A stretch of DNA of 64,000 nucleotides, from assembly GCF_021233435.1 (NCBI RefSeq), contig NZ_CP089468.1, forward strand, positions 620,001 to 684,000, written 5' to 3'. A model generated the notes under the pieces. That model was not told the origin of the DNA and did not search any database. It saw nothing but the letters and a program-made list of their open reading frames with translations. Made by a program: the position numbers and the translations under genes. The DNA is from Halobacterium noricense (GTDB lineage: Archaea > Halobacteriota > Halobacteria > Halobacteriales > Halobacteriaceae). Below are positions 1-64,000 of the stretch, one piece after another. The first letter of the stretch is position 1; each line of letters begins with the position of its first letter.

Positions 1-278
1 GTCGCGAGGCTCGTCAGGAAGTTTCCGTAGCCCGCGAACCCGAACGCCACCGAGATGGCGACGAAGACGACGGCGAAGTTCACGAGCTTCTGGAGGGGTT
101 TGCGGGCGTGTGCGTCGAGGTCGCGGCGGCGGAGCACGCGGTCGAACAGCGGGCGCACGACCACCTTCCCGACGAGGTAGATGGTGACGAACGCCGCGAC
201 GAAGTAGAGGAACTGCGTGACTGCACCCGCGTACTGCGGCACGAGTTCCCGGATGAACGGCAGCGGCTCCACTGGCAT
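1..278 (-). CDS. MscS-type mechanosensitive channel, N-terminal part (cut by window edge)
   Basis: Only the first 92 residues are visible; the C-terminal part lies beyond base 1. The protein opens with a short extracellular segment, then a hydrophobic helix (about residues 18-40), a basic linker with RRRD, and a second helix beginning KLVNFAVVFVAIS. A linker of the form LDxxxxxPLxKLV between two helices is typical of small MscS-family channels, which release solutes under membrane tension. The ATG overlaps the stop of the upstream YhbY-like gene (TAATG), so the two are probably co-transcribed. Family assignment is inferred from this N-terminal pattern; the diagnostic pore helix and beta domain are not in the window. 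Confidence 0.6.
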   Translation of the reverse strand, partial: MPVEPLPFIRELVPQYAGAVTQFLYFVAAFVTIYLVGKVVVRPLFDRVLRRRDLDAHARKPLQKLVNFAVVFVAISVAFGFAGYGNFLTSLA

Positions 279-520
279 TACTGGTACACCGCCGTGTTCC
301 CGCGCGTCTCCACGACGTCCGCGCCGGCGAGGTCCGCGAGCTGGTCGGCGAGCTCCTCGGTGGAGCCCTCGCCGCGCGCCGAACGCAGGAACTTCACTTT
401 CACGACGTCCCGGTCGTCGAGTTGGTCCGAGAGTTCGTCCGCGACCGCGTCCACGCCCGCCTTCCCCACCCAGACCGTGACGTCGGCCTCGTGGGCTTGC
501 TTCGCTAGGTCCTCGCTCAT
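278..520 (-). CDS. YhbY / CRM-domain RNA-binding protein
   Basis: This 80-residue single-domain protein matches the CRS1/YhbY fold. The GKAG motif lies at residues 19-22, KVKF at 41-44, and the protein ends in an ETRGNTAVYQ strand equivalent to the vRGrtaVly end of YhbY. Family members bind structured RNA; E. coli YhbY associates with the large ribosomal subunit precursor. The gene sits just downstream of the RNase P component 4 gene on the same strand, which suggests a shared role in RNA maturation. Its stop overlaps the start of the MscS-type channel gene. Confidence 0.85.
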   Translation of the reverse strand: MSEDLAKQAHEADVTVWVGKAGVDAVADELSDQLDDRDVVKVKFLRSARGEGSTEELADQLADLAGADVVETRGNTAVYQ

Positions 521-577
521 GTTCTATCGACAATTCAGGCCGCGAGGCTTTGAAGGTTGTTGCATCGGCCGCGCCGG

Positions 578-853
578 CTACTCGTAGGGGTACCGCGCTT
601 GGTGGCCGCAGTCGCAGGTGACGACGACGTGGCCGTCCTGCGTGCGGACGCGGGCGTTCCGGCCTGGAATCAGGTAGGCGTCGCAGGCGTCGCAGGTGAA
701 CCGCCGGAATTCTCGGGGGAGCGTGAGCCGGTTGCGTTCCGCGAGCCGGCGCGCGAGCCGGACGTACTCGCGGGCGCGGTCGTCGTCGCCCTCGCGGGCG
801 GCCTCCCGCGCGAGGGCGTGCAGTCGCTCGATTCGCTCCGCCGCGATGGACAT
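578..853 (-). CDS. rnp4: Ribonuclease P protein component 4 (Rpp21 family)
   Basis: This 91-residue protein has an N-terminal helical half with ARRLAERNRLTLPREFRR, then a zinc site built from C54-x2-C57 and C80-x-C82. That order (helices, basic linker, Cys pair, Cys pair, basic tail) is that of archaeal Rnp4, the Rpp21/Rpr2 homologue that helps RNase P trim the 5' ends of pre-tRNAs. The second Cys pair is CxC rather than the commoner CxxC. The gene is followed on the same strand by the YhbY-like gene, giving a small RNA-processing cluster. Confidence 0.88.
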   Translation of the reverse strand: MSIAAERIERLHALAREAAREGDDDRAREYVRLARRLAERNRLTLPREFRRFTCDACDAYLIPGRNARVRTQDGHVVVTCDCGHQARYPYE

Positions 854-926
854 ATCTACGGGCAGGCGTGGGTGACCGAAGACAGTTCCGGTAGGATTAT
901 CGGCTACGGCCGGCTTGCGTCGGACG

Positions 927-2015
927 ATGCGGGCGCTGAACTACCTCGAATTCGAGGACCGGCTCCGGGGGGGCATCGTGACGGCGACGCGCCAGCAGCG
1001 CGAGGCCCTCGCGACGACGGACGTCGAGGTGGTGGAGACGCCGTGGCGTGCCGGTAACCCGGTGCAGTCGCTGGGCACACTGTTCGCTGGCGAGGGCTAC
1101 TTCCAGGAGTACGACCTCGCGCACTGCAACCTCGTCGGGCCGGGCAGCGTCGCGGTCGCGCAGCACGCCAGGCAAAACGACATTCCGCTCGTGCTGCACG
1201 CGCACGTCACGAAGGAGGACTTCGCGGAGTCCTTCAGGGGGTCGTCGACGGTCGCCCCCGCGCTGGAGCCCTACCTGCGGTGGTTCTACTCGCAGGCAGA
1301 CCTCGTGCTCTGCCCCAGCGAGTACACGAAAGGCGTCCTCGAATCCTACCCCGTGGACGCGCCAATCGTGCAGATTTCGAACGGCGTGGACGTCGAGAGC
1401 CTCGAAGGCTACGACGAGTTCCGTGAGGACACCCGAGAGCGCTTCGACCTCGACGGCATGGTCGTGTACGCCGTCGGCGAGGTGTTCGAGCGCAAGGGCC
1501 TCACGATGTTCTGCGAACTCGCGAAGGCTACGGAGTACGACTTCGCGTGGTTCGGCCCCTACGACGAGGGACCACAGGCCGGGAAAGCCACGCGAAAGTG
1601 GGTGAACAATCCGCCCGAGAACGTGACGTTCACGGGCTACATGGAGGACAAGCGCGCGGCGTTCGGCGCGGGCGACGTCTACCTCTTCCCCGCGAAAGTC
1701 GAGAACCAGGGCATCGCCGTCCTGGAGGCGATGGCCTGCGGGAAGCCGGTCGTCCTCCGGGACATCGACGTGTTCCGGGAGTTCTTCACGGACGGCGAGG
1801 ACTGCCTGATGTGCTCGACGTTCGAGGAGTTCCGAGACGCCCTCCAGCGGCTCGCCGACGACCCCGAGCTCCGGGAGCGCCTCGGCGAGAACGCCCGGGA
1901 GACCGCCGAATCGCACAGCCTCGCTCGGGTCGGCGACGAACTCGAAGCCGCCTACCAGGGCCTCGTCGACGGCGTACCACCGGAAGAGGTCGCTGCCGGC
2001 GATGCGGAGGGGTAG
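927..2015 (+). CDS. Glycosyltransferase family 4 protein
   Basis: This 362-residue GT-B fold protein begins MRALNYLEF. The N-terminal acceptor domain ends near residue 165. In the C-terminal domain the E-x7-E nucleotide-sugar motif is E259...E267 (VENQGIAVLEAMACGKP), as in the retaining GT4 family. An earlier TTG in frame (915) is less likely than this ATG. The gene runs into a second GT4 gene with almost no gap, so the pair probably acts in one glycan or glycolipid pathway. No signal peptide or membrane helix is visible, consistent with a cytosolic or membrane-associated enzyme. Donor and acceptor cannot be told from sequence. Confidence 0.85.
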   Translation: MRALNYLEFEDRLRGGIVTATRQQREALATTDVEVVETPWRAGNPVQSLGTLFAGEGYFQEYDLAHCNLVGPGSVAVAQHARQNDIPLVLHAHVTKEDFAESFRGSSTVAPALEPYLRWFYSQADLVLCPSEYTKGVLESYPVDAPIVQISNGVDVESLEGYDEFREDTRERFDLDGMVVYAVGEVFERKGLTMFCELAKATEYDFAWFGPYDEGPQAGKATRKWVNNPPENVTFTGYMEDKRAAFGAGDVYLFPAKVENQGIAVLEAMACGKPVVLRDIDVFREFFTDGEDCLMCSTFEEFRDALQRLADDPELRERLGENARETAESHSLARVGDELEAAYQGLVDGVPPEEVAAGDAEG

Positions 2016-2016
2016 C

Positions 2017-3129
2017 GTGAGCGAGGACCTGCCGACCGTCGCGGCGTTCACGGATTCGTACCTGCCGACGGTCAACGGCGTGACTTACACGGTTTCGACG
2101 TGGCACGACCGCTGGCAGTCCCGGGGCGGCGAGATGCCGGTCGTCTACCCGCGCGCGGACTACGACGCTGGCCCCGCCGAGCACAGCGTCCCGAGCCTCC
2201 CGTTCCCGTTCTACGAGGGCTACCGGATGGCGCTCCCGCGCACGCCGAGCGCCGTCGTGGACCTCGACGTCGACGTCGTGCACGCGCACACGCCGTTCGG
2301 CCTCGGGCTCGCCGGCCTGCGGTTCGCGCGCAAGCACGACCTCCCGTTTGTTGCGTCCTACCACACGCCGACCGCTGAGTACGCCAACTACGTCGTCCCC
2401 GACGTGGCGACCGGCGTCGTCCGGCGCGCGAGCGAGGGCTGGGAGCGGTGGTTCCTCGACCACGCCGACCTCGTGTTGACGCCGAGTGAGCGCACCCGCG
2501 ACCACGTCTGGGACCTCGGCGTCGACGCGCCAGTCGAACCGCTCCCGAACGGCGTCGACATTCAGACGTTCCAGCCGGTCGACACCGACGACTTCCTCGC
2601 GCGCCACGACCTCCCCGAGGACGAGGCGCTGGTCGGCTACACCGGCCGCCACGGCTACGAGAAGCGGCTCTCGGACCTGCTCGCGGCCGCCGAAGGGCTG
2701 GACGCGACGGTCGTCTTCGGCGGCGACGGCCCCGCCCGCGACGACCTCGAAGCCGAAGCCCGGGAGCGCGACGCCGACGTGCGCTTCCTGGGGTTCCTCG
2801 ACCGCGAGGAACTGCCGGCGTTCTACTCCGCGCTGGACGCGTTCGCGTTCCCGAGTCCCGTCGAGACGGAGGGACTCGTCGCGCTGGAAGCCAACGCCTG
2901 CGGGACGCCCGTCGCGGGGGTGAACGCCGGCGCGCTCGCCGAGACCGTCGACGACGGCGAAACCGGCTATCACTACGAGCCCGGCGACATCGACGGCTTC
3001 CGCGAGGCCATCGAGCGCACGCTCGACGAACGCGAACGCCTCACACAGAACTGTCTCGCGCGCCGCGAGGCGATTAGCGTCGAACGCGCAATCGACGACT
3101 TAGAAGAGCTGTACGGCGAACTGCGCTAG
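2017..3129 (+). CDS. Glycosyltransferase family 4 protein (MGDG-synthase/PimB-like)
   Basis: This is a second GT-B protein of about 370 residues. The N-terminus VAAFTDSYLPTVNGVTYTV, the HAHTPFGLG motif and the E283-x7-E291 motif in VETEGLVALEANACGTP place it with GT4 enzymes that glucosylate diacylglycerol or phosphatidylinositol. By analogy it may glycosylate archaeal ether lipids; that is inference. The start chosen is the GTG two bases after the upstream stop, with GGAGG six bases ahead of it; an ATG at 2002, overlapping the upstream gene, is the alternative. Its stop overlaps the stop of the convergent Gly-rich gene. Confidence 0.84.
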   Translation: MSEDLPTVAAFTDSYLPTVNGVTYTVSTWHDRWQSRGGEMPVVYPRADYDAGPAEHSVPSLPFPFYEGYRMALPRTPSAVVDLDVDVVHAHTPFGLGLAGLRFARKHDLPFVASYHTPTAEYANYVVPDVATGVVRRASEGWERWFLDHADLVLTPSERTRDHVWDLGVDAPVEPLPNGVDIQTFQPVDTDDFLARHDLPEDEALVGYTGRHGYEKRLSDLLAAAEGLDATVVFGGDGPARDDLEAEARERDADVRFLGFLDREELPAFYSALDAFAFPSPVETEGLVALEANACGTPVAGVNAGALAETVDDGETGYHYEPGDIDGFREAIERTLDERERLTQNCLARREAISVERAIDDLEELYGELR

Positions 3130-3527
3130 TCTTCGAGCGCGTTCGCGATGCGGTCGAGCTTGTTGTTCGTGCGCTCGAGCTCCTTGCGGAGCTGCTCGAG
3201 CTCGCGCTCCACCTTCTCGCTGGTGCCGCCCTCGGACTCCTCGCCGCGGCCGCCACCCATGCCGGGCGGGCCGCCACCGCCGCCGCCACCCATCATGCCG
3301 CCCATCATCTGCGCGAACGGGTTGCCGCCGCCACCGCCGCCACCCATGCCGGGCGGGCCGCCACCGCCGCCCATGGCTTCCTGCATGCGCTCGCGGGGGC
3401 CGCCTTCGCCGTCCTCGCCCTCGTCCCGTTCCTGCGCGCGTTCCTCTCGGATTTCCTCGACGCGCTCTCGGAAGGACTTCTCCTCCTCGTCTCCCTCGTT
3501 CTCGGCGTCGGGTTCGTCGTCTGCCAT
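3126..3527 (-). CDS. Gly/Met-rich low-complexity protein with flanking coiled coils
   Basis: I do not recognise a named family. The 133 residues fall into three parts. Residues 1-50 are a very charged helical segment (RVEEIREERAQERDEG). About residues 51-95 are a low-complexity tract of Gly runs with PPGM and MMGGMM repeats. The C-terminal 35 residues form a heptad-like coiled coil (ELEQLRKELERTNNKLDRIA). The coding DNA of the central tract is itself repetitive, with two near-identical GGGxPPGMGGG units. No Cys, signal or membrane segment is present. The architecture suggests an oligomerising protein with a flexible centre. It converges on the glycosyltransferase gene with a 4-bp overlap. Confidence 0.7.
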   Translation of the reverse strand: MADDEPDAENEGDEEEKSFRERVEEIREERAQERDEGEDGEGGPRERMQEAMGGGGGPPGMGGGGGGGNPFAQMMGGMMGGGGGGGPPGMGGGRGEESEGGTSEKVERELEQLRKELERTNNKLDRIANALED

Positions 3528-3587
3528 ACCATCTGGTTCACTACCCGCACGGAAAAAAGTCGCTTTCCACGGTCGCGTTCGCCGCTT

Positions 3588-4424
3588 CTAGAACGCGCCG
3601 AGACTCGACTGGCGGTCCCGCTCGCTCGCACCCCCGGTGATATCGTAGCCCACGAGGTCGCGCATGTCCACGGCGTACGTCGTCCCGCCGCGCTCCAGCG
3701 CGAGCACGCGCCCCTTCGTGCCGAGCACGGTCCCCGTGGCCATCGTCTCCGCGACCGGGCGCGCGTCGAAGGCCAGCCCGTAGTCGAAGTCGAAGCGCTC
3801 GATGGGGTCGTACGCCGCGACGAGGGACTCCCACGCGGCGTCGTCCACGCGCTCGGCGAACCCCCGGATTTTGGTGGGGACGCGCACGCGGTCGGGAATT
3901 TCCTCGGCGATGCCGTACTCGATTTGCCGCGCACGCTTGCCGTCCTCGACGGTCCGAATGTGGGCCGCGCGGTCCGCACCCTGCTCGCGCAGCCGCGTGT
4001 CGAGGCGCCACGAGCGCGTCACGCCTACCTTGAACGTGTCCGGCGCGAACGCCGCGAGGTAGATTGCGTGCTCCTCGTGGCACGACTCGAGGGGCATCGC
4101 GCAGTTCCCGACGCAGCGCGCGCACGGCCACATCGACGTGTGGTCGTCGCAGTACGGTGCGTCCTCGTTCCCGCAGGCCTCGTGGACGTCCTCCTCGGTC
4201 GCGCCCGCGCAGTGGCGCTCGTCGAGCGCGTACGCCAGTGACTCGCCCGCCAGCAGCGGCACGCGCTCGACGCGCCCCTCGCTGGCGACGCGGAGTGCGG
4301 CCGGCCCCTCGCCGGGCGTCGTCTCGTACCCCACAATCTGCACGCTCGCGGGTACGCCGCTCCCGAATAAATCGGTGACGTTCCCCGGCCCGATGACGTG
4401 CGTGTCACCCGGTGGCGTCGACAC
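3588..4424 (-). CDS. DUF2797 family protein (Cys-rich, GIY-YIG-like segment)
   Basis: This 278-residue protein starts at a GTG. A Cys/His-rich region near residues 72-117 (HCAG, ACGN, YCDDH, CARC, NCAM, SCHEEH) could bind zinc. It is followed by IYLAAFAPDTFKVGVTR and RLxxRLREQGA, which resemble the core strands of GIY-YIG nuclease-like domains. I recognise the whole as the DUF2797 family, which has no established function. The gene is divergent from the VOC gene across only 39 bp. The GIY-YIG resemblance is my reading of the motif spacing, not a known assignment. Confidence 0.72.
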   Translation of the reverse strand: MSTPPGDTHVIGPGNVTDLFGSGVPASVQIVGYETTPGEGPAALRVASEGRVERVPLLAGESLAYALDERHCAGATEEDVHEACGNEDAPYCDDHTSMWPCARCVGNCAMPLESCHEEHAIYLAAFAPDTFKVGVTRSWRLDTRLREQGADRAAHIRTVEDGKRARQIEYGIAEEIPDRVRVPTKIRGFAERVDDAAWESLVAAYDPIERFDFDYGLAFDARPVAETMATGTVLGTKGRVLALERGGTTYAVDMRDLVGYDITGGASERDRQSSLGAF

Positions 4425-4463
4425 CCGCGAGCGCTTATCCGACCGGGCGGCCTACGGGAGGGT

Positions 4464-5078
4464 ATGGCAGACGAATCCATTCCCGTCTCCGCGGAAGCGC
4501 CCGACAGCCCGTTCCGGACCACGGGCACCGACCACATCACCATCTGGGGGAGCAACCCCGACGACACCATCGCGTTCTACCGCGACCTGCTCGGGATGCC
4601 GCTCGTGCTCCGCCAGCCGAACCTCGACGACCCCTCGCAGACGCACCTGTTCTTCGACACCGGCGACGGCCGCATCCTCACCGTCTTCGTCAGCGACGAC
4701 CGCGCCTCGAACCGCGGCCGCATCCCCACGCAGACAGGCAGCGTCCACCACCTCTCCTTTTCAATTGCGGCGGAGGACTTCGAGGACGTCATGGAAGCCC
4801 TCGACGACGCCGGCCACGGCTACAACGTCTTCGACCGCGGCATCTTCTTCTCGCTGTACACGCAGGACAACAACGGCCTCATCGTCGAACTCTCCGCGGA
4901 CAAGTACGACATCCCGGACGACCGCCGCGGCGAAGTGCTGGCGACCGCCCAGCGCCTCCGCGAGGAGGACGGCGCGGACTTCGCCGAGGACCGCCACATG
5001 AAGCAGGCCCTCGAAGAGCTCGGCCTCGACGCCGAACCCGCGGACCTGCCCGACGCCTCCACCGGCGTCGGCTACTGA
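4464..5078 (+). CDS. VOC family (glyoxalase / extradiol dioxygenase-like) protein
   Basis: This 204-residue protein has one beta-alpha-beta-beta-beta pair. It opens GTDHITIWGSNPDDTIAFYRDLLGMPLVLRQ, and its second half contains SVHHLSFSI and NNGLIVELSAD. H23 (DHI), H97/H98 (VHH) and the Glu of VELS are plausible metal ligands, as in VOC dioxygenases. A TTAT element about 29 bp upstream of the ATG fits a short-leader haloarchaeal promoter. The next gene is a second VOC protein, then an esterase, an arrangement seen in Mhq quinone-resistance loci. Confidence 0.85.
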   Translation: MADESIPVSAEAPDSPFRTTGTDHITIWGSNPDDTIAFYRDLLGMPLVLRQPNLDDPSQTHLFFDTGDGRILTVFVSDDRASNRGRIPTQTGSVHHLSFSIAAEDFEDVMEALDDAGHGYNVFDRGIFFSLYTQDNNGLIVELSADKYDIPDDRRGEVLATAQRLREEDGADFAEDRHMKQALEELGLDAEPADLPDASTGVGY

Positions 5079-5105
5079 ACGTCTCACGTCTCGGTTCTCC
5101 CAATC

Positions 5106-6059
5106 GTGCTCACTGACACGCCCGGCATCCACCACGTCACCGGCCTCGTCGAGTCCGCCCAGCGCAACGTCGACTTCTACGTCGGCACGCTCGGCCTGCG
5201 GCTCGTCAAGCGCACGGTCAACCAGAACGACATGCTGCGCTACCACCTCTTCTACGGGAACGAGTCCGGCGACCCCGGAACCGTGTTGACGTGCTTCCCG
5301 TACCCCAACGAGGTGCCGGGTCGCGTCGGCAAGCCCCAGATTTCGGCGGTGGCGTTCGTCGTCCCAGAGGGTTCGCTGCCCTACTGGTGCGGCCGCCTCG
5401 CCGACCACGATGTGGACGCAATCGGGACCGACAGCCGGTTCGGTGACCGCGTGCTCCGCTTCACCGACCCGGACGGCACGAACGTCGAACTCGTCGAGGG
5501 AGAGGCACCCGTCGAGCCGTGGACCGGCGGCCCCGTCCCCGAGGAATACGCGATTCGGTGCGTGCACAGCGTCACCGCGCTCCCGACGAACCCCTACACG
5601 ACCGGCGCGCTGCTGGAGACGCTGGGCTTCGAACTCGCGGGCGAGGAGCGCACGCGCGACGAGACGCGCATTCGATACGAGGCCGACGGCGAGTACGCGA
5701 CCGTAATCGACCTGCTCGACCGCTCGACGAGCGAGTTCGGGCGCGAGGGCACGGGCTCGATTCAGCACGTCGCCGTGCGCGCCGAGAGCGTCGAGGAACT
5801 GTACGAGTGGCACGACTTCCTCCGCGAGCGCGACTACGACATCTCGCGCGTGCACGACCGGTACTTCTTCCACTCGCTGTACGTCCGCGAACCCGGCGGC
5901 ATCCTGTTCGAACTCGCCACGGAGAAGCCCGGACTCGCGTTCGACGAGGACATCGACGAACTCGGAGAGTCGCTCGCGTTGCCCGACCAGTTCGTCGAGG
6001 ACCGCGACCTCATCGAGCGCCAGCTCCCGCCGCTCTCGGTCCCGTATCTGGATGACTGA
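5106..6059 (+). CDS. Ring-cleaving dioxygenase-like VOC protein (MhqO/MhqE type)
   Basis: This 317-residue, two-module VOC protein has a first module opening GIHHVTGLVESAQRNVDFY and a second with IRCVHSVTAL, SIQHVAV and GGILFELAT. The HHVT start, internal QHVA and GxLFELAT end match the MhqO/MhqE/MhqA group that acts on quinone and hydroquinone adducts. The start is a GTG 27 bp after the previous gene. The last 8 bp overlap the esterase gene, so the products are probably translated together. Metal-dependent activity is expected, but the substrate is unproved. Confidence 0.85.
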   Translation: MLTDTPGIHHVTGLVESAQRNVDFYVGTLGLRLVKRTVNQNDMLRYHLFYGNESGDPGTVLTCFPYPNEVPGRVGKPQISAVAFVVPEGSLPYWCGRLADHDVDAIGTDSRFGDRVLRFTDPDGTNVELVEGEAPVEPWTGGPVPEEYAIRCVHSVTALPTNPYTTGALLETLGFELAGEERTRDETRIRYEADGEYATVIDLLDRSTSEFGREGTGSIQHVAVRAESVEELYEWHDFLRERDYDISRVHDRYFFHSLYVREPGGILFELATEKPGLAFDEDIDELGESLALPDQFVEDRDLIERQLPPLSVPYLDD

Positions 6060-6705
6060 CGGCGACCCGCACGCCGACCAGCCGGTCGTCACCGCGGGCG
6101 CACCTGCGTCCGTGGCGGACGCCGTGGTCGTCCTGCTGCACGGGCGCGGCGCGACCGCGCAGGGCGTCGTGAACCTCGCGGAGCCGCTGTACCGCCACGG
6201 CGTGACGTTCGTCGCGCCCGACGCCGCGCGCAGCCGGTGGTATCCGTACTCGTCGTTCGCGCCAGTCGAGCGAAACGAGCCGCACGTCTCCTCGGCGCTC
6301 GCGGCCGTCGACCGCGTGCTCGCCGACGTGCGCGATTGGGGCGTATCCGTCGAGGACGTGGTCCTGTTCGGGTTCTCGCAGGGCGCATTCCTCGCCAGCG
6401 AGTACGCCGCGCGCAACCCCCGCAGGTACGGCGGCGTCGCTGCGTTGAGCGGCGGTCTGCTCGGCGAGGAAGTCGACTCGGCCGCCTACGACGGCTCGCT
6501 CGGCGGCGCGCCGGTCTTCCTCGGTGTCGGCGACAGCGACCCGAACGTGCCCGTCGAGCGCGTCCACGAGACCGCGGCCATGTTCCGCGCGTTGGCCGGC
6601 GACGTCACCGAGCGCGTCTACGAGGGCGTCGGCCACGAGGTCACCGACGACGAGTTCGCGGTTGTCGGGCCGTGGATCGACGGTATCGTCGGCGACGAGG
6701 CCTGA
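6052..6705 (+). CDS. Alpha/beta hydrolase, carboxylesterase/phospholipase type (MhqD-like)
   Basis: This 217-residue hydrolase has an oxyanion loop in LLHGRGATA, nucleophile S109 in GFSQGA, acid D163 in GDSDPNVP and base H195 in GHEVT. This is the full triad of the small carboxylesterase/phospholipase family. In Bacillus subtilis the related MhqD is co-transcribed with the dioxygenase MhqE under the MhqR repressor; here the hydrolase overlaps a dioxygenase gene by 8 bp. No signal peptide is present, so it acts in the cytoplasm. Confidence 0.86.
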   Translation: MTDGDPHADQPVVTAGAPASVADAVVVLLHGRGATAQGVVNLAEPLYRHGVTFVAPDAARSRWYPYSSFAPVERNEPHVSSALAAVDRVLADVRDWGVSVEDVVLFGFSQGAFLASEYAARNPRRYGGVAALSGGLLGEEVDSAAYDGSLGGAPVFLGVGDSDPNVPVERVHETAAMFRALAGDVTERVYEGVGHEVTDDEFAVVGPWIDGIVGDEA

Positions 6706-6735
6706 GACGCCACTCTGAGCGCATCGTTACAGGCG

Positions 6736-6761
6736 GCCGACTAGTCGGCGACACGCGTGTC
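6736..6761. promoter_or_regulatory. Two abutting perfect palindromes (putative operator)
   Basis: GCCGACTAGTCGGC (14 bp, perfect) is followed with no gap by GACACGCGTGTC (12 bp, perfect). They lie 30-60 bp after the esterase stop and upstream of the small ORF and DoxX gene. No T-tract follows, so an operator is more likely than a terminator. The regulator is unknown. Confidence 0.4.
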
Positions 6762-6822
6762 ACCCGGTGGCCCGCGTATCGCCAAACGTACAAGTAGGTT
6801 CCGCGACGAACCAAGTAACGTT

Positions 6823-6906
6823 GTGAAAGCTACTATCCAGACGTCAGCCGACGCGGCTGCATCGCTCGACGACCACGCCGACTTCGACGCGGAGGTGTCG
6901 GCCTGA
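6823..6906 (+). CDS. Possible 27-residue leader peptide coupled to doxX-like gene
   Basis: A GTG opens an uninterrupted 27-codon frame beginning VKATIQTSADAAASLDD. Its TGA overlaps the ATG of the DoxX gene as TGATG. The peptide is acidic and has no hydrophobic stretch. The tight stop/start coupling and haloarchaeal-looking composition favour a real small ORF that sets translation of the DoxX gene. No family is recognised, and chance cannot be excluded at this length. Confidence 0.35.
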   Translation: MKATIQTSADAAASLDDHADFDAEVSA

Positions 6907-7313
6907 TGGCGGCCGCCGACGTCCTCCTGCTGGTCGCGCGCGTGCTGTACGGCGGCGTCCTCGCGTTCATGGGCCTCAACCACTTCATGCAACTCGAAGG
7001 GATGACTGGCTACGCCCAGCACAAGGGCCTCCCGGCGCCGAAGTTCTCGGTGCTCGCGTCCGGTGCGGTGCTCGTACTCGGCGGCCTCTCGGTCGCCGCG
7101 GGCGTCCTGCCGGTCGTCGGTGCCGTCGCACTCGCCGGGTTCCTCCTGGTCTCCGCGCTCACCATGCACGACTTCTGGGCGGTCCCCGAAGACCAACAGC
7201 AGGACGAGATGACCGGCTTCCTGAAGAACGTCGCCCTCGCGGGCGGCGCGCTCGCCATCGCCGCGTACGCCACGACCGGGTGGGCGTACAGCGTCGGCAT
7301 CACTCTCTTGTAA
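6906..7313 (+). CDS. DoxX family membrane protein
   Basis: This 135-residue protein has four membrane helices. The first contains LLLVARVLYGGVLAFMGLNHF, a DoxX signature with the conserved GxxHF. The loop MHDFWAVPEDQQQDEMTGFLKNVALAGGALA matches the DoxX helix 3-4 region. DoxX proteins include thiosulfate:quinone oxidoreductase subunits and MhqP, which sits beside the dioxygenase MhqO in B. subtilis. With the two VOC proteins and esterase upstream, a part in coping with quinone or electrophile stress is the best inference. Confidence 0.85.
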   Translation: MAAADVLLLVARVLYGGVLAFMGLNHFMQLEGMTGYAQHKGLPAPKFSVLASGAVLVLGGLSVAAGVLPVVGAVALAGFLLVSALTMHDFWAVPEDQQQDEMTGFLKNVALAGGALAIAAYATTGWAYSVGITLL

Positions 7314-7708
7314 CTCGGCACCCCCGAGTCGCCACGCGCGTTTCGCAGTCCGGGTTCGTCGTCCAGCCTCGTTCTCACTAGCTCGACGGATGGAATTATG
7401 TTCGCTTCGCGAGTATACGCCGCGCATACGAAAGTAACAACTCCTCATGTGATGAACGTCCAGTAATAAACTGTATTTATTGAGGAATCGGTTGGATTGT
7501 CCTTATATATTCAGTATAATTCTATCGTCATGCCATTCGATTAGGCGTTTATACGTTAACGTTTAGTGTAGGAGCGTGGTGTCCAGCGATGTGACGTATT
7601 TAATGCCCGAACGTGTAGCAATCTCGGAGATTAATAGTCGTATTATGCAAGAATTACACAGTTCACTGAACGCAGTTCCGGCTGCGGCAGGTGTGGAGGG
7701 GCGCGACG
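7314..7708. promoter_or_regulatory. Long AT-rich regulatory region upstream of amt
   Basis: These 395 bp hold no convincing gene and are far more AT-rich than their surroundings. They contain AATAAA-5 nt-TTTATT (7465-7481), ACGTTAACGT (perfect palindrome, 7553-7562), an imperfect GTATACG/CGCATAC repeat near 7414, and TATA-like TATTTAAT (7597-7604) and ATTAATA further on. A complex nitrogen-responsive promoter for amt-glnK is likely. The start site and the regulator cannot be named from sequence. Confidence 0.5.
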
Positions 7709-9094
7709 ATGCTTGAGGGGGCACTCCTCGCGCAGGCGGACGCCGGCACCATCGTCGACGGCGTCAACACCGTCTGGACGCTCGTGGTCTGCTTCCTCAT
7801 CTTCTTCATGCAGCCTGGCTTCGCGCTGCTGGAGGCGGGGCAGGTACGCGCGAAGAACGTCGCCAACGTCCTCATGAAGAACCTCATGGACTGGGGGATG
7901 GGCGTACTCGTGTTCTTCGTGCTCGGGCTCGGTGTCTTCGGGCTCGCGGGGGCTCTCACGACGCCCGGGGCGGAAGTGAGCGTCTCCGCGGCGTTCGCGT
8001 ACGTCAACGACCCGAGCGCGTGGATCGGCTCGTACCTGTTCAGCGCCGTGTTCGCGATGACCGCGGCGACCATCGTCAGCGGGGCGGTCGCCGAGCGCAT
8101 CAAATTCAAGGCGTACGTCTTCTACTCCATCGGCCTCACGGCGTTCATCTACCCGGTCGTCGCCGGGTTCGCGTGGGGCGGCAACGGCCTGCTGTCGAGC
8201 GCGGGCTACGTCGGTCAGGCCATCGGTGCCGGCTTCCTCGACTTCGCGGGCGCGACCGTCGTCCACATGCTCGGCGGCATCGCCGGCCTCGTCGGCGCGT
8301 ACATGGTCGGCCCGCGCCGCGGTCGCTACGACTCCGACGGCAACAGTCAGCCGATTCCCGGTCACTCCATCACGCTGGCCGTGCTCGGGACGTTCATCCT
8401 CGCGTTCGGCTGGTACGGTTTCAACGTCGGCACGCAAGCGGCAGTGCTCAGCGTCACGGACGGCGCGCTCTCGTTCAACGGTGACGCGCTCGGTCGCGTC
8501 GCGCTGAACACCACCCTCGGCATGGGCGGCGGCGCAGTCGCCGCCGCGCTCGTGACCGGCTGGTCGGACGGCAAGCCCGACCCGCTGTTCACCGCGAGCG
8601 GCCTGCTCGCCGGCCTCGTCGCAGTCACGGGCGCCGTCCCCCACGTCACGTGGGTCGGCGGCCTCGTCCTCGGTATCATCGGCGGCGCACAGGCGCCCAT
8701 CGTCTACCGCTGGGTCACGGATACGCTCAAAATCGACGACGTCGCGGCCGTCTTCCCCGTCCACGGGAGCGCGGGCGCAATCGGGACGCTGCTGATTCCG
8801 GTGTTCGCGGTCGACGGCTTCTCCGCCTCGCAGTTCCTGATGCAGGCGGTCGGCATCGGCGTCATCGTCGTCTGGACCGTCGTCACGACCGCAATCGTGT
8901 TCAAAATCGCGGACGTCGCCGTCGGGCTCCGCCCCGACGAGGACGACGAAGACATCGGGCTCGACCGCAGCGAGCACGGGTACACGGCGTACCCCGAGTT
9001 CGTCGACACCGCCGGCGACGGCGGCGTCACGGTCACCAGCGGGGACAGTGGAGCTATGGCAACCGACGGCAGTGGGGTGAACGAAGATGACTGA
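7709..9094 (+). CDS. amt: Ammonium transporter Amt
   Basis: This 461-residue protein has eleven membrane helices. [13 protein letters not shown] and [12 protein letters not shown] carry the twin pore histidines, and [13 protein letters not shown] in the first helix is the Amt signature. It conducts ammonium/ammonia across the cell membrane. The ATG has GGAGGGG nine bases upstream; a GTG six codons earlier is a weaker start. The C-terminal tail is acidic and extended. The gene overlaps glnK by 8 bp, the classical Amt-PII pair in which PII blocks the pore when nitrogen is plentiful. Confidence 0.95.
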
Positions 9095-9440
9095 AAGCGA
9101 CATCGAACTCGTCATGGCGGTTATCCGGCCGGACAAGCTCTCGGAAGCGAAGCAGGCGCTGGCGGAAGTCGGCGCGCCCAGTCTGACGGTCACGGACGTC
9201 AGCGGGCGCGGCAGCCAGCCCGCGATGACCGAGCAGTGGCGCGGCGAGGAGTACACGGTCGACCTCCACCAGAAGGTGAAAATCGAAATCGTCGTCGCGG
9301 ACATCGACGCCGAGGACGTTGCCGAAGCGCTCAGCGAGGCCGCCCACACGGGCGAACCGGGCGACGGCAAAATCTTCATCCTCCCGGTCTCGGAGGCCTA
9401 CCAGATTCGGACCGACGAGACGGGCGTCGACGCGGTCTGA
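9087..9440 (+). CDS. glnK: PII-type nitrogen regulatory protein GlnK
   Basis: This 117-residue trimeric signal protein has [16 protein letters not shown] at the N-terminus, a T-loop ending [17 protein letters not shown], and a B-loop with [14 protein letters not shown]56 lies where uridylylated tyrosine sits in enteric PII, although haloarchaea are not known to use that modification in the same way. PII proteins bind ATP, ADP and 2-oxoglutarate and here most likely dock on the Amt encoded just upstream. An amino-acid/amide-type ABC transporter follows, so the same nitrogen signal may reach both. Confidence 0.94.
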
Positions 9441-9449
9441 GGTAACGCG

Positions 9450-9467
9450 GCTCGGTTCGATTTTTCG
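9450..9467 (+). terminator. T-tract after glnK (possible terminator)
   Basis: A TTTTT run (9461-9465) in otherwise GC-rich sequence follows the glnK stop by about 20 bp. Archaeal termination often needs only such a T-tract. No strong hairpin precedes it. Confidence 0.3.
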
Positions 9468-9518
9468 CGGACGACTCGCCAACAGGGACCACGTTAGGCA
9501 AATACTGCCACATCGAAC

Positions 9519-9536
9519 GAGCGTTATTTATCGCTC
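9519..9536 (+). promoter_or_regulatory. TATA element of the liv operon framed by GAGCG/CGCTC
   Basis: TTATTTAT (9524-9531) lies about 40 bp before the livH ATG and is bracketed exactly by GAGCG and CGCTC, a 5-8-5 inverted repeat. A factor binding that repeat would cover the TATA box and block initiation. The TATA call is fairly safe; the repeat as an operator is inference. Confidence 0.5.
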
Positions 9537-9567
9537 CGTGTCCGAGCGTACCACGAGAGAACTACAC

Positions 9568-10824
9568 ATGGAAGCGAACGCAACAGTAGAACGCGGACTC
9601 CGGGCCGCGCGGCGCAGTCCCGGCGCGGCCGTCGTCTGGGCGGTCGCGGCCGTCCTCCTCCTGGACCTGCTCGCGAAACTCGTGGGCGTCTCGCTGGGTC
9701 CCTTCGAGACTCCGTGGTTCGCGCTCTGGTTCGGCGGGGACGTCCCCCTCAGTGAAGCCGCGGGGCTGGCGTGGGACGGCGTCGTCATCGGCGCTGTCAT
9801 CGGTCTCGCGAGCATCGGCCTGTCGCTGACGTACAGCATCCTCAACTTCGCCAACTTCGCGCACGGCGACTACCTCACCGCGGGCGCGTTCTCCGGGTGG
9901 GCGGTCACGTACGTCATCGCCGGCATCGGCGGCCTGCTCGCGCTCACCGAGACCGCCATCAACGCCGTCACGGGTCTCGGCCAGCCACGCCTCGAAGACG
10001 CGGACCTCGTCTCGCTCGTCCTGCTCCAAACGCCGCCGCTGGACGCCGGCGCGAACATCTGGCTGTCGCCGCTGGCCATCGTCGTCGGGCTCGTCGTCGC
10101 GGTCGCGATGACCGTCGCGGTCGCGCTCGTGCTCGACCGCTTCGTCTACCGGCCGATGCGCGACGCCGACGGCATCTCCCTGCTCATCGCGTCCATCGGT
10201 GTGGCGTTCATGCTCCGGTACCTGGTCGCGTTCGTGTTCGGGAACAACCGCCGCATCGTCACGTCGACCGACCAGCTCCCGTCGATGAACGTCGCGGAGG
10301 CGGTGACGGACGCGCTGCCGTTCCTCGGCCCGGCCCGCAGCGCCATCATCGTCGACCTCCACGAGGTCACGCTCGTGGTCGTCGCGGCCGTGCTCATGGT
10401 CGGCCTCCACGTCCTCCTCCAGCAGACGAAACTCGGAAAGGCGATGCGCGCGATGGCCGACAACCGCGCGCTCGCACAGATCACCGGCATCCCGACCGAG
10501 CGCGTCATCAAGTCGACGTGGCTCATCGGCGCCGGGTTGACGGGTGCTGCCGGCTATCTGCTCGTGCTCTCGCAGGGCGGGCTGGGCTTCCAGACCGGCT
10601 GGCTGCTGTTGTTGCTCATCTTCGCGGCGGTCATCATGGGCGGCATCGGCTCCATCTACGGCGCCATCGCGGGCGGGCTCGTCATCGGGCTCGCGAGCCG
10701 GATGTCGCTCATCTGGCTGCAGGGCGACCTCTCGTCGTTCGCCCGGCCGACCGCGTTCGCGCTCATGATTCTCATTCTCCTCTTCCGCCCGTCGGGCATC
10801 TTCGGGGGGGTGAAGACCGCATGA
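9568..10824 (+). CDS. livH: ABC transporter permease, LivH type
   Basis: This 418-residue membrane protein carries the LivH signature in SIGLSLTYSILNFANFAHGDYLTAGAF and the GKAMRAMADNRALAQITGI loop that contacts the ATPase. About nine helices are apparent. The ATG is placed by the upstream TATA element and by the match starting at residue 1 (MEANATVERG); frames reaching further upstream cross glnK. It overlaps livM by ATGA. The family imports branched-chain amino acids, urea or short amides; nearby amt-glnK hints at a nitrogen source but does not settle the substrate. Confidence 0.92.
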   Translation: MEANATVERGLRAARRSPGAAVVWAVAAVLLLDLLAKLVGVSLGPFETPWFALWFGGDVPLSEAAGLAWDGVVIGAVIGLASIGLSLTYSILNFANFAHGDYLTAGAFSGWAVTYVIAGIGGLLALTETAINAVTGLGQPRLEDADLVSLVLLQTPPLDAGANIWLSPLAIVVGLVVAVAMTVAVALVLDRFVYRPMRDADGISLLIASIGVAFMLRYLVAFVFGNNRRIVTSTDQLPSMNVAEAVTDALPFLGPARSAIIVDLHEVTLVVVAAVLMVGLHVLLQQTKLGKAMRAMADNRALAQITGIPTERVIKSTWLIGAGLTGAAGYLLVLSQGGLGFQTGWLLLLLIFAAVIMGGIGSIYGAIAGGLVIGLASRMSLIWLQGDLSSFARPTAFALMILILLFRPSGIFGGVKTA

Positions 10825-12140
10825 GCGAGTCCACCACGCGGAACGTCTTCGACCCGCTGCGCAAACTGTTCGCGTACGACGCCGCGAAAGTCACCGTGAT
10901 GTTCCTCGGCATCTGGGCGCTGTTCTACGCGTTCGGCACCCAGCTCGGCTACGGGAACAACGGCCTGCTCGCGCTCGTGCGCCGCGTGACGTTCCTGTCG
11001 GCGGTGTACGGCATCGTCGTGCTCGCGCTGAACATCCAGTGGGGGTACGCGGGCCTGTTCAACATCGGTGTGGCGGGCTTCATGGCGGTCGGCGCGTACA
11101 CCGTCGCGATGCTGTCCAGTTCGCCCGCGGGCAGTCCAGCCGGCCTCGGGCTCCCGCTGCCAATCGGTATCATCGGCGGCATGCTCGCGGCGACCATCGT
11201 CGGCCTCGTCGCGGCGCTGCCCGCGCTCCGCTTGAAAGCCGACTACCTCGCCATCGTCACGGTCGCGCTCTCCGAAATCATCCGCATCGTCTACAACACG
11301 CCCGCGTTTGCCGACATCACGGGCGGCGCCAGCGGGTTCGACAACCTCCCGACGAGCCCCGTCAACACGCTGCTGTTGAGCGACCCGTCGAGCACTATCT
11401 CGGAGCCAACCGCGGTCGGACAGGTGGTGTTCTCGTTCGCCGAGCAGTTCGGTATCCAGCGGTTCACCGCTATCAACACCGTCTACACGGTCGGCGTGCT
11501 GGTGGCGCTGCTGGTCGTCTACCTCGTCTTAGAGCGCACGGGGAAGTCCCCGTACGGCCGCGTGCTGAAGGCCATCCGCGAGGACGAGACCGCCGCCCAG
11601 TCGCTGGGCAAGGACACCCAGAACTTCAAGGTGCGCGCGTTCGCGCTGGGCTGCGGGCTGATGGGCCTGGCGGGCATCCTCTGGTTCGCGATGGGGCCGC
11701 GGGCGTCGATTACGCCGGTGACGTTCCGGCCGAACATCACGTTCTACATCTTCATCGCGCTCATCATCGGCGGCGCTGGGTCGAACATGGGGAGCGTGCT
11801 CGGCGGCGCGCTGTTCGCCAGCCTGCTGTTCGAGGCACCGCCGGTCGTCCGGAACATCGTCACGAACGCCTTCGAGGTCTCCGCGGACCCCGCGAACTTC
11901 ATCGAGGCGCTCGTCCCCCTCGCCAGCGGCGAACTCATGCCGCTGGCCGGGTTCCTGTTGAACAACATCGACACGCTCCGGTTCATGGGCATGGGGCTGT
12001 TGCTCGTGGTGCTCGTCCAGCGCCGGCCGGACGGCCTGCTCGGCGCGCGCAAGGAGACCGCCGCCGGCGTCTCGCTGGCCGCGGACACGCGCCCGGGCCG
12101 CAGTCCTGCTGCCGAGAACGGGGGTGACGACGATGAGTAA
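10821..12140 (+). CDS. livM: ABC transporter permease, LivM type
   Basis: This 439-residue second permease has LNIQWGYAGLFNIGVAGFMAVGAYT, KADYLAIVTVALSEIIRIV and the coupling loop GRVLKAIREDETAAQSLGKDTQNFKV, all standard LivM features. The predicted helices match the ten-helix family pattern. The C-terminal 30 residues are a hydrophilic tail. It shares ATGA with livH and overlaps livG by 8 bp, so the four membrane and ATPase genes form one unit. Confidence 0.92.
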   Translation: MSESTTRNVFDPLRKLFAYDAAKVTVMFLGIWALFYAFGTQLGYGNNGLLALVRRVTFLSAVYGIVVLALNIQWGYAGLFNIGVAGFMAVGAYTVAMLSSSPAGSPAGLGLPLPIGIIGGMLAATIVGLVAALPALRLKADYLAIVTVALSEIIRIVYNTPAFADITGGASGFDNLPTSPVNTLLLSDPSSTISEPTAVGQVVFSFAEQFGIQRFTAINTVYTVGVLVALLVVYLVLERTGKSPYGRVLKAIREDETAAQSLGKDTQNFKVRAFALGCGLMGLAGILWFAMGPRASITPVTFRPNITFYIFIALIIGGAGSNMGSVLGGALFASLLFEAPPVVRNIVTNAFEVSADPANFIEALVPLASGELMPLAGFLLNNIDTLRFMGMGLLLVVLVQRRPDGLLGARKETAAGVSLAADTRPGRSPAAENGGDDDE

Positions 12141-13023
12141 CGCCGGCGACGACATCGCCGACGCGGAGGTGCCCGAGGACGTCGACGTCCCCGAGGACCT
12201 CGAACCGGAAGCCGCCGACTCCGACGTCGAGGAGGGCGCAAAGGAAGTGCCCCGCGGCCTCCCGCTCAGAGTCGAGGGGTTGCGCAAGGAGTTCGGCGGC
12301 ATCACGGCCGTCGACGGGGCCTCCTTCGAAGTCGAGGAAGGGTCGCTGACGGGGCTCATCGGCCCGAACGGGGCCGGGAAGTCCACGACGTTCAACTGCA
12401 TCACGGGTGTCCACGAGCCGACCGCCGGCGACGTCTACTTCCGCGGCGAGGAAATTACCGGCCTCCAGCCCCACGACATCGCCCAGCGCGGGCTCGTGCG
12501 GACGTTCCAGATTGCCCGCCAGCTCGACGAGATGACCGTCCTGGAGAACGTGATGCTCGCGCCGGGCGAGCAGCAGGGCGAATCCATCACGCGCTCGGTC
12601 GTCCCCGGGCTGCGCGGCCAGGTCGTCGACCAGGAGCGCGACCGCCGCGAGGAAGCCTGGGAGACGCTGGAGTTCTTCGAACTCGACCACCTCGCGACCG
12701 AGTACGCCGGCAACCTCTCGGGCGGCCAGCGCAAACTGCTCGAACTGGCGCGCGCGCTGATGACCGACCCCGACGTGATGTTGCTGGACGAGCCGTTCGC
12801 GGGCGTCAACCCCACGCTGGAGGAGAAGCTCCTCGACCGCATCCACGACCTCCGCGAGCAGGGGCTGACGTTCCTGCTCGTCGAACACGACATGGACCTC
12901 ATCATGGAGAACTGCGAGCACGTCATCGTCATGCACCAGGGGCGCGTCCTCGACGAGGGGCCGCCCGAACAGATACAGAACAACGAGGAAGTCATCGAGG
13001 CCTACCTCGGGGGGAACGTATGA
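12133..13023 (+). CDS. livG: ABC transporter ATP-binding protein, LivG type, with acidic N-terminal extension
   Basis: This 296-residue ATPase has Walker A GPNGAGKST, signature LSGGQRK, Walker B VMLLDEPFAG and switch His in VEHDMD. The LivG-type insert between Walker A and signature is present. Unusually, the first 40 or so residues before LRVEGLRKEF are strongly acidic (EVPEDVDVPEDLEPEAADSDVEEG) and have no counterpart in bacterial LivG. The ATG was chosen over a GTG three codons upstream. Confidence 0.92.
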   Translation: MSNAGDDIADAEVPEDVDVPEDLEPEAADSDVEEGAKEVPRGLPLRVEGLRKEFGGITAVDGASFEVEEGSLTGLIGPNGAGKSTTFNCITGVHEPTAGDVYFRGEEITGLQPHDIAQRGLVRTFQIARQLDEMTVLENVMLAPGEQQGESITRSVVPGLRGQVVDQERDRREEAWETLEFFELDHLATEYAGNLSGGQRKLLELARALMTDPDVMLLDEPFAGVNPTLEEKLLDRIHDLREQGLTFLLVEHDMDLIMENCEHVIVMHQGRVLDEGPPEQIQNNEEVIEAYLGGNV

Positions 13024-13769
13024 GCGAGCACGCATCCCGCGAGGCCGCGCTCCCCGACGGCGAGGAGGGCATCCTCGCGGTCCGCGACCTCGACGCGGGT
13101 TACGGCGACCTCCAGGTGCTGTCCGGCGTGGACCTCGACGTCCGCGACGGCGAGTACGTCACCATCGTCGGCCCGAACGGGGCCGGCAAGTCCACCGTGA
13201 TGAAGTCCATCTTCGGGCTGACGACGTACATGGGCGGCGCGATTACGTTCCAGGAGACGCCCATCCACGAACTCCCGCCCGAGGAGATCATCCACGAGGG
13301 CATCGGCTACGTCCCCCAGAACGAGAACGTCTTCGCGGGGCTGTCGGTCCGCGAAAACCTCGAAATGGGCGCGTACATCCTCGACGACGTGCCCGAGGAC
13401 CAGATACAGTCGGTGTACGACCGCTTCCCGATTCTCGAAGAGCGGGCCACCCAGAAGGCGGGGTCGCTGTCGGGCGGCCAACAGCAGATGCTCGCGATGG
13501 GGCGCGCGCTCATGCTCGACCCCGACCTCCTGATGCTCGACGAGCCCTCGGCGGGCCTCGCGCCCGACCTCGTCGACGAGATGTTCGACCGCATCGACCG
13601 CATCAACGATGACGGCACCTCGGTGCTGATGGTCGAGCAGAACGCCAAGGAGGCGCTGCGCCGTTGCGACCGCGGCTACGTGCTCGTCAACGGCGAGAAC
13701 AGCTACATGGACGACGGCAACGCGCTCCTCGCGGACGAGGAGGTCCGCCAGGAGTTCCTCGGCGGCTAG
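13020..13769 (+). CDS. livF: ABC transporter ATP-binding protein, LivF type
   Basis: This 249-residue ATPase has Walker A GPNGAGKST, LSGGQQQ signature, Walker B LLMLDEPSAGLAP and H-loop replaced by Q in VEQN, the usual LivF pattern. It shares ATGA with livG, the other ATPase of the heterodimer. It is the last gene of the plus-strand unit and converges on the DUF4350 gene with a 4-bp overlap of stops. The matching binding protein is probably the minus-strand Tat lipoprotein 2.7 kb further on. Confidence 0.92.
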   Translation: MSEHASREAALPDGEEGILAVRDLDAGYGDLQVLSGVDLDVRDGEYVTIVGPNGAGKSTVMKSIFGLTTYMGGAITFQETPIHELPPEEIIHEGIGYVPQNENVFAGLSVRENLEMGAYILDDVPEDQIQSVYDRFPILEERATQKAGSLSGGQQQMLAMGRALMLDPDLLMLDEPSAGLAPDLVDEMFDRIDRINDDGTSVLMVEQNAKEALRRCDRGYVLVNGENSYMDDGNALLADEEVRQEFLGG

Positions 13770-14779
13770 GCCGTCACGACCGGCGACCCGGTTCCGTTCT
13801 GCCCGCCAGCCGAACCCGACGGGCTGGCCGGCGCGCCTGCTTCTTTGTCGCCACCGACGAGGAACGCCGCGACGTTGCTCAACAGCACGTCGTTGTCGCC
13901 CTCGGTCGCGGTACTCGACGTCAGGAAGTCGATGTCCCCGACGGCGAGCACGTTCCCGTTGCGCGCGGCGACGCTGTACGACGCTTCCTCGCGCGTCGAC
14001 GACAGCGACACGTCGCTGGCAGTGAGCACCGACGAGGCGTCCCCGCCAGTCGTCACGGGCGTCGCGTCGGTGAGGATTGCGTTCCCCACGCCGTCGGCGA
14101 CGCCGCCGTCACCGGCCGCGTAGACGGACTGGAAGTTGTTCGCGTTCTCGGCCATGTCGTAGAGGTAGCCGTTCCCGAACGACACGCCGAACGCCGCCGC
14201 GAGGTTCGCCGGCTGGCCGGCAGCCGACACCGACCCGCTAGACGTCAGGCCGGGAATCGAGACGGTCGACGTCGTGCTCGTGGTCGTCGGCGGCTCCGCA
14301 GCGAGCAGCACGCGGCCGCCCGCGTCGGCGAACGCTTCCACGCCCGCCACCTCGTTCGACGAGTACGTCGTCGCGGGGCTGGCGACGACGAGCGCGTCCG
14401 CGCCGCGCAGCGTCTCGTTGAACGCCGCGCCCGGCTGGCTGTTGAAGCCGCTCGACGACCCGCCGCCGTACACCCGGACTTCGTGGTCCGCGGCGACGAG
14501 CGCGTCGACGAGCGGCTGGAGGGCGTCCTCGCTGACGTCGTTGCCGTGGCTCACGTCCACCACGATGGTCTTCGACTCGTCGCCCGCGGGCGCGGTGACG
14601 CTCCCGCCGTCCTCGACTGGCTCGGCGACGAGTTCGTTCGTATCGTAGGCCGGCGCGGCGGGCGCGTCGGACTGCGCGGGCGACCCCAACACCAGGCCGC
14701 CAGCGAACGCCGCCGCGACGACGACCACAGCGACGACGGCGACGACGCCGACAGCGCGCGTGAGCTCACGCGCTCGCAT
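13766..14779 (-). CDS. DUF4350-like exported/membrane-anchored protein
   Basis: This 337-residue protein has one N-terminal helix (AVGVVAVVAVVVVAAAFAGGLVLG), and the rest is outside the cell. IVVDVSHGNDVSEDALQPLVDAL, DALVVASPATTYSSNEVAGVEAFADAGGRVLLAAEPP and NVLAVGDIDFL are those of the DUF4350 / glutamine-amidotransferase-like fold, which sits near transporters and peptidases but has no proven reaction. The C-terminus is Ser/Gly-rich. It overlaps the sppA stop by 14 bp and is the last gene of a four-gene minus-strand run. Confidence 0.72.
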   Translation of the reverse strand: MRARELTRAVGVVAVVAVVVVAAAFAGGLVLGSPAQSDAPAAPAYDTNELVAEPVEDGGSVTAPAGDESKTIVVDVSHGNDVSEDALQPLVDALVAADHEVRVYGGGSSSGFNSQPGAAFNETLRGADALVVASPATTYSSNEVAGVEAFADAGGRVLLAAEPPTTTSTTSTVSIPGLTSSGSVSAAGQPANLAAAFGVSFGNGYLYDMAENANNFQSVYAAGDGGVADGVGNAILTDATPVTTGGDASSVLTASDVSLSSTREEASYSVAARNGNVLAVGDIDFLTSSTATEGDNDVLLSNVAAFLVGGDKEAGAPASPSGSAGGQNGTGSPVVTA

Positions 14780-15680
14780 TTGCGGTCACCTCCGTCTGCG
14801 TATTCGCCTCGATTGTCCCGTGCAGCATCAGGTACTGGACGGTGTCCACGCCGCGGTACTCGAACACCTGCTCGGTGGTCGCGCCCGCGGGGGCGTCGTC
14901 GGTCGAGAGCCCGAGTTGGGCGAGCACCGACGGCTGGGGCGCTTCCATGCGCACCACGTCGTAGTCATCGAGGCCGGCGTTGTCGGCGGCGGCCCCGATG
15001 GCCGTGTCGACGCCGCCGATTTCGTCGGCGAGGCCGTTCTCCACGCCGCTGGCGCCCGCGTACACCTTCGCGTGCGAGACCTCCTCGCGCGTCAACTCGA
15101 TGCGGTCGCCGCGCTCGGCGAAGACGGAGCCGACGAACGCGCGGCGCAGCGTCTCGACGCGCTCGCGCACTTCGTCGGGTGTCGAGCCGGCGCCCTTGTC
15201 CGGGCCAGTCACGACTTCGCCGGCGGGCACGCCGCCCGAAGGCAGGGTGGCGCGCACGCCGACGCTCCCGACGACGGAGGCGGGCGTGACGTAGATGTCG
15301 TCTGCGGGCGCGGCGGCGTAGTACGACCCGGAGGCCGCGGTGCCGGTGACGCTCGCGACGACGGGCATCTCGCCCGCGGTGCGCTTCACCGCGAGGTAGA
15401 GCTGTTCGCTCGCGGACGCGGTCCCGCCGGGGCTGTCCACGTCGAGGACGACGGCCTCGATGGAGTCGTTCTGCCGGGCTTCCCGGAGGTCGTCGACGAC
15501 CGCGCTCGCGGAGTCGCCCGTGATGGTGCCGTGGAGTTCCACGACGGCGACCGTGCCGTCGGGCTCGGTGGCGTACCCCCACGCTTGCGGCGCGAACGCG
15601 ACACCGACGACCACGCCGACGACGACGAGCACGATGGTCACCCCACGTACGCTGCCGCGGGCGGAGCGGTCGGCCGTCAC
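14766..15680 (-). CDS. sppA: Signal peptide peptidase SppA (S49 family)
   Basis: This 304-residue membrane-anchored protease has one N-terminal helix (TIVLVVVGVVVGVAFA) and then the S49 domain: VVELHGTI, VLDVDSPGG, VVASVTGTAASGSYYAAAPADDIYV and GSVGV. Nucleophile S117 (ASGSYY) and K162 (TGPDKG) match the Ser/Lys pair of B. subtilis SppA in context and spacing. It would cleave remnant signal peptides or membrane peptides on the outer face. The GTG start overlaps the upstream stop (GTGA). The partners (LolA-like and DUF4350) suggest work on exported proteins. Confidence 0.88.
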   Translation of the reverse strand: MTADRSARGSVRGVTIVLVVVGVVVGVAFAPQAWGYATEPDGTVAVVELHGTITGDSASAVVDDLREARQNDSIEAVVLDVDSPGGTASASEQLYLAVKRTAGEMPVVASVTGTAASGSYYAAAPADDIYVTPASVVGSVGVRATLPSGGVPAGEVVTGPDKGAGSTPDEVRERVETLRRAFVGSVFAERGDRIELTREEVSHAKVYAGASGVENGLADEIGGVDTAIGAAADNAGLDDYDVVRMEAPQPSVLAQLGLSTDDAPAGATTEQVFEYRGVDTVQYLMLHGTIEANTQTEVTANASA

Positions 15681-16321
15681 GCCGCCACCTCCGCGTTCGC
15701 GGACTCGTTCCGGACGAGCGTCACGTCGTCGTACGTGACCGTCACCGACGCGGACTGGCCGTCGTCGGTCGTCCACGACGTGACGACCTGCAGGGGAATC
15801 TCGCGGTCGAGGTCGACCCAGACGGTCCGCGAGACGTTCGTCCCGTCGCCGGTCGCGTTCTCCTGTGGATCCAGTTCGACGACTGCGGTTCGGTGGCCAT
15901 CGTAGGTGGTCACGCGCTCGACGCTGACGTCGCTCGTGCGCACGAGCGACTCCGCGAGCGCCCCGTAGCCGGCGGGCGTCGCGGGGGTGTCGGTGGCCAC
16001 TCCAGTGCCCAAGACCGGGCCGCTGTCGGTCGTTCCTGCCATCGTCTCACCGGCGCGTGGGCCGGCGCTGTACGTTACCTCTCGTCGGTCGCCGCGGACG
16101 GTGACGTTCGCGCGGGCCGCCGTGGTCGAGTCGCCGACTTCGACCGTGCGGGTGACCGTCGCGTCGTAGCCGTTCAGGGCGGCGTACCGCTGTTCGACTG
16201 CGTCTCCGACTGCGTTCGCGTCGACGGAGCCGTCGGCCGACAGCCCGCCGATGCAGCCCGCAGTCAGGGAGACGACGACGAGGGCGGTCGCTGCCGCCAC
16301 TCGCATTCGTGTAGCTTGCAT
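15677..16321 (-). CDS. LolA-like / outer-membrane-carrier-fold lipoprotein
   Basis: This protein of about 214 residues has a signal peptide and lipobox (VVVSLTAGC), so it is a lipoprotein on the outer face. The body, with RYAALNGYDATVTRTVEVGDSTTAARANVTVRGDRREVTY and later TVWVDLDREIPLQVVTSWTTDDGQ, shows the half-barrel pattern of LolA/DUF2092-type domains. The function in a single-membrane archaeon is unknown. Two ATGs (16321 and 16306) are possible; both keep the lipobox. It is directly coupled to sppA. Confidence 0.72.
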   Translation of the reverse strand: MQATRMRVAAATALVVVSLTAGCIGGLSADGSVDANAVGDAVEQRYAALNGYDATVTRTVEVGDSTTAARANVTVRGDRREVTYSAGPRAGETMAGTTDSGPVLGTGVATDTPATPAGYGALAESLVRTSDVSVERVTTYDGHRTAVVELDPQENATGDGTNVSRTVWVDLDREIPLQVVTSWTTDDGQSASVTVTYDDVTLVRNESANAEVAA

Positions 16322-16453
16322 GACTCTCCGCGCGGCAGTTTCACAGGCACCGACAAAACACGCTGGTGGCGTTCGCAAGCCCAGAGAATCCGTCTCGGCG
16401 CGCGGGACGCGTCGCTGTCGGGCGTGGCGTCGAAAAAACGGGTGGTCGTGGCG

Positions 16454-17749
16454 TTACGCGGAGAACTGAATCTCGTCGAGCGTCTCGATGCCGCCGCCCT
16501 CCTGGAAGCCGAAGTACTCGTAGGTCGCGGCCTTCAGGTCACCGTTCTCGTCGAAGTCGACGGCGCTGGACGCGCCCGAGTACTGGATTTCGGTGCCCTC
16601 GGCGGCCATTTCGAGGCCCTCCGCGAGCGTGCTCGGCGTGACCTCCTCGCCGCCGGGGTTGGCGACGTTCTGCATCTCCTGGGCGATGGCGGCCCCGGAG
16701 TTCTCGCCGGCGGCCGCGTTCGCGAGCAGGCAGACCGCGGTGGCGTCGAACGCCTGCGACGTGAAAACGCCGGGCTCCTCGCCGTACTCGGCCTGGTACT
16801 GCTCGTCGAAGTAGTCGCGGCCCGGACCCGCCGCCAGCGGCGCGGTGCCGGTGACGTTGTTCAGCGGGTTGCCGACGTCCGCGGGGAGGCTCGCCGACCG
16901 CATCCCGTCCGTGACGAGAATCGGGACGTCCGTGTCGAAGTCCGAGTAGAAGTCACGGAACAGCTGGATGCCGCTCTCGGGGTAGCCGATGACGACGACG
17001 ACGTCCGGGTTGTCGTTGAGCGCCTGCGAAATACGGGAGGTGTACGACGACTGCCCCTTCTGGAAGGAGACCTCCTGGGCGACCTGCCCGTCCTGGTCCT
17101 GGAACGCCGAGTTGAAACTCTCGGCGAGCAGCTGGCCGTAGGAGTTGTTCACGTACATCGTCGCCGCGGTCGACGCCTGGTGTTGTTCGACGGCGACCTG
17201 CGCGAGCACCTGGCCCTGCAGGGCGTCCGTCGGCGGCGTGCGGAAGATGAGGCCGTTGTCTTCGAGGTCGGTGATGGCCGGGGACGTGCTCGCGGGGGAG
17301 CAGCCGACCATCCCCGAGGGGATGAAGACGTTCTCCGCGACGGCGATGGTGACCTCCGAGGACGCCGCGCCCGTGACCGCGGGGTAGCCGCCGTTGCGCA
17401 GCGTCTGCGCCGCGGACTGGCCGGCGTTGGGGTCGGTCTGGGTGTCCTGCACGGAGAAGTCCAGCTCGAAGTCCGTCTCGCCTTCGAGCAGCGTCTGCGG
17501 GAGGACAGCGGCGTCCCGGATGGGCACGCCGAGGTCGGCGAGATCGCCGGTCGTCGGCTGGAGGACGCCCTGCATGAGCGTCCGGCTGGCGCTGTCGCCG
17601 CCGCTGGTGGTGGTCGTGTCGCCACCGCTCCCGCCGGTCGTCGTCTCGTCACTGCCGCCGCCGTCGCCGCCGGTACAGCCGGCGAGCCCGGCGATACCTG
17701 CGGCGCCGAGACCGCGAATGACGTCGCGCCTATTGACTCTTGATGGCAT
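16454..17749 (-). CDS. ABC transporter substrate-binding protein (Leu/Ile/Val-binding type, Tat lipoprotein)
   Basis: This protein of about 431 residues has a twin-arginine signal (NRRDVIRGLGAAG), lipobox LAGC and a Thr/Gly/Ser-rich spacer before the domain. The mature part has GDLADLGVPIRDAAVLPQTLLEG, GAASSEVTIAVAENVFIPSG, MYVNNSYGQLLAESF and VVVVIGYPESGIQLFRDFY, all type I periplasmic-binding-fold features. It most likely feeds LivHMGF encoded in the opposite orientation nearby. The ligand could be branched-chain amino acids, urea or amides. Folding before export by Tat is usual for haloarchaea. Confidence 0.88.
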   Translation of the reverse strand: MPSRVNRRDVIRGLGAAGIAGLAGCTGGDGGGSDETTTGGSGGDTTTTSGGDSASRTLMQGVLQPTTGDLADLGVPIRDAAVLPQTLLEGETDFELDFSVQDTQTDPNAGQSAAQTLRNGGYPAVTGAASSEVTIAVAENVFIPSGMVGCSPASTSPAITDLEDNGLIFRTPPTDALQGQVLAQVAVEQHQASTAATMYVNNSYGQLLAESFNSAFQDQDGQVAQEVSFQKGQSSYTSRISQALNDNPDVVVVIGYPESGIQLFRDFYSDFDTDVPILVTDGMRSASLPADVGNPLNNVTGTAPLAAGPGRDYFDEQYQAEYGEEPGVFTSQAFDATAVCLLANAAAGENSGAAIAQEMQNVANPGGEEVTPSTLAEGLEMAAEGTEIQYSGASSAVDFDENGDLKAATYEYFGFQEGGGIETLDEIQFSA

Positions 17750-17886
17750 ACCACGCATTAACAGAGAGCTGGTATAAATGCATTCCGGATATGTCACCTT
17801 TCACCACGCCTTCGGCGGAATTACTCGGGTTCGGGCCGTGATTCCCGAGGTGACCTATCTCGGGCCGGCCGGCTGAGTAGCCGGGG

Positions 17887-18744
17887 TCACTCGCCCGGCC
17901 AGACCGCGAGTAGGCCGTCCGGAAACTGCGCGAGCGTCGGCGCCGTGCCGTCTCCGAACGCGATGTGAACGAACGCCTGCCAGAGCACGCCCTCGGCGTA
18001 CGGCCGCGAATCGAGGTCGACGCCGAGTGCAGCGGCGACTGCGTCCTCGCCGACGTTCGGCCCCGGTTCCACGTCTAGCGTGCGCGGCGCGACGTCGAGG
18101 TCGAGCCCGAACGACGGGAACAGCCGGTAGGACGCGTCGACGGCGGGATGGTAGAACGTCCGCTCACCGGGGTATCGGACGGTCAGCACGGGCGTCACGG
18201 TCGCGCACTCGCCGTCGGGGAGTTCGACGCGCTGTTCGTCCAGTGCGTACTCGCGGCGCTCACCGGATTCGACGCGGAACGTCCCCCCGCTCGCTGCGAC
18301 GACCGCTTCCGCCGCGCTCACGCGCTCGACGGTCACCTCGGGAGCGTCGCCCGCTGCGAGTTCGGCTTCCGTCGAGTCGCCGCCGGCCGTCCCCTCCACG
18401 ACGACCGTCCGCCCGTCGTCGGCCGTCAGCGCCGGTGCGACCCGCTCGCCCTCGCTCGCCGGCTGGACACGGTACGGCGTTGCGCAGACGTTGTCCCACG
18501 CGCTCGCTGGGGGTGCGGCGGCGTCGAGGGCCGAACGCCAGTAGAAAACGCGGGCCTCCTCGCCGCAGGTGTAGGGGACGGCGTCGGGGAAGAACGCGCC
18601 GCCGAACCGCGTGGCCTCCAGCCCCCGGTATTCGAGGACGGCTTCGAGGTAGCGGCCCTCCCGTTGGACCGGCGCGCAGCGCTCGCTCGCGCCCGCGAAA
18701 GTCCACTCGACGCCAGCCTCGGAGTCGCACGTCGAAGAGTCCAT
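17887..18744 (-). CDS. Haloarchaeal protein of unknown function
   Basis: I recognise no family. The 285 residues from the ATG (MDSSTCDSEAGVEWTF) are soluble, acidic and contain six Cys scattered through the N-terminal two thirds (ERCAPV, YTCGEE, NVCATP, GECATV). The composition and lack of signal peptide fit a cytoplasmic haloarchaeal protein. A longer frame reaching base 18834 would cross the inverted repeat upstream and is less likely. The neighbours are the binding-protein gene and, divergently, the CopD-like operon; neither suggests a job. Confidence 0.6.
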   Translation of the reverse strand: MDSSTCDSEAGVEWTFAGASERCAPVQREGRYLEAVLEYRGLEATRFGGAFFPDAVPYTCGEEARVFYWRSALDAAAPPASAWDNVCATPYRVQPASEGERVAPALTADDGRTVVVEGTAGGDSTEAELAAGDAPEVTVERVSAAEAVVAASGGTFRVESGERREYALDEQRVELPDGECATVTPVLTVRYPGERTFYHPAVDASYRLFPSFGLDLDVAPRTLDVEPGPNVGEDAVAAALGVDLDSRPYAEGVLWQAFVHIAFGDGTAPTLAQFPDGLLAVWPGE

Positions 18745-18788
18745 CACCTCGACGTAGGCCGCCGGCGCGCAAAGGCCTGCGTCCGGAG

Positions 18789-18826
18789 ATGTTCGGCTCG
18801 CCACGGCGCGGTGTGGAACCGAACAT
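18789..18826. repeat. Inverted repeat ATGTTCGG/CCGAACAT between divergent genes
   Basis: Perfect 8-bp arms are separated by 22 bp, with a second inner pair CCAC/GTGG. It lies between the start of the unknown minus-strand gene and the DtxR-like site of the CopD-like operon. It may be an operator or an RNA hairpin in the leader of the minus-strand gene. Confidence 0.4.
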
Positions 18827-18841
18827 GTCCGCACACAGCCC

Positions 18842-18860
18842 TTAGTTTAGGTGTGCCTAA
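18842..18860 (+). promoter_or_regulatory. DtxR-family-like operator upstream of CopD/TusA/FmdE-like operon
   Basis: The 19 bp contain the perfect 5-4-5 palindrome TTAGG-TGTG-CCTAA (18847-18860). Over their whole length they match 14 of 19 positions of the bacterial DtxR consensus TWAGGTTAGSCTAACCTWA. They lie 27-45 bp ahead of the ATG, where a bound repressor would block initiation. Haloarchaea encode several DtxR-family metal regulators, so control by iron or manganese is a reasonable inference. Confidence 0.55.
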
Positions 18861-18886
18861 TCACGGGACGAGGTGTTCCAGTCGCG

Positions 18887-19837
18887 ATGGCAGACGTGAC
18901 CCACGAGCCGGCCGGCACAGTCGCCGACGAACTCTTCGACAAGTACCTCCTCCCGAAGGCCGCGCTCGCGGTCATCCTCGCGGCGTCGCTGGTCGGCACC
19001 GCGCTGACTCTCGACCTCACCGGGCAGTGGTCGCCGGTGCTGGCGCTCGCCAAGTGGGGCTACTTCGACGCGCTCGGCGTGCTCCTCGGCGGCCTGCTCT
19101 GGAAACACGGCTTCGTCCGCCCGGGCGACGTCGACGCCGCTGCCGACTACTGCGCGGAGATGTACCGGCGCTTCGACCGCATCGCGGTCGGCGCGCTCGC
19201 CGTGCTCGCCGTGACTGGCGTCGCGCTGCTCACCGTCGTCTACGCCGACACGCCGCTCGCGCTCCGCGTGGCGCTCGCCGTCGCGCTCGGTGCCACCGTC
19301 TCCACGGGGGCCATCGACACCTTCGACGACGCCCCCGTGCCCGAACGCTTCCGGACGCTCGCCGGCGTTCTCGCGCTCGTGGGCGCCGTCCTCACTGTCG
19401 CGCTGTCTGCCGTCGCCGACGTCGCACTCGCGGGTGGCGGGGCCGTCCCCGCAGCCTCGCGTGCGGTCCACCTGCTCGCGTTCGCGGCGTGGGTCGGCGG
19501 TGCCGTCTGGAACATCTTCGTCGCCGTGCCGACCGGCCAACTCCGCCCGACGCCGCCCGTCGTCCAGGCGGCCGGCGAACAGCTCGAACGGTTCCGGTGG
19601 ACGGTGCGGTTCGTCATCCCGACGCTCGTCGCGACCGGCGTCTACCAGGCCGTCGACGCACTTGGGACCAGCGCCGGCACGTACGTCGGCACGACCGTCG
19701 GCCTCGCGGTGCTCGCGAAACTCGGGTTCGTCGCCGTCCTGTTCGCCATCTTCCTCGCGTGCCCGATGTGGCGCGCGTGCTCGCCCATCGACGGCGTCTG
19801 CGACCTCGCGGAGATGGGCGAGGAGGTGGGCGACTGA
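18887..19837 (+). CDS. CopD-like membrane protein
   Basis: This 316-residue protein has about eight membrane helices. The central VHLLAFAAWVGGAVWNIFV resembles the His-containing helix of CopD/YcnJ copper-import domains. The C-terminus has two Cys in LACPMWRACSPIDGVCDLAEM. The ATG was chosen over an upstream GTG that lies inside the palindrome. It overlaps the TusA-like gene as TGATG. A DtxR-like site precedes the operon, so a metal- or sulfur-linked membrane role is plausible; the transported species is unknown. Confidence 0.7.
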   Translation: MADVTHEPAGTVADELFDKYLLPKAALAVILAASLVGTALTLDLTGQWSPVLALAKWGYFDALGVLLGGLLWKHGFVRPGDVDAAADYCAEMYRRFDRIAVGALAVLAVTGVALLTVVYADTPLALRVALAVALGATVSTGAIDTFDDAPVPERFRTLAGVLALVGAVLTVALSAVADVALAGGGAVPAASRAVHLLAFAAWVGGAVWNIFVAVPTGQLRPTPPVVQAAGEQLERFRWTVRFVIPTLVATGVYQAVDALGTSAGTYVGTTVGLAVLAKLGFVAVLFAIFLACPMWRACSPIDGVCDLAEMGEEVGD

Positions 19838-20118
19838 TGCCCGACCTCGACGTCCCCGACATCGAGCCCGACGTCGACCCCGACCGCACCGTCGACAACC
19901 GCGGTCGCGGCTGCGCCAACGGCATCGTGCGCGTACAGCGCGCGCTCGAAGACCTCCCCGAGGGAGCGGTACTAGAAATCCACAGCACCGACCGCCGCGC
20001 GAAGACCGAGTACCCGAAACTCGCCGCCGAGACCCCGCACGAACTGCTCGCCGTCGTCGAGCGCCGGCGGCGCGTCCTCCGCAAACAGTACACCACCTAC
20101 CTCGAAATCCATGAGTGA
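19837..20118 (+). CDS. TusA-like sulfur-carrier family protein
   Basis: This 93-residue protein has an acidic N-terminal tail of about 17 residues, then a TusA-like domain: VDNRGRGCANGIVRVQRALEDLP, LEIHSTDRRAKTEYPKLA and HELLAVVERR. The conserved Cys is C26, but the usual CPxP motif reads CANG, so the Pro that shapes the active-site loop is missing. TusA proteins relay persulfide sulfur to tRNA thiolation, molybdenum cofactor or dissimilatory enzymes. Overlaps on both sides tie it tightly to the CopD-like and FmdE-like proteins, suggesting they act together. Confidence 0.72.
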   Translation: MPDLDVPDIEPDVDPDRTVDNRGRGCANGIVRVQRALEDLPEGAVLEIHSTDRRAKTEYPKLAAETPHELLAVVERRRRVLRKQYTTYLEIHE

Positions 20119-20806
20119 CCTCCTCGACCCAGCGACCGATCCGACACCGAGACGCGGCACCGAGCGAACGAACTGGCAACACCTCGCGGACGCCGACCCT
20201 ATCGCGGTCCGGGACCCGCTCGCGGAACTGCTCGGCGTCGTCCCCGAGGGCGACCCGCTGGTCGTCGGCTTCCCCGAAGTCGTGCTCGCCGCGGGCCACG
20301 CTTGCCCCGCCGTCGCGGGCGCGTATCGCGCGACGCAGCTCGCGCTCGACGACCTCTACCCCGACGACCTCCCCGTCCGCAGCGACGTCGCCGTCGAAGT
20401 CGGGGGCGACCCCGACGACCACGGCCTCGGCCCGATGGCGAACGTCGTCAGCCACGTCACCGGCGCGGACCGCGAGACCGGATTCACGGGCTTCGGGGGC
20501 TACGGCGGCCGCGAGAACCTGCTATCGTTCACGGACCTCGACGGCCCCGGCCGCACGTTCGTATTCCACCGCCTCGACACCGACGACAGCGTCCGCGTCT
20601 CGTTCGCGCCGGGAGCCGTCGGCACGTCGCCGCCGGGCGCGGACGGCGACAGCGTGACGGACCTGATTCCGAAACTGGTCGCGGGCGAGGCGTCCGACGC
20701 CGAACGCCGCCGGTTCTACGACCAGTGGCACAACCGCGTCCAGCGCGTCCTGCGCGCGACTCCCGGCAAGGACAGCCCGTTCACGCTCCAGCACTCCGAG
20801 AACTGA
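20111..20806 (+). CDS. FmdE-like domain protein
   Basis: This 231-residue soluble protein carries AGHACPAVAGAYRATQLALDDLYP (H63, C65), which resembles the GHxCPG.a.G.r motif of FmdE, a domain found with molybdenum formylmethanofuran dehydrogenase and in many unrelated bacterial loci. A further conserved-looking block is GFTGFGGYGGRENLLSF. Haloarchaea lack methanogenesis, so the enzyme context is different here. The 8-bp overlap with the TusA-like gene suggests sulfur or metal transfer between the two. Function unknown. Confidence 0.65.
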   Translation: MSDLLDPATDPTPRRGTERTNWQHLADADPIAVRDPLAELLGVVPEGDPLVVGFPEVVLAAGHACPAVAGAYRATQLALDDLYPDDLPVRSDVAVEVGGDPDDHGLGPMANVVSHVTGADRETGFTGFGGYGGRENLLSFTDLDGPGRTFVFHRLDTDDSVRVSFAPGAVGTSPPGADGDSVTDLIPKLVAGEASDAERRRFYDQWHNRVQRVLRATPGKDSPFTLQHSEN

Positions 20807-20880
20807 GAACTCCTTCTTCGCGTCGTTCACCCGCCTTGTGACTACAAACAACTAAGTTAGCGTCTCCGGTCGCTTCTCCT

Positions 20881-21921
20881 ATGGGCAGTGTGCAACGACA
20901 CCTGCCGGTCGCCGGCGTTGCGGGGCTCGCAGTCGGCCTGCTCGCCGTCTCCGCGGTCCACCACGCCACCGAAATCGAGCACATCGACCACGTCGGCGGG
21001 CCGTTGTCCGCGTTCCTCGTCGACGGCATCCCAGCCGTGGCACTCCTCGCAGCCGGCTACTGGCTGCACACCGCGGACTTCGAGTCCGACAACCGCTGGC
21101 TCGTCGCGACCTGGTCGGCGGTCGGGGGCACGCTCTTCGCCACCATCACGCTCCTCACCATCGCCGTCCGCAAGTTCGAGGGCCGCAGTGTCGCCGAACC
21201 CGTGTTCCCGATGCTCGTCTACACGGGCGTCGGCGCTCTCGCCGGCTTCGTCGCGGGCGTCTTCTACGTCCGCGCGCGCCGCGACGCCGAGCGCGCGTCC
21301 CACGCCAGCGACGCGTTCGCGTTCGTCAACGACGTGCTCCGCCACGATATCCGCAACAGCCTCGGTATCGTCCGCGGGCAGGCCGAGCTGCTCGCTACCA
21401 GGACCGACGACGAATCGGTCGAATCCCGCACCGAGACGATTCGCGAACAGACCAACGAGGCGCTCGACCGCATCGAGAACGCCAACACCATCGCCAACAC
21501 CATCACCGACGACGCGACCCTCGAACCCGTCGACCTCACGGCGTTCGCCGAAACCGCCGCCGACCGCGTCGCCGGCGCCTACCGCGTCACTGTCAGGACC
21601 GGCTTTCCCGAGTCCGCGCACGTGCGGGCGAACGACGCCCTCCAGACGGTCGTGGACAACCTCGTGGAGAACGCCGCCGAGCACAACGACGCCGACGACC
21701 CCTGGGTCGAAGTCGCGGTCGAACCTACGGCCGACGCGGTCCGGCTCGAAATCCGCGACAACGGCCCCGGCGTCGACCCCGACGTCCTCGCCGACGCCGA
21801 CGGCGGCCTCGACCTCGTGCGCACGCTCGTCGCCCACTACGACGGCGACATCGAAATCACCGACAACGAGCCCCGTGGGACTGTATTCACCGTCGACCTG
21901 CCGCGCGCGAACACGGCGTAA
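20881..21921 (+). CDS. Membrane sensor histidine kinase
   Basis: This 346-residue kinase has an N-terminal membrane domain of four or five helices (to about residue 137), then an H-box FVNDVLRHDIRNSLGIV with phosphoacceptor H155. The HATPase domain has DNLVENAAEHN, IRDNGPGV and a degenerate GxG loop GGLDLVRTL. There is no PAS or HAMP domain, so the membrane domain itself is the likely sensor. CTAAGTTAG about 27 bp upstream could serve as its TATA region. A second kinase gene follows in the same direction. Confidence 0.87.
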   Translation: MGSVQRHLPVAGVAGLAVGLLAVSAVHHATEIEHIDHVGGPLSAFLVDGIPAVALLAAGYWLHTADFESDNRWLVATWSAVGGTLFATITLLTIAVRKFEGRSVAEPVFPMLVYTGVGALAGFVAGVFYVRARRDAERASHASDAFAFVNDVLRHDIRNSLGIVRGQAELLATRTDDESVESRTETIREQTNEALDRIENANTIANTITDDATLEPVDLTAFAETAADRVAGAYRVTVRTGFPESAHVRANDALQTVVDNLVENAAEHNDADDPWVEVAVEPTADAVRLEIRDNGPGVDPDVLADADGGLDLVRTLVAHYDGDIEITDNEPRGTVFTVDLPRANTA

Positions 21922-21985
21922 TTCGACGCGCTCGCGCCTGGTTCGGCGAGTACGCTTAACTGCCTGCTGACAGCACTTTCGACAA

Positions 21986-23803
21986 ATGGCCGACTCCCCG
22001 ACACCGGACAGCCGCCGGCGGCTCGCCGGGTCCGCCGTCGCCCTCCTCGGTGCCGCGCTGTTCGCTATCCCGCTGTACGACATCTGGGAGGACACCACCG
22101 AACTCGGCTGGGGCATCCTCCCCTCGCTCGTCGAGAACATCACCCTGTTCGCCCTCGCCGCGCTCCTCGTCGCGGGCGGCGTCTGGCTCGCACGCTCCGA
22201 GTGGGACAGCGACCACGTCACCACCGTCGCGTCCACGACCTTCGCCGGGTTCGTCGCGACGGCCATCCTGTTCGCGTGGATTGTTGCCGTCCAACTGTGG
22301 GTGATGCACGAACTCAAGCCGTACGTCATCGCGCTCGACGCTGTCGTCGTCGGCGCGCTCGGGTCGTTCGGCATCGGCGTCTACCGCGCGCGCTCTGACA
22401 GCCGCCGCCGCGACCTCCAGGTCGAACGAAACCGCCTCGTCGGCCTCTTCGAGAACACCAGCGACGCCGTCGCCACCGTCGAACTCGCGGACGGCTCGCC
22501 CGCCGTCTCGTCGGCGAACGAGCGCTTCCGGGAGACGTTCGACGACCCGGACGCCGCCATCGAGGCCGCTGCCCGCCTCGCGGGGACGTCGGTGTCGTCA
22601 CTGTTCGACGGCGACCACGGCGGCGAACCGACGACCCAGGAAATCGCGTACAGCGAAGCGAACGGCGTCCACGAAGTCGCGTACGGCGACCGCAACGACA
22701 GCGACGGCCGCGAGTTCATCGTCCAGTTCGTCCCCTACGATACCGACCGCGGGCGCACGTACGTCTACGTCGTTGCGACCGACGTCACCGAGCAGAAGCA
22801 GCTCGCGCGCGAGCGGGAAGCTAACGAACGCCTCGACCTCCTCCACGAGTACGCGTCGAAGCTCGTGAACGCAGAGAGCCGCGACCGCGCCGCCGCGCTC
22901 GCCCGGGAAGCCGTCGAGGAACTGTACGCTCCCTCCGACGTCCGCGTCGTGCTCGACGGCGAGGTCGTCGCCGGCCTGGACGATTCCGACAGCACGTTCA
23001 ACACGGTTGCCGAGGTTGGGGACCGCGGCTGCATCGAACTCATCGCCCACCTTGCCACCCGCGAACTCAACGCAGTCAACGTGCTCGCTACCCATCTCGA
23101 CGACGTGCTCGGCCGCCTCGACTACGAGCGCGAACTCGCCGCCGAGCGCGAGGAACTGGACTTCATCAACCGCACGCTCCGCCACAACCTCCTCAACGAC
23201 ATCCAGGTCGTGCGGGCCCGCCTCCAGACGCTCGACGACGCCGACGACGAACAACTCGACGACCACCGCGACGTCCTCCTCGACCACCTCGACCGCATGG
23301 CGGAGTTCGTCCAGACGATGCGCACCTACACCAAGTCCCTCGTCGAGGACGACGAACACGTCCTCCGGCCCGTGGACCTCCAGCCCGCGCTCGAAGACGT
23401 CGCCGACGGCACGCGCAACGCCTACGAGGACGCGGTCGTCTCGCTCGGCGACATCCCGCACGTCGCCGTGAGCGCCGACGAACTCCTCGAACCAGTGCTG
23501 GAGAACGTCCTCACGAACGCCGTCGAACACAACGACAAGGAGACGCCCCGCGTCCACGTCGACGCCGAACGCCACGGCGACTGGGTGACCGTCCGGGTCG
23601 CGGACAACGGCCCCGGCATCTCCGACGACCGCAAGGAAGCAGTATTCGAGCGCGGCGAACTCGGCGAACACAGTTCCGGCAGCGGCTTCGGGCTGTTCCT
23701 CGTGCGCAAAACCGTCGAATCCTACGGTGGCGGCGTCGAAATCCGGGACAACGAACCCACGGGCACCGTCGTCCGCATCACGCTCCCCGTGGCGTCGACC
23801 TGA
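21986..23803 (+). CDS. Membrane sensor histidine kinase with PAS and GAF-like domains
   Basis: This 605-residue kinase has four helices (to about residue 140), then a PAS domain from RNRLVGLFENTSDAVATVEL to VYVVATDVTEQKQL, then a GAF-like segment (LLHEYASKLVNAESRDRAAALAREAVEEL). The H-box RTLRHNLLNDIQVVRARL has H400, and the HATPase has ENVLTNAVEHN, VADNGPGI and GSGFGLFLV. It converges with the HalX response regulator gene three bases past its stop, a likely partner. GCTTAACTG about 30 bp upstream may be its TATA region. Confidence 0.88.
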   Translation: MADSPTPDSRRRLAGSAVALLGAALFAIPLYDIWEDTTELGWGILPSLVENITLFALAALLVAGGVWLARSEWDSDHVTTVASTTFAGFVATAILFAWIVAVQLWVMHELKPYVIALDAVVVGALGSFGIGVYRARSDSRRRDLQVERNRLVGLFENTSDAVATVELADGSPAVSSANERFRETFDDPDAAIEAAARLAGTSVSSLFDGDHGGEPTTQEIAYSEANGVHEVAYGDRNDSDGREFIVQFVPYDTDRGRTYVYVVATDVTEQKQLAREREANERLDLLHEYASKLVNAESRDRAAALAREAVEELYAPSDVRVVLDGEVVAGLDDSDSTFNTVAEVGDRGCIELIAHLATRELNAVNVLATHLDDVLGRLDYERELAAEREELDFINRTLRHNLLNDIQVVRARLQTLDDADDEQLDDHRDVLLDHLDRMAEFVQTMRTYTKSLVEDDEHVLRPVDLQPALEDVADGTRNAYEDAVVSLGDIPHVAVSADELLEPVLENVLTNAVEHNDKETPRVHVDAERHGDWVTVRVADNGPGISDDRKEAVFERGELGEHSSGSGFGLFLVRKTVESYGGGVEIRDNEPTGTVVRITLPVAST

Positions 23804-23806
23804 CGA

Positions 23807-24457
23807 CTACCGGCCGGCGTCCTCGACGACCTGCAGGAGTTCGGCCATCGTCCCGTCGTCGGTGCCGTCGAGTTGCGAGGCAGCCTGCTCGCGCACGCGC
23901 TCTAACTCCGTCTGCAGCCGCTGGAAGCGCTCGTCGTCGGCCAGCTTCGCCTCGTCGTAGCACGCCTGCAACTCCGCGATTTTCGAACTGAGCGCGTACA
24001 GTGCCCGGAGTTCTCGCGTGTAGTTCGCGCGCTCCAGCAGCTCCTGAGTGGCGTCCACGACCTCCCCGCGGTCCACGGGCTTCTCCAGATACATGTCGTA
24101 GTCCAACTCGACCACGTCGAGGTCGGGCTCCAGCGCTGTCAACATCGCGACGCGGGCACTCCCGTCGCGCTCGCGTATCCGCTGGAGGGTCTCGTCGCCG
24201 GAGAGCTTCGGCATCCGCCGGTCGAGCAACACGGCGTCGACGTGGGGGCCGTACTTTTCGAGGGCTTCCTCGCCGTCGGTCGCGACGACCGCGTTCCACC
24301 GCTGGTCTATCCAATTGCCGACAGCCCCCGCGAACTCCGCCTCGTCGTCTACGACGAGAACCGTGTGGTCGCCGTCGAGCGCGTCGCTTCCCTCTGCAGA
24401 CCCGCTCCCGTCGGTCTGCACGGGCGGACCCGAAGCCGCGGAACTGTCGGCCGTCAT
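23807..24457 (-). CDS. HalX-domain response regulator
   Basis: This 216-residue protein has an acidic tail, a receiver domain from about residue 31 (HTVLVVDDEAEF; phosphoacceptor D79 in LLDRRMPK; MLTALEPD; LEKPVD), and a HalX domain (ELLERANYTRELRALYALSSKIAELQ). HalX is a haloarchaeal helical output domain whose target is not known. It has no DNA-binding domain, so signalling is probably by protein contact. It is tail-to-tail with the histidine kinase gene. Confidence 0.88.
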   Translation of the reverse strand: MTADSSAASGPPVQTDGSGSAEGSDALDGDHTVLVVDDEAEFAGAVGNWIDQRWNAVVATDGEEALEKYGPHVDAVLLDRRMPKLSGDETLQRIRERDGSARVAMLTALEPDLDVVELDYDMYLEKPVDRGEVVDATQELLERANYTRELRALYALSSKIAELQACYDEAKLADDERFQRLQTELERVREQAASQLDGTDDGTMAELLQVVEDAGR

Positions 24458-24517
24458 ACTCGTCTAGTCGGTTGGGGCCCGTAAAACTGGATTGGCCGTC
24501 AGGTTACACGAGCCGGG

Positions 24518-25660
24518 TCACTCCCCGGCGAGGTCGAACTCCTCGCGGAGCAGCCCGACCACGTCCCGGATGCTGCCGGCGGACGCGAGGTAGCTCGCAC
24601 CCACGCCGGACTTCACGGCGTTCGCCGCAGCGCCGCGGAACACGCTCGGGCCGACCTGCGCGACCGCGCCGTCGCCGACGCTCACTAGCCAGCCCGGCGA
24701 GTCGAACGTGTACCGTTCGAGTCGAGGCCGGAAGCCGTCGTCGTGTTCGCGCAGGTCTGCGACCACCTCCTCGACGTTCCGCGCCGCGACCTTCGCCTCG
24801 CGGACGGCCGCCTGCGCGGACGCCGGTACTGCCGTCCCCTCGGCGTCGACGACCCGCGCGGCGTCTCCGAGCACGAGCGTGTGGTCGTCCACGGCGAAGT
24901 CCGCGCGAACGTTCACGCGCTCGCCGCCGAGCGCGTCCGGGCCGCGGATGCCGCCCGTCCACACGAACACGTCGTACGCCACGTCGCCGTCGTCGGTTTC
25001 GATTGCCTCGGCCCTCGCGCGCGAGACGGTGATGCCAGTGCGCACCTCGACGTCCTCGCGGTCGAGTTCGTCGCGGACCGCGTCCCGGAACTGCTCGGGG
25101 AACGACGGCGCGACCGTCTCGCGTTGTTCGAGCAACACGATCTCGATGTCGGCGTCCTTCTCGCGCGCGAACGCTGCGAGTTCGCCCGCCGTCTGCACGC
25201 CGGAGAGGCCAGCGCCACCGACGACGGCCGTGCCGCCGCCCGACTTGACGAGGTTCTCGAACTCGCGGCGGATGCGTGCAGCGTCCGGCAGCCGCTTCAG
25301 TGGGCTGGCGTGCGCCTCGACGCCCGGCAGGTCGTAGTACGCGGTCTCCGCGCCGAGACAGACCGCGGCCACGTCGTAGTCGAGGCTGGTTCCGTCCGCG
25401 AGTTCGACTTGCCGGGCGTCGCGGTCGACGCGTTCGACAGTCGCGACTTCGACTCGCGCCCGGTCGAAGATGTCGTCGAGCGGGACGACGACGTCGTCGG
25501 CGAACTCCGGGTGGCGTATCGCGCGGTGGAGTTCGTGCTGGACGAGGTGGTCGCCGGTGTCGTCGACCACCACGAGGTCGACGTCGGCCGGGAGGCGCTG
25601 CTCCAGTCGGTCAGTGAGGACGACGCCCGCGTAACCGCCGCCGAGTACGACGACGCGCAT
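24518..25660 (-). CDS. NDH-2-like NAD(P)H:quinone oxidoreductase
   Basis: This 380-residue flavoprotein has FAD motif VVVLGGGYAGVVLTDRL (residues 3-19), a second nucleotide site VVGGAGLSGVQTAGEL and the C-terminal FAD site HTLVLGDAARV followed by AVPASAQAAVREAKVAARNV. This is the type II NADH dehydrogenase layout, and such enzymes pass electrons to menaquinone without pumping. The C-terminal amphipathic region DVVGLLREEFDLAGE may sit on the membrane. The start is the ATG before RVVVLGG, as the upstream residues do not match the family. Confidence 0.85.
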   Translation of the reverse strand: MRVVVLGGGYAGVVLTDRLEQRLPADVDLVVVDDTGDHLVQHELHRAIRHPEFADDVVVPLDDIFDRARVEVATVERVDRDARQVELADGTSLDYDVAAVCLGAETAYYDLPGVEAHASPLKRLPDAARIRREFENLVKSGGGTAVVGGAGLSGVQTAGELAAFAREKDADIEIVLLEQRETVAPSFPEQFRDAVRDELDREDVEVRTGITVSRARAEAIETDDGDVAYDVFVWTGGIRGPDALGGERVNVRADFAVDDHTLVLGDAARVVDAEGTAVPASAQAAVREAKVAARNVEEVVADLREHDDGFRPRLERYTFDSPGWLVSVGDGAVAQVGPSVFRGAAANAVKSGVGASYLASAGSIRDVVGLLREEFDLAGE

Positions 25661-25708
25661 GCGCCTGGCTACGCGAGCCAGGGCCAAAACCGTACCCGCC
25701 CGCGCGGG

Positions 25709-26689
25709 TTAGAACAGCGCGTCGCTCTCGTCAAGCACGTGCGCGGGGCCGCCGACCTTCCAGACGTCGGTTTCGACGCCGCAGTCCGCGATTGTTTCCT
25801 CGACCTCGTCGGCGTGCTCGGCGCGCGTGTTGACGTAGACGGTCGCGCCGGTGTCCGTCGAGAAGTAGGCGGGAACGTCCGCCTCGCTGCGGAGTTCGCG
25901 GACGGCGTCGAACACCTCGATGGTGTCCGGCTTCCAGTACACCCACCCCGACGGGCCGGTCATCGTCGTCGCGGCCAGCGACAGCGAGTCGTGCTCGGCG
26001 GTCTCGAAGACGCGCTCGAAGTTGCCCTCGCGGAGGGCGTCGCGTGCCTCCGCCAGTTGCGCGTGGATGTGCGCGAGGCGCGCCTGGAACATGTGGCTGT
26101 CCGCGGCCTCGGCGTGTGCGTGCCCGGTCTCCTTGTAGGACGGGACTTTCGCGATGACGATGCGGAGGTCGTCGACGAACTCGTCGGGGACGTCGAGGCG
26201 CTCGCTCCGGCAGTCCTCGTCGTTCAGGCCCGTGTGGAGGTCGGAGAATCCGCCCGTGACCGCGCGCGCGGCGGACGCCGACCCGCGGCGTGCGATGGTC
26301 GAAATCTCGGGCAGGGAGAGGTCGAGACCGGCGGCCTCGGTGGCCGCGCGAGCGAGCGCCGCGAACCCGGACGCCGACGACCCGAGGCCGATGTTCGACT
26401 GGAAGTTGTTCACGCTCTCGACCTGCACGCGGTGGTCGACGCCAGCGCGCTCGCGCACCTCGTCGACGACCTTCCGGATGCGGTCGGCCCCGGAGCCGTC
26501 CACGACCTCGCCGTCGACGACGTAGCTGTCCTCGCTGCGGTCGGGTTCGAACGCCACGGTCGTCGTCGTGTTGCTCGGCGCGGTACAGACGCTGATGGAG
26601 TCGTGGTAGGGGAGCCGGAGCTGTTCGTCCCGCATCCCGTGGTACTTCACGATGCCCTGAATCGGGTGGGCTCGCGCGGTCGCTTTCAT
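25709..26689 (-). CDS. mvaD: Phosphomevalonate decarboxylase MvaD
   Basis: This 326-residue GHMP-fold enzyme begins MKATARAHPIQGIVKYHG, has the nucleotide loop NFQSNIGLGSSASGFAAL, and GGFSDLHTG near the active site. Haloferax volcanii MvaD has been shown to decarboxylate phosphomevalonate to isopentenyl phosphate in the archaeal alternate mevalonate pathway; this protein is of the same haloarchaeal type. It supplies isoprenoids for membrane lipids, retinal and quinones. A TATA-like element lies just upstream. Confidence 0.9.
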   Translation of the reverse strand: MKATARAHPIQGIVKYHGMRDEQLRLPYHDSISVCTAPSNTTTTVAFEPDRSEDSYVVDGEVVDGSGADRIRKVVDEVRERAGVDHRVQVESVNNFQSNIGLGSSASGFAALARAATEAAGLDLSLPEISTIARRGSASAARAVTGGFSDLHTGLNDEDCRSERLDVPDEFVDDLRIVIAKVPSYKETGHAHAEAADSHMFQARLAHIHAQLAEARDALREGNFERVFETAEHDSLSLAATTMTGPSGWVYWKPDTIEVFDAVRELRSEADVPAYFSTDTGATVYVNTRAEHADEVEETIADCGVETDVWKVGGPAHVLDESDALF

Positions 26690-26713
26690 ACCCCGATGGG
26701 TGTCTGTCGCGCG

Positions 26714-26720
26714 CATAAAC
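26714..26720 (-). promoter_or_regulatory. TATA-like element of mvaD
   Basis: GTTTATG (minus strand) lies 25-31 bp upstream of the mvaD ATG, which fits a leaderless or very short-leader transcript. Confidence 0.5.
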
Positions 26721-26936
26721 GTCCCGGAAGCCGGCCGGCCGGTGACGGAATCGGGTGGCACGTAGGGCTGACAGGCGGCACGCGCGTCGGCGGGTCGGCA
26801 GAGTGGCGTGCCGCGCTCCCGCGGGCACCCTGCCGCCGTCGTCAGGTCACGCGTGAGCGTGGTCCCGTCCTCGTATTTGAACGTTCGCCGCGCCGGTTCC
26901 GTTACAGGGAAGGGCTGGACGGTCGAGTGCCGGAGT

Positions 26937-27620
26937 ATGGGAACACCGCTGGACACGCACGAGGCGCAGGTCGGGGAGGTCGTCGACCGACTCGAAGAGG
27001 AGTACCCCGAGCCCGAGATTTCGCTGAACTTCTCGAACCGCCTCGAACTGCTGGTCGCCGTGATTCTCTCCGCGCAGTGCACCGACGAGCGCGTGAACAA
27101 GGAGACCGCCCACCTCTTCGAGAAGTACCAGTCCCCGGAGGACTACGCGAACGCCGACGAAGACGAGCTCGCCGAGGACCTCAACTCGATTACGTACTAC
27201 AACAGCAAGGCAGGCTACCTCAAGAACGCCTGCCAGCAAATCGTCGAGGAACACGACGGCGAGGTGCCGGACACGATGAGCGAGCTCACGGACCTGCCCG
27301 GAGTAGGTCGGAAGACCGCGAACGTCGTGCTCCAGCACGGCCACGACATCACCGAGGGCATCGTCGTGGACACGCACGTTCAGCGCATCTCGCGGCGGCT
27401 CGGCATCACTGAAGAGGAACGCCCGGAGGCCATCGAGGTGGACCTGATGGACGTCGTCCCGCGCAAGCACTGGCAGAACTTCACGCACTGGCTCATCAGC
27501 CACGGCCGGGACACCTGTACCGCGCGCAACCCGGACTGCTCGGACTGCCTGCTCGAAGACGTCTGCCCGTCCTCGAAGCTCCAGCACGACGTCGACCTCG
27601 CGGACGGCAGCGAGTGGTAG
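26937..27620 (+). CDS. nth: Endonuclease III (DNA glycosylase/AP lyase)
   Basis: This 227-residue base-excision repair enzyme has the helix-hairpin-helix LPGVGRKTANVV with catalytic K126, catalytic D145 in VVDTHVQR, and the iron-sulfur motif C-x6-C-x2-C-x5-C at the C-terminus (CTARNPDCSDCLLEDVC). The early ILSAQCTDERVN motif is also typical. It removes oxidised pyrimidines and nicks the abasic site. The ATG shown gives the family-standard N-terminus; the frame is open further upstream without similarity. Confidence 0.94.
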   Translation: MGTPLDTHEAQVGEVVDRLEEEYPEPEISLNFSNRLELLVAVILSAQCTDERVNKETAHLFEKYQSPEDYANADEDELAEDLNSITYYNSKAGYLKNACQQIVEEHDGEVPDTMSELTDLPGVGRKTANVVLQHGHDITEGIVVDTHVQRISRRLGITEEERPEAIEVDLMDVVPRKHWQNFTHWLISHGRDTCTARNPDCSDCLLEDVCPSSKLQHDVDLADGSEW

Positions 27621-27719
27621 GCGGCCGGTAAGCGCGTGTTTTCCCCTCCGCGGACAGACTCAAATCGGGGCTTTAGCTTTAGGAGATGCTTTGAGGGGGC
27701 GACGTGTAGCCTCGCGTAG

Positions 27720-28406
27720 ATGGCTGGGAATCGCTTGCTCCCGTCGCGGTCGACCGTCGAGCGCGGCGACGGCTCGCGCGTGGTCGGCATCCGCGAGGAC
27801 GCCGCCGACGAGGTGTTCGAGGCGCTGTCTTCGAGCACCGCCCGCGAGATTCTCGCCGCGCTGTACGAGGAGCCCGACACCGCGTCGAGCGTCGCGGACG
27901 ACGTCGGGACGTCGCTCCAGAACGCCACGTACCACCTGGAGAAGCTCGTGGCGGCGGACCTCGTGGAGGTCGCGGACACGTGGTACTCCGAGCAGGGCCG
28001 CGAGATGAACGTCTACGCGCCCGCGTCGGAGTCGCTGGTCGTGTTCGCCACCGACGAGGCGTCGAAGCCGTCGCTGAAAGAGCGGCTGTTGCGCGTGCTC
28101 GGCGCGGTCGGCGTGCTCGGCGTCGCGAGCCTCGTCGTCCAGCGGCTGTTCGGCGGACAGGGCGCGCCGACGGACTACCAGACGACTGGTGGGGACGCGG
28201 GCGACACGGCGGCCGCGACGACCGACGGCGGCGGTATCGGCATCATGAACGAGCAGGCCACGGAGACGGCGCAGGCGACGACGACCGCCGCGACCACCGC
28301 GTCGCAGTCGGTCGCACAGGGGCTCCCGCCGGGCGTGCTGTTCTTCGCCGGTGGGCTGCTCGTGCTCGCGGTCGTCCTCGGCTACGTCTGGTACCGCGGG
28401 CGGTAG
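27720..28406 (+). CDS. ArsR-type HTH regulator with C-terminal membrane anchor
   Basis: This 228-residue protein has a winged helix from about residue 36 (VFEALSSSTAREILAALYEEPDTASSVADDVGTSLQNATYHLEKLVAADLVEV). It is followed by a first hydrophobic stretch (LLRVLGAVGVLGVASLVVQRLF), a Thr/Gly/Gln-rich linker and a C-terminal helix (GVLFFAGGLLVLAVVLGYVWYR). DNA-binding regulators anchored in the membrane are frequent in haloarchaea and may sense envelope signals. GCTTTAGCTTTAG about 50 bp upstream is a possible TATA region. Confidence 0.85.
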   Translation: MAGNRLLPSRSTVERGDGSRVVGIREDAADEVFEALSSSTAREILAALYEEPDTASSVADDVGTSLQNATYHLEKLVAADLVEVADTWYSEQGREMNVYAPASESLVVFATDEASKPSLKERLLRVLGAVGVLGVASLVVQRLFGGQGAPTDYQTTGGDAGDTAAATTDGGGIGIMNEQATETAQATTTAATTASQSVAQGLPPGVLFFAGGLLVLAVVLGYVWYRGR

Positions 28407-28638
28407 GGACCTCAGTGGAGTCCGGGGCGGATGGACGCCGCAGAACTCTTCGACGGAAGCGACGGCGAAACGGTTAGTTCCGGGAATGCAGCGGTATCTA
28501 ACGGGAGTTTGGTACTCCCCGATGATACACGGATCGGAACGATGGGCTTCAGTAGTGCGAATATATCGCGTGACTAACGCGGTGAGTCCGGAGCCGGAGA
28601 AAGTTGAAGTAGTTTGCTCCGGTAGTTAGGAATAGAGT
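28407..28638. other. Intergenic stretch with hairpin GGGAGT/ACTCCC
   Basis: No gene is convincing here. The sequence is less GC-rich than the core and contains a perfect 6-5-6 hairpin (28503-28519), a possible terminator or operator. It marks the left edge of the small accessory block holding the toxin-antitoxin pair and the insertion-sequence remnant. Confidence 0.4.
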
Positions 28639-28941
28639 ATGTCGACGCAAGTGAGACGGGTTGTTTCCGGCGACGATTCAGACATCCACGACGAACCCCA
28701 CATCAAGGGGCGACGGGTGACGGTCCAACACATCCATGAGCGGGTAGAGGGTCATGGCCTCGATCCCGAGACCGTTGCCAACCGGCTGAACCTCTCGCTT
28801 TCTGAGATCTACCACGCGCTGGCGTACTACCACGACCACCCCGAGGAGATGCGGGCGGTCGAGGAAGAGCGCGAGCGCGTCCGTGAGATGGCCGAGAACG
28901 ATTCGGGTATCGCCACCGGTCCCGAGGACGCCCCACAGTAG
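28639..28941 (+). CDS. DUF433 antitoxin
   Basis: This 100-residue protein matches the DUF433 helix-turn-helix family: EPHIKGRRVTVQHIHERV, DPETVANRLNLSLSEIYHALAYYHDHPEEM. DUF433 proteins are typically encoded immediately upstream of DUF5615 PIN-like proteins and act as their antitoxins. The C-terminal 25 residues are charged and probably wrap the toxin. The toxin gene follows after two bases. Codon third positions are less GC-biased than in neighbouring core genes, suggesting acquisition by transfer. Confidence 0.85.
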   Translation: MSTQVRRVVSGDDSDIHDEPHIKGRRVTVQHIHERVEGHGLDPETVANRLNLSLSEIYHALAYYHDHPEEMRAVEEERERVREMAENDSGIATGPEDAPQ

Positions 28942-28943
28942 CG

Positions 28944-29288
28944 ATGGGGGTTCGCTTCTTGCTTGACGAGGACACAGAGGCATCACTCGCGGATACGCTC
29001 TCACGCGCTGGCCACGACGTGGATCGCGTCGTTAACGTCGATACACTTGGAACTGGCGCGAAAGACCCGGAGGTCTTGCAGTACGCGGCCCGCACGAATC
29101 GCATCATCGTCACCCACGACGATGATTACGTGCAAGCTCCACGAGACGACCACGAGGACGTCTTTTACGCGCCTGAACAGCGCCTTTCCTCGCATAAACT
29201 ATATCGCATCATCCAGTGCGTCCTGGAGTCCTACCCCGACCGCGACGCAATCCAGCCTGTCGTTTTCCTCACCACTGACTGGCTCTAA
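28944..29288 (+). CDS. DUF5615 PIN-like toxin
   Basis: This 114-residue protein begins with FLLDEDTEASLADTLSRAGHDVDRV and contains RIIVTHDDDYV. D8, D41 and D59-D61 line up with the acidic metal-binding residues of the PIN-like DUF5615/Mut7-C group, predicted ribonucleases that cut tRNA or mRNA. The pairing with a DUF433 gene is the usual type II toxin-antitoxin layout. Low third-position GC and the transposon remnant downstream point to an accessory origin. Its RNA target is unknown. Confidence 0.83.
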   Translation: MGVRFLLDEDTEASLADTLSRAGHDVDRVVNVDTLGTGAKDPEVLQYAARTNRIIVTHDDDYVQAPRDDHEDVFYAPEQRLSSHKLYRIIQCVLESYPDRDAIQPVVFLTTDWL

Positions 29289-29538
29289 ATGCGGCTGCGG
29301 TGGATCGGCCGGGGTGATGACACAGAATACCGTCAGCGGGCATCAAGCCAATCTCGTCGCTATCGACGATGATTCGGCTGCGGATGGGGCGGTTTGACCG
29401 CGCCACAAAGACAGCCAAGCCGATGCTGCCATCCAGCAAGAGACGCTTGGAACGTATGCGTCCTGAAACCGTAGGGCCACGCCGGGCCTGAAATCCCGTG
29501 GTGGGATTCCCGCGTCTTCAGGCGCGGGAGGGGGTCAA
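29289..29538 (+). mobile_element. Right-end remnant of an IS200/IS605 (IS1341-like) element
   Basis: After the toxin gene there are 250 bp without an intact ORF. They end in a pair of hairpins and the sequence GTCAA, a layout I know from the right ends of haloarchaeal tnpB-carrying IS1341-type elements, where a stem of GC pairs with a TTCA loop precedes GGAGGxxGTCAA. No tnpB or tnpA reading frame survives here; only the 3' portion and right end remain. The exact left boundary cannot be set. Confidence 0.6.
29492..29538 (+). ncRNA. Terminal part of a TnpB guide-RNA (omega RNA)-like scaffold
   Basis: Two hairpins stand side by side: AATCCC-GTGGT-GGGATT (29492-29508), then a 9-bp stem with TTCA loop (29508-29529; one G-T pair), followed by GAGGGGGTCAA. 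In tnpB elements the RNA from this end forms the omega RNA scaffold and the bases after the terminus act as guide. Here tnpB is gone, so the RNA is probably an orphan or decayed. Whether it is transcribed cannot be told. Confidence 0.5.
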
Positions 29539-29570
29539 TCGTAGTCTCCTGCCATTCTACTCGCCCTCTT

Positions 29571-30056
29571 TCAGAACCCCGTCTCGTACTTCGTCACGAA
29601 CCGCGCGACGCCGAGCACCCACGCCACCAGCCAGCAGAGCACGTATCCGACGACGCCTGCGCGCAGGCGGAGCCGCCACGCGCTCATGTTCTCGTGAATC
29701 TCGTCTAAGTCGACGTCCTGGTCGGGGTCGTGGTAGAGGTTGTACTCGCGTTTCGCGCGCAGAATCGGGACGATGCCGGTGAGCGCGAACGCCAGCAGCG
29801 CGTACGCTTGCACGCCGAAGAACGCGTGCACGACGGCGAATCCGCCGAGCTGGTCGAACAGCGCGGGAATCATCCAGACGACGACGGGGACGGTGTTGAG
29901 CGTGAGCCCGAGGAAGATGTACGCGAGGTGGTGTCTGAGCGTCCCCCACGTGACGGTCTCGGCGTCGACGATGATCCACGCGCCGTAGAGGTAGCACGGG
30001 AAGCTCGCGGTGACCAGCATCGCGGCCACGCTCGCCACCGTCACGTCTGCGACCAT
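29571..30056 (-). CDS. Haloarchaeal membrane protein near the cytochrome bc locus
   Basis: This 161-residue protein has five probable helices: one at the N-terminus (AAMLVTASFPCYLYGAWIIV), two in the middle, and two near the C-terminus (VVGYVLCWLVAWVLGVARFV). H42 and H43 in LRHHLAYIFLGL and a His in VVHAFFGVQAYALLAF lie within helices, which would allow haem or quinone contact, but no known motif is complete. Its place beside the cytochrome bc genes suggests a respiratory link. Automated annotation puts such proteins in small haloarchaeal DUFs; I cannot give the number safely. Confidence 0.65.
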   Translation of the reverse strand: MVADVTVASVAAMLVTASFPCYLYGAWIIVDAETVTWGTLRHHLAYIFLGLTLNTVPVVVWMIPALFDQLGGFAVVHAFFGVQAYALLAFALTGIVPILRAKREYNLYHDPDQDVDLDEIHENMSAWRLRLRAGVVGYVLCWLVAWVLGVARFVTKYETGF

Positions 30057-30167
30057 AGCGGGAGGTTCGCGCGACGCGACTAAACGGGTTCGCTTCGTTC
30101 CCTCGACGCGGAAACCACGGGAGTGATTGACACAAGACGTTTACCGGTCTCGGCCGCAGGTTCGGCC

Positions 30168-30605
30168 ATGTCCCCGACGCGAATCGCGGCAGTCGCCCTC
30201 CTCGTCGCCGTCGCGGGCTGTACGGGGCTCGCACCGACCGGTAGCGAGACGACGGTCTCGACGACTGCGCCGACGGCGACACCGACGGAGACGACCAGTG
30301 ACACGACCGAACCGCACACGGGCGTCGGCACGTCACACGCCCCCGAACACCTCACAGTTCACGCTACTTCGGGCGTCGAGAACGTCTCCGTGACGCTGGC
30401 ACCCGACGGCGACGCCGAGACCTACGACGTCCCCGCCGGTAACGAGGTCTCTCTCACGCGGGAGATACACGACCGCGGGCACGACGTGCGCGTGGTCGTC
30501 GAGCGCGGCAACGAGCCAGTCTTCGACAAGGCAATCCTCGCCTACGAGTCCGTCGACGTGACCGTCCACGAGAACGACACGAGCGTCGACTACGTCGTCG
30601 TGTAG
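30168..30605 (+). CDS. Small lipoprotein of unknown function
   Basis: This 145-residue protein has a signal peptide with lipobox AVAGC, then a Thr-rich spacer and a compact beta-rich domain (VSVTLAPDGDAETYDVPAGNEVSLTREIH, HDVRVVVERGNEPVFDKAIL). The Thr run is a typical site of O-glycosylation in haloarchaeal surface proteins. I recognise no family. It precedes the next membrane protein gene by 40 bp and may belong to the cytochrome bc region. Confidence 0.65.
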   Translation: MSPTRIAAVALLVAVAGCTGLAPTGSETTVSTTAPTATPTETTSDTTEPHTGVGTSHAPEHLTVHATSGVENVSVTLAPDGDAETYDVPAGNEVSLTREIHDRGHDVRVVVERGNEPVFDKAILAYESVDVTVHENDTSVDYVVV

Positions 30606-30645
30606 GTCGGAAGCGTTTACCCGCTTCACGCGCAACTCCGAGGTG

Positions 30646-31500
30646 ATGACTGACTCCAACGCCGGCGAGGGCGGCCAGCCTGCGCCGGACGAGGAGCCCG
30701 ACGCCGAGACGCCGGCGGACCTCCGAGAACAGGTCGACTTCGAGGAGTTCGGCCCGAAGGAGATGGCCGAGCTGTCCGCCGAGGAGTGGGACGCCGCCTT
30801 CGACCCCGACACGTGGATTACGGGCGAACAGCTGCTCGACCGCGTGGAGGCCGACCTCCGGCACCGGGTCGCCACCCGCGACGTGTTCGCGGTGGTCGAA
30901 CGCGACACCATCGACGGCGAACCCGTCGTGCTCGCGTACTCCGACGAGGGGTACGCGGTCGTCTACGCCGACGGCACCGTCGAAGGTAGCGGCACCGTCC
31001 TCCGGGACGTGAAACCGACGGTCGCGCTCTGCTCGATGGACGACTACGATGTCCCCGACGCACCCGAGAACGCCGGCCTCCCGGACCCGCAGGAGGTCCC
31101 CGAGGGGAGCGGCGGCCTCGGGACGACGCTGCTCCAGTACATCGGCCTCGCGCAGGTCGTCGTCGGCGTCCTCCTCGTGCTCTCGCCGCTCCTCTACGAC
31201 CCGCTCGTGCGCGGGTGTCCGCCGGTCACCGGGTCGGCAGCACGCGCTTGCACAGTCGCCGGGACCACTCTGGAGCTCCACCCGCTCGGGAACTCCGCCA
31301 TCATCGCCGTCATCGCGGGCGTCGGCTTCGTGTTGTTCGGCGCGCTGATGCTGGTCGTCGTCGCCAACGCCCGGCTGTCGGACCGCTTCCGCTCCGAGGA
31401 GTTCCGCAACCGGCTGCGTTCGGCGGGGCTCGGCGACGGCCAGCGGCCGTCGTTCGTCCCGGAAACGGACAGCCAGCGAGACCACTCCGACGCCCCCTGA
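30646..31500 (+). CDS. Haloarchaeal membrane protein preceding the cytochrome bc operon
   Basis: This protein of about 284 residues has a long acidic N-terminal cytoplasmic domain, including ELSAEEWDAAFDPDTWITGEQLLDRVEADLRHRVATRDVFAVVERD, followed by two helices (TTLLQYIGLAQVVVGVLLVLSPLLY and SAIIAVIAGVGFVLFGALMLVVVAN). Cys residues lie in the external loop (RGCPP, RACTV). No known fold is apparent. It directly precedes the halocyanin-Rieske-cytochrome b genes, so an accessory respiratory role is inferred. Confidence 0.65.
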   Translation: MTDSNAGEGGQPAPDEEPDAETPADLREQVDFEEFGPKEMAELSAEEWDAAFDPDTWITGEQLLDRVEADLRHRVATRDVFAVVERDTIDGEPVVLAYSDEGYAVVYADGTVEGSGTVLRDVKPTVALCSMDDYDVPDAPENAGLPDPQEVPEGSGGLGTTLLQYIGLAQVVVGVLLVLSPLLYDPLVRGCPPVTGSAARACTVAGTTLELHPLGNSAIIAVIAGVGFVLFGALMLVVVANARLSDRFRSEEFRNRLRSAGLGDGQRPSFVPETDSQRDHSDAP

Positions 31501-31519
31501 ACGCCGGTAGAACCGGCGT
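31501..31519. terminator. Perfect hairpin immediately after the stop codon
   Basis: ACGCCGGT-AGA-ACCGGCGT starts at the base after the TGA of the preceding gene. The 8-bp stem is perfect, but no T-tract follows, so it may protect the 3' end of the message rather than terminate. It separates the preceding membrane protein gene from the bc operon promoter. Confidence 0.35.
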
Positions 31520-31553
31520 ACGGCGCGTCTCGTCCCGCGCGGCCATCGGTGGG

Positions 31554-31559
31554 TTTATG
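31554..31559 (+). promoter_or_regulatory. TATA element of the cytochrome bc operon
   Basis: TTTATG in the GC-rich gap lies 27-32 bp before the halocyanin ATG, the usual distance for a leaderless haloarchaeal transcript. Confidence 0.5.
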
Positions 31560-31585
31560 CGGGAGCCATCCTGACTCACGACTGT

Positions 31586-32260
31586 ATGAAGAGGCGGGAC
31601 TTTCTGAAGATTGCGACCGGTTCGGCCGGCGGCGCTGCAGCCATCGGCGCAGCCGGCGCACGGTCGTCCTCCACGTCCGCCGCCGTCCAGGAGGGCGAAG
31701 GAAACAACACGACCTCCGGCAACGGCACGACCGGGAACGCCACGACGGACGGTAGCGGTTCCGGCGAGGGCGAAGAACTCCCGGGCGCGGGGACGACGAA
31801 GACGGTCGAGGTCGGCCCGAACGGCCAGAACGTCTTCGACCCCGAGACCGTCTACGTCCAGCGCGGCGCGACGGTCGAGTGGGTGTGGCGGTCGCCAGGC
31901 CACAACGTCCACGCGACCGACGTGCCGGAAGACGCCGACTGGGACGTCCAGACCGAAATCACCGGCCCCGAGTTCACGTACTCGTACACGTTCGACGGGC
32001 CGCTGGGCGAGTACCACTACGTCTGTGACCCCCACGAGGCGCTCGGGATGGTCGGCAACGTGGTCGTCAACGAGAGCGGACAGGCACCCGGCGGCGAAGG
32101 CGGTGAAGCCGAGCTCCACCCCGAAGAGATGGGCGTGCCGTTCCAGGCACACTTCGTGGGCATCGCGACCATCCTGATGATGATCGTGTCGCTCGTCTAC
32201 GCCTTCTTCGTCCTCAAGTACGGCGAATCACAGAACGCGAGCGCACCCAACAAAGAATAA
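31586..32260 (+). CDS. Membrane-anchored halocyanin (blue copper protein)
   Basis: This 224-residue protein has a Tat signal (KRRDFLKIA), a Thr/Gly/Asn spacer and one plastocyanin domain with copper ligands H106 (SPGHNV), C147, H150 and M155 (YVCDPHEALGM). A C-terminal helix (FVGIATILMMIVSLVYAFFVL) holds it in the membrane; most halocyanins use a lipid anchor instead. As the first gene of the bc operon it is the likely electron acceptor of this complex in place of cytochrome c. The stop abuts the next ATG. Confidence 0.9.
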   Translation: MKRRDFLKIATGSAGGAAAIGAAGARSSSTSAAVQEGEGNNTTSGNGTTGNATTDGSGSGEGEELPGAGTTKTVEVGPNGQNVFDPETVYVQRGATVEWVWRSPGHNVHATDVPEDADWDVQTEITGPEFTYSYTFDGPLGEYHYVCDPHEALGMVGNVVVNESGQAPGGEGGEAELHPEEMGVPFQAHFVGIATILMMIVSLVYAFFVLKYGESQNASAPNKE

Positions 32261-32647
32261 ATGTCCTCGAAAGGCTCCAACTACGGCGACATCCACCGGT
32301 ACGAGCCCGCCCGCGAGAGCACGGCAGCGACCATCGCTATCGTGTTGCTGACGTTCGTCGAGATCGCGTTCGTGGCCGTGTTCGCGTACGGCCTCATCAC
32401 GGGCTGGGGCGTCGACCCGGTCGGGAACATGTACCTCGGGTTCCTCCTCGCGGCCATCTTCATCGACCTCTCGTTCGTCCTGCTCCTCTACCGCAAGGAG
32501 TTCCTGCCGGACGTGATGATCGTGAAGAAGCGCCGGCGCAAGTGGGAAGACCTCTACGTCCGCGAGGACCAGGTCGACGGCGAATCCGCGTTCGATGACG
32601 TCGGCGAACAGTTCAAGAAGGCAATCTACCCCTACTACGAGAAATAA
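32261..32647 (+). CDS. Small membrane subunit of the haloarchaeal bc complex (uncharacterised)
   Basis: This 128-residue protein has two helices (TIAIVLLTFVEIAFVAVFAYGLI and NMYLGFLLAAIFIDLSFVLLLY) and a basic cytoplasmic segment (KKRRRKWEDLYV). It has no cofactor motif. It starts at the base after the halocyanin stop and ends two bases before the Rieske gene, so it is almost certainly a structural or assembly part of the complex. Family known only as a haloarchaeal DUF. Confidence 0.72.
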   Translation: MSSKGSNYGDIHRYEPARESTAATIAIVLLTFVEIAFVAVFAYGLITGWGVDPVGNMYLGFLLAAIFIDLSFVLLLYRKEFLPDVMIVKKRRRKWEDLYVREDQVDGESAFDDVGEQFKKAIYPYYEK

Positions 32648-32649
32648 CT

Positions 32650-33483
32650 ATGTCTGACAAGTACCCAGAGAGTTCGGGGCGTCGCCGCTTCGTGAAGGGC
32701 GTTGTCGGGAGCGCTGGCGTGGCCGGCATCGGTACGGCCGGCGTGGCCAGCCTCGACACCGTCACCAACCAGACGGGGACCGGCGGCGGCCAGACGACGT
32801 ACTTCGGCGTCCAGAACACCGGCGGGCCGGCCCCGCGTGCGATGCCGATGGTTCCCATCGAAATCGACGACGAGGGGTACCTCCGCGGCGTCTACCCCGA
32901 GATTCAGGAAGTCGAACAGCAGGGCGAGACCGTTCAGGTCGCCCGCCAGGACCTCGGCGGCATCACGTACGAAGTCGACTGGTTCCAGTACTGCGGCATT
33001 CAGGACTACCAGGGGCTCCAGCCGAGCTACGAGGGCGACAACTACTTCCGGTACTCGGGCGGGTCGAGTGCCTACGAGTGGCAGCCCGGCTCGGGACAGG
33101 TCCACGTCGACGACTTCGAAGACTACGAGACGTGGGACAACCAGTACGGCGAAGCCGGCATCGGGAAGCCCGCGTCGGTGACGTGGCGCTCCCAGGAGAC
33201 GGACAACTCGATTCCGGTGCAGGTCATCAGGAGCACGCTCCTCGAAGACGCCGTCGAGCAAGCAAGCGGCCAAGTCGGCGAGTGGCTCGACGCCGCTACC
33301 CAGGACGGCTTCATGGCGTTCCTCAACAAGTGCACGCACTACTGCTGTGTGCCCGGCTACCGGTCCTCGAACTACGAGGGTGCCGGGGACAAGATCTACT
33401 GTGCGTGCCACCAGTCCATCTACGACCCGTACAGCATCGTCAAGCGCAGTTTCACGGCGTACCCGCGCCCGGAGGACGGATAG
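32650..33483 (+). CDS. Rieske iron-sulfur protein of the cytochrome bc complex
   Basis: This 277-residue protein has a Tat-type N-terminus (GRRRFVKGVVGSAGVAG). The cluster is bound by C228 and H230 (CTHYCC) and C251 and H254 (CACH); C233 and C253 are placed to form the Rieske disulfide. C232 replaces the Gly of the common CTHxGC box. It passes electrons from menaquinol to halocyanin. It is unusually long before the cluster domain, with an acidic, Tyr-rich region. It is followed directly by cytochrome b. Confidence 0.92.
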   Translation: MSDKYPESSGRRRFVKGVVGSAGVAGIGTAGVASLDTVTNQTGTGGGQTTYFGVQNTGGPAPRAMPMVPIEIDDEGYLRGVYPEIQEVEQQGETVQVARQDLGGITYEVDWFQYCGIQDYQGLQPSYEGDNYFRYSGGSSAYEWQPGSGQVHVDDFEDYETWDNQYGEAGIGKPASVTWRSQETDNSIPVQVIRSTLLEDAVEQASGQVGEWLDAATQDGFMAFLNKCTHYCCVPGYRSSNYEGAGDKIYCACHQSIYDPYSIVKRSFTAYPRPEDG

Positions 33484-34296
33484 ATGAGCGTCGAACGCAA
33501 GGACGACCACGACCACGACGCCTGGCTCGAAGAGAAAGACCTCACGCCCATCGAACACACGTTCCTCGCGACGCTCGTCTGGCTCGACAAGCGGCTGCGG
33601 CTGGTCGACTACCTCGAACTGCTGGAGACGCTGTACTACCGCGTCAACCTCCAGATGCCGAAGAGCCACACCGAGCAGTACAACCTCGACAACAAGTTCT
33701 GGTACTGGTACCCCTTGTACTCGCTGGGGTTCTTCTCCACGCTGGCGTACGTCGTCGCGGCGATATCCGGCGCGTTGCTCGGGTTCTACTACTCGCCGTC
33801 CGCGGCCGCCGGCTCCGTCGACATCGAGGGCGCGACCGTCGCGTACAGCACGGTCGCCGCCATCATGACGGACCTGAACTTCGGGTTCTTCCTGCGGTCG
33901 CTGCACCGGTGGGCCGCGCAGGTGATGACCGCCGCGGTGTTCCTCCACATGCTGCGCGTCTACTTCACGGGCGCGTACAAGGAACCCCGCGAGGTCAACT
34001 GGATCATCGGCATCGTCCTGCTCAGCCTCACGATGGTCTTCGGGTACACGGGCTACCTGCTCCCGTGGGACCAGCTCGCGTTCTGGGCGGGACAGATCGG
34101 GGTCGAGATGAGCCTCTCGATTCCGCTCATCGGCGAATGGGTCGCACAGCTCGTGTTCGGCGGCTTCTCGCCGGGGCAGCCGACACTTCAGCGAATGTAC
34201 ATCCTCCACGTGTTCCTGCTCCCGTTCGTGGTGACGGCGGTCATCGCCATCCACCTCGGACTCGTCTGGATGCAGGGCATCGCGGAACCCCACTAA
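33484..34296 (+). CDS. Cytochrome b (N-terminal/b6-type subunit)
   Basis: This 270-residue integral protein has four haem-binding His: H141 and H155 (RSLHRW, FLHMLR; 13 residues between) and H242 and H257 (ILHVFL, AIHLGL; 14 residues between). That spacing is typical of cytochrome b6-type proteins. GYTGYLLPWDQLAFWA is the Qo-site-forming segment. A 65-residue charged cytoplasmic N-terminus precedes the first helices. The gene encodes only the first half of a mitochondrial-type cytochrome b; the rest is in the next gene. Confidence 0.93.
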   Translation: MSVERKDDHDHDAWLEEKDLTPIEHTFLATLVWLDKRLRLVDYLELLETLYYRVNLQMPKSHTEQYNLDNKFWYWYPLYSLGFFSTLAYVVAAISGALLGFYYSPSAAAGSVDIEGATVAYSTVAAIMTDLNFGFFLRSLHRWAAQVMTAAVFLHMLRVYFTGAYKEPREVNWIIGIVLLSLTMVFGYTGYLLPWDQLAFWAGQIGVEMSLSIPLIGEWVAQLVFGGFSPGQPTLQRMYILHVFLLPFVVTAVIAIHLGLVWMQGIAEPH

Positions 34297-34300
34297 AACC

Positions 34301-35065
34301 ATGGCAGACGACGAACACACCGACGACGCGGCTCGCACCGACGGCACGGGCATCGTTCCGCCGGACGACGAGACGCCGACGTGGCGCGAACGCAAGGAGC
34401 GCACGACCGGCCTCTCCCGGCTGACGTACGAGTACTTCGAGCGCTCCCGCCGCGAGGACCAGGACCTCCGCGAGGAGTCCGACTACGTCGAACGCGACGT
34501 GCTCGCGTTCCCGGTCTGGCCCCACGAACTCATCCGGAACCTCGCGCTCACGAGCTTCTTCGTCGGGATGATTTTCTTCCTGGCGTCGACGCTCCCGCCG
34601 CACCTCGGCGCGCCCGCGAACCCGAGCCAGACGCCGAGCATCATCCTGCCGGACTGGTACCTCTACTGGTCGTTCGGCCTGCTCAAGCTCGGTCCGCTGA
34701 ACCCCGACCTCGCCATCCTCGGCGGGGAGAAGCTGATGGCCGACCGGACGTACGGCGTGCTCGCCAACCTCGTCGTCGTCGGGTTCATCGCCATCGTCCC
34801 GTTCCTCAACAAGGGGAGCGCGCGCCGGCCCGTCGAGCAGCCGTTCTGGGCGTCCGTCGGCGTGATGGGCGTCGTGTTCGCGGTGACCATCAGCGCGCTG
34901 TCGATGAAGAACCTGATTCCCATCGACTCGCACCTCCTGTTCGACCTGACGTTCCTCGTGCCGCCGATTGCGGGTGCCATCTCGTACGCCCTGCTGAAGA
35001 CGATGCGCGAGGGGTACATGTACGATCTCAATCGCCGCTACTACAAGCTCCGGCCGCCGAAGTAA
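34301..35065 (+). CDS. Cytochrome b C-terminal subunit (subunit IV-like)
   Basis: This 254-residue protein has a charged, cytoplasmic N-terminus of about 75 residues, then three or four helices. ILPDWYLYWSFGLLKL contains PDWY, the haloarchaeal form of the PEWY quinol-oxidation motif. It completes the split cytochrome b. The Glu-to-Asp change in the motif shortens the side chain that takes the proton from quinol and may be matched to menaquinol. It lies 4 bp after the first cytochrome b gene. Confidence 0.88.
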   Translation: MADDEHTDDAARTDGTGIVPPDDETPTWRERKERTTGLSRLTYEYFERSRREDQDLREESDYVERDVLAFPVWPHELIRNLALTSFFVGMIFFLASTLPPHLGAPANPSQTPSIILPDWYLYWSFGLLKLGPLNPDLAILGGEKLMADRTYGVLANLVVVGFIAIVPFLNKGSARRPVEQPFWASVGVMGVVFAVTISALSMKNLIPIDSHLLFDLTFLVPPIAGAISYALLKTMREGYMYDLNRRYYKLRPPK

Positions 35066-35189
35066 CCGGCTTCGACCCGCGCCGACGTTCCTCACTTCTC
35101 CCGCCTCACACTCTCCTTCCCTCGTTCTCAGTGCGCCTGTTTCCCGTCGACCGCGACAGTGAAGTATCGGCCGCCCGTTCGTCCAGCTA

Positions 35190-35483
35190 ATGGGTGACGA
35201 CGAACGCGGCCGCGACGTGGTCGTGCCCGACCGGCTCTACAAGTCCGTGACAGTCTTCTCCACGCTGTTCGCCGTCGTGTCGGTCGTGCTCGGGTTCGTC
35301 GCGCTGGACACCGCGACGAACGCGGGACGGGCGGCACCCGAGGACGTGAACGTCGCGTTCGCGGCGCTCGGCGTCGGTCTCATCGCGGCGGGCGGCCTCG
35401 TGTACGCGTTCTCCTCGCGGTTCCGCGCCAGCGGAATGGCAAAGGATAAAGACAGCGGCGACGAACCTTCGGATAATGGCTGA
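35190..35483 (+). CDS. Small two-helix membrane protein of the bc locus
   Basis: This 97-residue protein has helices at VFSTLFAVVSVVLGFVAL and VAFAALGVGLIAAGGLVYAFS, and a charged C-terminus. It has no cofactor motif. It overlaps the next small gene by 8 bp. Both follow the cytochrome b genes after 124 bp and may be accessory subunits. Family known only as a haloarchaeal DUF. Confidence 0.65.
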   Translation: MGDDERGRDVVVPDRLYKSVTVFSTLFAVVSVVLGFVALDTATNAGRAAPEDVNVAFAALGVGLIAAGGLVYAFSSRFRASGMAKDKDSGDEPSDNG

Positions 35484-35736
35484 CGAGTTCGCGAAAGGGC
35501 TCGGCCTGTTGACGGGTGCGGGCCTCATCTGGATGGTGCTGGCTGGCTGGTACAAGACCCCGAGCTTCGCGGGTCCCCAGCTCACTGGCGCGCCGCCGAG
35601 CGACCTCTCGATGCTCGGCGAAGCCGCGCTGATACTACTGGAGTCGATGTTCTGGCTGGCCATCTTCGGCGCGCTCGTCTTCTGGGTGGGCGTGCCGCTC
35701 GGCCGCGAGCTGTACGCGAAGGTCAGCAGCGAGTAA
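35476..35736 (+). CDS. Small two-helix membrane protein of the bc locus
   Basis: This 86-residue protein has one helix at FAKGLGLLTGAGLIWMVLAGW and a second at LILLESMFWLAIFGALVFWVGVPL, joined by a short loop. It has no recognised motif. Translation is coupled to the preceding small gene by an 8-bp overlap. The role is inferred only from position after cytochrome b. Confidence 0.65.
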   Translation: MADEFAKGLGLLTGAGLIWMVLAGWYKTPSFAGPQLTGAPPSDLSMLGEAALILLESMFWLAIFGALVFWVGVPLGRELYAKVSSE

Positions 35737-35977
35737 CCGCGCTCCTCCTCGCCGTCGTTTCTCCCGCCGCGTAGCGTCGCCGCCGCTCGTCGTCGCTCGT
35801 GTCGCTGCTGGCATCCACTACCACCTCGTGGTCGCTACCGAGATGTTCCCGGACCGCAGCGGAGCGTGCTCGTCGCTGGCGAGCGTCGACGGGTCGCGTC
35901 GCTGGAGAGAACTGGTGGGGCGACAGTGACACTGGACAGTTCGTTCGAAGCAGCGGAAAGTTCGAGCCGGGGCCGCC

Positions 35978-36418
35978 TCAGACGACCTGCATCCAGTACG
36001 GCTTGACGAGGAAGAAGACGCTGATGTAGGCCGCGTACATGAGCGTAATCGTCGCCGCGACGATGGCTCCTTTCGGGGCTTCCAGTTCGAGGCCTTCGCG
36101 GGCTTCGACTTTGCGGGCCTCGAATTCGAAGAAGTCGGCGAGGAGCGTGCCGACGGCGAGCGCGGACAACACGATTCCGCTGTGGTGGTGCAGCGTGAGG
36201 TAGTAGAAGCTCAACAGCACGACGCCCCACGTCGTGAAGGCGTGGAACGGGTGCCACGAGAGCGCGTCCGCGCCGTCCTCGGCCTGCCGCTCGTGGGCGG
36301 CGTGCGCGACGCGCCGGCTGACGAAGTTCAACACGACCATGAGCAACACGGCGTACTCGGCGTAGGGCGCGAGCACCGTGTCGAGTGGCCCGAAGAGCGT
36401 GACCGATGGAACTGCCAT
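35978..36418 (-). CDS. Haloarchaeal membrane protein convergent to the bc locus
   Basis: This 146-residue protein has four helices. The region FHAFTTWGVVLLSFYYLTLHHHSGIVLSALAVG carries a cluster of His (HHH) at a membrane surface, which might bind haem or metal, but no family motif is complete. It lies tail-to-tail with the small bc-locus membrane genes across 241 bp in which I see no gene, repeat or clear promoter. The function is unknown. Confidence 0.65.
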   Translation of the reverse strand: MAVPSVTLFGPLDTVLAPYAEYAVLLMVVLNFVSRRVAHAAHERQAEDGADALSWHPFHAFTTWGVVLLSFYYLTLHHHSGIVLSALAVGTLLADFFEFEARKVEAREGLELEAPKGAIVAATITLMYAAYISVFFLVKPYWMQVV

Positions 36419-36463
36419 GCGCGAACGTCGGTCTGTCGCGGTATTATGTCTTTTCCAATACGC

Positions 36464-37192
36464 TCACTCGAAGCCGACGCCCCGCGACGCCGCGACGACC
36501 GCCACGGGGAACGGCTCCCCCCAGTCGAATTCGACGGGCGCGTGCGGGGCCGCGAACCCGTAATCGCGGCCGTCGACGAACAACGCGACGTCGGCTTCCT
36601 CCCGGACGACCGTGACGGAGGCGGGCGCGTCGAGCACCCACTCGACGCGTTCGACGCGGAACGGCGCGACGGGGACGACGGCGAGCGCGTCGGCGTCCGC
36701 GGACAGCAGTGGCCCGCTCGCGTCCGCTGCGTAACCGTGACTGCCGGCGGGCGTCGCGACGACGACGCCGTCCGCCCGCACTTCGTCGACGTCGCGGCCC
36801 TGCGTGGTGACCGCGTACTCGGAGATGCGCGCGGGCTCGTCGGTCACGAGCATCACGTCCGAGAGCGCGCGAACCGCCGTCTCGACGGCGCTAACCGCCA
36901 TCGTCGGGCGGTCGTCGACCTCGTAGTCGCCGCTGGCGAGTGCGGCGAGCGCGTCCGGCAGGTCGTCGCGAGTGACGCCGCCGTACTCGCTGCCCGCGCT
37001 TACTGGGAGAACGGGCGCGCCGGACGCCGCGGCGAGTGCGTCGAGGAGCGCGTCCTCGCCGAGCGCCGCGATCACACCGGCGTCCGCGTCGCTGTCGAGC
37101 ACCTCGTCGCCCACGACGGCTTCCCCGCCGGCGTCCCGCACGACGTCGGCGGCAGCCGTCGCTCCGTCGCCGAGAATGCCGACGCGCGTCAC
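36464..37192 (-). CDS. Divergent NAD kinase-like protein
   Basis: This 242-residue protein starts at a GTG. VVVATPAGSHGYAADASGPLLS matches the TPTGSTAY-SAGGP nucleotide motif of NAD kinases, and VDGRDYGFAAP near the end resembles their substrate loop. The catalytic GGDGT box is represented only by LGEDALL, which keeps the Asp but loses both flanking Gly. It may be a paralogue with altered activity. Haloarchaea usually carry another, canonical NAD kinase elsewhere. It lies upstream of nothing obviously related. Confidence 0.7.
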   Translation of the reverse strand: MTRVGILGDGATAAADVVRDAGGEAVVGDEVLDSDADAGVIAALGEDALLDALAAASGAPVLPVSAGSEYGGVTRDDLPDALAALASGDYEVDDRPTMAVSAVETAVRALSDVMLVTDEPARISEYAVTTQGRDVDEVRADGVVVATPAGSHGYAADASGPLLSADADALAVVPVAPFRVERVEWVLDAPASVTVVREEADVALFVDGRDYGFAAPHAPVEFDWGEPFPVAVVAASRGVGFE

Positions 37193-37273
37193 CGCGACAC
37201 CCCACGCAGCATCGTCTCGCTCATCGTCGGAACGCGGGGCCGGCAGTCGCAAAAAGGCTACGGGCTTCCGGTG

Positions 37274-38575
37274 TTAGTACGGCCAGTCGCCGGTGATTTT
37301 CATCCCCTCCGCGAGGTCCTCGGCTTCGAGCGCGGCGGCGACGTCGGCCTCGCTGGCGTGCGCGACGGCGAACCCCTCGCTGGCGAGTTCGACCGCGAGC
37401 GCCGTGAGCAGGATGGCTTGCTCGCGGAACGTCCGCACTTCCAGTTTGTCGAGCGTGTCGGCGTGCGTGTGCCCCCAGCCGCGACCATCGCCGTCGGTCT
37501 GACTGGTGACGTGGTAGCCGGGGACGCCGTACTTCACGTACTCCCAGTGGTCGGAGTGTGGCCCCATCTCGGGCGTCAGCGAAATCGGGTGGTCGAAGCG
37601 GTCGGCGACCTCGCGGGCGGCGTCGCCGAGCGCGTCGAAGTGGTGCGTGTAGCACTCCAGCGTGCGGCCGGCGACGACGCCGTCGAGGTTCAACACGGCG
37701 CGGACGTGCTCGCGGTCCCGGTTCGCGGCGTCGTAGGCCGAGCCGACGAGCCCGACTTCTTCCGCGCCGAAGCAGACGAAGCGGACCTTCGTGTCGAGGT
37801 CGTCCTCGCGGTCGGCGAGCACGTGCGCGAGTTCGACGACCATCGCGGTTCCGGCCCCGTTGTCCATCGCGCCCTCGGCGATGTCGTGGGCGTCGACGTG
37901 GCTCGTCACGAGCAGTTCCTCGTCGGTGTCCGGGCCGAGCGTCGCGTGGACGTTCTGACTCGTCGCGTCGCCGACCTCGGCGCTCACGGAGACACCCACA
38001 CGCTCGCCGTCGTGCTTCCGGGCGAGGCGCGCGCCGACCTCCTTGGAGACGCCGACCGCGGGAATCTCGCCGAGCGGCTGCTCCTCGGTGCCGACGCTCC
38101 CGGTCGGCGGCAGGCAGCCCTCCACGTGGTTCTTGTAGACAAACGCGGCGGCGCCCGCTTCGACGGCGTGGTAGTACTTCTCCCGGCGGTGGAGGTAGCG
38201 GTCGTACCAGCCGGGCACGTCGGAGGCCACCATCACGACCTTCCCGTCGAGGTCCGTCTCCTCGAAGTCGTTCGGGAGGCCGTAGCCGAGGTCGACGAAC
38301 TCGCCCGCAACGTCGCCGTTCGGACTGCGCGGGAGCGCGATGCACTCCTCGTCGCCGTCGGGCGTCTCGACGGCGCTGTCGCCGCGCGTCCAGCCCTGAA
38401 TCTCGAACTCGTCGAGGGAGGCATCCCCGCAGGCGGCCGCGAGCGCGTCCCGCGTCGCCTCGGCGGCTTCGCGCTCGCCCGGCGACCCCGCCATCCGGTC
38501 GCGCACGTCGACGAGCGTTTCGAGGTGCGTCCAGCCGGTCTCGCTGGTGAACACGTCGCCAATCCAGTCGTGCAT
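37274..38575 (-). CDS. M28 family metallopeptidase
   Basis: This 433-residue protein has a PA-domain insert (DLDGKVVMVASDVPGWYDRYLHRREKYYHAVEAGAAAFVY) and then the peptidase core. H226-V-D228 (TSHVDAHD), D of MDNGAGT, EE of FGAEEVGL, D of LNLDGV and the final His of GWGHTHADT are in the order of the two-zinc M28 aminopeptidases. It has no signal peptide, so it is probably an intracellular aminopeptidase. The start is the ATG before HDWIGDVF; a GTG six codons upstream is possible. Confidence 0.87.
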   Translation of the reverse strand: MHDWIGDVFTSETGWTHLETLVDVRDRMAGSPGEREAAEATRDALAAACGDASLDEFEIQGWTRGDSAVETPDGDEECIALPRSPNGDVAGEFVDLGYGLPNDFEETDLDGKVVMVASDVPGWYDRYLHRREKYYHAVEAGAAAFVYKNHVEGCLPPTGSVGTEEQPLGEIPAVGVSKEVGARLARKHDGERVGVSVSAEVGDATSQNVHATLGPDTDEELLVTSHVDAHDIAEGAMDNGAGTAMVVELAHVLADREDDLDTKVRFVCFGAEEVGLVGSAYDAANRDREHVRAVLNLDGVVAGRTLECYTHHFDALGDAAREVADRFDHPISLTPEMGPHSDHWEYVKYGVPGYHVTSQTDGDGRGWGHTHADTLDKLEVRTFREQAILLTALAVELASEGFAVAHASEADVAAALEAEDLAEGMKITGDWPY

Positions 38576-38658
38576 GGCCGTACCGACGCCCACTACGCCG
38601 TAAGTCGTTTCGGAAGAAGAAACCCGGTAGAGCGCGCCGCCGCGCTACGGTCTCGCGT

Positions 38659-38916
38659 TCAGATGTCGTCCTCTTCTTTGAGCCCCTCGATGACGTCGTC
38701 GACGAGGGATTCGGCGTCGTCGTAGGGGAACTCGGCGCGGCTGGAGAGCTTCGTCGCCAGTTCCATCGCGGTGAAGGACTTGCCGCCGGCCTCGAACTTC
38801 GTCGAGGGGCCGTTCGGGAGCGCGGGCACGAGGCCCATCTGGTTCTTTACGGGGTAATCGGCACCCGAGAACGCGTCTAAGAGTTCCTTGCGGAGTTCGG
38901 TTTCGACATCTGCCAT
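38659..38916 (-). CDS. MTH865-like family protein
   Basis: This 85-residue helical protein begins MADVETELRKELLDAFSGADYPVKN and contains KSFTAMELATKLSSRAEFPYDDAESLVDDVIEGL. The pattern matches the small MTH865-like archaeal family, which has an EF-hand-like fold and no known activity. It has no Cys, membrane segment or signal. The start is the ATG before ADVETE, since the upstream residues do not fit. It follows the M28 gene's start region on the same strand. Confidence 0.75.
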   Translation of the reverse strand: MADVETELRKELLDAFSGADYPVKNQMGLVPALPNGPSTKFEAGGKSFTAMELATKLSSRAEFPYDDAESLVDDVIEGLKEEDDI

Positions 38917-39088
38917 GTTCGCACGTGGACAGCGACCCGGCAAAAGGGTTCTGGAACCCTCGACTCGGCACGCGGAGTTTCTGCGCGCGTCGCGCTCGCT
39001 GCGGGTGCCGTGTCGCTTCCCACCCCGTTATCAACACCCCCACAGTTTCGGCTCCGGTTTGAAGGTAGTACCGACCCGACAAACGGGT

Positions 39089-39700
39089 ATGCCCGTGGAC
39101 GGCAGTGACCAGCGGCCCGCGTGCGACGCGTGGGACAACTCGCGCTGCGAGGGGACGGCGTACTGCCAGCCGCGGTGCCCGCGCGCGTTCGACGACGACG
39201 GCCAGCCCTACGTCGTGCGGCCGTTCACCGCCGACGACCGCACGCCACTCGTCGAGATGTACGACGCGATGAGTTTGGAGATGACGACGCTCGGCCTCCC
39301 GCCGCGTACCCGCGAGCGCATCGAACGGTGGCTGGACGGCCTCGCGGACGAGGGACTGAACCTGCTCGCGGTGGGCGACGACGGCGTTCGGGGGCACATC
39401 GCCGCGGCCCCCGCCGACGCCAGCGACCCCGAACTCGTGGTGTTCGTCCACCCCGACCACCGGGGCTGCGGCGTCGGCACGGAACTCCTCAAGCAGCTGG
39501 TCGCGTACGCCGACGCGGACGGCTGCGAGTCGCTCGTGTTGACCGTCGACGAGGACAACGAGCGCGCCGTCCACGTCTACGACAACCTCGGCTTCGACGT
39601 CACCGAGCGGCTCCGCGCGGAGGTGACGATGCAGTTGGACCTCGACGACCCGCTCGCGGCCCGAGTCAAACGACCGCCCGCGGACCGACGCGAGCACTGA
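39089..39700 (+). CDS. GNAT acetyltransferase with N-terminal Cys cluster
   Basis: This 203-residue protein has a GNAT domain from about residue 40: YVVRPFTADDRTPLVEMYD, the acetyl-CoA loop HPDHRGCGVGTELLKQLV, and DEDNERAVHVYDNLGFDV. The first 35 residues hold four Cys (CDAWDNSRCEGTAYCQPRC) spaced like a small zinc knuckle, which is not part of the standard GNAT fold. The substrate is unknown. The gene stands alone, 172 bp from the divergent MTH865-like gene; that gap shows no clear regulatory motif. Confidence 0.82.
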   Translation: MPVDGSDQRPACDAWDNSRCEGTAYCQPRCPRAFDDDGQPYVVRPFTADDRTPLVEMYDAMSLEMTTLGLPPRTRERIERWLDGLADEGLNLLAVGDDGVRGHIAAAPADASDPELVVFVHPDHRGCGVGTELLKQLVAYADADGCESLVLTVDEDNERAVHVYDNLGFDVTERLRAEVTMQLDLDDPLAARVKRPPADRREH

Positions 39701-39788
39701 CGGTCGCGGCTCCGTCGGCGATTCGTCGGCCGGCCGGCAGGAGCCACAAACCAAAGTATTCAGTACCCGGTGTCACATAGCCCCGGAC

Positions 39789-40337
39789 ATGAACTCCGAT
39801 GCAGACGAGCGGGTGACACGCCGCAGGTTCCTCCGGGCGGGTGCCGGTGCCGCCGCTGCGGGGGTCGCCGCAACCGGGACCGCCGCCGCACAGGAGGGCG
39901 AGGGCGGCCCGACGGTCGTCACGGTCGCACCGGGCGGGAGCCTCGCGTTCGACCCCGAAACCGCGTACGTCCAGCCGGGCGGCACCGTCCGCTGGGAGTG
40001 GGCGAGCGGCGGCCACAACGTCGTCCCGACGTCGATTCCCGAGGAAGCTTCCTGGGAGGGCCACGAACCGCTCGAAGACTCCGGATTCACCTACGAGCAC
40101 ACGTTCGAGGTCGAGGGCACCTACGAGTACGTCTGCACGCCCCACGCCGGTGCGGGGATGAAGGGCACCATCGAAGTCACGGAGAACCCGCCCGAACAGA
40201 CCGGCTACCAGTCCATCCTCCCGGACAGCGCGAAGACCCTGGGCGTCGCCGCGACCGGGTCGATGGTCTCCGTGCTCGGCCTGACCTACCTCTTCATGCG
40301 GTACGGCGGCGACTACGAGGGCGACTTCGAGGCGTAA
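39789..40337 (+). CDS. Membrane-anchored halocyanin (second copy)
   Basis: This 182-residue protein has a Tat signal (TRRRFLRAGAG), one plastocyanin domain with H76 (GGHNVV), C116, H119 and M124 (YVCTPHAGAGM) and a C-terminal helix (VAATGSMVSVLGLTYLFMRYG). The layout is the same as that of the halocyanin in the bc operon 8 kb away, but it is shorter and lacks the long spacer. It may donate to a terminal oxidase or serve an alternative route. AGTATTCAGTA about 30 bp before the ATG may be part of its promoter. Confidence 0.88.
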   Translation: MNSDADERVTRRRFLRAGAGAAAAGVAATGTAAAQEGEGGPTVVTVAPGGSLAFDPETAYVQPGGTVRWEWASGGHNVVPTSIPEEASWEGHEPLEDSGFTYEHTFEVEGTYEYVCTPHAGAGMKGTIEVTENPPEQTGYQSILPDSAKTLGVAATGSMVSVLGLTYLFMRYGGDYEGDFEA

Positions 40338-40341
40338 CTTC

Positions 40342-41448
40342 TCAGACCGTCACCCACTCACGGCGGTCGTCACTGCGCCCGACGGCGTCCAGTAGCCGCT
40401 GCACAGCTAAGCCGTCCGCGAAGTCCGGCGCGAACTCGCCGTCGCCGGCGGCCGCGCCGAGGAACTCGCTGTTCTCGTGGACGAACGTGTGCTCCCACCC
40501 GAGCACGTGGCCGGGTGGCCACCAGTGCTCGCCGTAGGGGTCGTCCTCGTCGGTGACGAGTACCGTCTCGAAGCCGCGGCCGTCCCCGCGGCGGACCTCC
40601 AGTTCGTTGAGCCGTTCGAGGTCGAAGCGGACCGCGCCCTCGGAGCCGTCGATTTCGAACGTGTGGCCGTTCTTCCGGCCGGTCGCACACCGCGTCGCTT
40701 CGATGGACCCCATCGCGCCGTTCTCGAACTCCGCGTGCGCGGCGAACGCGTCGTCGACGGTGACGGGTCGCGCCTCGCTCTCGCCCTCGGGGACGCGCTC
40801 CTCGACGAACGTCTCGCGGTGCCCGCTGACGGCGTCGACGTCGCCGACCAGGTAGCGCGCGAGGTCGAAGCTGTGCGCGCCGAGGTCGCCGAGCGCGCCC
40901 GACCCCGCGGCGTCGGCATCCATCCGCCACGACCACGGCGCGTCGGCGTCGACCAGCCAGTCCTGAAGGTAACGGAAGCGCGCGTGGCGAATCTCGCCGA
41001 GCGCGCCGTCCTCGACGAGTCGTTTGGCGTACTGGACGGCGGGCACGAACCGATAGTTGAACCCGATGCCCGCGGTCGCGTCGCTCGCCGTGGCTGCCGC
41101 CGCCATCCGCTCGGCGTCCGCGACGGTCGGCGCGAGCGGCTTCTCGCAGAGCACGTGGACGTCGTTCTCCAGCGCCGCGATGGAGGGGTCGACGTGGACG
41201 TCGTTCGGGCCGAGGTTGTAGAAGACGTCGATGTCGTCGATTGCGTCCCGCCAGTCAGTCTCCACGCGGTCGAAGCCGAGGCGGTCGGCGGCCTCGCGGG
41301 CGGCGCTCTCGTCGCGCCCGACGAGCACGTCCAGCGAAACGTCGGGCGCGTCCGGGAAGAACTGCGGCAGCGTGCGGAGCGCGTTCGTGTGCGCGTCGCC
41401 CATGAACCCGTAGCCGAGCATGCCGACCGAGAGCGGTTCGTCGGTCAC
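40342..41448 (-). CDS. Gfo/Idh/MocA family oxidoreductase
   Basis: This 368-residue dehydrogenase has a Rossmann start (VGMLGYGFMGDAHTNAL), the family EKP motif (VLCEKPLAPTVADAERM), and GDLGAHSFDLARYL with the catalytic-region His. The start is a GTG with GGAGGGG six bases upstream on the coding strand, better than open frame further back. It oxidises sugars or cyclitols with NAD(P), but the substrate cannot be read. It lies tail-to-tail with the halocyanin gene. Confidence 0.88.
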   Translation of the reverse strand: MTDEPLSVGMLGYGFMGDAHTNALRTLPQFFPDAPDVSLDVLVGRDESAAREAADRLGFDRVETDWRDAIDDIDVFYNLGPNDVHVDPSIAALENDVHVLCEKPLAPTVADAERMAAAATASDATAGIGFNYRFVPAVQYAKRLVEDGALGEIRHARFRYLQDWLVDADAPWSWRMDADAAGSGALGDLGAHSFDLARYLVGDVDAVSGHRETFVEERVPEGESEARPVTVDDAFAAHAEFENGAMGSIEATRCATGRKNGHTFEIDGSEGAVRFDLERLNELEVRRGDGRGFETVLVTDEDDPYGEHWWPPGHVLGWEHTFVHENSEFLGAAAGDGEFAPDFADGLAVQRLLDAVGRSDDRREWVTV

Positions 41449-41543
41449 TGTGCTCCCCTCCGTGGGTCGCCGAACCCGGCGCTCGTGTCGCGTACTGTCA
41501 CGTCCGCAGCGTTCACTCGATACCGGATAAGCGTTGTCGTGGG

Positions 41544-42035
41544 TCAGTACGCCTCGACGGCGAGTTCGACCGGCCGGCGCTCGCCTTCGAGGTCCGCGAC
41601 GACGCGCTCGACGACGCGCTCGCCCTCCTCGACGACCTTGTTCACGACCTTGTCGACCACCCAGTCGAGGGACACCAGCCGCGGCAGGTCGAGCGCGCCG
41701 CGGGCGCTGTCCGTGTCGTACGTGACGACGAACGTCACCCGCGCCCCGTCCGCGGTCTCGGCGACCTCCCAGCGGCCGTGCGCGTCGATGCCGTCCACGA
41801 GCTTCCAGTCGATTTGTTCGGGTTCGGCCGTGCCGGTGACCCGCGAGCGCACCGCGTGCGTGAGTTTCCACCACGCGAACGTCAGCTCGTACTCGGTGCC
41901 CGCGCCGCCGCTCCCGTGCTGGGTGACCGACTGCAAGTGCTCGGAGTAGTCGGCGTACCGCGGGAAGTCGGCGACGAACGCGTACGCTTCCTCGACGGGG
42001 ACGCGGACGTCCGTGCTCACCTCGACCGTGTTCAC
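41544..42035 (-). CDS. SRPBCC / COQ10-START family protein
   Basis: This 163-residue protein begins VEVSTDVRVPVEEAYAFVADFPRYADYSEHLQSVTQ, the typical first strand and helix of the polyketide-cyclase/START lipid-binding fold. It closes with a long helix (VDKVVNKVVEEGERVVERVVADL). Such proteins bind hydrophobic ligands such as quinones. It is divergent from the TrxR-like flavoprotein across 88 bp. Confidence 0.83.
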   Translation of the reverse strand: MNTVEVSTDVRVPVEEAYAFVADFPRYADYSEHLQSVTQHGSGGAGTEYELTFAWWKLTHAVRSRVTGTAEPEQIDWKLVDGIDAHGRWEVAETADGARVTFVVTYDTDSARGALDLPRLVSLDWVVDKVVNKVVEEGERVVERVVADLEGERRPVELAVEAY

Positions 42036-42123
42036 ACGCTCCCTACGCCGTGCGGCGTCAAAGGTCTACTGCGGGTCTGCCTCGACCGCGGTGCTTGTAT
42101 CCGTCCGGTGCCAACCCACGGCC

Positions 42124-42843
42124 ATGACAGCACACGTCGCCGTGGTCGGTGGCGGGCCTGCGGGCCTGACCGCCGCCATCTACACCGCACGCGCCGGCCT
42201 CGACACGACCGTCTACGACGCCGGCGAGCCGATTCTCGCGCGCAACGCCCACCTCGAAAACGTCCCCGGGTTCCCCGCGGGCGTGAACGCGCGAACCTTC
42301 CTCGACGCCACCCGCCAGCAGGCCGAGAACGCGGGCGTGGAGTTCGTCGAGGCGCGCGTCGAGCACGTCACCGGCACCGACGACGACTTCCACGTCGAGA
42401 CGGACGACGCCGGCACGGACGCCACGGACTTCGTGGTCGCGGCGTCGTGGCCCGACAGCTCCTACCTCGACGACTTCGAGCTGTCCCGCATCGACCGCGG
42501 GTCGAAGACGATGCTCGACGTCGACCAGTTCGGCCGCACCGACCTCGACGGCGTCTACGCCGCGGGCCGTGTCGCGCGCCAGTACCACCAGACCGTCGTC
42601 GCGGCCGGCCACGGCGCGACCGTCGGCCTCACCGTCATCGACGACAGCGACGTCCCCCACTACCACGACTGGGTCGCGCCCGAGGGCTACTTCACGGGCC
42701 GCGACCGCGACGTGCCGCCGGGCTGCGAGGAAATCGACGAGGCCGAACGCCGCGAGCGCGAGCAGGCGAGCCTGGACGCCCTCGCCGCGCTCTCCCCCAC
42801 GGACCCGCCGACGATGCACCCGAGCGTCGAGGACGACGACTGA
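42124..42843 (+). CDS. Minimal thioredoxin-reductase-like flavoprotein without CxxC
   Basis: This 239-residue protein has FAD motif VAVVGGGPAGLTAAIYTARAG at the N-terminus and the second FAD site DLDGVYAAGRVARQYHQTVVAAGHGA. In thioredoxin reductases the NADPH domain with the redox CxxC lies between these; here only about 120 residues join them, and neither a second GxGxxG nor a Cys pair is present. The enzyme may therefore bind FAD alone. The C-terminal 50 residues form a charged helix. Paralogues of this kind exist in haloarchaea, function unknown. Confidence 0.78.
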   Translation: MTAHVAVVGGGPAGLTAAIYTARAGLDTTVYDAGEPILARNAHLENVPGFPAGVNARTFLDATRQQAENAGVEFVEARVEHVTGTDDDFHVETDDAGTDATDFVVAASWPDSSYLDDFELSRIDRGSKTMLDVDQFGRTDLDGVYAAGRVARQYHQTVVAAGHGATVGLTVIDDSDVPHYHDWVAPEGYFTGRDRDVPPGCEEIDEAERREREQASLDALAALSPTDPPTMHPSVEDDD

Positions 42844-42849
42844 CCAGCC

Positions 42850-42857
42850 TATTTATA
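42850..42857 (+). promoter_or_regulatory. TATA box of coaBC
   Basis: TATTTATA is a near-ideal haloarchaeal TATA element, 25-32 bp ahead of the coaBC ATG, which predicts a leaderless or near-leaderless message. Confidence 0.65.
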
Positions 42858-42881
42858 GCCGGGAGCGCGAACCCCCTGTGA

Positions 42882-44033
42882 ATGCTCTCCGGAGTGAACA
42901 TCGCCCTCGGGGTCACGGGCAGCATCGCGGCGGTGAAGGTCGTGGAACTCGCCCACGAACTCCGCCGCCGCGGCGCGAGCGTGCGGGCCGTGATGACCGG
43001 GAGCGCACAGGGAATCATCCACCCGTGGGCCGTCGAGTTCGCCACGGACGAACCCGTCGTCACCGAGATTACGGGGAGCGTCGAGCACGTCGACCTCTGC
43101 GGGCGCGACGGCTGGGCGGACGTCTTCCTGATTGCGCCCGCGACCGCGAACACGGTCGGGAAAATCGCGGGCGCAATCGACGACACGCCCGTGACGACGT
43201 GTGCGACGACCGCGCTCGGAGCTGACGTCCCCGTCGTAATCGCGCCCGCGATGCACGAGCCGATGTACGACCACCCGGGCGTGCTGGACGCCATCGACCG
43301 CGTGGAGTCGTGGGGCGTCGACTTCGTGGACCCGCGCGTCGAGGAAGGCAAAGCCAAAATCGCGACCGAGGAAGCCATCGCCGTCGAGACGGCGCGTGCC
43401 GCCAGCGAGAACCCCCTAGCGGGTGAGCACGTCGTCGTCACCAGCGGCGCGACCAGCGAGCCAATCGACCCCGTGCGCGTGCTCACGAATCGCGCGTCTG
43501 GGCGGACGGGCCGCGCGGTCGCCGCGGGCTGTTACGTCGCCGGGGCCGACGTCACGCTCGTCCACCAGGGCGATGACGTCCCCTACGCCGACACGGTGCA
43601 GGTCGAGACCGCCGCGGAGATGCTGGCGGCGACCCGCGAGGCGTGCGCGGACGCCGACGCGCTCGTCTCCGCGGCCGCAGTCAGCGACTACACCGTCGAC
43701 GCCAGCGAGGAGAAGATTCGCTCCGGCCAGGACCTCACGCTCGACCTCGAACCGACGCCGAAGCTCATCGACGAGGTCCGCGAGGCCTACCCCGATCTCA
43801 CCATCGTCGGGTTCAAGGCCGAGACGTCCGGCGACGACGACGCGATGGTCGCCGCCGCGCGGAAGACGCTCGAACGCGCGGACCTTTCGTTCGTCGTCGC
43901 CAACGACGCCGGCGTGATGGGCGACGAGGACACTCGCGTGCTGTTCGTGACCCGCGAGGACGTCACCGAGTTCGTCGGCAGCAAGACCGCGCTCGGCCGC
44001 CGTGTCGCGGACGAACTCGCCGCGCGGGACTGA
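42882..44033 (+). CDS. coaBC: Bifunctional phosphopantothenoylcysteine decarboxylase/ligase
   Basis: This 383-residue protein has an N-terminal flavin decarboxylase: ALGVTGSIAAVK, active-site His in VEHVDL, PATANT loop and substrate clamp APAMHEPMYDHP. The C-terminal ligase has TSGATSEPIDPVRVLTNRASGRTGRAVA and VGFKAET with the conserved Lys. The two steps turn phosphopantothenate plus cysteine into phosphopantetheine for coenzyme A. A strong TATA box is placed just upstream. Confidence 0.93.
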   Translation: MLSGVNIALGVTGSIAAVKVVELAHELRRRGASVRAVMTGSAQGIIHPWAVEFATDEPVVTEITGSVEHVDLCGRDGWADVFLIAPATANTVGKIAGAIDDTPVTTCATTALGADVPVVIAPAMHEPMYDHPGVLDAIDRVESWGVDFVDPRVEEGKAKIATEEAIAVETARAASENPLAGEHVVVTSGATSEPIDPVRVLTNRASGRTGRAVAAGCYVAGADVTLVHQGDDVPYADTVQVETAAEMLAATREACADADALVSAAAVSDYTVDASEEKIRSGQDLTLDLEPTPKLIDEVREAYPDLTIVGFKAETSGDDDAMVAAARKTLERADLSFVVANDAGVMGDEDTRVLFVTREDVTEFVGSKTALGRRVADELAARD

Positions 44034-44058
44034 CGGTTACCGGCCGTTCTCGCCGCCG

Positions 44059-44128
44059 GCTAGCGTGGGAAACCGAAGGTATCATCATACGGCGCACCCA
44101 CTCGCCGAACACGACAAATGACGCTAGC
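44059..44128. repeat. Inverted repeat GCTAGCGT/ACGCTAGC upstream of the mrp operon
   Basis: Perfect 8-bp arms (44059-44066 and 44121-44128) are 54 bp apart in the 143-bp gap between coaBC and mrpE. The second arm ends 48 bp before the mrpE ATG. It may be a looping operator for the antiporter operon; chance is not excluded. Confidence 0.35.
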
Positions 44129-44176
44129 TACGCGGCCGCAGTCGGCGCTGTGGCCCGAACCACGGGGGGTGACCTG

Positions 44177-45220
44177 ATGGCTGGCGACGACCTGCTCGTC
44201 CCGGTCGACGACTCGGTGACACTCCGGAAGACGGTGGCGTACGTCGCCGAACGTGCCGCCGACGCCGACGGCCGGCCGACCCTGCACTTCGTCTACCCGG
44301 TGTCGGAACGCATCGACACCAGCGAGGAGGGCGCGGAAGCGACGGCCGCCGTGGAACTCCTCGACCGCATCGAAGTGTGGATCGAGGAGGACCTCGGCGA
44401 CGCCGCCGACTCGGTCGACGTCGAGGCCGCCGTCGTCGGGCAGACGGAGTACCTCTTCAACCCCGGCGACTACGCCGACGTGCTCGCCGACTACGCGCGC
44501 CGCCACGGCGTCGGGACGGTCGTCCTCGACCCCGAGTACAACCCGCTCGGGATGGCCCCGCTGCTCCCGCCGCTGGAGGGCGAACTCGAATCCGCCGGCC
44601 TGACCGTCGAACTCGCGCCCGTCGAGCGGCCGACCCGCCGCAGCCCGCTCACGCGGACCGCCGGCCTCGGCCAGTTCGTCGTGTTGTTCTGCGCGACGTA
44701 CGGGTTCTACCTGCTCGTATCGGGCACGCTGGCGACGTTCGACCTCGCGACCGGTGCCATCACCGCGGGCGTCGTCTCCGCGCTGTTGTGGCGCATCACG
44801 ACGCGCGGCGAGGTCGAGGTGAGCAAGCTCGGCGGCCGGCTCGCGCGGTTCGCGCTCTACGTTCCCTTCCTGCTGTGGGAAATCGTGAAGGCGAACCTCG
44901 ACATCGCGTACGTCGTCCTCCACCCGCGGCTCCCCATCGACCCGCGCGTCGTGGAGTTCGACGCCGCGGTGTGGTCGGCGCTCCCGGCGACGACGCTCGC
45001 GAACAGCATCACGCTCACGCCCGGGACGCTCACCGTCGACGTCACGCAACGCCACTTCACGGTGCACAGCCTCACGGCCGGTGCTCGCGACGACCTGCTG
45101 GACGGCGCGCTCGAACGCGCGGTTCGGTTCGTGTTCTACGGCCGGCGCGCCGCCCGCATCGCCAGCCCCGCCGAACGCGGCGCGCGCACCGACGACGAAA
45201 CGGAGGATGAGAACGCGTGA
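44177..45220 (+). CDS. mrpE: Mrp antiporter subunit E fused to an N-terminal UspA-like domain
   Basis: This 347-residue protein has a soluble alpha/beta domain in residues 1-155 (DLLVPVDDSVTLRKTVAYVAERA, LHFVYPV, VGTVVLDPEYNPLG) like universal stress proteins. From about residue 160 follow MrpE helices and the MrpE/MnhE core (VVSALLWRITTRGE, LWEIVKANLDIAYVVLHPRLPIDPRVV, TTLANSITLTPGTLTVDV). Bacterial MrpE lacks the extra domain. The domain may bind a nucleotide and gate or assemble the antiporter. First gene of the operon; overlaps mrpF. Confidence 0.9.
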   Translation: MAGDDLLVPVDDSVTLRKTVAYVAERAADADGRPTLHFVYPVSERIDTSEEGAEATAAVELLDRIEVWIEEDLGDAADSVDVEAAVVGQTEYLFNPGDYADVLADYARRHGVGTVVLDPEYNPLGMAPLLPPLEGELESAGLTVELAPVERPTRRSPLTRTAGLGQFVVLFCATYGFYLLVSGTLATFDLATGAITAGVVSALLWRITTRGEVEVSKLGGRLARFALYVPFLLWEIVKANLDIAYVVLHPRLPIDPRVVEFDAAVWSALPATTLANSITLTPGTLTVDVTQRHFTVHSLTAGARDDLLDGALERAVRFVFYGRRAARIASPAERGARTDDETEDENA

Positions 45221-45492
45221 CGCTGCTCACCGACATCCTCTTCGGGGGCGCGGCGGCGTTCATCGTCGTCTCGCTGTCCATCCTCTACCGCGTCGTGCGC
45301 GGCCCGACGATGCAGGACCGCGTCATCGCGGTCAACGCCATCGGGACGAACATCGTCGTCATCATCGCGCTCGTCGCGGCGGCCACCGGGAACCCCTCGG
45401 CGCTGGACATCGCCATCGTCTACGCGCTGTTGAACTTCCTGATGAGCATCGCCATCTCGAAGTTCACCGTCGAACGGGGTGGTGTGCTGTGA
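45217..45492 (+). CDS. mrpF: Mrp antiporter subunit F
   Basis: This 91-residue protein has three helices with the family centre YRVVRGPTMQDRVIAVNAIGTNIVVIIALVA. It starts at a GTG inside the end of mrpE (GTGA). MrpF is a small structural subunit needed for assembly of the Na+/H+ exchanger in the cell membrane. Confidence 0.9.
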   Translation: MTLLTDILFGGAAAFIVVSLSILYRVVRGPTMQDRVIAVNAIGTNIVVIIALVAAATGNPSALDIAIVYALLNFLMSIAISKFTVERGGVL

Positions 45493-45806
45493 CGCCCCGC
45501 GAGATTGCGGTGCTCGCGCTCGTCGCGGGCGGCGCGTTCTTCGCGTTCGTCGCGGCCGTCGGACTGCTGCGGCTGCCCGACGTCTACACGCGCACCCACG
45601 GCGCCTCGAAGAGCGACACGCTCGGCGCTGGCCTCGCGCTCGCGGCGGTCGCCGTCACGTTCGGCTTCGACCTCTCCAGCGTGAAGGCCGCGCTGCTCGT
45701 CCTGTTCATGTTCGTTACGAACCCGACCGCGGCCCACGCTATCGCGCGCGCCGCCGAAGACCAGGGCATCGAACCGTGGACGACCGACGAGGGTGATAGC
45801 GAATGA
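45489..45806 (+). CDS. mrpG: Mrp antiporter subunit G
   Basis: This 105-residue protein starts at a GTG overlapping the mrpF stop. It has three helices and the MrpG signature GLLRLPDVYTRTHGASKSDTLGAGL, followed by VKAALLVLFMFVTNPTAAHAIARAA. The C-terminus is acidic. Coupled to the next gene by ATGA. Confidence 0.9.
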   Translation: MTPREIAVLALVAGGAFFAFVAAVGLLRLPDVYTRTHGASKSDTLGAGLALAAVAVTFGFDLSSVKAALLVLFMFVTNPTAAHAIARAAEDQGIEPWTTDEGDSE

Positions 45807-46333
45807 ACCTCGAACTCCCGCTCATCGCGTTCGTGCTCGCGTCCGCGCTGGCGACGGCTGTCCTACGGGACGTGCTCGCCGCAATCATCGCGTTCGCGAC
45901 GTACAGCCTCGGCATCGCGGTCGTCTGGGTGGTGTTGCAGGCACCCGACGTCGGCCTCACGGAGGCCGCGGTCGGCGCTGGCGTCACCACTGTGTTGTTC
46001 CTCCTCACTATCGCGAAGACGGTGCGGCCGTCGGGCGACCGCGTGCTCGAACGCCTCGACGTGCCGGCGCTCGGCGTCGCCGTGCTGTTCGTCGCCGTGC
46101 TGGCGACCACGCTCGGCGCGCTCCCCGAAATCGGGGCCGCCGACACGACCGTCATCACGTCGGACGTCACGCAGTACTACCTCGAACACGCGTACAAGGA
46201 AGCGGGCGTGAAGAACGCCGTCACGGCCGTGCTCGCGGCCTACCGTGGGTTCGACACCCTCGGCGAGGCGGTCGTCGTCTACTCCGCGGGCGTCGGCCTG
46301 CTCGTCGTGCTCGGGAAGGAGGTGTTCGCATGA
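45803..46333 (+). CDS. Mrp antiporter DUF4040/MrpA C-terminal-like subunit
   Basis: This 176-residue protein has five helices. The N-terminal half, LRDVLAAIIAFATYSLGIAVVWVVLQAPDVGLTEAAVGAGVTTVLFL, is the DUF4040 segment found at the C-terminal end of bacterial MrpA and in membrane hydrogenases. The second half has the DTLGEAVVVYSAGVGLLVVLG end typical of MrpB N-terminal parts. Archaeal Mrp systems carry this part as a separate gene, as here. Shares ATGA with mrpG and mrpB. Confidence 0.85.
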   Translation: MNLELPLIAFVLASALATAVLRDVLAAIIAFATYSLGIAVVWVVLQAPDVGLTEAAVGAGVTTVLFLLTIAKTVRPSGDRVLERLDVPALGVAVLFVAVLATTLGALPEIGAADTTVITSDVTQYYLEHAYKEAGVKNAVTAVLAAYRGFDTLGEAVVVYSAGVGLLVVLGKEVFA

Positions 46334-46818
46334 GCGAATCTCCCTCGGGAGCTGACCCCGAAGCGGCCGAGACGGCCGACGACCTGCAATCGTACGTCGA
46401 GAGCCCCATCATCATGGCGACGGTGCGCGTCGTCTCGCCGTTCGTATTCACGTACGGCCTCTACCTGATGTTCCACGGCGCGGACTCCTCCGGCGGCGGG
46501 TTCCAGGGCGGTGTCGTCGTCGCCACCGTGATGTTGATGCTCGGCATCGCGTTCGGCATCGACCCGCTCCGCGAGTGGGTCGGCGAAGCCACGCTCGTGC
46601 TCGTCGTCGCCGGCGGCGTCGCGGCGTTCGTCGCCATCGGCGTCGGCACGGTCGTCGCGGGCGGCGGCTTCCTCGACTACTCGGCGTACGGCATCCACCA
46701 CGCCAGCAAGTACGGCATCGAAGTGGTGGAACTGTTCATCGGCGTCATCGTCGCGGGCACCATCACGGGCCTGTTCTTCGCCATCGACGCCGGCAAGGAC
46801 GGAGGTGACAACGAATGA
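46330..46818 (+). CDS. mrpB: Mrp antiporter subunit B
   Basis: This 162-residue protein has four helices. VSPFVFTYGLYLMFHGADSSGGGFQGGVVVATVMLMLGIAFG contains the MrpB signature HGxxSPGGGFQGG with Pro changed to Ser. A 30-residue acidic N-terminus precedes the first helix. It overlaps the genes on both sides by 4 bp. Confidence 0.9.
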   Translation: MSESPSGADPEAAETADDLQSYVESPIIMATVRVVSPFVFTYGLYLMFHGADSSGGGFQGGVVVATVMLMLGIAFGIDPLREWVGEATLVLVVAGGVAAFVAIGVGTVVAGGGFLDYSAYGIHHASKYGIEVVELFIGVIVAGTITGLFFAIDAGKDGGDNE

Positions 46819-47171
46819 TAGACCTACTCGTCACCCGGGACTACTACGTCGCGGCGTTCCTGCTGCTCGGCATCGGGACGTACGTGATGATAGCCGCCGG
46901 GAACTTCGTGAAGAAAGTCATCGGCATGAACATCTTCCAGACCGGCATCTTCCTGTTCTTCATCGCGTCGGCGTACCTCGACGGCGGCAGCCCGCCCGTG
47001 CTGACGGACATCGCACCGTACGTCAGCCCGCTGCCGCACGTGCTCATTCTCACCGCTATCGTCGTCGGCGTCGCGCTGACGGCGGTCGCGCTGGGGATGA
47101 TCGTCCGCATCTACGCGGAGTACGGCACGCTCACCGAGGACACCCTCAAGGAGGTACGTGACAGTGAGTGA
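46815..47171 (+). CDS. mrpC: Mrp antiporter subunit C (NuoK-like)
   Basis: This 118-residue protein has three helices and NuoK/MrpC features: GTYVMIAAGNFVKKVIGMNIFQTGIFLFFIASAYLDGG and HVLILTAIVVGVALTAVALGMIVRIY. In the complex MrpC sits beside the large antiporter-like subunits and probably takes part in the ion path. It overlaps the next gene by 14 bp. Confidence 0.92.
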   Translation: MIDLLVTRDYYVAAFLLLGIGTYVMIAAGNFVKKVIGMNIFQTGIFLFFIASAYLDGGSPPVLTDIAPYVSPLPHVLILTAIVVGVALTAVALGMIVRIYAEYGTLTEDTLKEVRDSE

Positions 47172-48663
47172 CCTCGTCGCGCTCGCGGTCGCCGCACCCA
47201 TCGTCGGGTCGCTCGTGGCGCTGGTCGCCGGCATCGCGCGCTCGAAGAGCGGCTGGCCGGTCGCGGTCGTCGCGTGCGCCGTCCAGCTCGTCGTCGCCGC
47301 ACAGCTCGCAGCGACGGCGTTCACGGAGGGCACAATCGAGTACGTCGTCGGCGGCTTCGAAGCGCCGTACGGCATCGAACTCGTCGTCGACGGCCTGACC
47401 GCGACGATGATAGTTCTGATTGCGGTCGTCTCGCTGGGCGTGCTCGCGTACGCCCGCCGCGCGGGACCGCGGTCGAACCCGTTCTACGCGGTGTACATGC
47501 TGCTGGTCACCGGTCTGACCGGGATGAGCGTCACCGCCGACCTGTTCAACATGTACGTCTTCCTCGAAATCACGGGGCTGGCGGCGTACGCGCTCGTCGC
47601 CAGCGGCGACCGCGGCCGGTCGGCGGTCGCGGCGCTGAAGTACCTGCTCGTCGGCACCGTCGGCGCGTCGCTGTTCCTGCTCGGCGTCGGGTACGCGTAC
47701 ATCGACACCGGGACGTTGAACATGGCCGACCTCGCCGTGAAACTCGCCGAGAACGGCTACGACGCGACGCTCACGCAGGCGGCGTTCGCGTTCATCGTCG
47801 TCGGCCTGTTCATCAAGGTCGCGGTGTTCCCGCTGCACACGTGGCAGCCCGACGCCTACGCGGGCGCTCCCGACACCGTCAGCGCGCTCATCTCCGCGCT
47901 CGTCTCCACGATTGCGGCGTACGCGCTGCTGCGCGTCGTCTACACGGTGTTCGGCGCTGGGTTCGTCGACGCGAACCCGCTGGCGCACGCCATCCTCGTC
48001 GGCGGCGCCGTCGTCAGCATCGTCGCCGGCAGCCTGCTGGCGATCTCCCAGTCCGAAGTCAAGCGGATGCTGGCGTACTCGTCGGTCGCCCAGTTTGGCC
48101 TCGTGGTTGCCGCCATCTCCATCGGGAACGTCACTGCGCTCATGGGTGCGGCCGTCCACCTCGTCGGCCACGCCATCATGAAGGGTGGGCTGTTCCTCAC
48201 CGCCGGGCTGGTCGCCACGGAGACCGGCGCGCGCCGCGTCGAGGAGTTCGACGGCCTCGTCCAACGCTCGCCGGTCGGCGCGGGCGTCTTCGGCGTGCTC
48301 GCGGTCGCGATGGTCGGCATCCCGCCGACAATCGGCTTCGCGGGCAAGTGGTACATCGCCGTCGGCGCCGCCGAAGCCGGCTCGTGGGCGCTGCTCGCCG
48401 TCATCGTCGGGAGCACGCTGCTCACGCTGGCGTACTTCGCACGGCTCGTCGAACGCATGTTCTTCCGCGAACCCAGCGTCGACCTCGAACCCGCCGTCGA
48501 GCGCGTCGACGCGCGTGCTGACGGCGGCGAGGGTGCGACCGGCGTCTCTCTCGGCATGCAGGCGACGGTCGTCGCCGCGGCCGTCCTCGCGGTCGCGCTC
48601 GGATTCGCGGTCTTCGGCTACAGTGACGCCCTTCAACCGACAATCGAGGCACTCCTCTCATGA
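47158..48663 (+). CDS. mrpD: Mrp antiporter subunit D (NuoM/NuoN-like)
   Basis: This 501-residue protein has about fourteen helices. It includes the proton-channel elements FNMYVFLEITGLAAYALVAS, FIKVAVFPLHTWQPDAYAGAPDTVSALISALVSTIAAYALLR and SEVKRMLAYSSVAQFGLVV. The Glu of the first (LEIT) and the Lys residues of the later segments match the charged residues that carry protons in complex I-like subunits. The start is GTG 47158 or 47164. Confidence 0.92.
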   Translation: MTVSDLVALAVAAPIVGSLVALVAGIARSKSGWPVAVVACAVQLVVAAQLAATAFTEGTIEYVVGGFEAPYGIELVVDGLTATMIVLIAVVSLGVLAYARRAGPRSNPFYAVYMLLVTGLTGMSVTADLFNMYVFLEITGLAAYALVASGDRGRSAVAALKYLLVGTVGASLFLLGVGYAYIDTGTLNMADLAVKLAENGYDATLTQAAFAFIVVGLFIKVAVFPLHTWQPDAYAGAPDTVSALISALVSTIAAYALLRVVYTVFGAGFVDANPLAHAILVGGAVVSIVAGSLLAISQSEVKRMLAYSSVAQFGLVVAAISIGNVTALMGAAVHLVGHAIMKGGLFLTAGLVATETGARRVEEFDGLVQRSPVGAGVFGVLAVAMVGIPPTIGFAGKWYIAVGAAEAGSWALLAVIVGSTLLTLAYFARLVERMFFREPSVDLEPAVERVDARADGGEGATGVSLGMQATVVAAAVLAVALGFAVFGYSDALQPTIEALLS

Positions 48664-50276
48664 CCGAAATCACCTCCCTCCGGCCACTCGCTGCGGTGCT
48701 CGTGTCGGCGGTCGCGGTCGCGCCGATTCTGGCGTCCAACGGCCGCCCGAACGTCCGCGAAGCGTGGACGATGCTGGCGGCGCTGGCGAAGTTCGGGCTG
48801 GTGGCCAGCATGGTGCCGGCCGCGCTCGCCGGCGACGTCTACGTCACCGAACTCGGCCAGCTCGTCCCGTACGTCGAGTTCACGCTCCGGGCGGACTCGC
48901 TGGGCCTGCTGTTCGCGCTGCTGGCGAGCACCCTCTGGATCGTCACGAGCTTCTACAGCATGGGCTACATGCGGGGGCTCGACGAGGACCACCAGACGCG
49001 GTACTTCGCTGCGTTCGCCGGCAGCGTCTCCTCGGCAGTCGGCGTCGCGTTCGCGTCGAACCTCGTCGTGCTCTACGTGTTCTACGAACTGCTGACGGTC
49101 GCGACGTACCCGCTGGTCGCCCACGACGGCACCGACGAAGCGCGCGCCGCCGGCCGAAAGTACCTCGCGTACACGTTCGGCGGCGGCGTCGCCGTGCTCG
49201 CGGGCACGCTGCTGGTCTTCCACCTCACTGGAACGACGGCGTTCACGACCGGTGGCATCTCGCCGCTCGCGAACGCCGACCCGACGCTCGCTCGCGCGGC
49301 GTTCGCGCTGCTGGTCACCGGCTTCGGCGTGAAGGCCGCGCTGATGCCGCTGCACTCGTGGCTGCCGGACGCGATGGTCGCGCCGACGCCCGTCTCCGGG
49401 CTGCTGCACGCGGTCGCGGTCGTCAAATCCGGCGTCTTCGGCATCGCGCGCGTCCTCCTGGACGTTTTCGGCATCGACCTCGTCGCGGAACTCGGCGTCG
49501 GTGGCGTGCTCGCGGCGGTCGCCGCGTTCACGCTCGTCGTCGCCAGCGTCATCGCGCTCCGACAGGACCACCTCAAGCGCCGGCTCGCGTTCTCGACGAT
49601 TAGCCAGCTCTCGTACATCGTCCTCGGCATCGCGGTCGCCGGGGCCGTCGGTCCCGGCGAGGCCGCGAAGTGGGCACTTATCGGTGGACTGCTGCACATC
49701 CCGGCGCACGCGTTCATGAAGCTCACGCTGTTCTTCTGCGCGGGCGCGGTCCACGTCGAGACCCACGTCGACTACATCTCGGAGATGGCCGGCATCGGCA
49801 AGCGGATGCCGCTCACGATGGGCGCGTTCGCGGTCGCCGCCGCCGGCATGGCGGGCATCCCGCTGATTGCGGGGTTCGTCAGCAAGTACTTCCTGCTGAT
49901 TGGGACCGTCTCCAGCGGCAACCTCGTGTTCACCGGCGCGCTGTTGCTCTCGGGCATCCTGAACATCGCGTACTTCTGGCCGGTCGTCTACACCGCGTTC
50001 TTCGAGAGCGCGGAGGGCTCCGACGAGAAGCCGCTCGTCTCCGGGCCGCTCGGCGGTCGCTTCGGCGGCGAGGCCCGGGCTGACGGCGGGCACGACCACG
50101 GCCACGGCGCGTTCGAGCGCCGTGCGCCGAACGGCGCGGAGTCGACGTGGTTCATCCTCGGCCCGATTCTGTTCGCGGCCGCGGGCTCCGTCGTACTCGG
50201 CGTCGTCCCGGACACCGCGGTGTTCCTCCAGCTCGTCCGTGACGTCGCCGACGCCGCAGTGGGGGTGGTGGCCTGA
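48660..50276 (+). CDS. Mrp antiporter large subunit (MrpA/NuoL-like)
   Basis: This 538-residue protein has about fourteen helices. Key parts are VLYVFYELLTVATYPLVAHDGTDEARAAGRKYL, GFGVKAALMPLHSWLPDAMVAPTPVSGLLHAVAVVKSGVFG and DHLKRRLAFSTISQLSYIVLG, again with the membrane Glu and Lys of proton-conducting subunits. A His-rich loop (GGHDHGHGAFERR) lies before the last helix. It is one of three homologous large subunits in this operon, where bacterial Mrp has two. Confidence 0.9.
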   Translation: MTEITSLRPLAAVLVSAVAVAPILASNGRPNVREAWTMLAALAKFGLVASMVPAALAGDVYVTELGQLVPYVEFTLRADSLGLLFALLASTLWIVTSFYSMGYMRGLDEDHQTRYFAAFAGSVSSAVGVAFASNLVVLYVFYELLTVATYPLVAHDGTDEARAAGRKYLAYTFGGGVAVLAGTLLVFHLTGTTAFTTGGISPLANADPTLARAAFALLVTGFGVKAALMPLHSWLPDAMVAPTPVSGLLHAVAVVKSGVFGIARVLLDVFGIDLVAELGVGGVLAAVAAFTLVVASVIALRQDHLKRRLAFSTISQLSYIVLGIAVAGAVGPGEAAKWALIGGLLHIPAHAFMKLTLFFCAGAVHVETHVDYISEMAGIGKRMPLTMGAFAVAAAGMAGIPLIAGFVSKYFLLIGTVSSGNLVFTGALLLSGILNIAYFWPVVYTAFFESAEGSDEKPLVSGPLGGRFGGEARADGGHDHGHGAFERRAPNGAESTWFILGPILFAAAGSVVLGVVPDTAVFLQLVRDVADAAVGVVA

Positions 50277-52048
50277 TGGACGCCATCGTGCCGCCGTTCG
50301 TCCCCGTGCTGCTGGCGGCGATACTGTTGCCGTTCCTCGGACGGCGGGTCGGTCACGCACTCGGTGCGCTCGCCAGCGCCGCCGTCGTCCCCTACGTCTG
50401 GCTCGTCTCCGACGGCGTCTACTTCCAGACGCAGCTGTTCGGGTTCGACGCCGTGCTGTTCAACGTCGACCCGTTCTCGACGCTGATGGGGCTCATCTTC
50501 GGGTTCATCGGCGCCGCGGGCGTGCTGTACTCGTACGCCAGCGACGCCGACAACCGCCAGACCGCGTTCGCGCTCGGCTACGTGGGCACGAGCCTCGGCG
50601 CCGTCTTCGGCGGCGACTGGCTCACGCTCATCTTCTTCTGGGAGCTGATGGCCGTCACCAGCACGCTGCTGGTGTGGCACTACGGCGGGAAGGCCGTCCG
50701 CGCGGGCTTCCGGTACGCGCTCGCGCACGGCATCGGCGGCACGCTCCTGCTCGGCGGCATCGTCTGGCACTTCGCCGAGACCGGGACGTTCCTGTTCGCC
50801 TCGGTCCCCGGCGGCCCCGAAACCGGCGGGCTCGCAGGGCCGGTCGCGCCCGTGCTCGGCGCAATCGGCATCGGCGTCAACGTCGGGTTCATCGGGCTGC
50901 ACGCGTGGCTGCCCGACACCTACCCGCGCCCGCACGTCGCCGCCAGCGTCTTCCTCTGCGTGTTCACGACGAAGACCGGCGTCTACGGGATGTACCGCGT
51001 GTTCCCGCAGGACGGCAACGTCGCCGTCGCGTACATGGGCGGCTTCATGGCCGTCTTCGGCGCGACGATGGCGCTGTTCCAGAACGACATGCGCCGGCTG
51101 CTGTCCTACCACATCCAGTCGCAGGTCGGCTACATGGTCGCCGGCGTCGGCATCGGCTCGACGCTCGCCCAAGCCGGCGCGTTCGCGCACGTCTTCAACC
51201 ACATCCTCTACAAGGGCCTGCTGTTCATGGTCGCCGGCGTCGTCGTCTACCGCACCGGCGAGGAGAGCCTGAAGAAGCTCGGCGGGCTCGCCCGCGAGAT
51301 GCCGCTGACCGCCGCCGCGTTCACTATCGCGGCGCTCTCGATTGCGGGCTTCCCCGGGTTCAACGGCTTCGTCAGCAAGGGCATCGTCATCTCGGCGAGC
51401 CACTACGACTTCGTGAAGGGTCCGTTCTCGGTCGCCGGCTACACCAGCCTCGAGATTCTGCTGCTGGTCGGGGGCGTCGGGACGTTCATGTCGTTCATCA
51501 AGTTCGGCTACTACGCGTTCTTCCACGGCAGCTACGACGGCTCCGTGAAAGACGCCAACCGCGGCCAGTCGGTCGCGATGGTGACGGTGGCGGTGCTGTG
51601 TGTCGTCTACGGGCTCGCGCCGGACGCCCTGTTCGCCGTGCTGCCCTACGACGTCACCGACCACCACGTCGTCTCCCACGCCTACCACACCTACACCACG
51701 AGTCACATCCTCGAAGGCGTCGCGCTCGCTGCGGCGGGGCTGGTCGGCTTCGCGCTCGTGAAGAAGCCGCTCTCGAAGCTCGGCCGCGTCCCGGACGCCG
51801 ACAACGCGTACAACCCACTGACGTTCTACGCCACCCGGTATCTCGTCGTCGGCGTCACCGAACTGTACGCCGCCGTCGACCGCGCCGCCGTCCGCACCGC
51901 CGATGCGACTGCGGCGGTCGTCACCGCGCCGGGCGCTGCCGCCGGGCGGCTCGTCGGCGAGGACCGCGTCTCGCTGCGCGCGGACATGAGCACGAGCATC
52001 CTGCTCGTCGTCGTGATGGTCGCCGTCGCGCTCGTGCTCGTGCTGTAA
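50276..52048 (+). CDS. Mrp antiporter large subunit (MrpA/NuoL-like), last gene of operon
   Basis: This 590-residue protein has about sixteen helices. FFWELMAVTSTLLVWHYGG, NVGFIGLHAWLPDTYPRPHVAASVFLCVFTTKTGVYGMYR and NDMRRLLSYHIQSQVGYMVAGVGIGS are the conserved proton-path elements. The C-terminus extends past the usual helices with DRAAVRTADATAAVVTAPGAAAG and a final helix, which is reminiscent of the extended arm of NuoL. The start codon shares a base with the stop of the previous gene. Confidence 0.9.
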   Translation: MDAIVPPFVPVLLAAILLPFLGRRVGHALGALASAAVVPYVWLVSDGVYFQTQLFGFDAVLFNVDPFSTLMGLIFGFIGAAGVLYSYASDADNRQTAFALGYVGTSLGAVFGGDWLTLIFFWELMAVTSTLLVWHYGGKAVRAGFRYALAHGIGGTLLLGGIVWHFAETGTFLFASVPGGPETGGLAGPVAPVLGAIGIGVNVGFIGLHAWLPDTYPRPHVAASVFLCVFTTKTGVYGMYRVFPQDGNVAVAYMGGFMAVFGATMALFQNDMRRLLSYHIQSQVGYMVAGVGIGSTLAQAGAFAHVFNHILYKGLLFMVAGVVVYRTGEESLKKLGGLAREMPLTAAAFTIAALSIAGFPGFNGFVSKGIVISASHYDFVKGPFSVAGYTSLEILLLVGGVGTFMSFIKFGYYAFFHGSYDGSVKDANRGQSVAMVTVAVLCVVYGLAPDALFAVLPYDVTDHHVVSHAYHTYTTSHILEGVALAAAGLVGFALVKKPLSKLGRVPDADNAYNPLTFYATRYLVVGVTELYAAVDRAAVRTADATAAVVTAPGAAAGRLVGEDRVSLRADMSTSILLVVVMVAVALVLVL

Positions 52049-52089
52049 CCCCCGCGAACCCCTCTCACGGTCGCGCTCGTTCCGTCACC

Positions 52090-52096
52090 TTTTATT
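52090..52096 (+). promoter_or_regulatory. TATA-like element of hpt
   Basis: TTTTATT stands alone in GC-rich sequence 22-28 bp before the hpt ATG, as expected for a leaderless transcript. Confidence 0.55.
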
Positions 52097-52117
52097 CGCG
52101 GCACAAGTACTTCCTGC

Positions 52118-52684
52118 ATGGATAGGCTCAAGCAGTCCCTGCTCGACGCGCCCATCATCGAGAAAGACGGCTACCACTACTTCGTCCACCCCATCAGCGA
52201 CGGCGTCCCCATGCTGGAGCCGGAGCTGCTGCGGGAGATCGTCATCCGCATCATCCGGAAGGCCGAACTCGACGAGGTCGACAAGATTGTCACCCCGGCA
52301 GCGATGGGCATCCACATCTCCACGGCGGTGTCGCTGATGACCGACATCCCCATCGTCGTCATCCGCAAGCGCGAGTACGGCCTGCCCGGCGAGGTCGCGC
52401 TCAGCCAGCAGACCGGCTACTCGGAGAACGAGATGTACATCAACGACGTGGAGGCGGGCGACCGCGTGCTCGTCCTCGACGACGTGCTCTCGACGGGCGG
52501 CACCCTGCGCGCCATCACGGACGCCCTCGAACACATCGGCGCGGACGTCGCGGACGTCCTCGCGGTCATCAAGAAGGCCGGCCCGAACGAACTCGACGAC
52601 ACCGACACGGACGTGAAGACGCTCATCAACGTCGACGTCCAGGACGGCGACGTCGTCATCGTCGACGCCGAAGGCGACGACTGA
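52118..52684 (+). CDS. hpt: Purine phosphoribosyltransferase (hypoxanthine/adenine PRTase-like)
   Basis: This 188-residue enzyme has the PRPP-binding loop [17 protein letters not shown] and the flexible substrate loop [26 protein letters not shown]. Its N-terminus ([26 protein letters not shown]) is that of archaeal Hpt/HGPTase-like proteins. These salvage purine bases to nucleotides. Some haloarchaeal members were reported to prefer adenine, so the exact base is uncertain. Followed after 65 bp by the DJ-1 family gene. Confidence 0.88.
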
Positions 52685-52749
52685 GTCGACTGCCGGCGGA
52701 ACTCGCAGCCTCGACGGAGCTTTTCCCGCTGCCGGTCCACTGTTCGCGT

Positions 52750-53481
52750 ATGCCGTCTGCACTATTCGTCGTCAGCGAGGAAGGCTACTGGGGAGAGGAG
52801 TGCGTCGAACCGCTCACGACGCTCGACAGCGAGGGCTTCGAGATTACGGTCGCGACGCCGAGCGGGTCGCCGCCGGTGCTCGACGAGCGCTCCGCGGACC
52901 CCGAGAACGTCGGCGAGGAGACCGCCGAGTGGGTCCGCGACGTCCACGAGAACGACGAGCGCCTCAACAATCCGGTCTCGGTCGCGGAAGTCGAAGCCGC
53001 GGACTACGACGCGGTCGTCTTCCCCGGCGGCCACGGCACGGAGTGGGACGTGAATCAGGACGTCGACGCCCGCCGCCTCCTCCGAAACGCCGTGGAGGGC
53101 GACAGCGAGAAGGCGCTGGTCGTCTGCCACGCGGCGGGGATTCTCGCGTTCACCAGAGCCAGCGAGGCGCGCAGCGCCTCGGACCGAGCGAGCGGTGACC
53201 AACCGCGAGCCAGCGACAACGACTTCCTCGTCGCCGGCCGCGACGTCACCGGCTTCCCGAACGAGTGGGAGGAAGGCATCGTCGACGACCACGACCGGAT
53301 GCCCGATGGCCGCAAGCTCCCCTACTGGGTCGAGGACGAAGTGAAGGCCGCCGGCGGGAACTGGGACGCCGAACTCGACGCCGACACCAGCGTCACCGTC
53401 GACGGCGACCTCCTCACCGCGCGCGGCCCCGGCTCCTCCAGCGCGGCCGCCCAGACCCTCCTCGACGAACTCGACGCGTAG
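52750..53481 (+). CDS. DJ-1/PfpI family protein carrying a palindromic 17-codon insertion
   Basis: This 243-residue protein of the Hsp31/DJ-1 type has FVVSEEGYWGEECVEPLTTL at the N-terminus, VVFPGGHGTEWD, and the nucleophile elbow VVCHAAGIL with C126. Such proteins act as glyoxalase III or deglycase-like enzymes. Right after the elbow, residues 136-152 (RASEARSASDRASGDQP) are Ser/Ala/Arg-rich, unlike the rest, and are encoded by two hairpins flanked by a 10-bp direct repeat; removing 51 bp restores a plausible family sequence (FTRASDNDFLVAGRD). The insertion keeps the frame. Whether the enzyme still works is unknown. Confidence 0.88.
   Translation: MPSALFVVSEEGYWGEECVEPLTTLDSEGFEITVATPSGSPPVLDERSADPENVGEETAEWVRDVHENDERLNNPVSVAEVEAADYDAVVFPGGHGTEWDVNQDVDARRLLRNAVEGDSEKALVVCHAAGILAFTRASEARSASDRASGDQPRASDNDFLVAGRDVTGFPNEWEEGIVDDHDRMPDGRKLPYWVEDEVKAAGGNWDAELDADTSVTVDGDLLTARGPGSSSAAAQTLLDELDA
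53156..53216. repeat. In-frame palindromic insertion with 10-bp direct repeats
   Basis: GAGCCAGCGA occurs at 53156-53165 and 53207-53216, exactly 51 bp (17 codons) apart. Between them lie CGAGGCGC-GCA-GCGCCTCG (53163-53181) and GCGGT-GACCA-ACCGC (53192-53206), two perfect hairpins. The flanking repeat looks like a target-site duplication or a slippage footprint. Confidence 0.6.
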
Positions 53482-53520
53482 CTGGGGGAGAACTCCCACA
53501 CGGCGACCGAAACAGAACCC

Positions 53521-53525
53521 TTAAC
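53521..53525 (+). promoter_or_regulatory. TATA-like element of the initiator tRNA gene
   Basis: TTAAC (in CCCTTAACT) lies 27-31 bp before the first base of the mature tRNA, the expected archaeal distance. Confidence 0.45.
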
Positions 53526-53551
53526 TGCGGCACCGCGCTACGAAGGAATGC

Positions 53552-53626
53552 AGCGGGATGGGATAGCCAGGAGATTCCGCCGGGCTCATAACCCGGAGAT
53601 CGGTAGTTCAAATCTACTTCCCGCTA
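53552..53626 (+). tRNA. Initiator tRNA-Met (CAT)
   Basis: The gene folds as a full cloverleaf of 75 nt. The acceptor stem AGCGGGA/TCCCGCT begins with the A1-T72 pair that marks archaeal initiators. The anticodon arm CCGGG-CTCATAA-CCCGG has three G-C pairs next to the loop, the second initiator mark, and anticodon CAT. There is no intron. CCA is not encoded (A73 is followed by CTT). It starts translation at ATG and GTG codons. The sequence agrees with the known haloarchaeal initiator, as far as I recall it. Confidence 0.95.
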
Positions 53627-53628
53627 CT
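53606..53628 (+). repeat. Direct repeat copy 1: initiator tRNA 3' end
   Basis: This 23-bp sequence, from the T-loop through the acceptor 3' strand and two bases beyond, recurs identically at 53805-53827. With one mismatch the match extends four bases further (CTCT). Copy 1 is part of the functional tRNA. Confidence 0.85.
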
Positions 53629-53637
53629 TCTCTCAAC

Positions 53638-53682
53638 GTCGCGCCGCGTAGCCCGGCGTTTCATCGCCAGGCGTGCCGCGAC
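53638..53682. repeat. First hairpin downstream of the initiator tRNA
   Basis: GTCGCG (53638-53643) pairs with CGCGAC (53677-53682), and inside it GCCCGGCG pairs with CGCCAGGC around a TTTCAT loop (one mismatch). It begins about 11 bp after the tRNA end. Confidence 0.45.
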
Positions 53683-53691
53683 AACGTGCGT

Positions 53692-53826
53692 GTAGCGAAG
53701 TGGATTTGAACCCTGCCAGACGCAGCCGAGCGGAGTTCTCGTGAGTGAAGCGAGCGAGAGCACGCCAGAGCTTGCTCTGGCGGCGCGAGGACCGTCTGGC
53801 TCCGGTTCAAATCTACTTCCCGCTAC
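53692..53826. repeat. Long imperfect hairpin bounded by tRNA 3'-end sequence in both orientations
   Basis: The left arm (53692-53722) is the antisense and the right arm (53793-53826) the sense version of the initiator tRNA 3' end plus GCCAGACG/CGTCTGGC. They pair over about 30 bp with one mismatch, a 3-nt gap and a small internal loop. The enclosed 70 nt hold CGCCAGAGC-TT-GCTCTGGCG (53763-53782, perfect) and TCTCG/CGAGA. The whole could fold as a branched RNA, or be a small non-autonomous element. Confidence 0.6.
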
Positions 53827-53827
53827 T
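53805..53827 (+). repeat. Direct repeat copy 2: initiator tRNA 3' end without the rest of the tRNA
   Basis: Identical 23 bp to 53606-53628, 199 bp downstream. There is no D-arm or anticodon arm upstream, so it is not a tRNA gene. The bases just before it belong to the long hairpin. Confidence 0.85.
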
Positions 53828-53849
53828 CCTCTAAAACTCACACTCCACA

Positions 53850-53899
53850 GCGTCGCCTCTCTGCGACGCGTCACGTGAGATTGTACGAAGTCGTGACGC
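53850..53899. repeat. Two chained hairpins between the tRNA region and the flippase gene
   Basis: GCGTCGC-6 nt-GCGACGC (53850-53869) shares bases with GCGTCACG-16 nt-CGTGACGC (53868-53899). Only one can form at a time, which resembles a switch or a bidirectional terminator. They end about 20 bp from the stop of the convergent flippase gene. Confidence 0.4.
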
Positions 53900-53920
53900 C
53901 GTTTCTCCGCCCCCAGCAGT

Positions 53921-55459
53921 TCAACGCGCCAGTTTCTCGCCGAGCGCGTCGCGGTAGCGGGCGGCGAGTTCGCGGACGACGAAGCGGTCGCGCGGGTCGA
54001 CGCCGAGCACGTGGAGGGTGGCGACGTAGACCGGGAGGCCGACGAGTACGCCGAGCGGGACAACGACGATGCCGTCGACGACTGTTCGAACTCCAGCGAG
54101 CACGGCGGTCATGACGACGCCGGCGGCGAGCGGCCGGAGGAATGTGGCGTCGAACGGCCACAGGCCCTCGAAGCGCCGGAGGAGTATTACTTGGATGCCG
54201 TTCTGGACGGCGATGGCCAGCGAGGTGCCGATTGCCGCGCCGACGAGCCCGAACTCCCGGACGAACAGGTAGGTGAGTGCGACGTTCAGCACGGCGAGCA
54301 GCCAGTCGAGGGCCATGCGGGCGTACTGGTGGTCGGTCATCATCAGCAGCCAGCCGGTCGCGCCGACGGCGCTCCCGACGAAGACGCCGCCGAGGTAGAC
54401 CGAGAGCGGGACGTACCCGCGGACGTACGTCTCGCCGAACAGCGCGAGCAGCTCCCGCCCGAACACGAGTTGGACGGCGAGAATCGGGACGACCGTAGTC
54501 ACGATGAGCCGTGTGACCGACGAGTAGACGGCGTTCAGGGTCACAGTGTCGTCCTCAGCGTAGAGCCGGGAGGCGACCGGCGGCAGTAGCTGGTTGAACG
54601 ACAGTAGCGGAATCCACGCAATCGAGATGAGCACGAGCACGACGTTGTAGACGCCGGCCGCGACCGCGGTCAGCAGCGCGCCGACGAGGAGGACGTCGAC
54701 GCGGTTCTGGAACACTTTCCCGAAGCTGCTCATCGCCACCGGGAGCGCGTGGTCGTAGAACCGGCGGGCTTCGCTGCGAGCGCCGCGTAGCGACGGTCGG
54801 ATGCCGGTGACACGCGCGGTGACCGGGTAGCCGGCGACGACCACGACGAGCAGGCAGGCGACGAACGCGCCCGCGACGCCGACGACGGAGTAGCCGAGCG
54901 CGAGCGCCGCGAGCGCGCCGACGAGCCGCGTGGCTGGCCGCAGGAGCTTGTTGAACAAGACTTCGCCGCGCGCCGACCCGCCCGCGCGGAAGGTCGCGGC
55001 GTACACCATCACGAGGCCGAGGAGCACGACGAAGACGCCGAACAGCCGCATCGTCGCCGGGAACGCGGGGTGGTCGACGGTCGTCGCGTTAATCCACGGC
55101 GCGAGCACCCACACGCCCGCCGCGATGAGCGCACCGACACCGATGGTGGTGGCGTACGCGAGCCCAGTCACTCTGGACTGCTTCGCGGAGTCGTCCTCGG
55201 AGGCCGGGAGGTAGCGCTGGAGCGTGGGCACGCTGCCGAACGTGACGAGCCGGGAGAGCAGTTGGGCGATGCGCCACGCGAGCGCGTACACGCCGTACGC
55301 GACGGGGCCGAGGCCGCGCGCGAGCACGAACTCCGAAGCGGTAATCAGCGCGCGCTGCGCGGAGACGCCGCTGGAGGTCACGACCGCGCCGTGCACAATC
55401 GTCAGCAGCGCGTCGCGTTCGGCTTCCGGGACCTCCTCGTCGTCGTGCGCGCGGCTCAT
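53921..55459 (-). CDS. Polysaccharide flippase (Wzx/MATE-like)
   Basis: This 512-residue protein has about fourteen helices. The N-terminal region GAVVTSSGVSAQRALITASEFVLARGLGPVAYGVYALAWRIAQ matches the RfbX/Wzx polysaccharide-synthesis flippase group, and the middle VLLVGALLTAVAAGVYNVVLVLISI is the conserved repeat-half junction. It would turn lipid-linked sugars to the outer face for N-glycosylation or exopolysaccharide. The divergent DUF2298 gene, which may also act on lipid-linked sugars, supports that context. Confidence 0.85.
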   Translation of the reverse strand: MSRAHDDEEVPEAERDALLTIVHGAVVTSSGVSAQRALITASEFVLARGLGPVAYGVYALAWRIAQLLSRLVTFGSVPTLQRYLPASEDDSAKQSRVTGLAYATTIGVGALIAAGVWVLAPWINATTVDHPAFPATMRLFGVFVVLLGLVMVYAATFRAGGSARGEVLFNKLLRPATRLVGALAALALGYSVVGVAGAFVACLLVVVVAGYPVTARVTGIRPSLRGARSEARRFYDHALPVAMSSFGKVFQNRVDVLLVGALLTAVAAGVYNVVLVLISIAWIPLLSFNQLLPPVASRLYAEDDTVTLNAVYSSVTRLIVTTVVPILAVQLVFGRELLALFGETYVRGYVPLSVYLGGVFVGSAVGATGWLLMMTDHQYARMALDWLLAVLNVALTYLFVREFGLVGAAIGTSLAIAVQNGIQVILLRRFEGLWPFDATFLRPLAAGVVMTAVLAGVRTVVDGIVVVPLGVLVGLPVYVATLHVLGVDPRDRFVVRELAARYRDALGEKLAR

Positions 55460-55571
55460 CGGTTACTCTCGGGGGGTGTCGTGTGTGAGCATTAAGCCGT
55501 TCGGTCGGCGAGAGGGGAGCGCAGAGAACGAACCCGAAAGCGTTTAGCGGCGGCTGCGTACGGTTTCACCG

Positions 55572-57953
55572 ATGGAGTACGGCGTCGTCGTTCGCTGGTG
55601 GCTGCTCTACCAGGCGTTGCTGGTCGTCGGGCTGCCGTTCGCGGCGCGACTGCTGCCGGACGCCCCGGACCGCGGCGCGTCGCTGGCCGTGCCGACGGCC
55701 GTCGTGTTGGTGACGGTTCCGTCGCTGTGGGTCGGCCAACTGGCGTTCGGGCTGTGGGTGGTCGTCGGCGTCGCGGCGGCGGTGGTAGCCGCGTCGGCGT
55801 GGCTGGCGCGCGGCGGCGTCGACGTCCCGAAGCGCCCGCTCGCGGAAGTCGTGGCAGTGTTCACCGCAGCGTTCCTGTTCCTCATCGTAATTCGGGCGGC
55901 TGCGGACGGCGTCCACCCCTACGGGGGCGAGAAGTTCCTCGACTTCGGGCTGCTGCAGAGCCTGCTGCGCGCCGACCGGCTGCCGCCCCAGGACTTCTGG
56001 TTCGCGGGCGAGCGCGTCGTCTACTACTACGGCGGCCACCTGATGGCGTCGATGCTCGCGCTCTTGTCCGGAACGACCGGGCGGTTCGCCTACGACCCGG
56101 CGCTGGCGGGGTTCTACGCGATGGCAGTCACCGCCGCGTACGGGCTCGCGAGTACGATTACCGCGGGCCGGTTCGAGGGCAGTGAGCCCGTCGAGCGTTC
56201 GATAGCGCTCGGCGTCGCGGCGGTCGTCTTCGTCGTGTTGCTCGTGACGCTGGGCGTGCCGTGGTACTACCTCGCCGTGCCGGCGGCGTTCGCGGCCGCC
56301 GTGCTCGCGGGGTCGACGCGGGTCCGCGCGGGGATTCTGTCGGCGTTCGTCTACGGGTTCGCGAGCAACCTCGTGACGCCGGTGCGCCTGCTCGCGGGCA
56401 CCTACGACGTGGTCCGGGAGGCGGTCGTCGCCGCGGGCATCAAGTCGAATCGTGCACCCGCGATTTCGCCCGCGGAGTTCGACATGTGGCACGCGAGCCG
56501 CGTCGTGGAGACGGGCATCAACGAGTTCCCGCTGTTCGCGTACCTGAACGGCGACCTGCACGCGCACATGATGAGCGTCGCCGTGCTATTCCTCGCGGTC
56601 GGCGTCGGGCTGGCGTACGCACGGACCCCCGAGTCGGAGCGCCGCCGACGACTCACGTTGCTGCTCGGCGCGTTCCCGGTCGCGGCGGCGACGATTCTCA
56701 CGGTGAACACGTGGAGCTTCCCAGCCGTCGCCGGCGTTGCGATGCTGAGCGTCGCGCTCGCGGACGCCGACCCACGAACACTGCTGCCCGAGTCGGTCGC
56801 ATGGCGGTTCGAGCGGTCGAGCGCGGCAGCGCGCGAGGTGCAGCGAGTCCTCCTCGGCGTCGCGGTCGCGATCACGGTCGCAGTGCTGGGGCTCGTCGTG
56901 GCGTGGCCGTTCGTTTCGAACGTCCTGCTCGCGGGTGCGAGCAACCAACACCCCGCGGCGTTCCCCGTGCCGACGCAGCTCGGCGCGTTCCTGCTCGTGC
57001 ACGGCCTGTTCCTCGTCTCGTTCGGCGCGTACCTCGTCTCCCGGGTCGCGAGGGATGGCTCGGATTGGGCGGCCGCGGGCCTCGCCGCCCTCGCCGCGGT
57101 GCTGCTCGCCGCGACCGTCGACCCCGTGATTGCCGGCGTGCGCGTCGGCGTCGCCGCAGTCCTGCTCGCCGGCCCGATACTCGCGGGCGCGTGGCTGCTG
57201 CGGCGGCGCGATGCCGTCGGCTTCGAGGGCGTGCTCGTCGTCGCGGGCGCGGGCCTCGTGGTCCTCGTCGAGTACGTCTACGTCGCGGACGCCGCCTCCT
57301 ACGAGCGCTTCAACACGATTTTCAAGGTGTACGCGCAGGTGTGGGCGCTCTGGTCGGTGCCGGCCGGCGTCGCGCTCGCCGCCCTCGCCGCGCGCACGCC
57401 CGACGCGTCGCGCCTGTGGTCGGTCGGCGGCACCGCGCTCGCCGTCCTGCTAGTCGTGTCGGCGGCCATCTACGGCGGGTTCGCGGTCGCCAGCCACGTC
57501 GACAGTTCGGACGACGCGACCCTCGACGCCTTCGAGTACGTCAACGACGAGCGCCCCGACGAGGGCGCCGCAATCGAGTGGCTGAACGAGAAGTCGGGTC
57601 AGCCGCACATCGTCTCCGCGCCGGGAACGTCGCCGTACTCGTGGCAGAACCCGGCGTCGAGTCTCACTGGAATCCCGACGGTCGCGGGCTGGTCGCACGC
57701 CGGCAACTACCACAGCGACTCCGCGTACCGGACGCGCGTCAGCGACGTCGGTGTGGTCTACGAGACCAGCGAAGCCGTCTCGCGGGCCATCGTTCTGCGG
57801 AAACACGACGTGCAGTACGTCTGGGTCGGGCCGGTCGAGCGCGAGCGCTATGACGTGCGCGTGACCGACGACGAACCGGGCATCAGCGTCGCGTTCACGA
57901 ACGAGAACGTGACCGTCTACGAAGTCACGCAGTCCGAACTCGTCGAACAGTAG
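55572..57953 (+). CDS. DUF2298 multi-pass membrane protein (putative glycosyltransferase-like)
   Basis: This 793-residue protein has about eighteen helices. The early extracytoplasmic loop GGEKFLDFGLLQSLLRADRLPPQDFWFAGERVVYYYGGH, with Y151-Y153, is the hallmark of the DUF2298 (YYY) family. EFPLFAYLNGDLHAHMMSV is a second family block. These proteins resemble GT-C membrane glycosyltransferases in layout, but activity is unproved. The C-terminal 130 residues form an extracellular domain (AIEWLNEKSGQPHIVSAPG). Divergent from the flippase gene across 112 bp. Confidence 0.86.
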   Translation: MEYGVVVRWWLLYQALLVVGLPFAARLLPDAPDRGASLAVPTAVVLVTVPSLWVGQLAFGLWVVVGVAAAVVAASAWLARGGVDVPKRPLAEVVAVFTAAFLFLIVIRAAADGVHPYGGEKFLDFGLLQSLLRADRLPPQDFWFAGERVVYYYGGHLMASMLALLSGTTGRFAYDPALAGFYAMAVTAAYGLASTITAGRFEGSEPVERSIALGVAAVVFVVLLVTLGVPWYYLAVPAAFAAAVLAGSTRVRAGILSAFVYGFASNLVTPVRLLAGTYDVVREAVVAAGIKSNRAPAISPAEFDMWHASRVVETGINEFPLFAYLNGDLHAHMMSVAVLFLAVGVGLAYARTPESERRRRLTLLLGAFPVAAATILTVNTWSFPAVAGVAMLSVALADADPRTLLPESVAWRFERSSAAAREVQRVLLGVAVAITVAVLGLVVAWPFVSNVLLAGASNQHPAAFPVPTQLGAFLLVHGLFLVSFGAYLVSRVARDGSDWAAAGLAALAAVLLAATVDPVIAGVRVGVAAVLLAGPILAGAWLLRRRDAVGFEGVLVVAGAGLVVLVEYVYVADAASYERFNTIFKVYAQVWALWSVPAGVALAALAARTPDASRLWSVGGTALAVLLVVSAAIYGGFAVASHVDSSDDATLDAFEYVNDERPDEGAAIEWLNEKSGQPHIVSAPGTSPYSWQNPASSLTGIPTVAGWSHAGNYHSDSAYRTRVSDVGVVYETSEAVSRAIVLRKHDVQYVWVGPVERERYDVRVTDDEPGISVAFTNENVTVYEVTQSELVEQ

Positions 57954-57969
57954 GCGTCGAAGTCGAGAA

Positions 57970-58236
57970 TCAGACCGCGAGGTCGCCGGCGCGCTTGTGG
58001 ACGGTGACGTCGTCGGCGTCGACGGTGTCGACGTCCAGCCAGTGCGGGATGAAGTTGCGCTTCTCGTAGTCCTCGAACTCGTCCTCGTCGCCGACGACAC
58101 ACCACAGCTGGACTTCGTCCGGGCCGTGCCAGTCGCCGTTGCGCGTCACCTGGAAGAGGACCTTCTCCTCGCCGTCGTACTCGATGACGCCGTCACGGCG
58201 CACGCCGGGGTCGCCGTGGATGATGAGTCGCTTCAT
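57970..58236 (-). CDS. HAH_0734-type small haloarchaeal protein
   Basis: This 88-residue protein begins MKRLIIHGDPGVRRDGVIEYDGEE and contains FQVTRNGDWHGPDEVQLWCVVGDEDEFEDYEKRNFIPHWL. I recognise this as the small, well conserved family named after Haloarcula HAH_0734; no function is known. It has one Cys, no membrane segment and no signal. Tail-to-tail with the DUF2298 gene. Confidence 0.75.
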   Translation of the reverse strand: MKRLIIHGDPGVRRDGVIEYDGEEKVLFQVTRNGDWHGPDEVQLWCVVGDEDEFEDYEKRNFIPHWLDVDTVDADDVTVHKRAGDLAV

Positions 58237-58283
58237 GGCTGCGGCTTCGGAGGGTGGCGGATTAAACGCTTCGAAGCCGGCCG

Positions 58284-59579
58284 TCACGCGTCCGCGGCGA
58301 GCGCGGCCCCCAGCCAGTACGCGGGCAGCCCGAAGACGGCGAGCAGGACGACCCACGCGACGAGCAGGAACCAGAACAGCGCGCCCGGCCCGAGCAGCGC
58401 CACGACCCCAGCGAGCGGGGCGACGACGGCGACGAGCGGGACGACGGCCGTCCTGATTCTCCCCCACTCGCTCGCGCGCTCGGTTCTGGTCGCGCCGACG
58501 ACGGCGAACGTCCAGACGTGCGCGGCGAGCAGGCCCGCCGAGAGCGCGCGGCCGACGGTCCACGACGCGACTTCGGGGTGGGTGTACGCGCCGACGACGG
58601 CACCGAGCACACCGAGCGCGAGCGCCGTCCCGACTGCGGCGGCTGTGAGCACGCGCGTATCGTCGAGCCGGCCGCTCGCAGTGAGCGCGCCGACGGCGAC
58701 TGCCGTGAGCGCGGTGCACAGCGCGGTCGTCCCGACGAGCGGGAAGTACGCGTTCACGGTGCCGCCGACGAACGCGACGAGAGCGACCAGCGTGCCGGCT
58801 GCTGCGAACGCCACGCCGACGCGCTCGGTGTCGTCGGGCGTACCGACGCGGTCGACGAGTGCGCCGAACCCGCGGAGGAGGCCCGCGAGTACGACGACCG
58901 GGACGGCGAGCACGAGCGCGGCATTCGCGAGCAAGCCGGGGAGCACCTCGACGCCGATTGCGACTTCAGTTGCGACCGTCGAGACGACGCCACCGTCCGG
59001 CGCGAACGCGACGAAGTCGTCGTCGACGGAGTCGCCGGCCCGCCACGTCGCGACCGCGTCGCCGCTCGCGCCCGCGGTGATTGTGTAGCCGTCGGGCGCG
59101 TGCAGGCGGACGGTGTCGGTGTCTACTTCCCAGCCGGTCGGCGTGTCGCGGAGTGCGTCCGCGAGCACGACGCCGCCGACGGACGTGTGCCCGAAGTCGG
59201 GGTCGGTGTACGTGATGCTGACGCGGGAGCCGTCGACAGAGAGGGTAGCGGCCTCGGGGACGGGCGCGAGTCCGTCGGCCTCGCTGGCGAGCGCAGTCAC
59301 GACCGCGTCGGAGTGGTTCGCGACGCGCGCCGCGCCGTCGCCAGCCAGCTCGTTCTCGACGACGACGCGTGCGCTCCCGTTCGCACGAACGTGGACGTCC
59401 AGCGAGGATTCGACGACGGTGACCGGTTCGCCGGCCGCGTCGGCGGCGGACTCGAACGATTCGCCGCACGCGCCACAGACGTCCTCGGGCGGCGGTGTGG
59501 CCGCGGTGCCACCAGCGACGAGCGCGAGCACGACGACGAGCGCGACTACGGGGAGGGCGACCGTGCGACGCGGGGCCAT
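58284..59579 (-). CDS. Exported multi-pass membrane protein of unknown function
   Basis: This 431-residue protein has a signal peptide (VALPVVALVVVLALVAGGTAA) followed by CGACGESF, then an extracellular beta-rich domain of about 180 residues and some eight helices in the C-terminal half. The CGAC pair just after the signal may form a disulfide or bind metal. I recognise no family. It precedes the divergent L44e operon by 121 bp. Confidence 0.65.
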   Translation of the reverse strand: MAPRRTVALPVVALVVVLALVAGGTAATPPPEDVCGACGESFESAADAAGEPVTVVESSLDVHVRANGSARVVVENELAGDGAARVANHSDAVVTALASEADGLAPVPEAATLSVDGSRVSITYTDPDFGHTSVGGVVLADALRDTPTGWEVDTDTVRLHAPDGYTITAGASGDAVATWRAGDSVDDDFVAFAPDGGVVSTVATEVAIGVEVLPGLLANAALVLAVPVVVLAGLLRGFGALVDRVGTPDDTERVGVAFAAAGTLVALVAFVGGTVNAYFPLVGTTALCTALTAVAVGALTASGRLDDTRVLTAAAVGTALALGVLGAVVGAYTHPEVASWTVGRALSAGLLAAHVWTFAVVGATRTERASEWGRIRTAVVPLVAVVAPLAGVVALLGPGALFWFLLVAWVVLLAVFGLPAYWLGAALAADA

Positions 59580-59651
59580 AGTCGAGCCGTGGCGAGCGGC
59601 GAGCAAAAACCTGTGTGTGCGCTGGGGGGTTCCGTCCCCGAAACCAAACGG

Positions 59652-59659
59652 ATTTTAAG
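59652..59659 (+). promoter_or_regulatory. TATA-like element of the L44e operon
   Basis: ATTTTAAG in GGATTTTAAGC lies 42-49 bp before the L44e ATG. A leader of about 20 bases would result, with no strong Shine-Dalgarno sequence. Confidence 0.5.
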
Positions 59660-59700
59660 CGGCCACGTGTAACCGAGAGACAACAGAGCTGATTTAGCCT

Positions 59701-59982
59701 ATGGAGATGCCACGCCGATTCAACAGCTACTGCCCGCACTGTGACGAACACAACCAAATCGAGGTCGAGAAGGTCCGAACCGGCCGCTCGTCCGGCATGA
59801 AGTGGGACGCTCGCCGCACCAAGCGCGCGAACGCCTCTATCGGGAACCACGGTCGGTTCTCGAAGGTGCCGGTCGGCAACAAGCCGACGAAGAAGACGGA
59901 CCTCAAGTACCGCTGCAACGAGTGCGGGAACGCTCACCTCCGCGAGGGATGGCGCACCGGCCGTCTCGTCTTCCAGGACTAA
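59701..59982 (+). CDS. rpl44e: 50S ribosomal protein L44e
   Basis: This 93-residue protein has a zinc site from C11-x2-C14 (YCPHC) and C72-x2-C75 (RCNECG) and the rRNA-binding basic centre [35 protein letters not shown]44e sits near the ribosomal E site in archaea and eukaryotes. First gene of a translation operon; S27e follows after two bases. Confidence 0.96.
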
Positions 59983-59984
59983 CG

Positions 59985-60158
59985 ATGGCGGGAGGATTCT
60001 TCAAAGTCGAATGTCCGGATTGCGAGAACGAACAAATCGTCTTCGGTAAGGCCTCCTCGGAGGTCGCCTGCGCCGTCTGCGGAACGACGCTCGCGCGTCC
60101 GACCGGCGGCGAGGCGGAGTTCGCCGGTGAGGTCGTCGAAACCGTCGAGGCCAGATGA
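59985..60158 (+). CDS. rps27e: 30S ribosomal protein S27e
   Basis: This 57-residue zinc-ribbon protein has C10-x2-C13 (ECPDC) and C29-x2-C32 (ACAVC), with the FKVECPDC and [14 protein letters not shown] contexts of archaeal S27e. Shares ATGA with the aIF2-alpha gene, so the products are translated together. Confidence 0.95.
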
Positions 60159-60955
60159 AGTACGTCGGCTGGCCCGAGGAGGGCGAACTCGTCGTCGGCA
60201 AGGTCGACGACATCGAGGACTTCGGCGTGTTCGTCGACCTCGAAGAGTACGAGGACAAGCGCGGCCTCGTACACGTCAGCGAAGTGGCCAGCGGCTGGAT
60301 TAAGAACGTTCGCGACCACGTCAACGAGGACCAGACAGTCGTCGCGAAGGTGCTGGACGTCGACGAGTCCGCCCAGCAGATCGACCTCTCGCTGAAGGAC
60401 GTCAACGACCACCAGCGCTCGGACAAGATTCAGGAGTGGAAGAACGAGCAGAAGGCCGACAAGTGGCTGACGCTGGCGTTCGGCGAGGACATGGACGACG
60501 ACCAGTTCCGCCGCATCGCCAACGAACTCCTCTCGGAGTTCGGCAGCCTCTACGAGGGGTTCGAGCAGGCCGCGATTCACGGCTACGAGGCCCTCGAAAA
60601 GACGGACCTCGACGACGACGAGCAGGACGCCATCGTCGAGACCGCACGCGAGAACGTCTCCGTGCCCTACGTCACGGTCACGGGCTACGTGACGTTGACG
60701 TCGCCCGACCCTGATGGCGTCGACGACGTGAAGGAAGCCCTGCAGGCCGCCGAGGGGAACGGCAAAGTCCCCGACGAGGCCGACCTCGAAGTGACGTACG
60801 TCGGCGCGCCCGAGTACCGCGTTCGGGTGCAAGCGCCGAACTACAAGACCGCCGAGGACCAGTTGGAAGCCGCCGGCGCTCGCGCCGTCGAGGAAATCGA
60901 CGCGCAGGGTGGCGACGGGAACTTCCACCGCGAGCGCCAGCTCGAAGAGGAATGA
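60155..60955 (+). CDS. eif2a: Translation initiation factor aIF2 subunit alpha
   Basis: This 266-residue protein has an N-terminal S1 domain ([46 protein letters not shown]), a helical middle domain (from about residue 88), and a C-terminal alpha/beta domain ([27 protein letters not shown]) that binds the gamma subunit. With aIF2-beta and -gamma it brings initiator Met-tRNA to the small subunit. The initiator tRNA gene itself lies 6.5 kb upstream. Overlaps nop10 by ATGA. Confidence 0.95.
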
Positions 60956-61134
60956 AGTCAGACATCCGGGTGTGTTCGGCGTGGCGTGACCGCCACAGCC
61001 GCCCGGTGTACACGCTTTCTGCGGAGTGTCCCGACTGTGGGGCCGACGCCGTCAACAGCGCGCCAGCGCCGTTCGACCCGGAGGACCCCCACGGGCGCTA
61101 CCGACGCGCTCTTAAGGAACGCAGCCGCCCCTAG
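60952..61134 (+). CDS. nop10: H/ACA RNP protein Nop10
   Basis: This 60-residue protein belongs to the RNA-guided pseudouridylation complex with Cbf5, Gar1 and L7Ae. [12 protein letters not shown] and [21 protein letters not shown] are Nop10 hallmarks. The zinc ribbon looks incomplete: C26-x2-C29 is kept, but the first pair is reduced to C8 followed by SAW, so a fourth ligand is missing. The operon with L44e, S27e, aIF2-alpha and PAC2 is conserved in archaea. Confidence 0.93.
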
Positions 61135-61137
61135 GGT

Positions 61138-61893
61138 ATGGACGAAATCGACATCGCGTGGGAATCCGAGCCGGAGCTGGACGACCCCGTGTTCGTCGAA
61201 GGACTGCCCGGCGTCGGGCACGTCGGGAAGCTGGTCGCCGAGCACGTCGTCGAGGAGGCGGACAGCGAACTCGTCGCGCGCGTGCACAGCGAGCACTTCC
61301 CGCCGCAGGTCACGGTCGGAGACGACAGCGTCGCGGCGCTCGCGCACGCCGAGATTCACGCCGTCGACACGGAGGGCCGGGACCTCCTCGTGCTCACGGG
61401 CAACCACCAGGCTCAGGACAACGTCGGCCACTACCGCGTCACCGAGGCGTTCCTCGACGTCGCCGAGAAGTTCGGCACGAGCGCGGTGTACGCGCTCGGC
61501 GGCGTCCCGACGGGTGAACTCGTCGAGGAGCACGACGTCATCGGGGCCGTCTCCGCAGACGACCTCAAGCAGCGCCTCGAAGAAGCGGGCGTGGAGTTCC
61601 GCAGCGAGGAGCCCGCGGGCGGCATCGTCGGCTCCAGCGGCCTGCTGCTCGGCCTGGGCGGCCGCCGCGGCTTCGGCGCCGCCTGCTTGATGGGCGAGAC
61701 GTCGGGCTATCTCGTAGACCCGAAGGCGGCGAAGGCCGTGCTCGCGGTGCTGGAAGATCTGCTCGGCTTCGACCTCGACGAGGAAGCCCTCGACGACCGC
61801 GCCGAGGAGATGGAGGAAGTCGTCGGTCGCCTCCGCGAGATGGAAGAGGGCCCGAGCCCCGGCGGCGAGGAAGACCTCCGGTACATCGGCTAA
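61138..61893 (+). CDS. PAC2 family proteasome-assembly chaperone homologue
   Basis: This 251-residue protein begins DPVFVEGLPGVGHVGKLVAEHVVEE, then DLLVLTGNHQAQDNVGHYRVTEAFLDVAEKFG, GGVPTGE and GIVGSSGLLLGLGGRRGFGAACLMGETSGYLVDPKAAKAVLAVL, which are the PAC2 family blocks. The C-terminus is a charged helix. Family members help assemble the 20S proteasome alpha ring in eukaryotes; the archaeal role is less clear. Starts three bases after nop10. Confidence 0.9.
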   Translation: MDEIDIAWESEPELDDPVFVEGLPGVGHVGKLVAEHVVEEADSELVARVHSEHFPPQVTVGDDSVAALAHAEIHAVDTEGRDLLVLTGNHQAQDNVGHYRVTEAFLDVAEKFGTSAVYALGGVPTGELVEEHDVIGAVSADDLKQRLEEAGVEFRSEEPAGGIVGSSGLLLGLGGRRGFGAACLMGETSGYLVDPKAAKAVLAVLEDLLGFDLDEEALDDRAEEMEEVVGRLREMEEGPSPGGEEDLRYIG

Positions 61894-61963
61894 CGGCGAC
61901 CCGACTGTTCCTGTTTGCTCGCGGACCGCTGGACCTAACCCCGCGTAGTGCCGACTGGGGGTC

Positions 61964-62659
61964 GTGAGCGACACTCCGTCGTGGCTGGTGTTCGGCGAGC
62001 GCGCCGCGTACCTGCCGGAGGCGGACGCGCTCGTGCTCGCAGACGTTCACGTCGGCCGTGACGCTACGTCCGATGTCTCCCTGCCGCTGGGCGAGCGCAC
62101 GGACCTCGTCAAGCGCCTCGACGCCTTACTGGGCGAGTTCGAGCCGGCGACCGTCGTGGTCGCGGGCGACCTCCTGCACGTCCACGGGACCGTCCCCGAC
62201 GGCGTCCGCGGCACCGTCGACGCCATCGAGACGGCCGTCCGTGGAGCAGACGCCACCTTCCGCGTCGTCCGCGGGAACCACGACGCGATGCTGGACTCCG
62301 TCGGCATCGACGCCGAAGAGTCGGTCGTGCTCGCAGACGGTACCGCGGTCTGGCACGGCCACGACGACCCGCCCGTGGACGCCGGGCGCTACGTCGTCGG
62401 CCACGAACACCCGGCGGTCGAAATCGAGGGGACGCGCCACCCGTGTTTCCTCTACGGCCCGCGCCAGCACGGGGGCAGCGACGTCGTCGTGCTTCCCGCG
62501 TTCACGCGACTCGCCCCGGGGACGCTCGTGAACGGACTCCGGCGCGACGACTCGCTGTCCTCGATGCTCTCGGACCCGGACGGCTTCCGGCCCGTCGTCG
62601 TCAGCGAGGGGGAGACGCTGGCGTTCCCCGCGCTCGGCGACCTGCGCGGCCTACTGTAA
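61964..62659 (+). CDS. Metallophosphoesterase (archaeal MJ0037-like)
   Basis: This 231-residue protein starts at a GTG and contains the five phosphoesterase motifs: LADVHVG (D27, H29), VVAGDLLH, VRGNHD, WHGHDD and VVGHEHP. It binds two metals and splits phosphoesters of unknown identity; related archaeal proteins are often encoded beside DNA repair helicases, but none is present here. Its end overlaps the convergent flavoprotein gene by 9 bp. Confidence 0.87.
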   Translation: MSDTPSWLVFGERAAYLPEADALVLADVHVGRDATSDVSLPLGERTDLVKRLDALLGEFEPATVVVAGDLLHVHGTVPDGVRGTVDAIETAVRGADATFRVVRGNHDAMLDSVGIDAEESVVLADGTAVWHGHDDPPVDAGRYVVGHEHPAVEIEGTRHPCFLYGPRQHGGSDVVVLPAFTRLAPGTLVNGLRRDDSLSSMLSDPDGFRPVVVSEGETLAFPALGDLRGLL

Positions 62660-63943
62660 GTCCGCGCTGACCGCGTCGGCTGCCGCTTTTCCGCCCTCCA
62701 GCGCGCCGTTGATGGAGGAGTCGTGCGTGTAGTCGCCCGCGAGGTAGACCGCGCCGTCGGGCGCGCGGACGTCCGGGAGGTCCTCGTGGATGCCGGGCGG
62801 CTGCGCGAACTGCGCGAACGGGAGGCGGTCGGTGCGCAGCAACTCGAAGTCGCCCAGCGACGCCGCCGGGTACCACGCGGAGACCGTCTCGCGCGTCCGG
62901 GTTTCGAGGTCGCCGTCGGATTCGATGCGGACGTCGTCGCCGGCATCCTCGTGGCCGACCGTCGTCGCGGCGACGAGCGCCCGGTCGTCGGGTGCGTACT
63001 CGGAGGCGACGCCGGACAGCGGCGCGACCGTCGTCGGCACCTCGCCGCCCGCGTTCAGGTGGATGCGGTCGCTGTCCGCGAGCGGGTGGCCAGACTGCAC
63101 CGCGAAGTACTGGGTGACGCAGCCGCGGCCGTCGGTTGGAATTGCGTCGACGCCCGTGAGGTCGCGGCTGGACTTCGGATCCGCGGCGACCACGACCGCG
63201 TCGGCTTCGACGGTCTCGCCGGGAATCTGGACGTCGACCGTGGCGTTCCCCGGGGCGATTTCCTCGACTGGCGTCTCCGTGACGATTCGCGCGTCCTGCG
63301 TGATTGCGCGATCCGCGAGCTGGTCCGAAAGTTCGCCCATCCCACCTGCTGGCACGACTGTCTTCCCCTCCGAGAGCATCTTGAACGTGAACTCGAAGAC
63401 GCGCTTGGACGTGTCGAGGTCGCGGTCGAGCGTGATGCCGCCGTAGAACGGCCGCACGAACCGCTCGACGTACCGCTCGGAAAAACCGTACGTGTAGAGG
63501 TGCTGCTCGATGGTGGCGTCCGGCTCGGCGAAGATTTCGTCGACGGACTTCGCTCTGAGGTCCGCGCGCAGCCGGAGCGTGCGGAGTTTGTCCATCGTCG
63601 AAATCTCGGCGTTGAACAGCGTCTGCGTGAGCGTACTTGGCTCCCGCAGCGGGTCCGCCAGCACGGAGCGCTGGTCGTCGCGACAGATGGTCGCGCCCGC
63701 GGAGAACGCGCGCAGGTCCAGCGCGCCGAAGTCCAGTTCCCGCCGCGCCGCGGGGTACGCGGTGAACAACACCTGGAAGCCGCGGTCGAAAATGTAGCCG
63801 TCGCCGCGCCGCGAGCGCACGCGCCCGCCGACGTCCTCGTTGCGCTCGAACAGCGTCACGTCGAAGCCGTCCGCGGCGAGGCGGCGCGCCGCCGTGAGCC
63901 CGGCGAGCCCGCCACCGACGACCACGACCCGAGAGTCAGACAT
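62651..63943 (-). CDS. FAD-dependent amine oxidase / phytoene desaturase-like protein
   Basis: This 430-residue flavoprotein has FAD motif VVVVGGGLAGLTAARRLAADGFDVTLFERNEDVGGRVRS at the N-terminus, TLDRDLDTSKRVFEFTFKMLSEGKTVVPAGGMGELSDQLA in the middle and the C-terminal FAD site VYLAGDYTHDSSINGALEGGKAAADAV. The set is that of CrtI-like and amine-oxidase proteins; several haloarchaeal ones act on carotenoids, but this lacks a clear carotenoid neighbour. The start is the ATG before SDSRVVVV. Confidence 0.85.
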   Translation of the reverse strand: MSDSRVVVVGGGLAGLTAARRLAADGFDVTLFERNEDVGGRVRSRRGDGYIFDRGFQVLFTAYPAARRELDFGALDLRAFSAGATICRDDQRSVLADPLREPSTLTQTLFNAEISTMDKLRTLRLRADLRAKSVDEIFAEPDATIEQHLYTYGFSERYVERFVRPFYGGITLDRDLDTSKRVFEFTFKMLSEGKTVVPAGGMGELSDQLADRAITQDARIVTETPVEEIAPGNATVDVQIPGETVEADAVVVAADPKSSRDLTGVDAIPTDGRGCVTQYFAVQSGHPLADSDRIHLNAGGEVPTTVAPLSGVASEYAPDDRALVAATTVGHEDAGDDVRIESDGDLETRTRETVSAWYPAASLGDFELLRTDRLPFAQFAQPPGIHEDLPDVRAPDGAVYLAGDYTHDSSINGALEGGKAAADAVSADLQ

Positions 63944-64000
63944 ACCTGACTGTTCGCCCGCGGGCGACAAGAACGTGCGGGCTTCAGGGGGCAGCCGCGC

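Follow-up and report, generated by a model that had tools for sequence, protein, structure and literature searches.

Integron attC cassettes form tandem units that each end in a folded single-strand palindrome with internal loops; their order differs among relatives, and they insert beside a fixed receiving site. REP/RAYT and IS200/IS605-type systems use strand-specific folded DNA hairpins as recognition sites. Integrative elements of tRNA 3′ ends, such as those of the SNJ2, pR1SE, and HSTV2-type haloarchaeal integrases, insert there, regenerate the gene, and leave a direct repeat of its end. Nonautonomous derivatives flanked by att sites (CIME-like) also insert at a tRNA end and restore the gene, and they can stack in tandem. 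Archaeal integrases prefer tRNA 3′ ends (PMC8371274). MITEs, PATEs, and small mobile repeats, as surveyed in Haloquadratum, are short, palindromic, noncoding, multicopy mobile DNA of haloarchaea (PMC3119063). The locus described here is part of a 64,000-nucleotide stretch of the 3.3-Mb genome of Halobacterium noricense (the window). We lean toward reading it as a member of a class-wide haloarchaeal family of tiny, nonautonomous mobile cassettes that are site-specific at gene 3′ ends with a GTTC(R)A core; as part of this best explanation, the preferred target would be above all the T-loop of tRNA genes. This family of small folded DNA cassettes is apparently new to the literature: a description of such units was not found in the open-access literature searched.

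The target gene in the window is the initiator tRNA-Met(CAT) at 53552–53627 on the + strand, and all further features are given on this strand. The inserted unit is noncoding, has a length of 199 bp, and spans 53607–53805, as judged by gapped alignment to the empty site of the congener G011. It consists, in this order, of the tRNA 3′ end, a trailer hairpin (53638–53682), an antisense copy of the tRNA 3′ end (GTAGCG--AAGTGGATTTGAACC, 53692–53712), which coevolves with the tRNA end across 175 homologous units, and a stem-loop. The conserved stem II of the latter is formed by GCCAGACG at 53715–53722 and CGTCTGGC at 53793–53800. In the cassette model, the 3′ 20 nt of the tRNA (53607–53626) would be the first part of the inserted unit, and the second sense copy of the tRNA 3′ end at 53805–53825 would be the pre-insertion tRNA end. 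The ancestral tRNA trailer with its two hairpins, displaced by the insert, follows at 53826–53899 and aligns directly behind the tRNA in G011. A different short dispersed repeat with approximate boundaries (53735–53784) is nested in the apical loop of the stem-loop; similar nesting of further short hairpin repeats can be appreciated in different genera (L331, L116, L324, and L053).

The first-pass annotation of this region had listed a 23-bp identical second copy of the tRNA end, an antisense version from 53692 that pairs with this copy, and three further hairpins, with no ORF to account for them. The repeats were recovered as described: the direct copy 53606–53636/53805–53835 extends over 31 nt at 94% identity, the first 23 nt being identical, and the antisense end pairs with the second copy through inverted repeats of 15 to 16 nt at 93 to 94% (I2 and I3). 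The 199-bp unit holds no credible ORF, and an integrase gene within the element is therefore absent. The hairpins at 53638–53682, 53850–53869, and 53868–53899 are all present, either in the minimum-energy fold or directly readable; the latter two, however, lie outside the insert and are assigned to the ancestral tRNA trailer because G011, with its empty site, carries both. The region 53628–53910 folds on the + strand with −134.1 kcal/mol (z = −5.96; none of 200 shuffles was as good) and on the − strand with z = −3.1. A search of the window and related loci against Rfam matched no family except tRNA.

Comparison of occupied and empty sites yielded a precisely empty site in G011. Relative to this congener, the window differs by a single, clean insertion of 199 bp within the 3′ end of the tRNA, beyond which both genomes stay aligned through the old trailer and its hairpins. 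Among 13 congeners, sampled as one genome per species and as draft assemblies, the initiator tRNA-Met site holds none to two intact units, in some cases together with decayed ones. The host gene is kept intact, and empty, single, and tandem states exist. Intact copies match the tRNA allele of their own species: the orthologous unit occurs in G008 (CTACTT) and in G002 and G009 (CCACTT), and each copy fits its own tRNA. Hence, gene and copies undergo concerted evolution. The insertions at the Met site have two polarities with respect to the ancestral trailer (G000 versus G008 and G009); one simple integration step does not account for both, which counts against the cassette reading. In G004, the initiator tRNA is directly followed by what reads as a TnpB-type insertion sequence in place of the hairpin units (L029).

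The same design—tRNA end, trailer hairpin, antisense end, stem-loop, and second end—stands behind many other tRNAs, including those for Ser, Gly, Val, Arg, Glu, His, Lys, Phe, and Asp, with arms that fit the local tRNA. These units measure 60 to 200 bp, compared with 199 bp in the window. Within 450 bases downstream, the cognate tRNA 3′ end recurs 56 times in three congeneric genomes, and the 3′ end of another tRNA gave one match in 2198 trials in the same genomes. Chance or low complexity as the source of the repeats is ruled out by this noncognate control and by reversed-pattern controls. Occupancy varies at orthologous tRNAs. The Glu-CTC unit is found only in G000 among G000, G010, and G008, and the Glu-TTC units number one, one, and three in these genomes. 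The His units number two, one, and zero in the first stretch searched, with the His unit of G008 lying further out behind other DNA.

The search for similar copies beside tRNA genes of haloarchaea, suggested in the first-pass annotation, was strongly positive. With a short probe, matches are obtained in 178 of the 292 Halobacteria genomes, representing 55 of 77 genera, and the reversed pattern gives about zero; an exact scan of 85,000 species finds the unit essentially in Halobacteria only. In a phylum-wide sample, all matches of a covariance model for the inner stem-loop fall in Halobacteria, save for a weak one. The inner model R1 places 35 of its 49 matches in three genomes less than 1.2 kb downstream of a tRNA on the strand of the tRNA and none on the opposite strand. 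The inner loops are shared across sites: 46 of 69 near-identical pairs sit at different tRNA ends. At the same time, nearest neighbors by inner loop share their tRNA in 47 of 175 cases, against 6% by chance. The units are therefore inherited in place and, in addition, move from one site to another. On a plasmid of Haloarcula halophila (NZ_CP119561.1, locus L314), a unit at 1439–1569 lies within the T-arm of an apparent tRNA-Cys gene, which it splits; on this plasmid, at least 17 tRNA genes form an array next to a TROVE-domain protein.

The unit stem-loop also stands 3′ of a protein gene, which we take from its sequence to encode a member of the enolase superfamily. This case comprises one locus and its orthologues, and the individual units a, b, c, and d can be told apart. 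Their order is a-b-c in G008; a-b-c with a broken c in G002; a-b in G011; a-b, decayed, in G005; c-a followed by an apparent start of b in G000; and c-d-b in G010. A paralogue in G009 carries c alone, and no unit is present in four genomes. At every position and in every species, a unit retains a gene end of its own together with the matching inverted copy and its loop, so that the combination is stable, while position and order change. The travelling unit therefore comprises these three parts. The end of each unit restores Phe-Asp-(Glu/Pro)-Ala-stop (FDEA*/FDPA*) with differing codons. Within it, the inverted copy belongs to the preceding end. In tRNA units with differing ends, the antisense arm pairs with the preceding end at 22 discordant positions and with the following end at 13, a count that includes a few alignment-affected rows and in which the last copy of the gene end is less constrained. 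Overall, a unit is composed of a replacement gene 3′ end, a trailer hairpin in the case of tRNAs, an inverted copy of the end, and a stem-loop with covarying stems, and runs to the next gene end copy. Another protein gene of the window's genome, with the reading GIGARQYYKQKLGYRQDGPYVSK and presumably Elp3-like, has about 68 bp of its 3′ end duplicated around a hairpin-rich noncoding insert of some 200 bp (L040, C1:1899300–1900800, about 463–1036); the logic is as in the tRNA units, but the insert is a different one.

Constraint on the stem-loop acts on one single strand, that in gene-sense orientation. The antisense arm is complementary to the tRNA end at T-loop position 59 in 166 of 175 units (103 expected by permutation) and at position 57 in 155 of 175 (114 expected), and stem II is fully complementary in 123 of 163 units (29 expected). 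This per-position test was used in place of a ranking by duplex energy in which each antisense arm was compared with every tRNA end (median rank 7 of 68; controls 36); that ranking is only partly specific because the T-loop part is common to tRNAs. Compensatory base changes in the stems, which the first-pass annotation had proposed as a check, are strong. In curated alignments, 95 to 98% of cells are paired; double-change cells number 112 versus 34 in shuffled alignments and 0 to 23 when the partners are slid by one to three columns, and a second count on curated alignments gives 64 versus 20. With position 57 set aside, transitions in the antisense arm leave G.T at 72 of 525 sites and A.C at three of 308. 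The alifold consensus is −28.6 on the + (tRNA-sense) strand and −18.6 on the − strand. The apex is mostly a C-GNA-G triloop (128 of 175 units, versus 19 in shuffles and six on the other strand), often flanked by tandem G.A. GNRA tetraloops are not enriched at the apex of the 175 units, which rules out a GNRA-type RNA motif. The DNA mini-hairpin d(GCGAAGC), or GCGNAGC, is the classic case of extraordinary stability (PMC4686876).

These data bear on the possibility that the unit is a structured RNA, namely a co-transcribed tRNA trailer whose hairpin with the duplicated end would regulate termination, folding of the tRNA, or processing at its 3′ side, or would give rise to a small RNA. Every tRNA-linked unit lies on the tRNA-sense strand downstream of the gene, as such an RNA would, and the strong covariation with G.T tolerance suits RNA as well as a single DNA strand. 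However, the apical loops are GNA triloops instead of GNRA or UNCG, a DNA-type preference that argues for folded DNA over RNA without proving it. Furthermore, arrays of the same design stand behind a protein gene in shuffled order, the number of units varies at orthologous tRNAs—which suggests no essential role—and Rfam yields no match. We therefore regard this explanation as unlikely, and the form in which the first-pass annotation had raised it, a structured RNA that competes with tRNA processing, as less likely than a mobile element.

The conserved stem-loop is not restricted to gene ends. Some other dispersed repeats that have no tRNA contain it as well (L385 and L356), and part of the structure is therefore not specific to these units, a point against the cassette reading. 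Dispersed structured repeats of about 200 bp framed by GAAAGCCC...CCTTTCAATCC are present in some 20 copies in the window's genome (L223, L219, L365, L385, and L359); some of them contain the unit stem-loop, and none has an Rfam match in the loci scanned. A second palindrome type lies downstream of the tRNA-Ala(GGC), Arg(CCT), Arg(GCG), and Gly(TCC) genes of G000 (L080, L091, L113, and L083); its arms match the acceptor end, and its GNA hairpin forms on the opposite strand. This type (inner GTCTCGTTCGCT..CTCACGAGAC; Ala-GGC and Arg-CCT) is mainly a dispersed repeat with 20 copies in the window's genome and was excluded from the main claim. The idea of a retroelement with a tRNA primer-binding site was rejected by inspection, as the antisense copies do not start with TGG, the complement of CCA.

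The related stem-loops in dispersed repeats, together with arms that are local and an inner loop common to different tRNAs, as in the 46 of 69 near-identical pairs above, would also fit a mutational by-product. Here, REP- or MITE-like hairpin repeats would insert close to the end of a gene, which would then be copied in both orientations by template switching or replication fold-back, so that the arms stay matched. Against this stands that the units of the protein gene keep their own version of the end with the matching antisense across species and positions; the end therefore travels with the unit and is not copied afresh at each insertion. Every end copy there also restores the reading frame and the stop. 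Such a by-product is quite unlikely, and the cassette reading remains the preferred one.

Ordinary integrative elements occur in the same genome. Elements of 16, 2.6, and 27 kb are integrated at tRNA-Leu(TAG), Val(GAC), and Val(TAC), respectively; the 16-kb element carries an integrase. The latter element (L219, C1:1776870–1792900) has the integrase adjoining the tRNA and an exact att repeat. The far ends of all three elements feature neither an antisense arm nor a stem-loop or palindrome. At two of the three sites, a unit lies beyond the element, so that the elements are on the tRNA side of the units. The units are therefore not simple scars of these elements. Repeated insertion at one spot, which the first-pass annotation had suggested as the scar of integration events, does hold for the units, but an origin from the integrase-bearing elements examined does not. 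No unit was found in 2.9 million viral contigs, the single match in phage records was spurious, and both matches in plasmid collections are plasmid-borne tRNA genes with a unit; together with the position of units beyond element ends, this led us to reject a remnant of an integrated virus or plasmid. The near-absence of units from viral, phage, and plasmid collections also counts against the cassette reading. Although archaeal integrases prefer tRNA 3′ ends and three such elements are integrated in this very genome, scars of attachment sites left by proviruses or plasmids that were later deleted are very unlikely in view of these element ends, the unit-free viral contigs, and the constancy of unit size and internal order across many tRNAs and genera, which remnants of random deletion would not show.

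The small mobile element with the tRNA end as its terminus, the other suggestion of the first-pass annotation, is well supported by empty and occupied sites, tandem arrays, reordering, and presence at many tRNAs in many genera. A trans-acting tyrosine recombinase would move such cassettes, exchanging strands at G^TTC between the gene end and the cassette, which would probably be circular, and the folded single strand of the cassette would be the recognized site. The newest unit would adjoin the gene, as in an integron cassette array, and selection or conversion would then hold the gene end copy equal to the local tRNA and the antisense copy complementary to it. Genomes of the genus contain five to 16 Phage_integrase matches each, none of them linked to units; it is possible that an integrase from this set acts in trans. 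As the cassettes carry no genes, a selfish existence as passengers of host or virus integrases is most likely. If this holds, a whole archaeal class carries tens of such structures per genome at its tRNA gene ends, and site-specific recombination by way of folded single-stranded DNA would be known from a second case, independent of the first. The units would also be convenient markers of recent recombination and would make it possible to study how the 3′ ends of genes remain usable as integration sites. The reading is directly testable in genetically tractable haloarchaea.

Compared with the described systems, the units feature characteristic differences. They share the direct repeat of the tRNA 3′ end and the intact tRNA with tRNA 3′-end integrative elements but are only 60 to 200 bp long, carry no integrase or genes, and have, in addition, an antisense copy of the target and a conserved stem-loop. 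MITEs and PATEs, similarly short and palindromic, are tied to transposase ends or fixed terminal inverted repeats (PMC3119063); the latter are lacking here, as judged by arms that differ from one host gene to the next, and insertions cluster at the ends of genes. The folded, strand-specific hairpins resemble those of REP/RAYT and IS200/IS605-type systems, yet duplication and replacement of a gene end set the units apart from those systems. As in integrons, tandem units each end in a folded palindrome and are inserted beside a fixed receiving site. The stem-loop can be folded from one strand with compensatory stems and would serve as the recombination site, and cassettes are gained, lost, and reordered at one receiving site, as can be appreciated from the orders a-b-c, a-b, c-a, c-d-b, and empty and from the empty site of G011. 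The units differ from integron cassettes by having no ORF cargo and arms specific to the host gene, by using a gene 3′ end as the receiving site, and by a core of (G)GTTCRANTC/GANTYGAACC, whose fourth base C departs from the attC core GTTRRRY/RYYYAAC. In 13 genomes, no integron integrase (TIGR02249) exceeds the cut-off of 265 bits, the best match reaching 48 bits. We tentatively raise the possibility, which we hold somewhat short of probable, that this is a cassette-array system unlike any described, in which gene 3′ ends—those of many tRNAs and of some protein genes—serve as receiving sites at which a putative recombinase captures, stacks, and shuffles folded single-stranded hairpin cassettes, each supplying a replacement for the gene end together with the inverted copy of it, the logic of the integron having evolved independently on tRNA genes.
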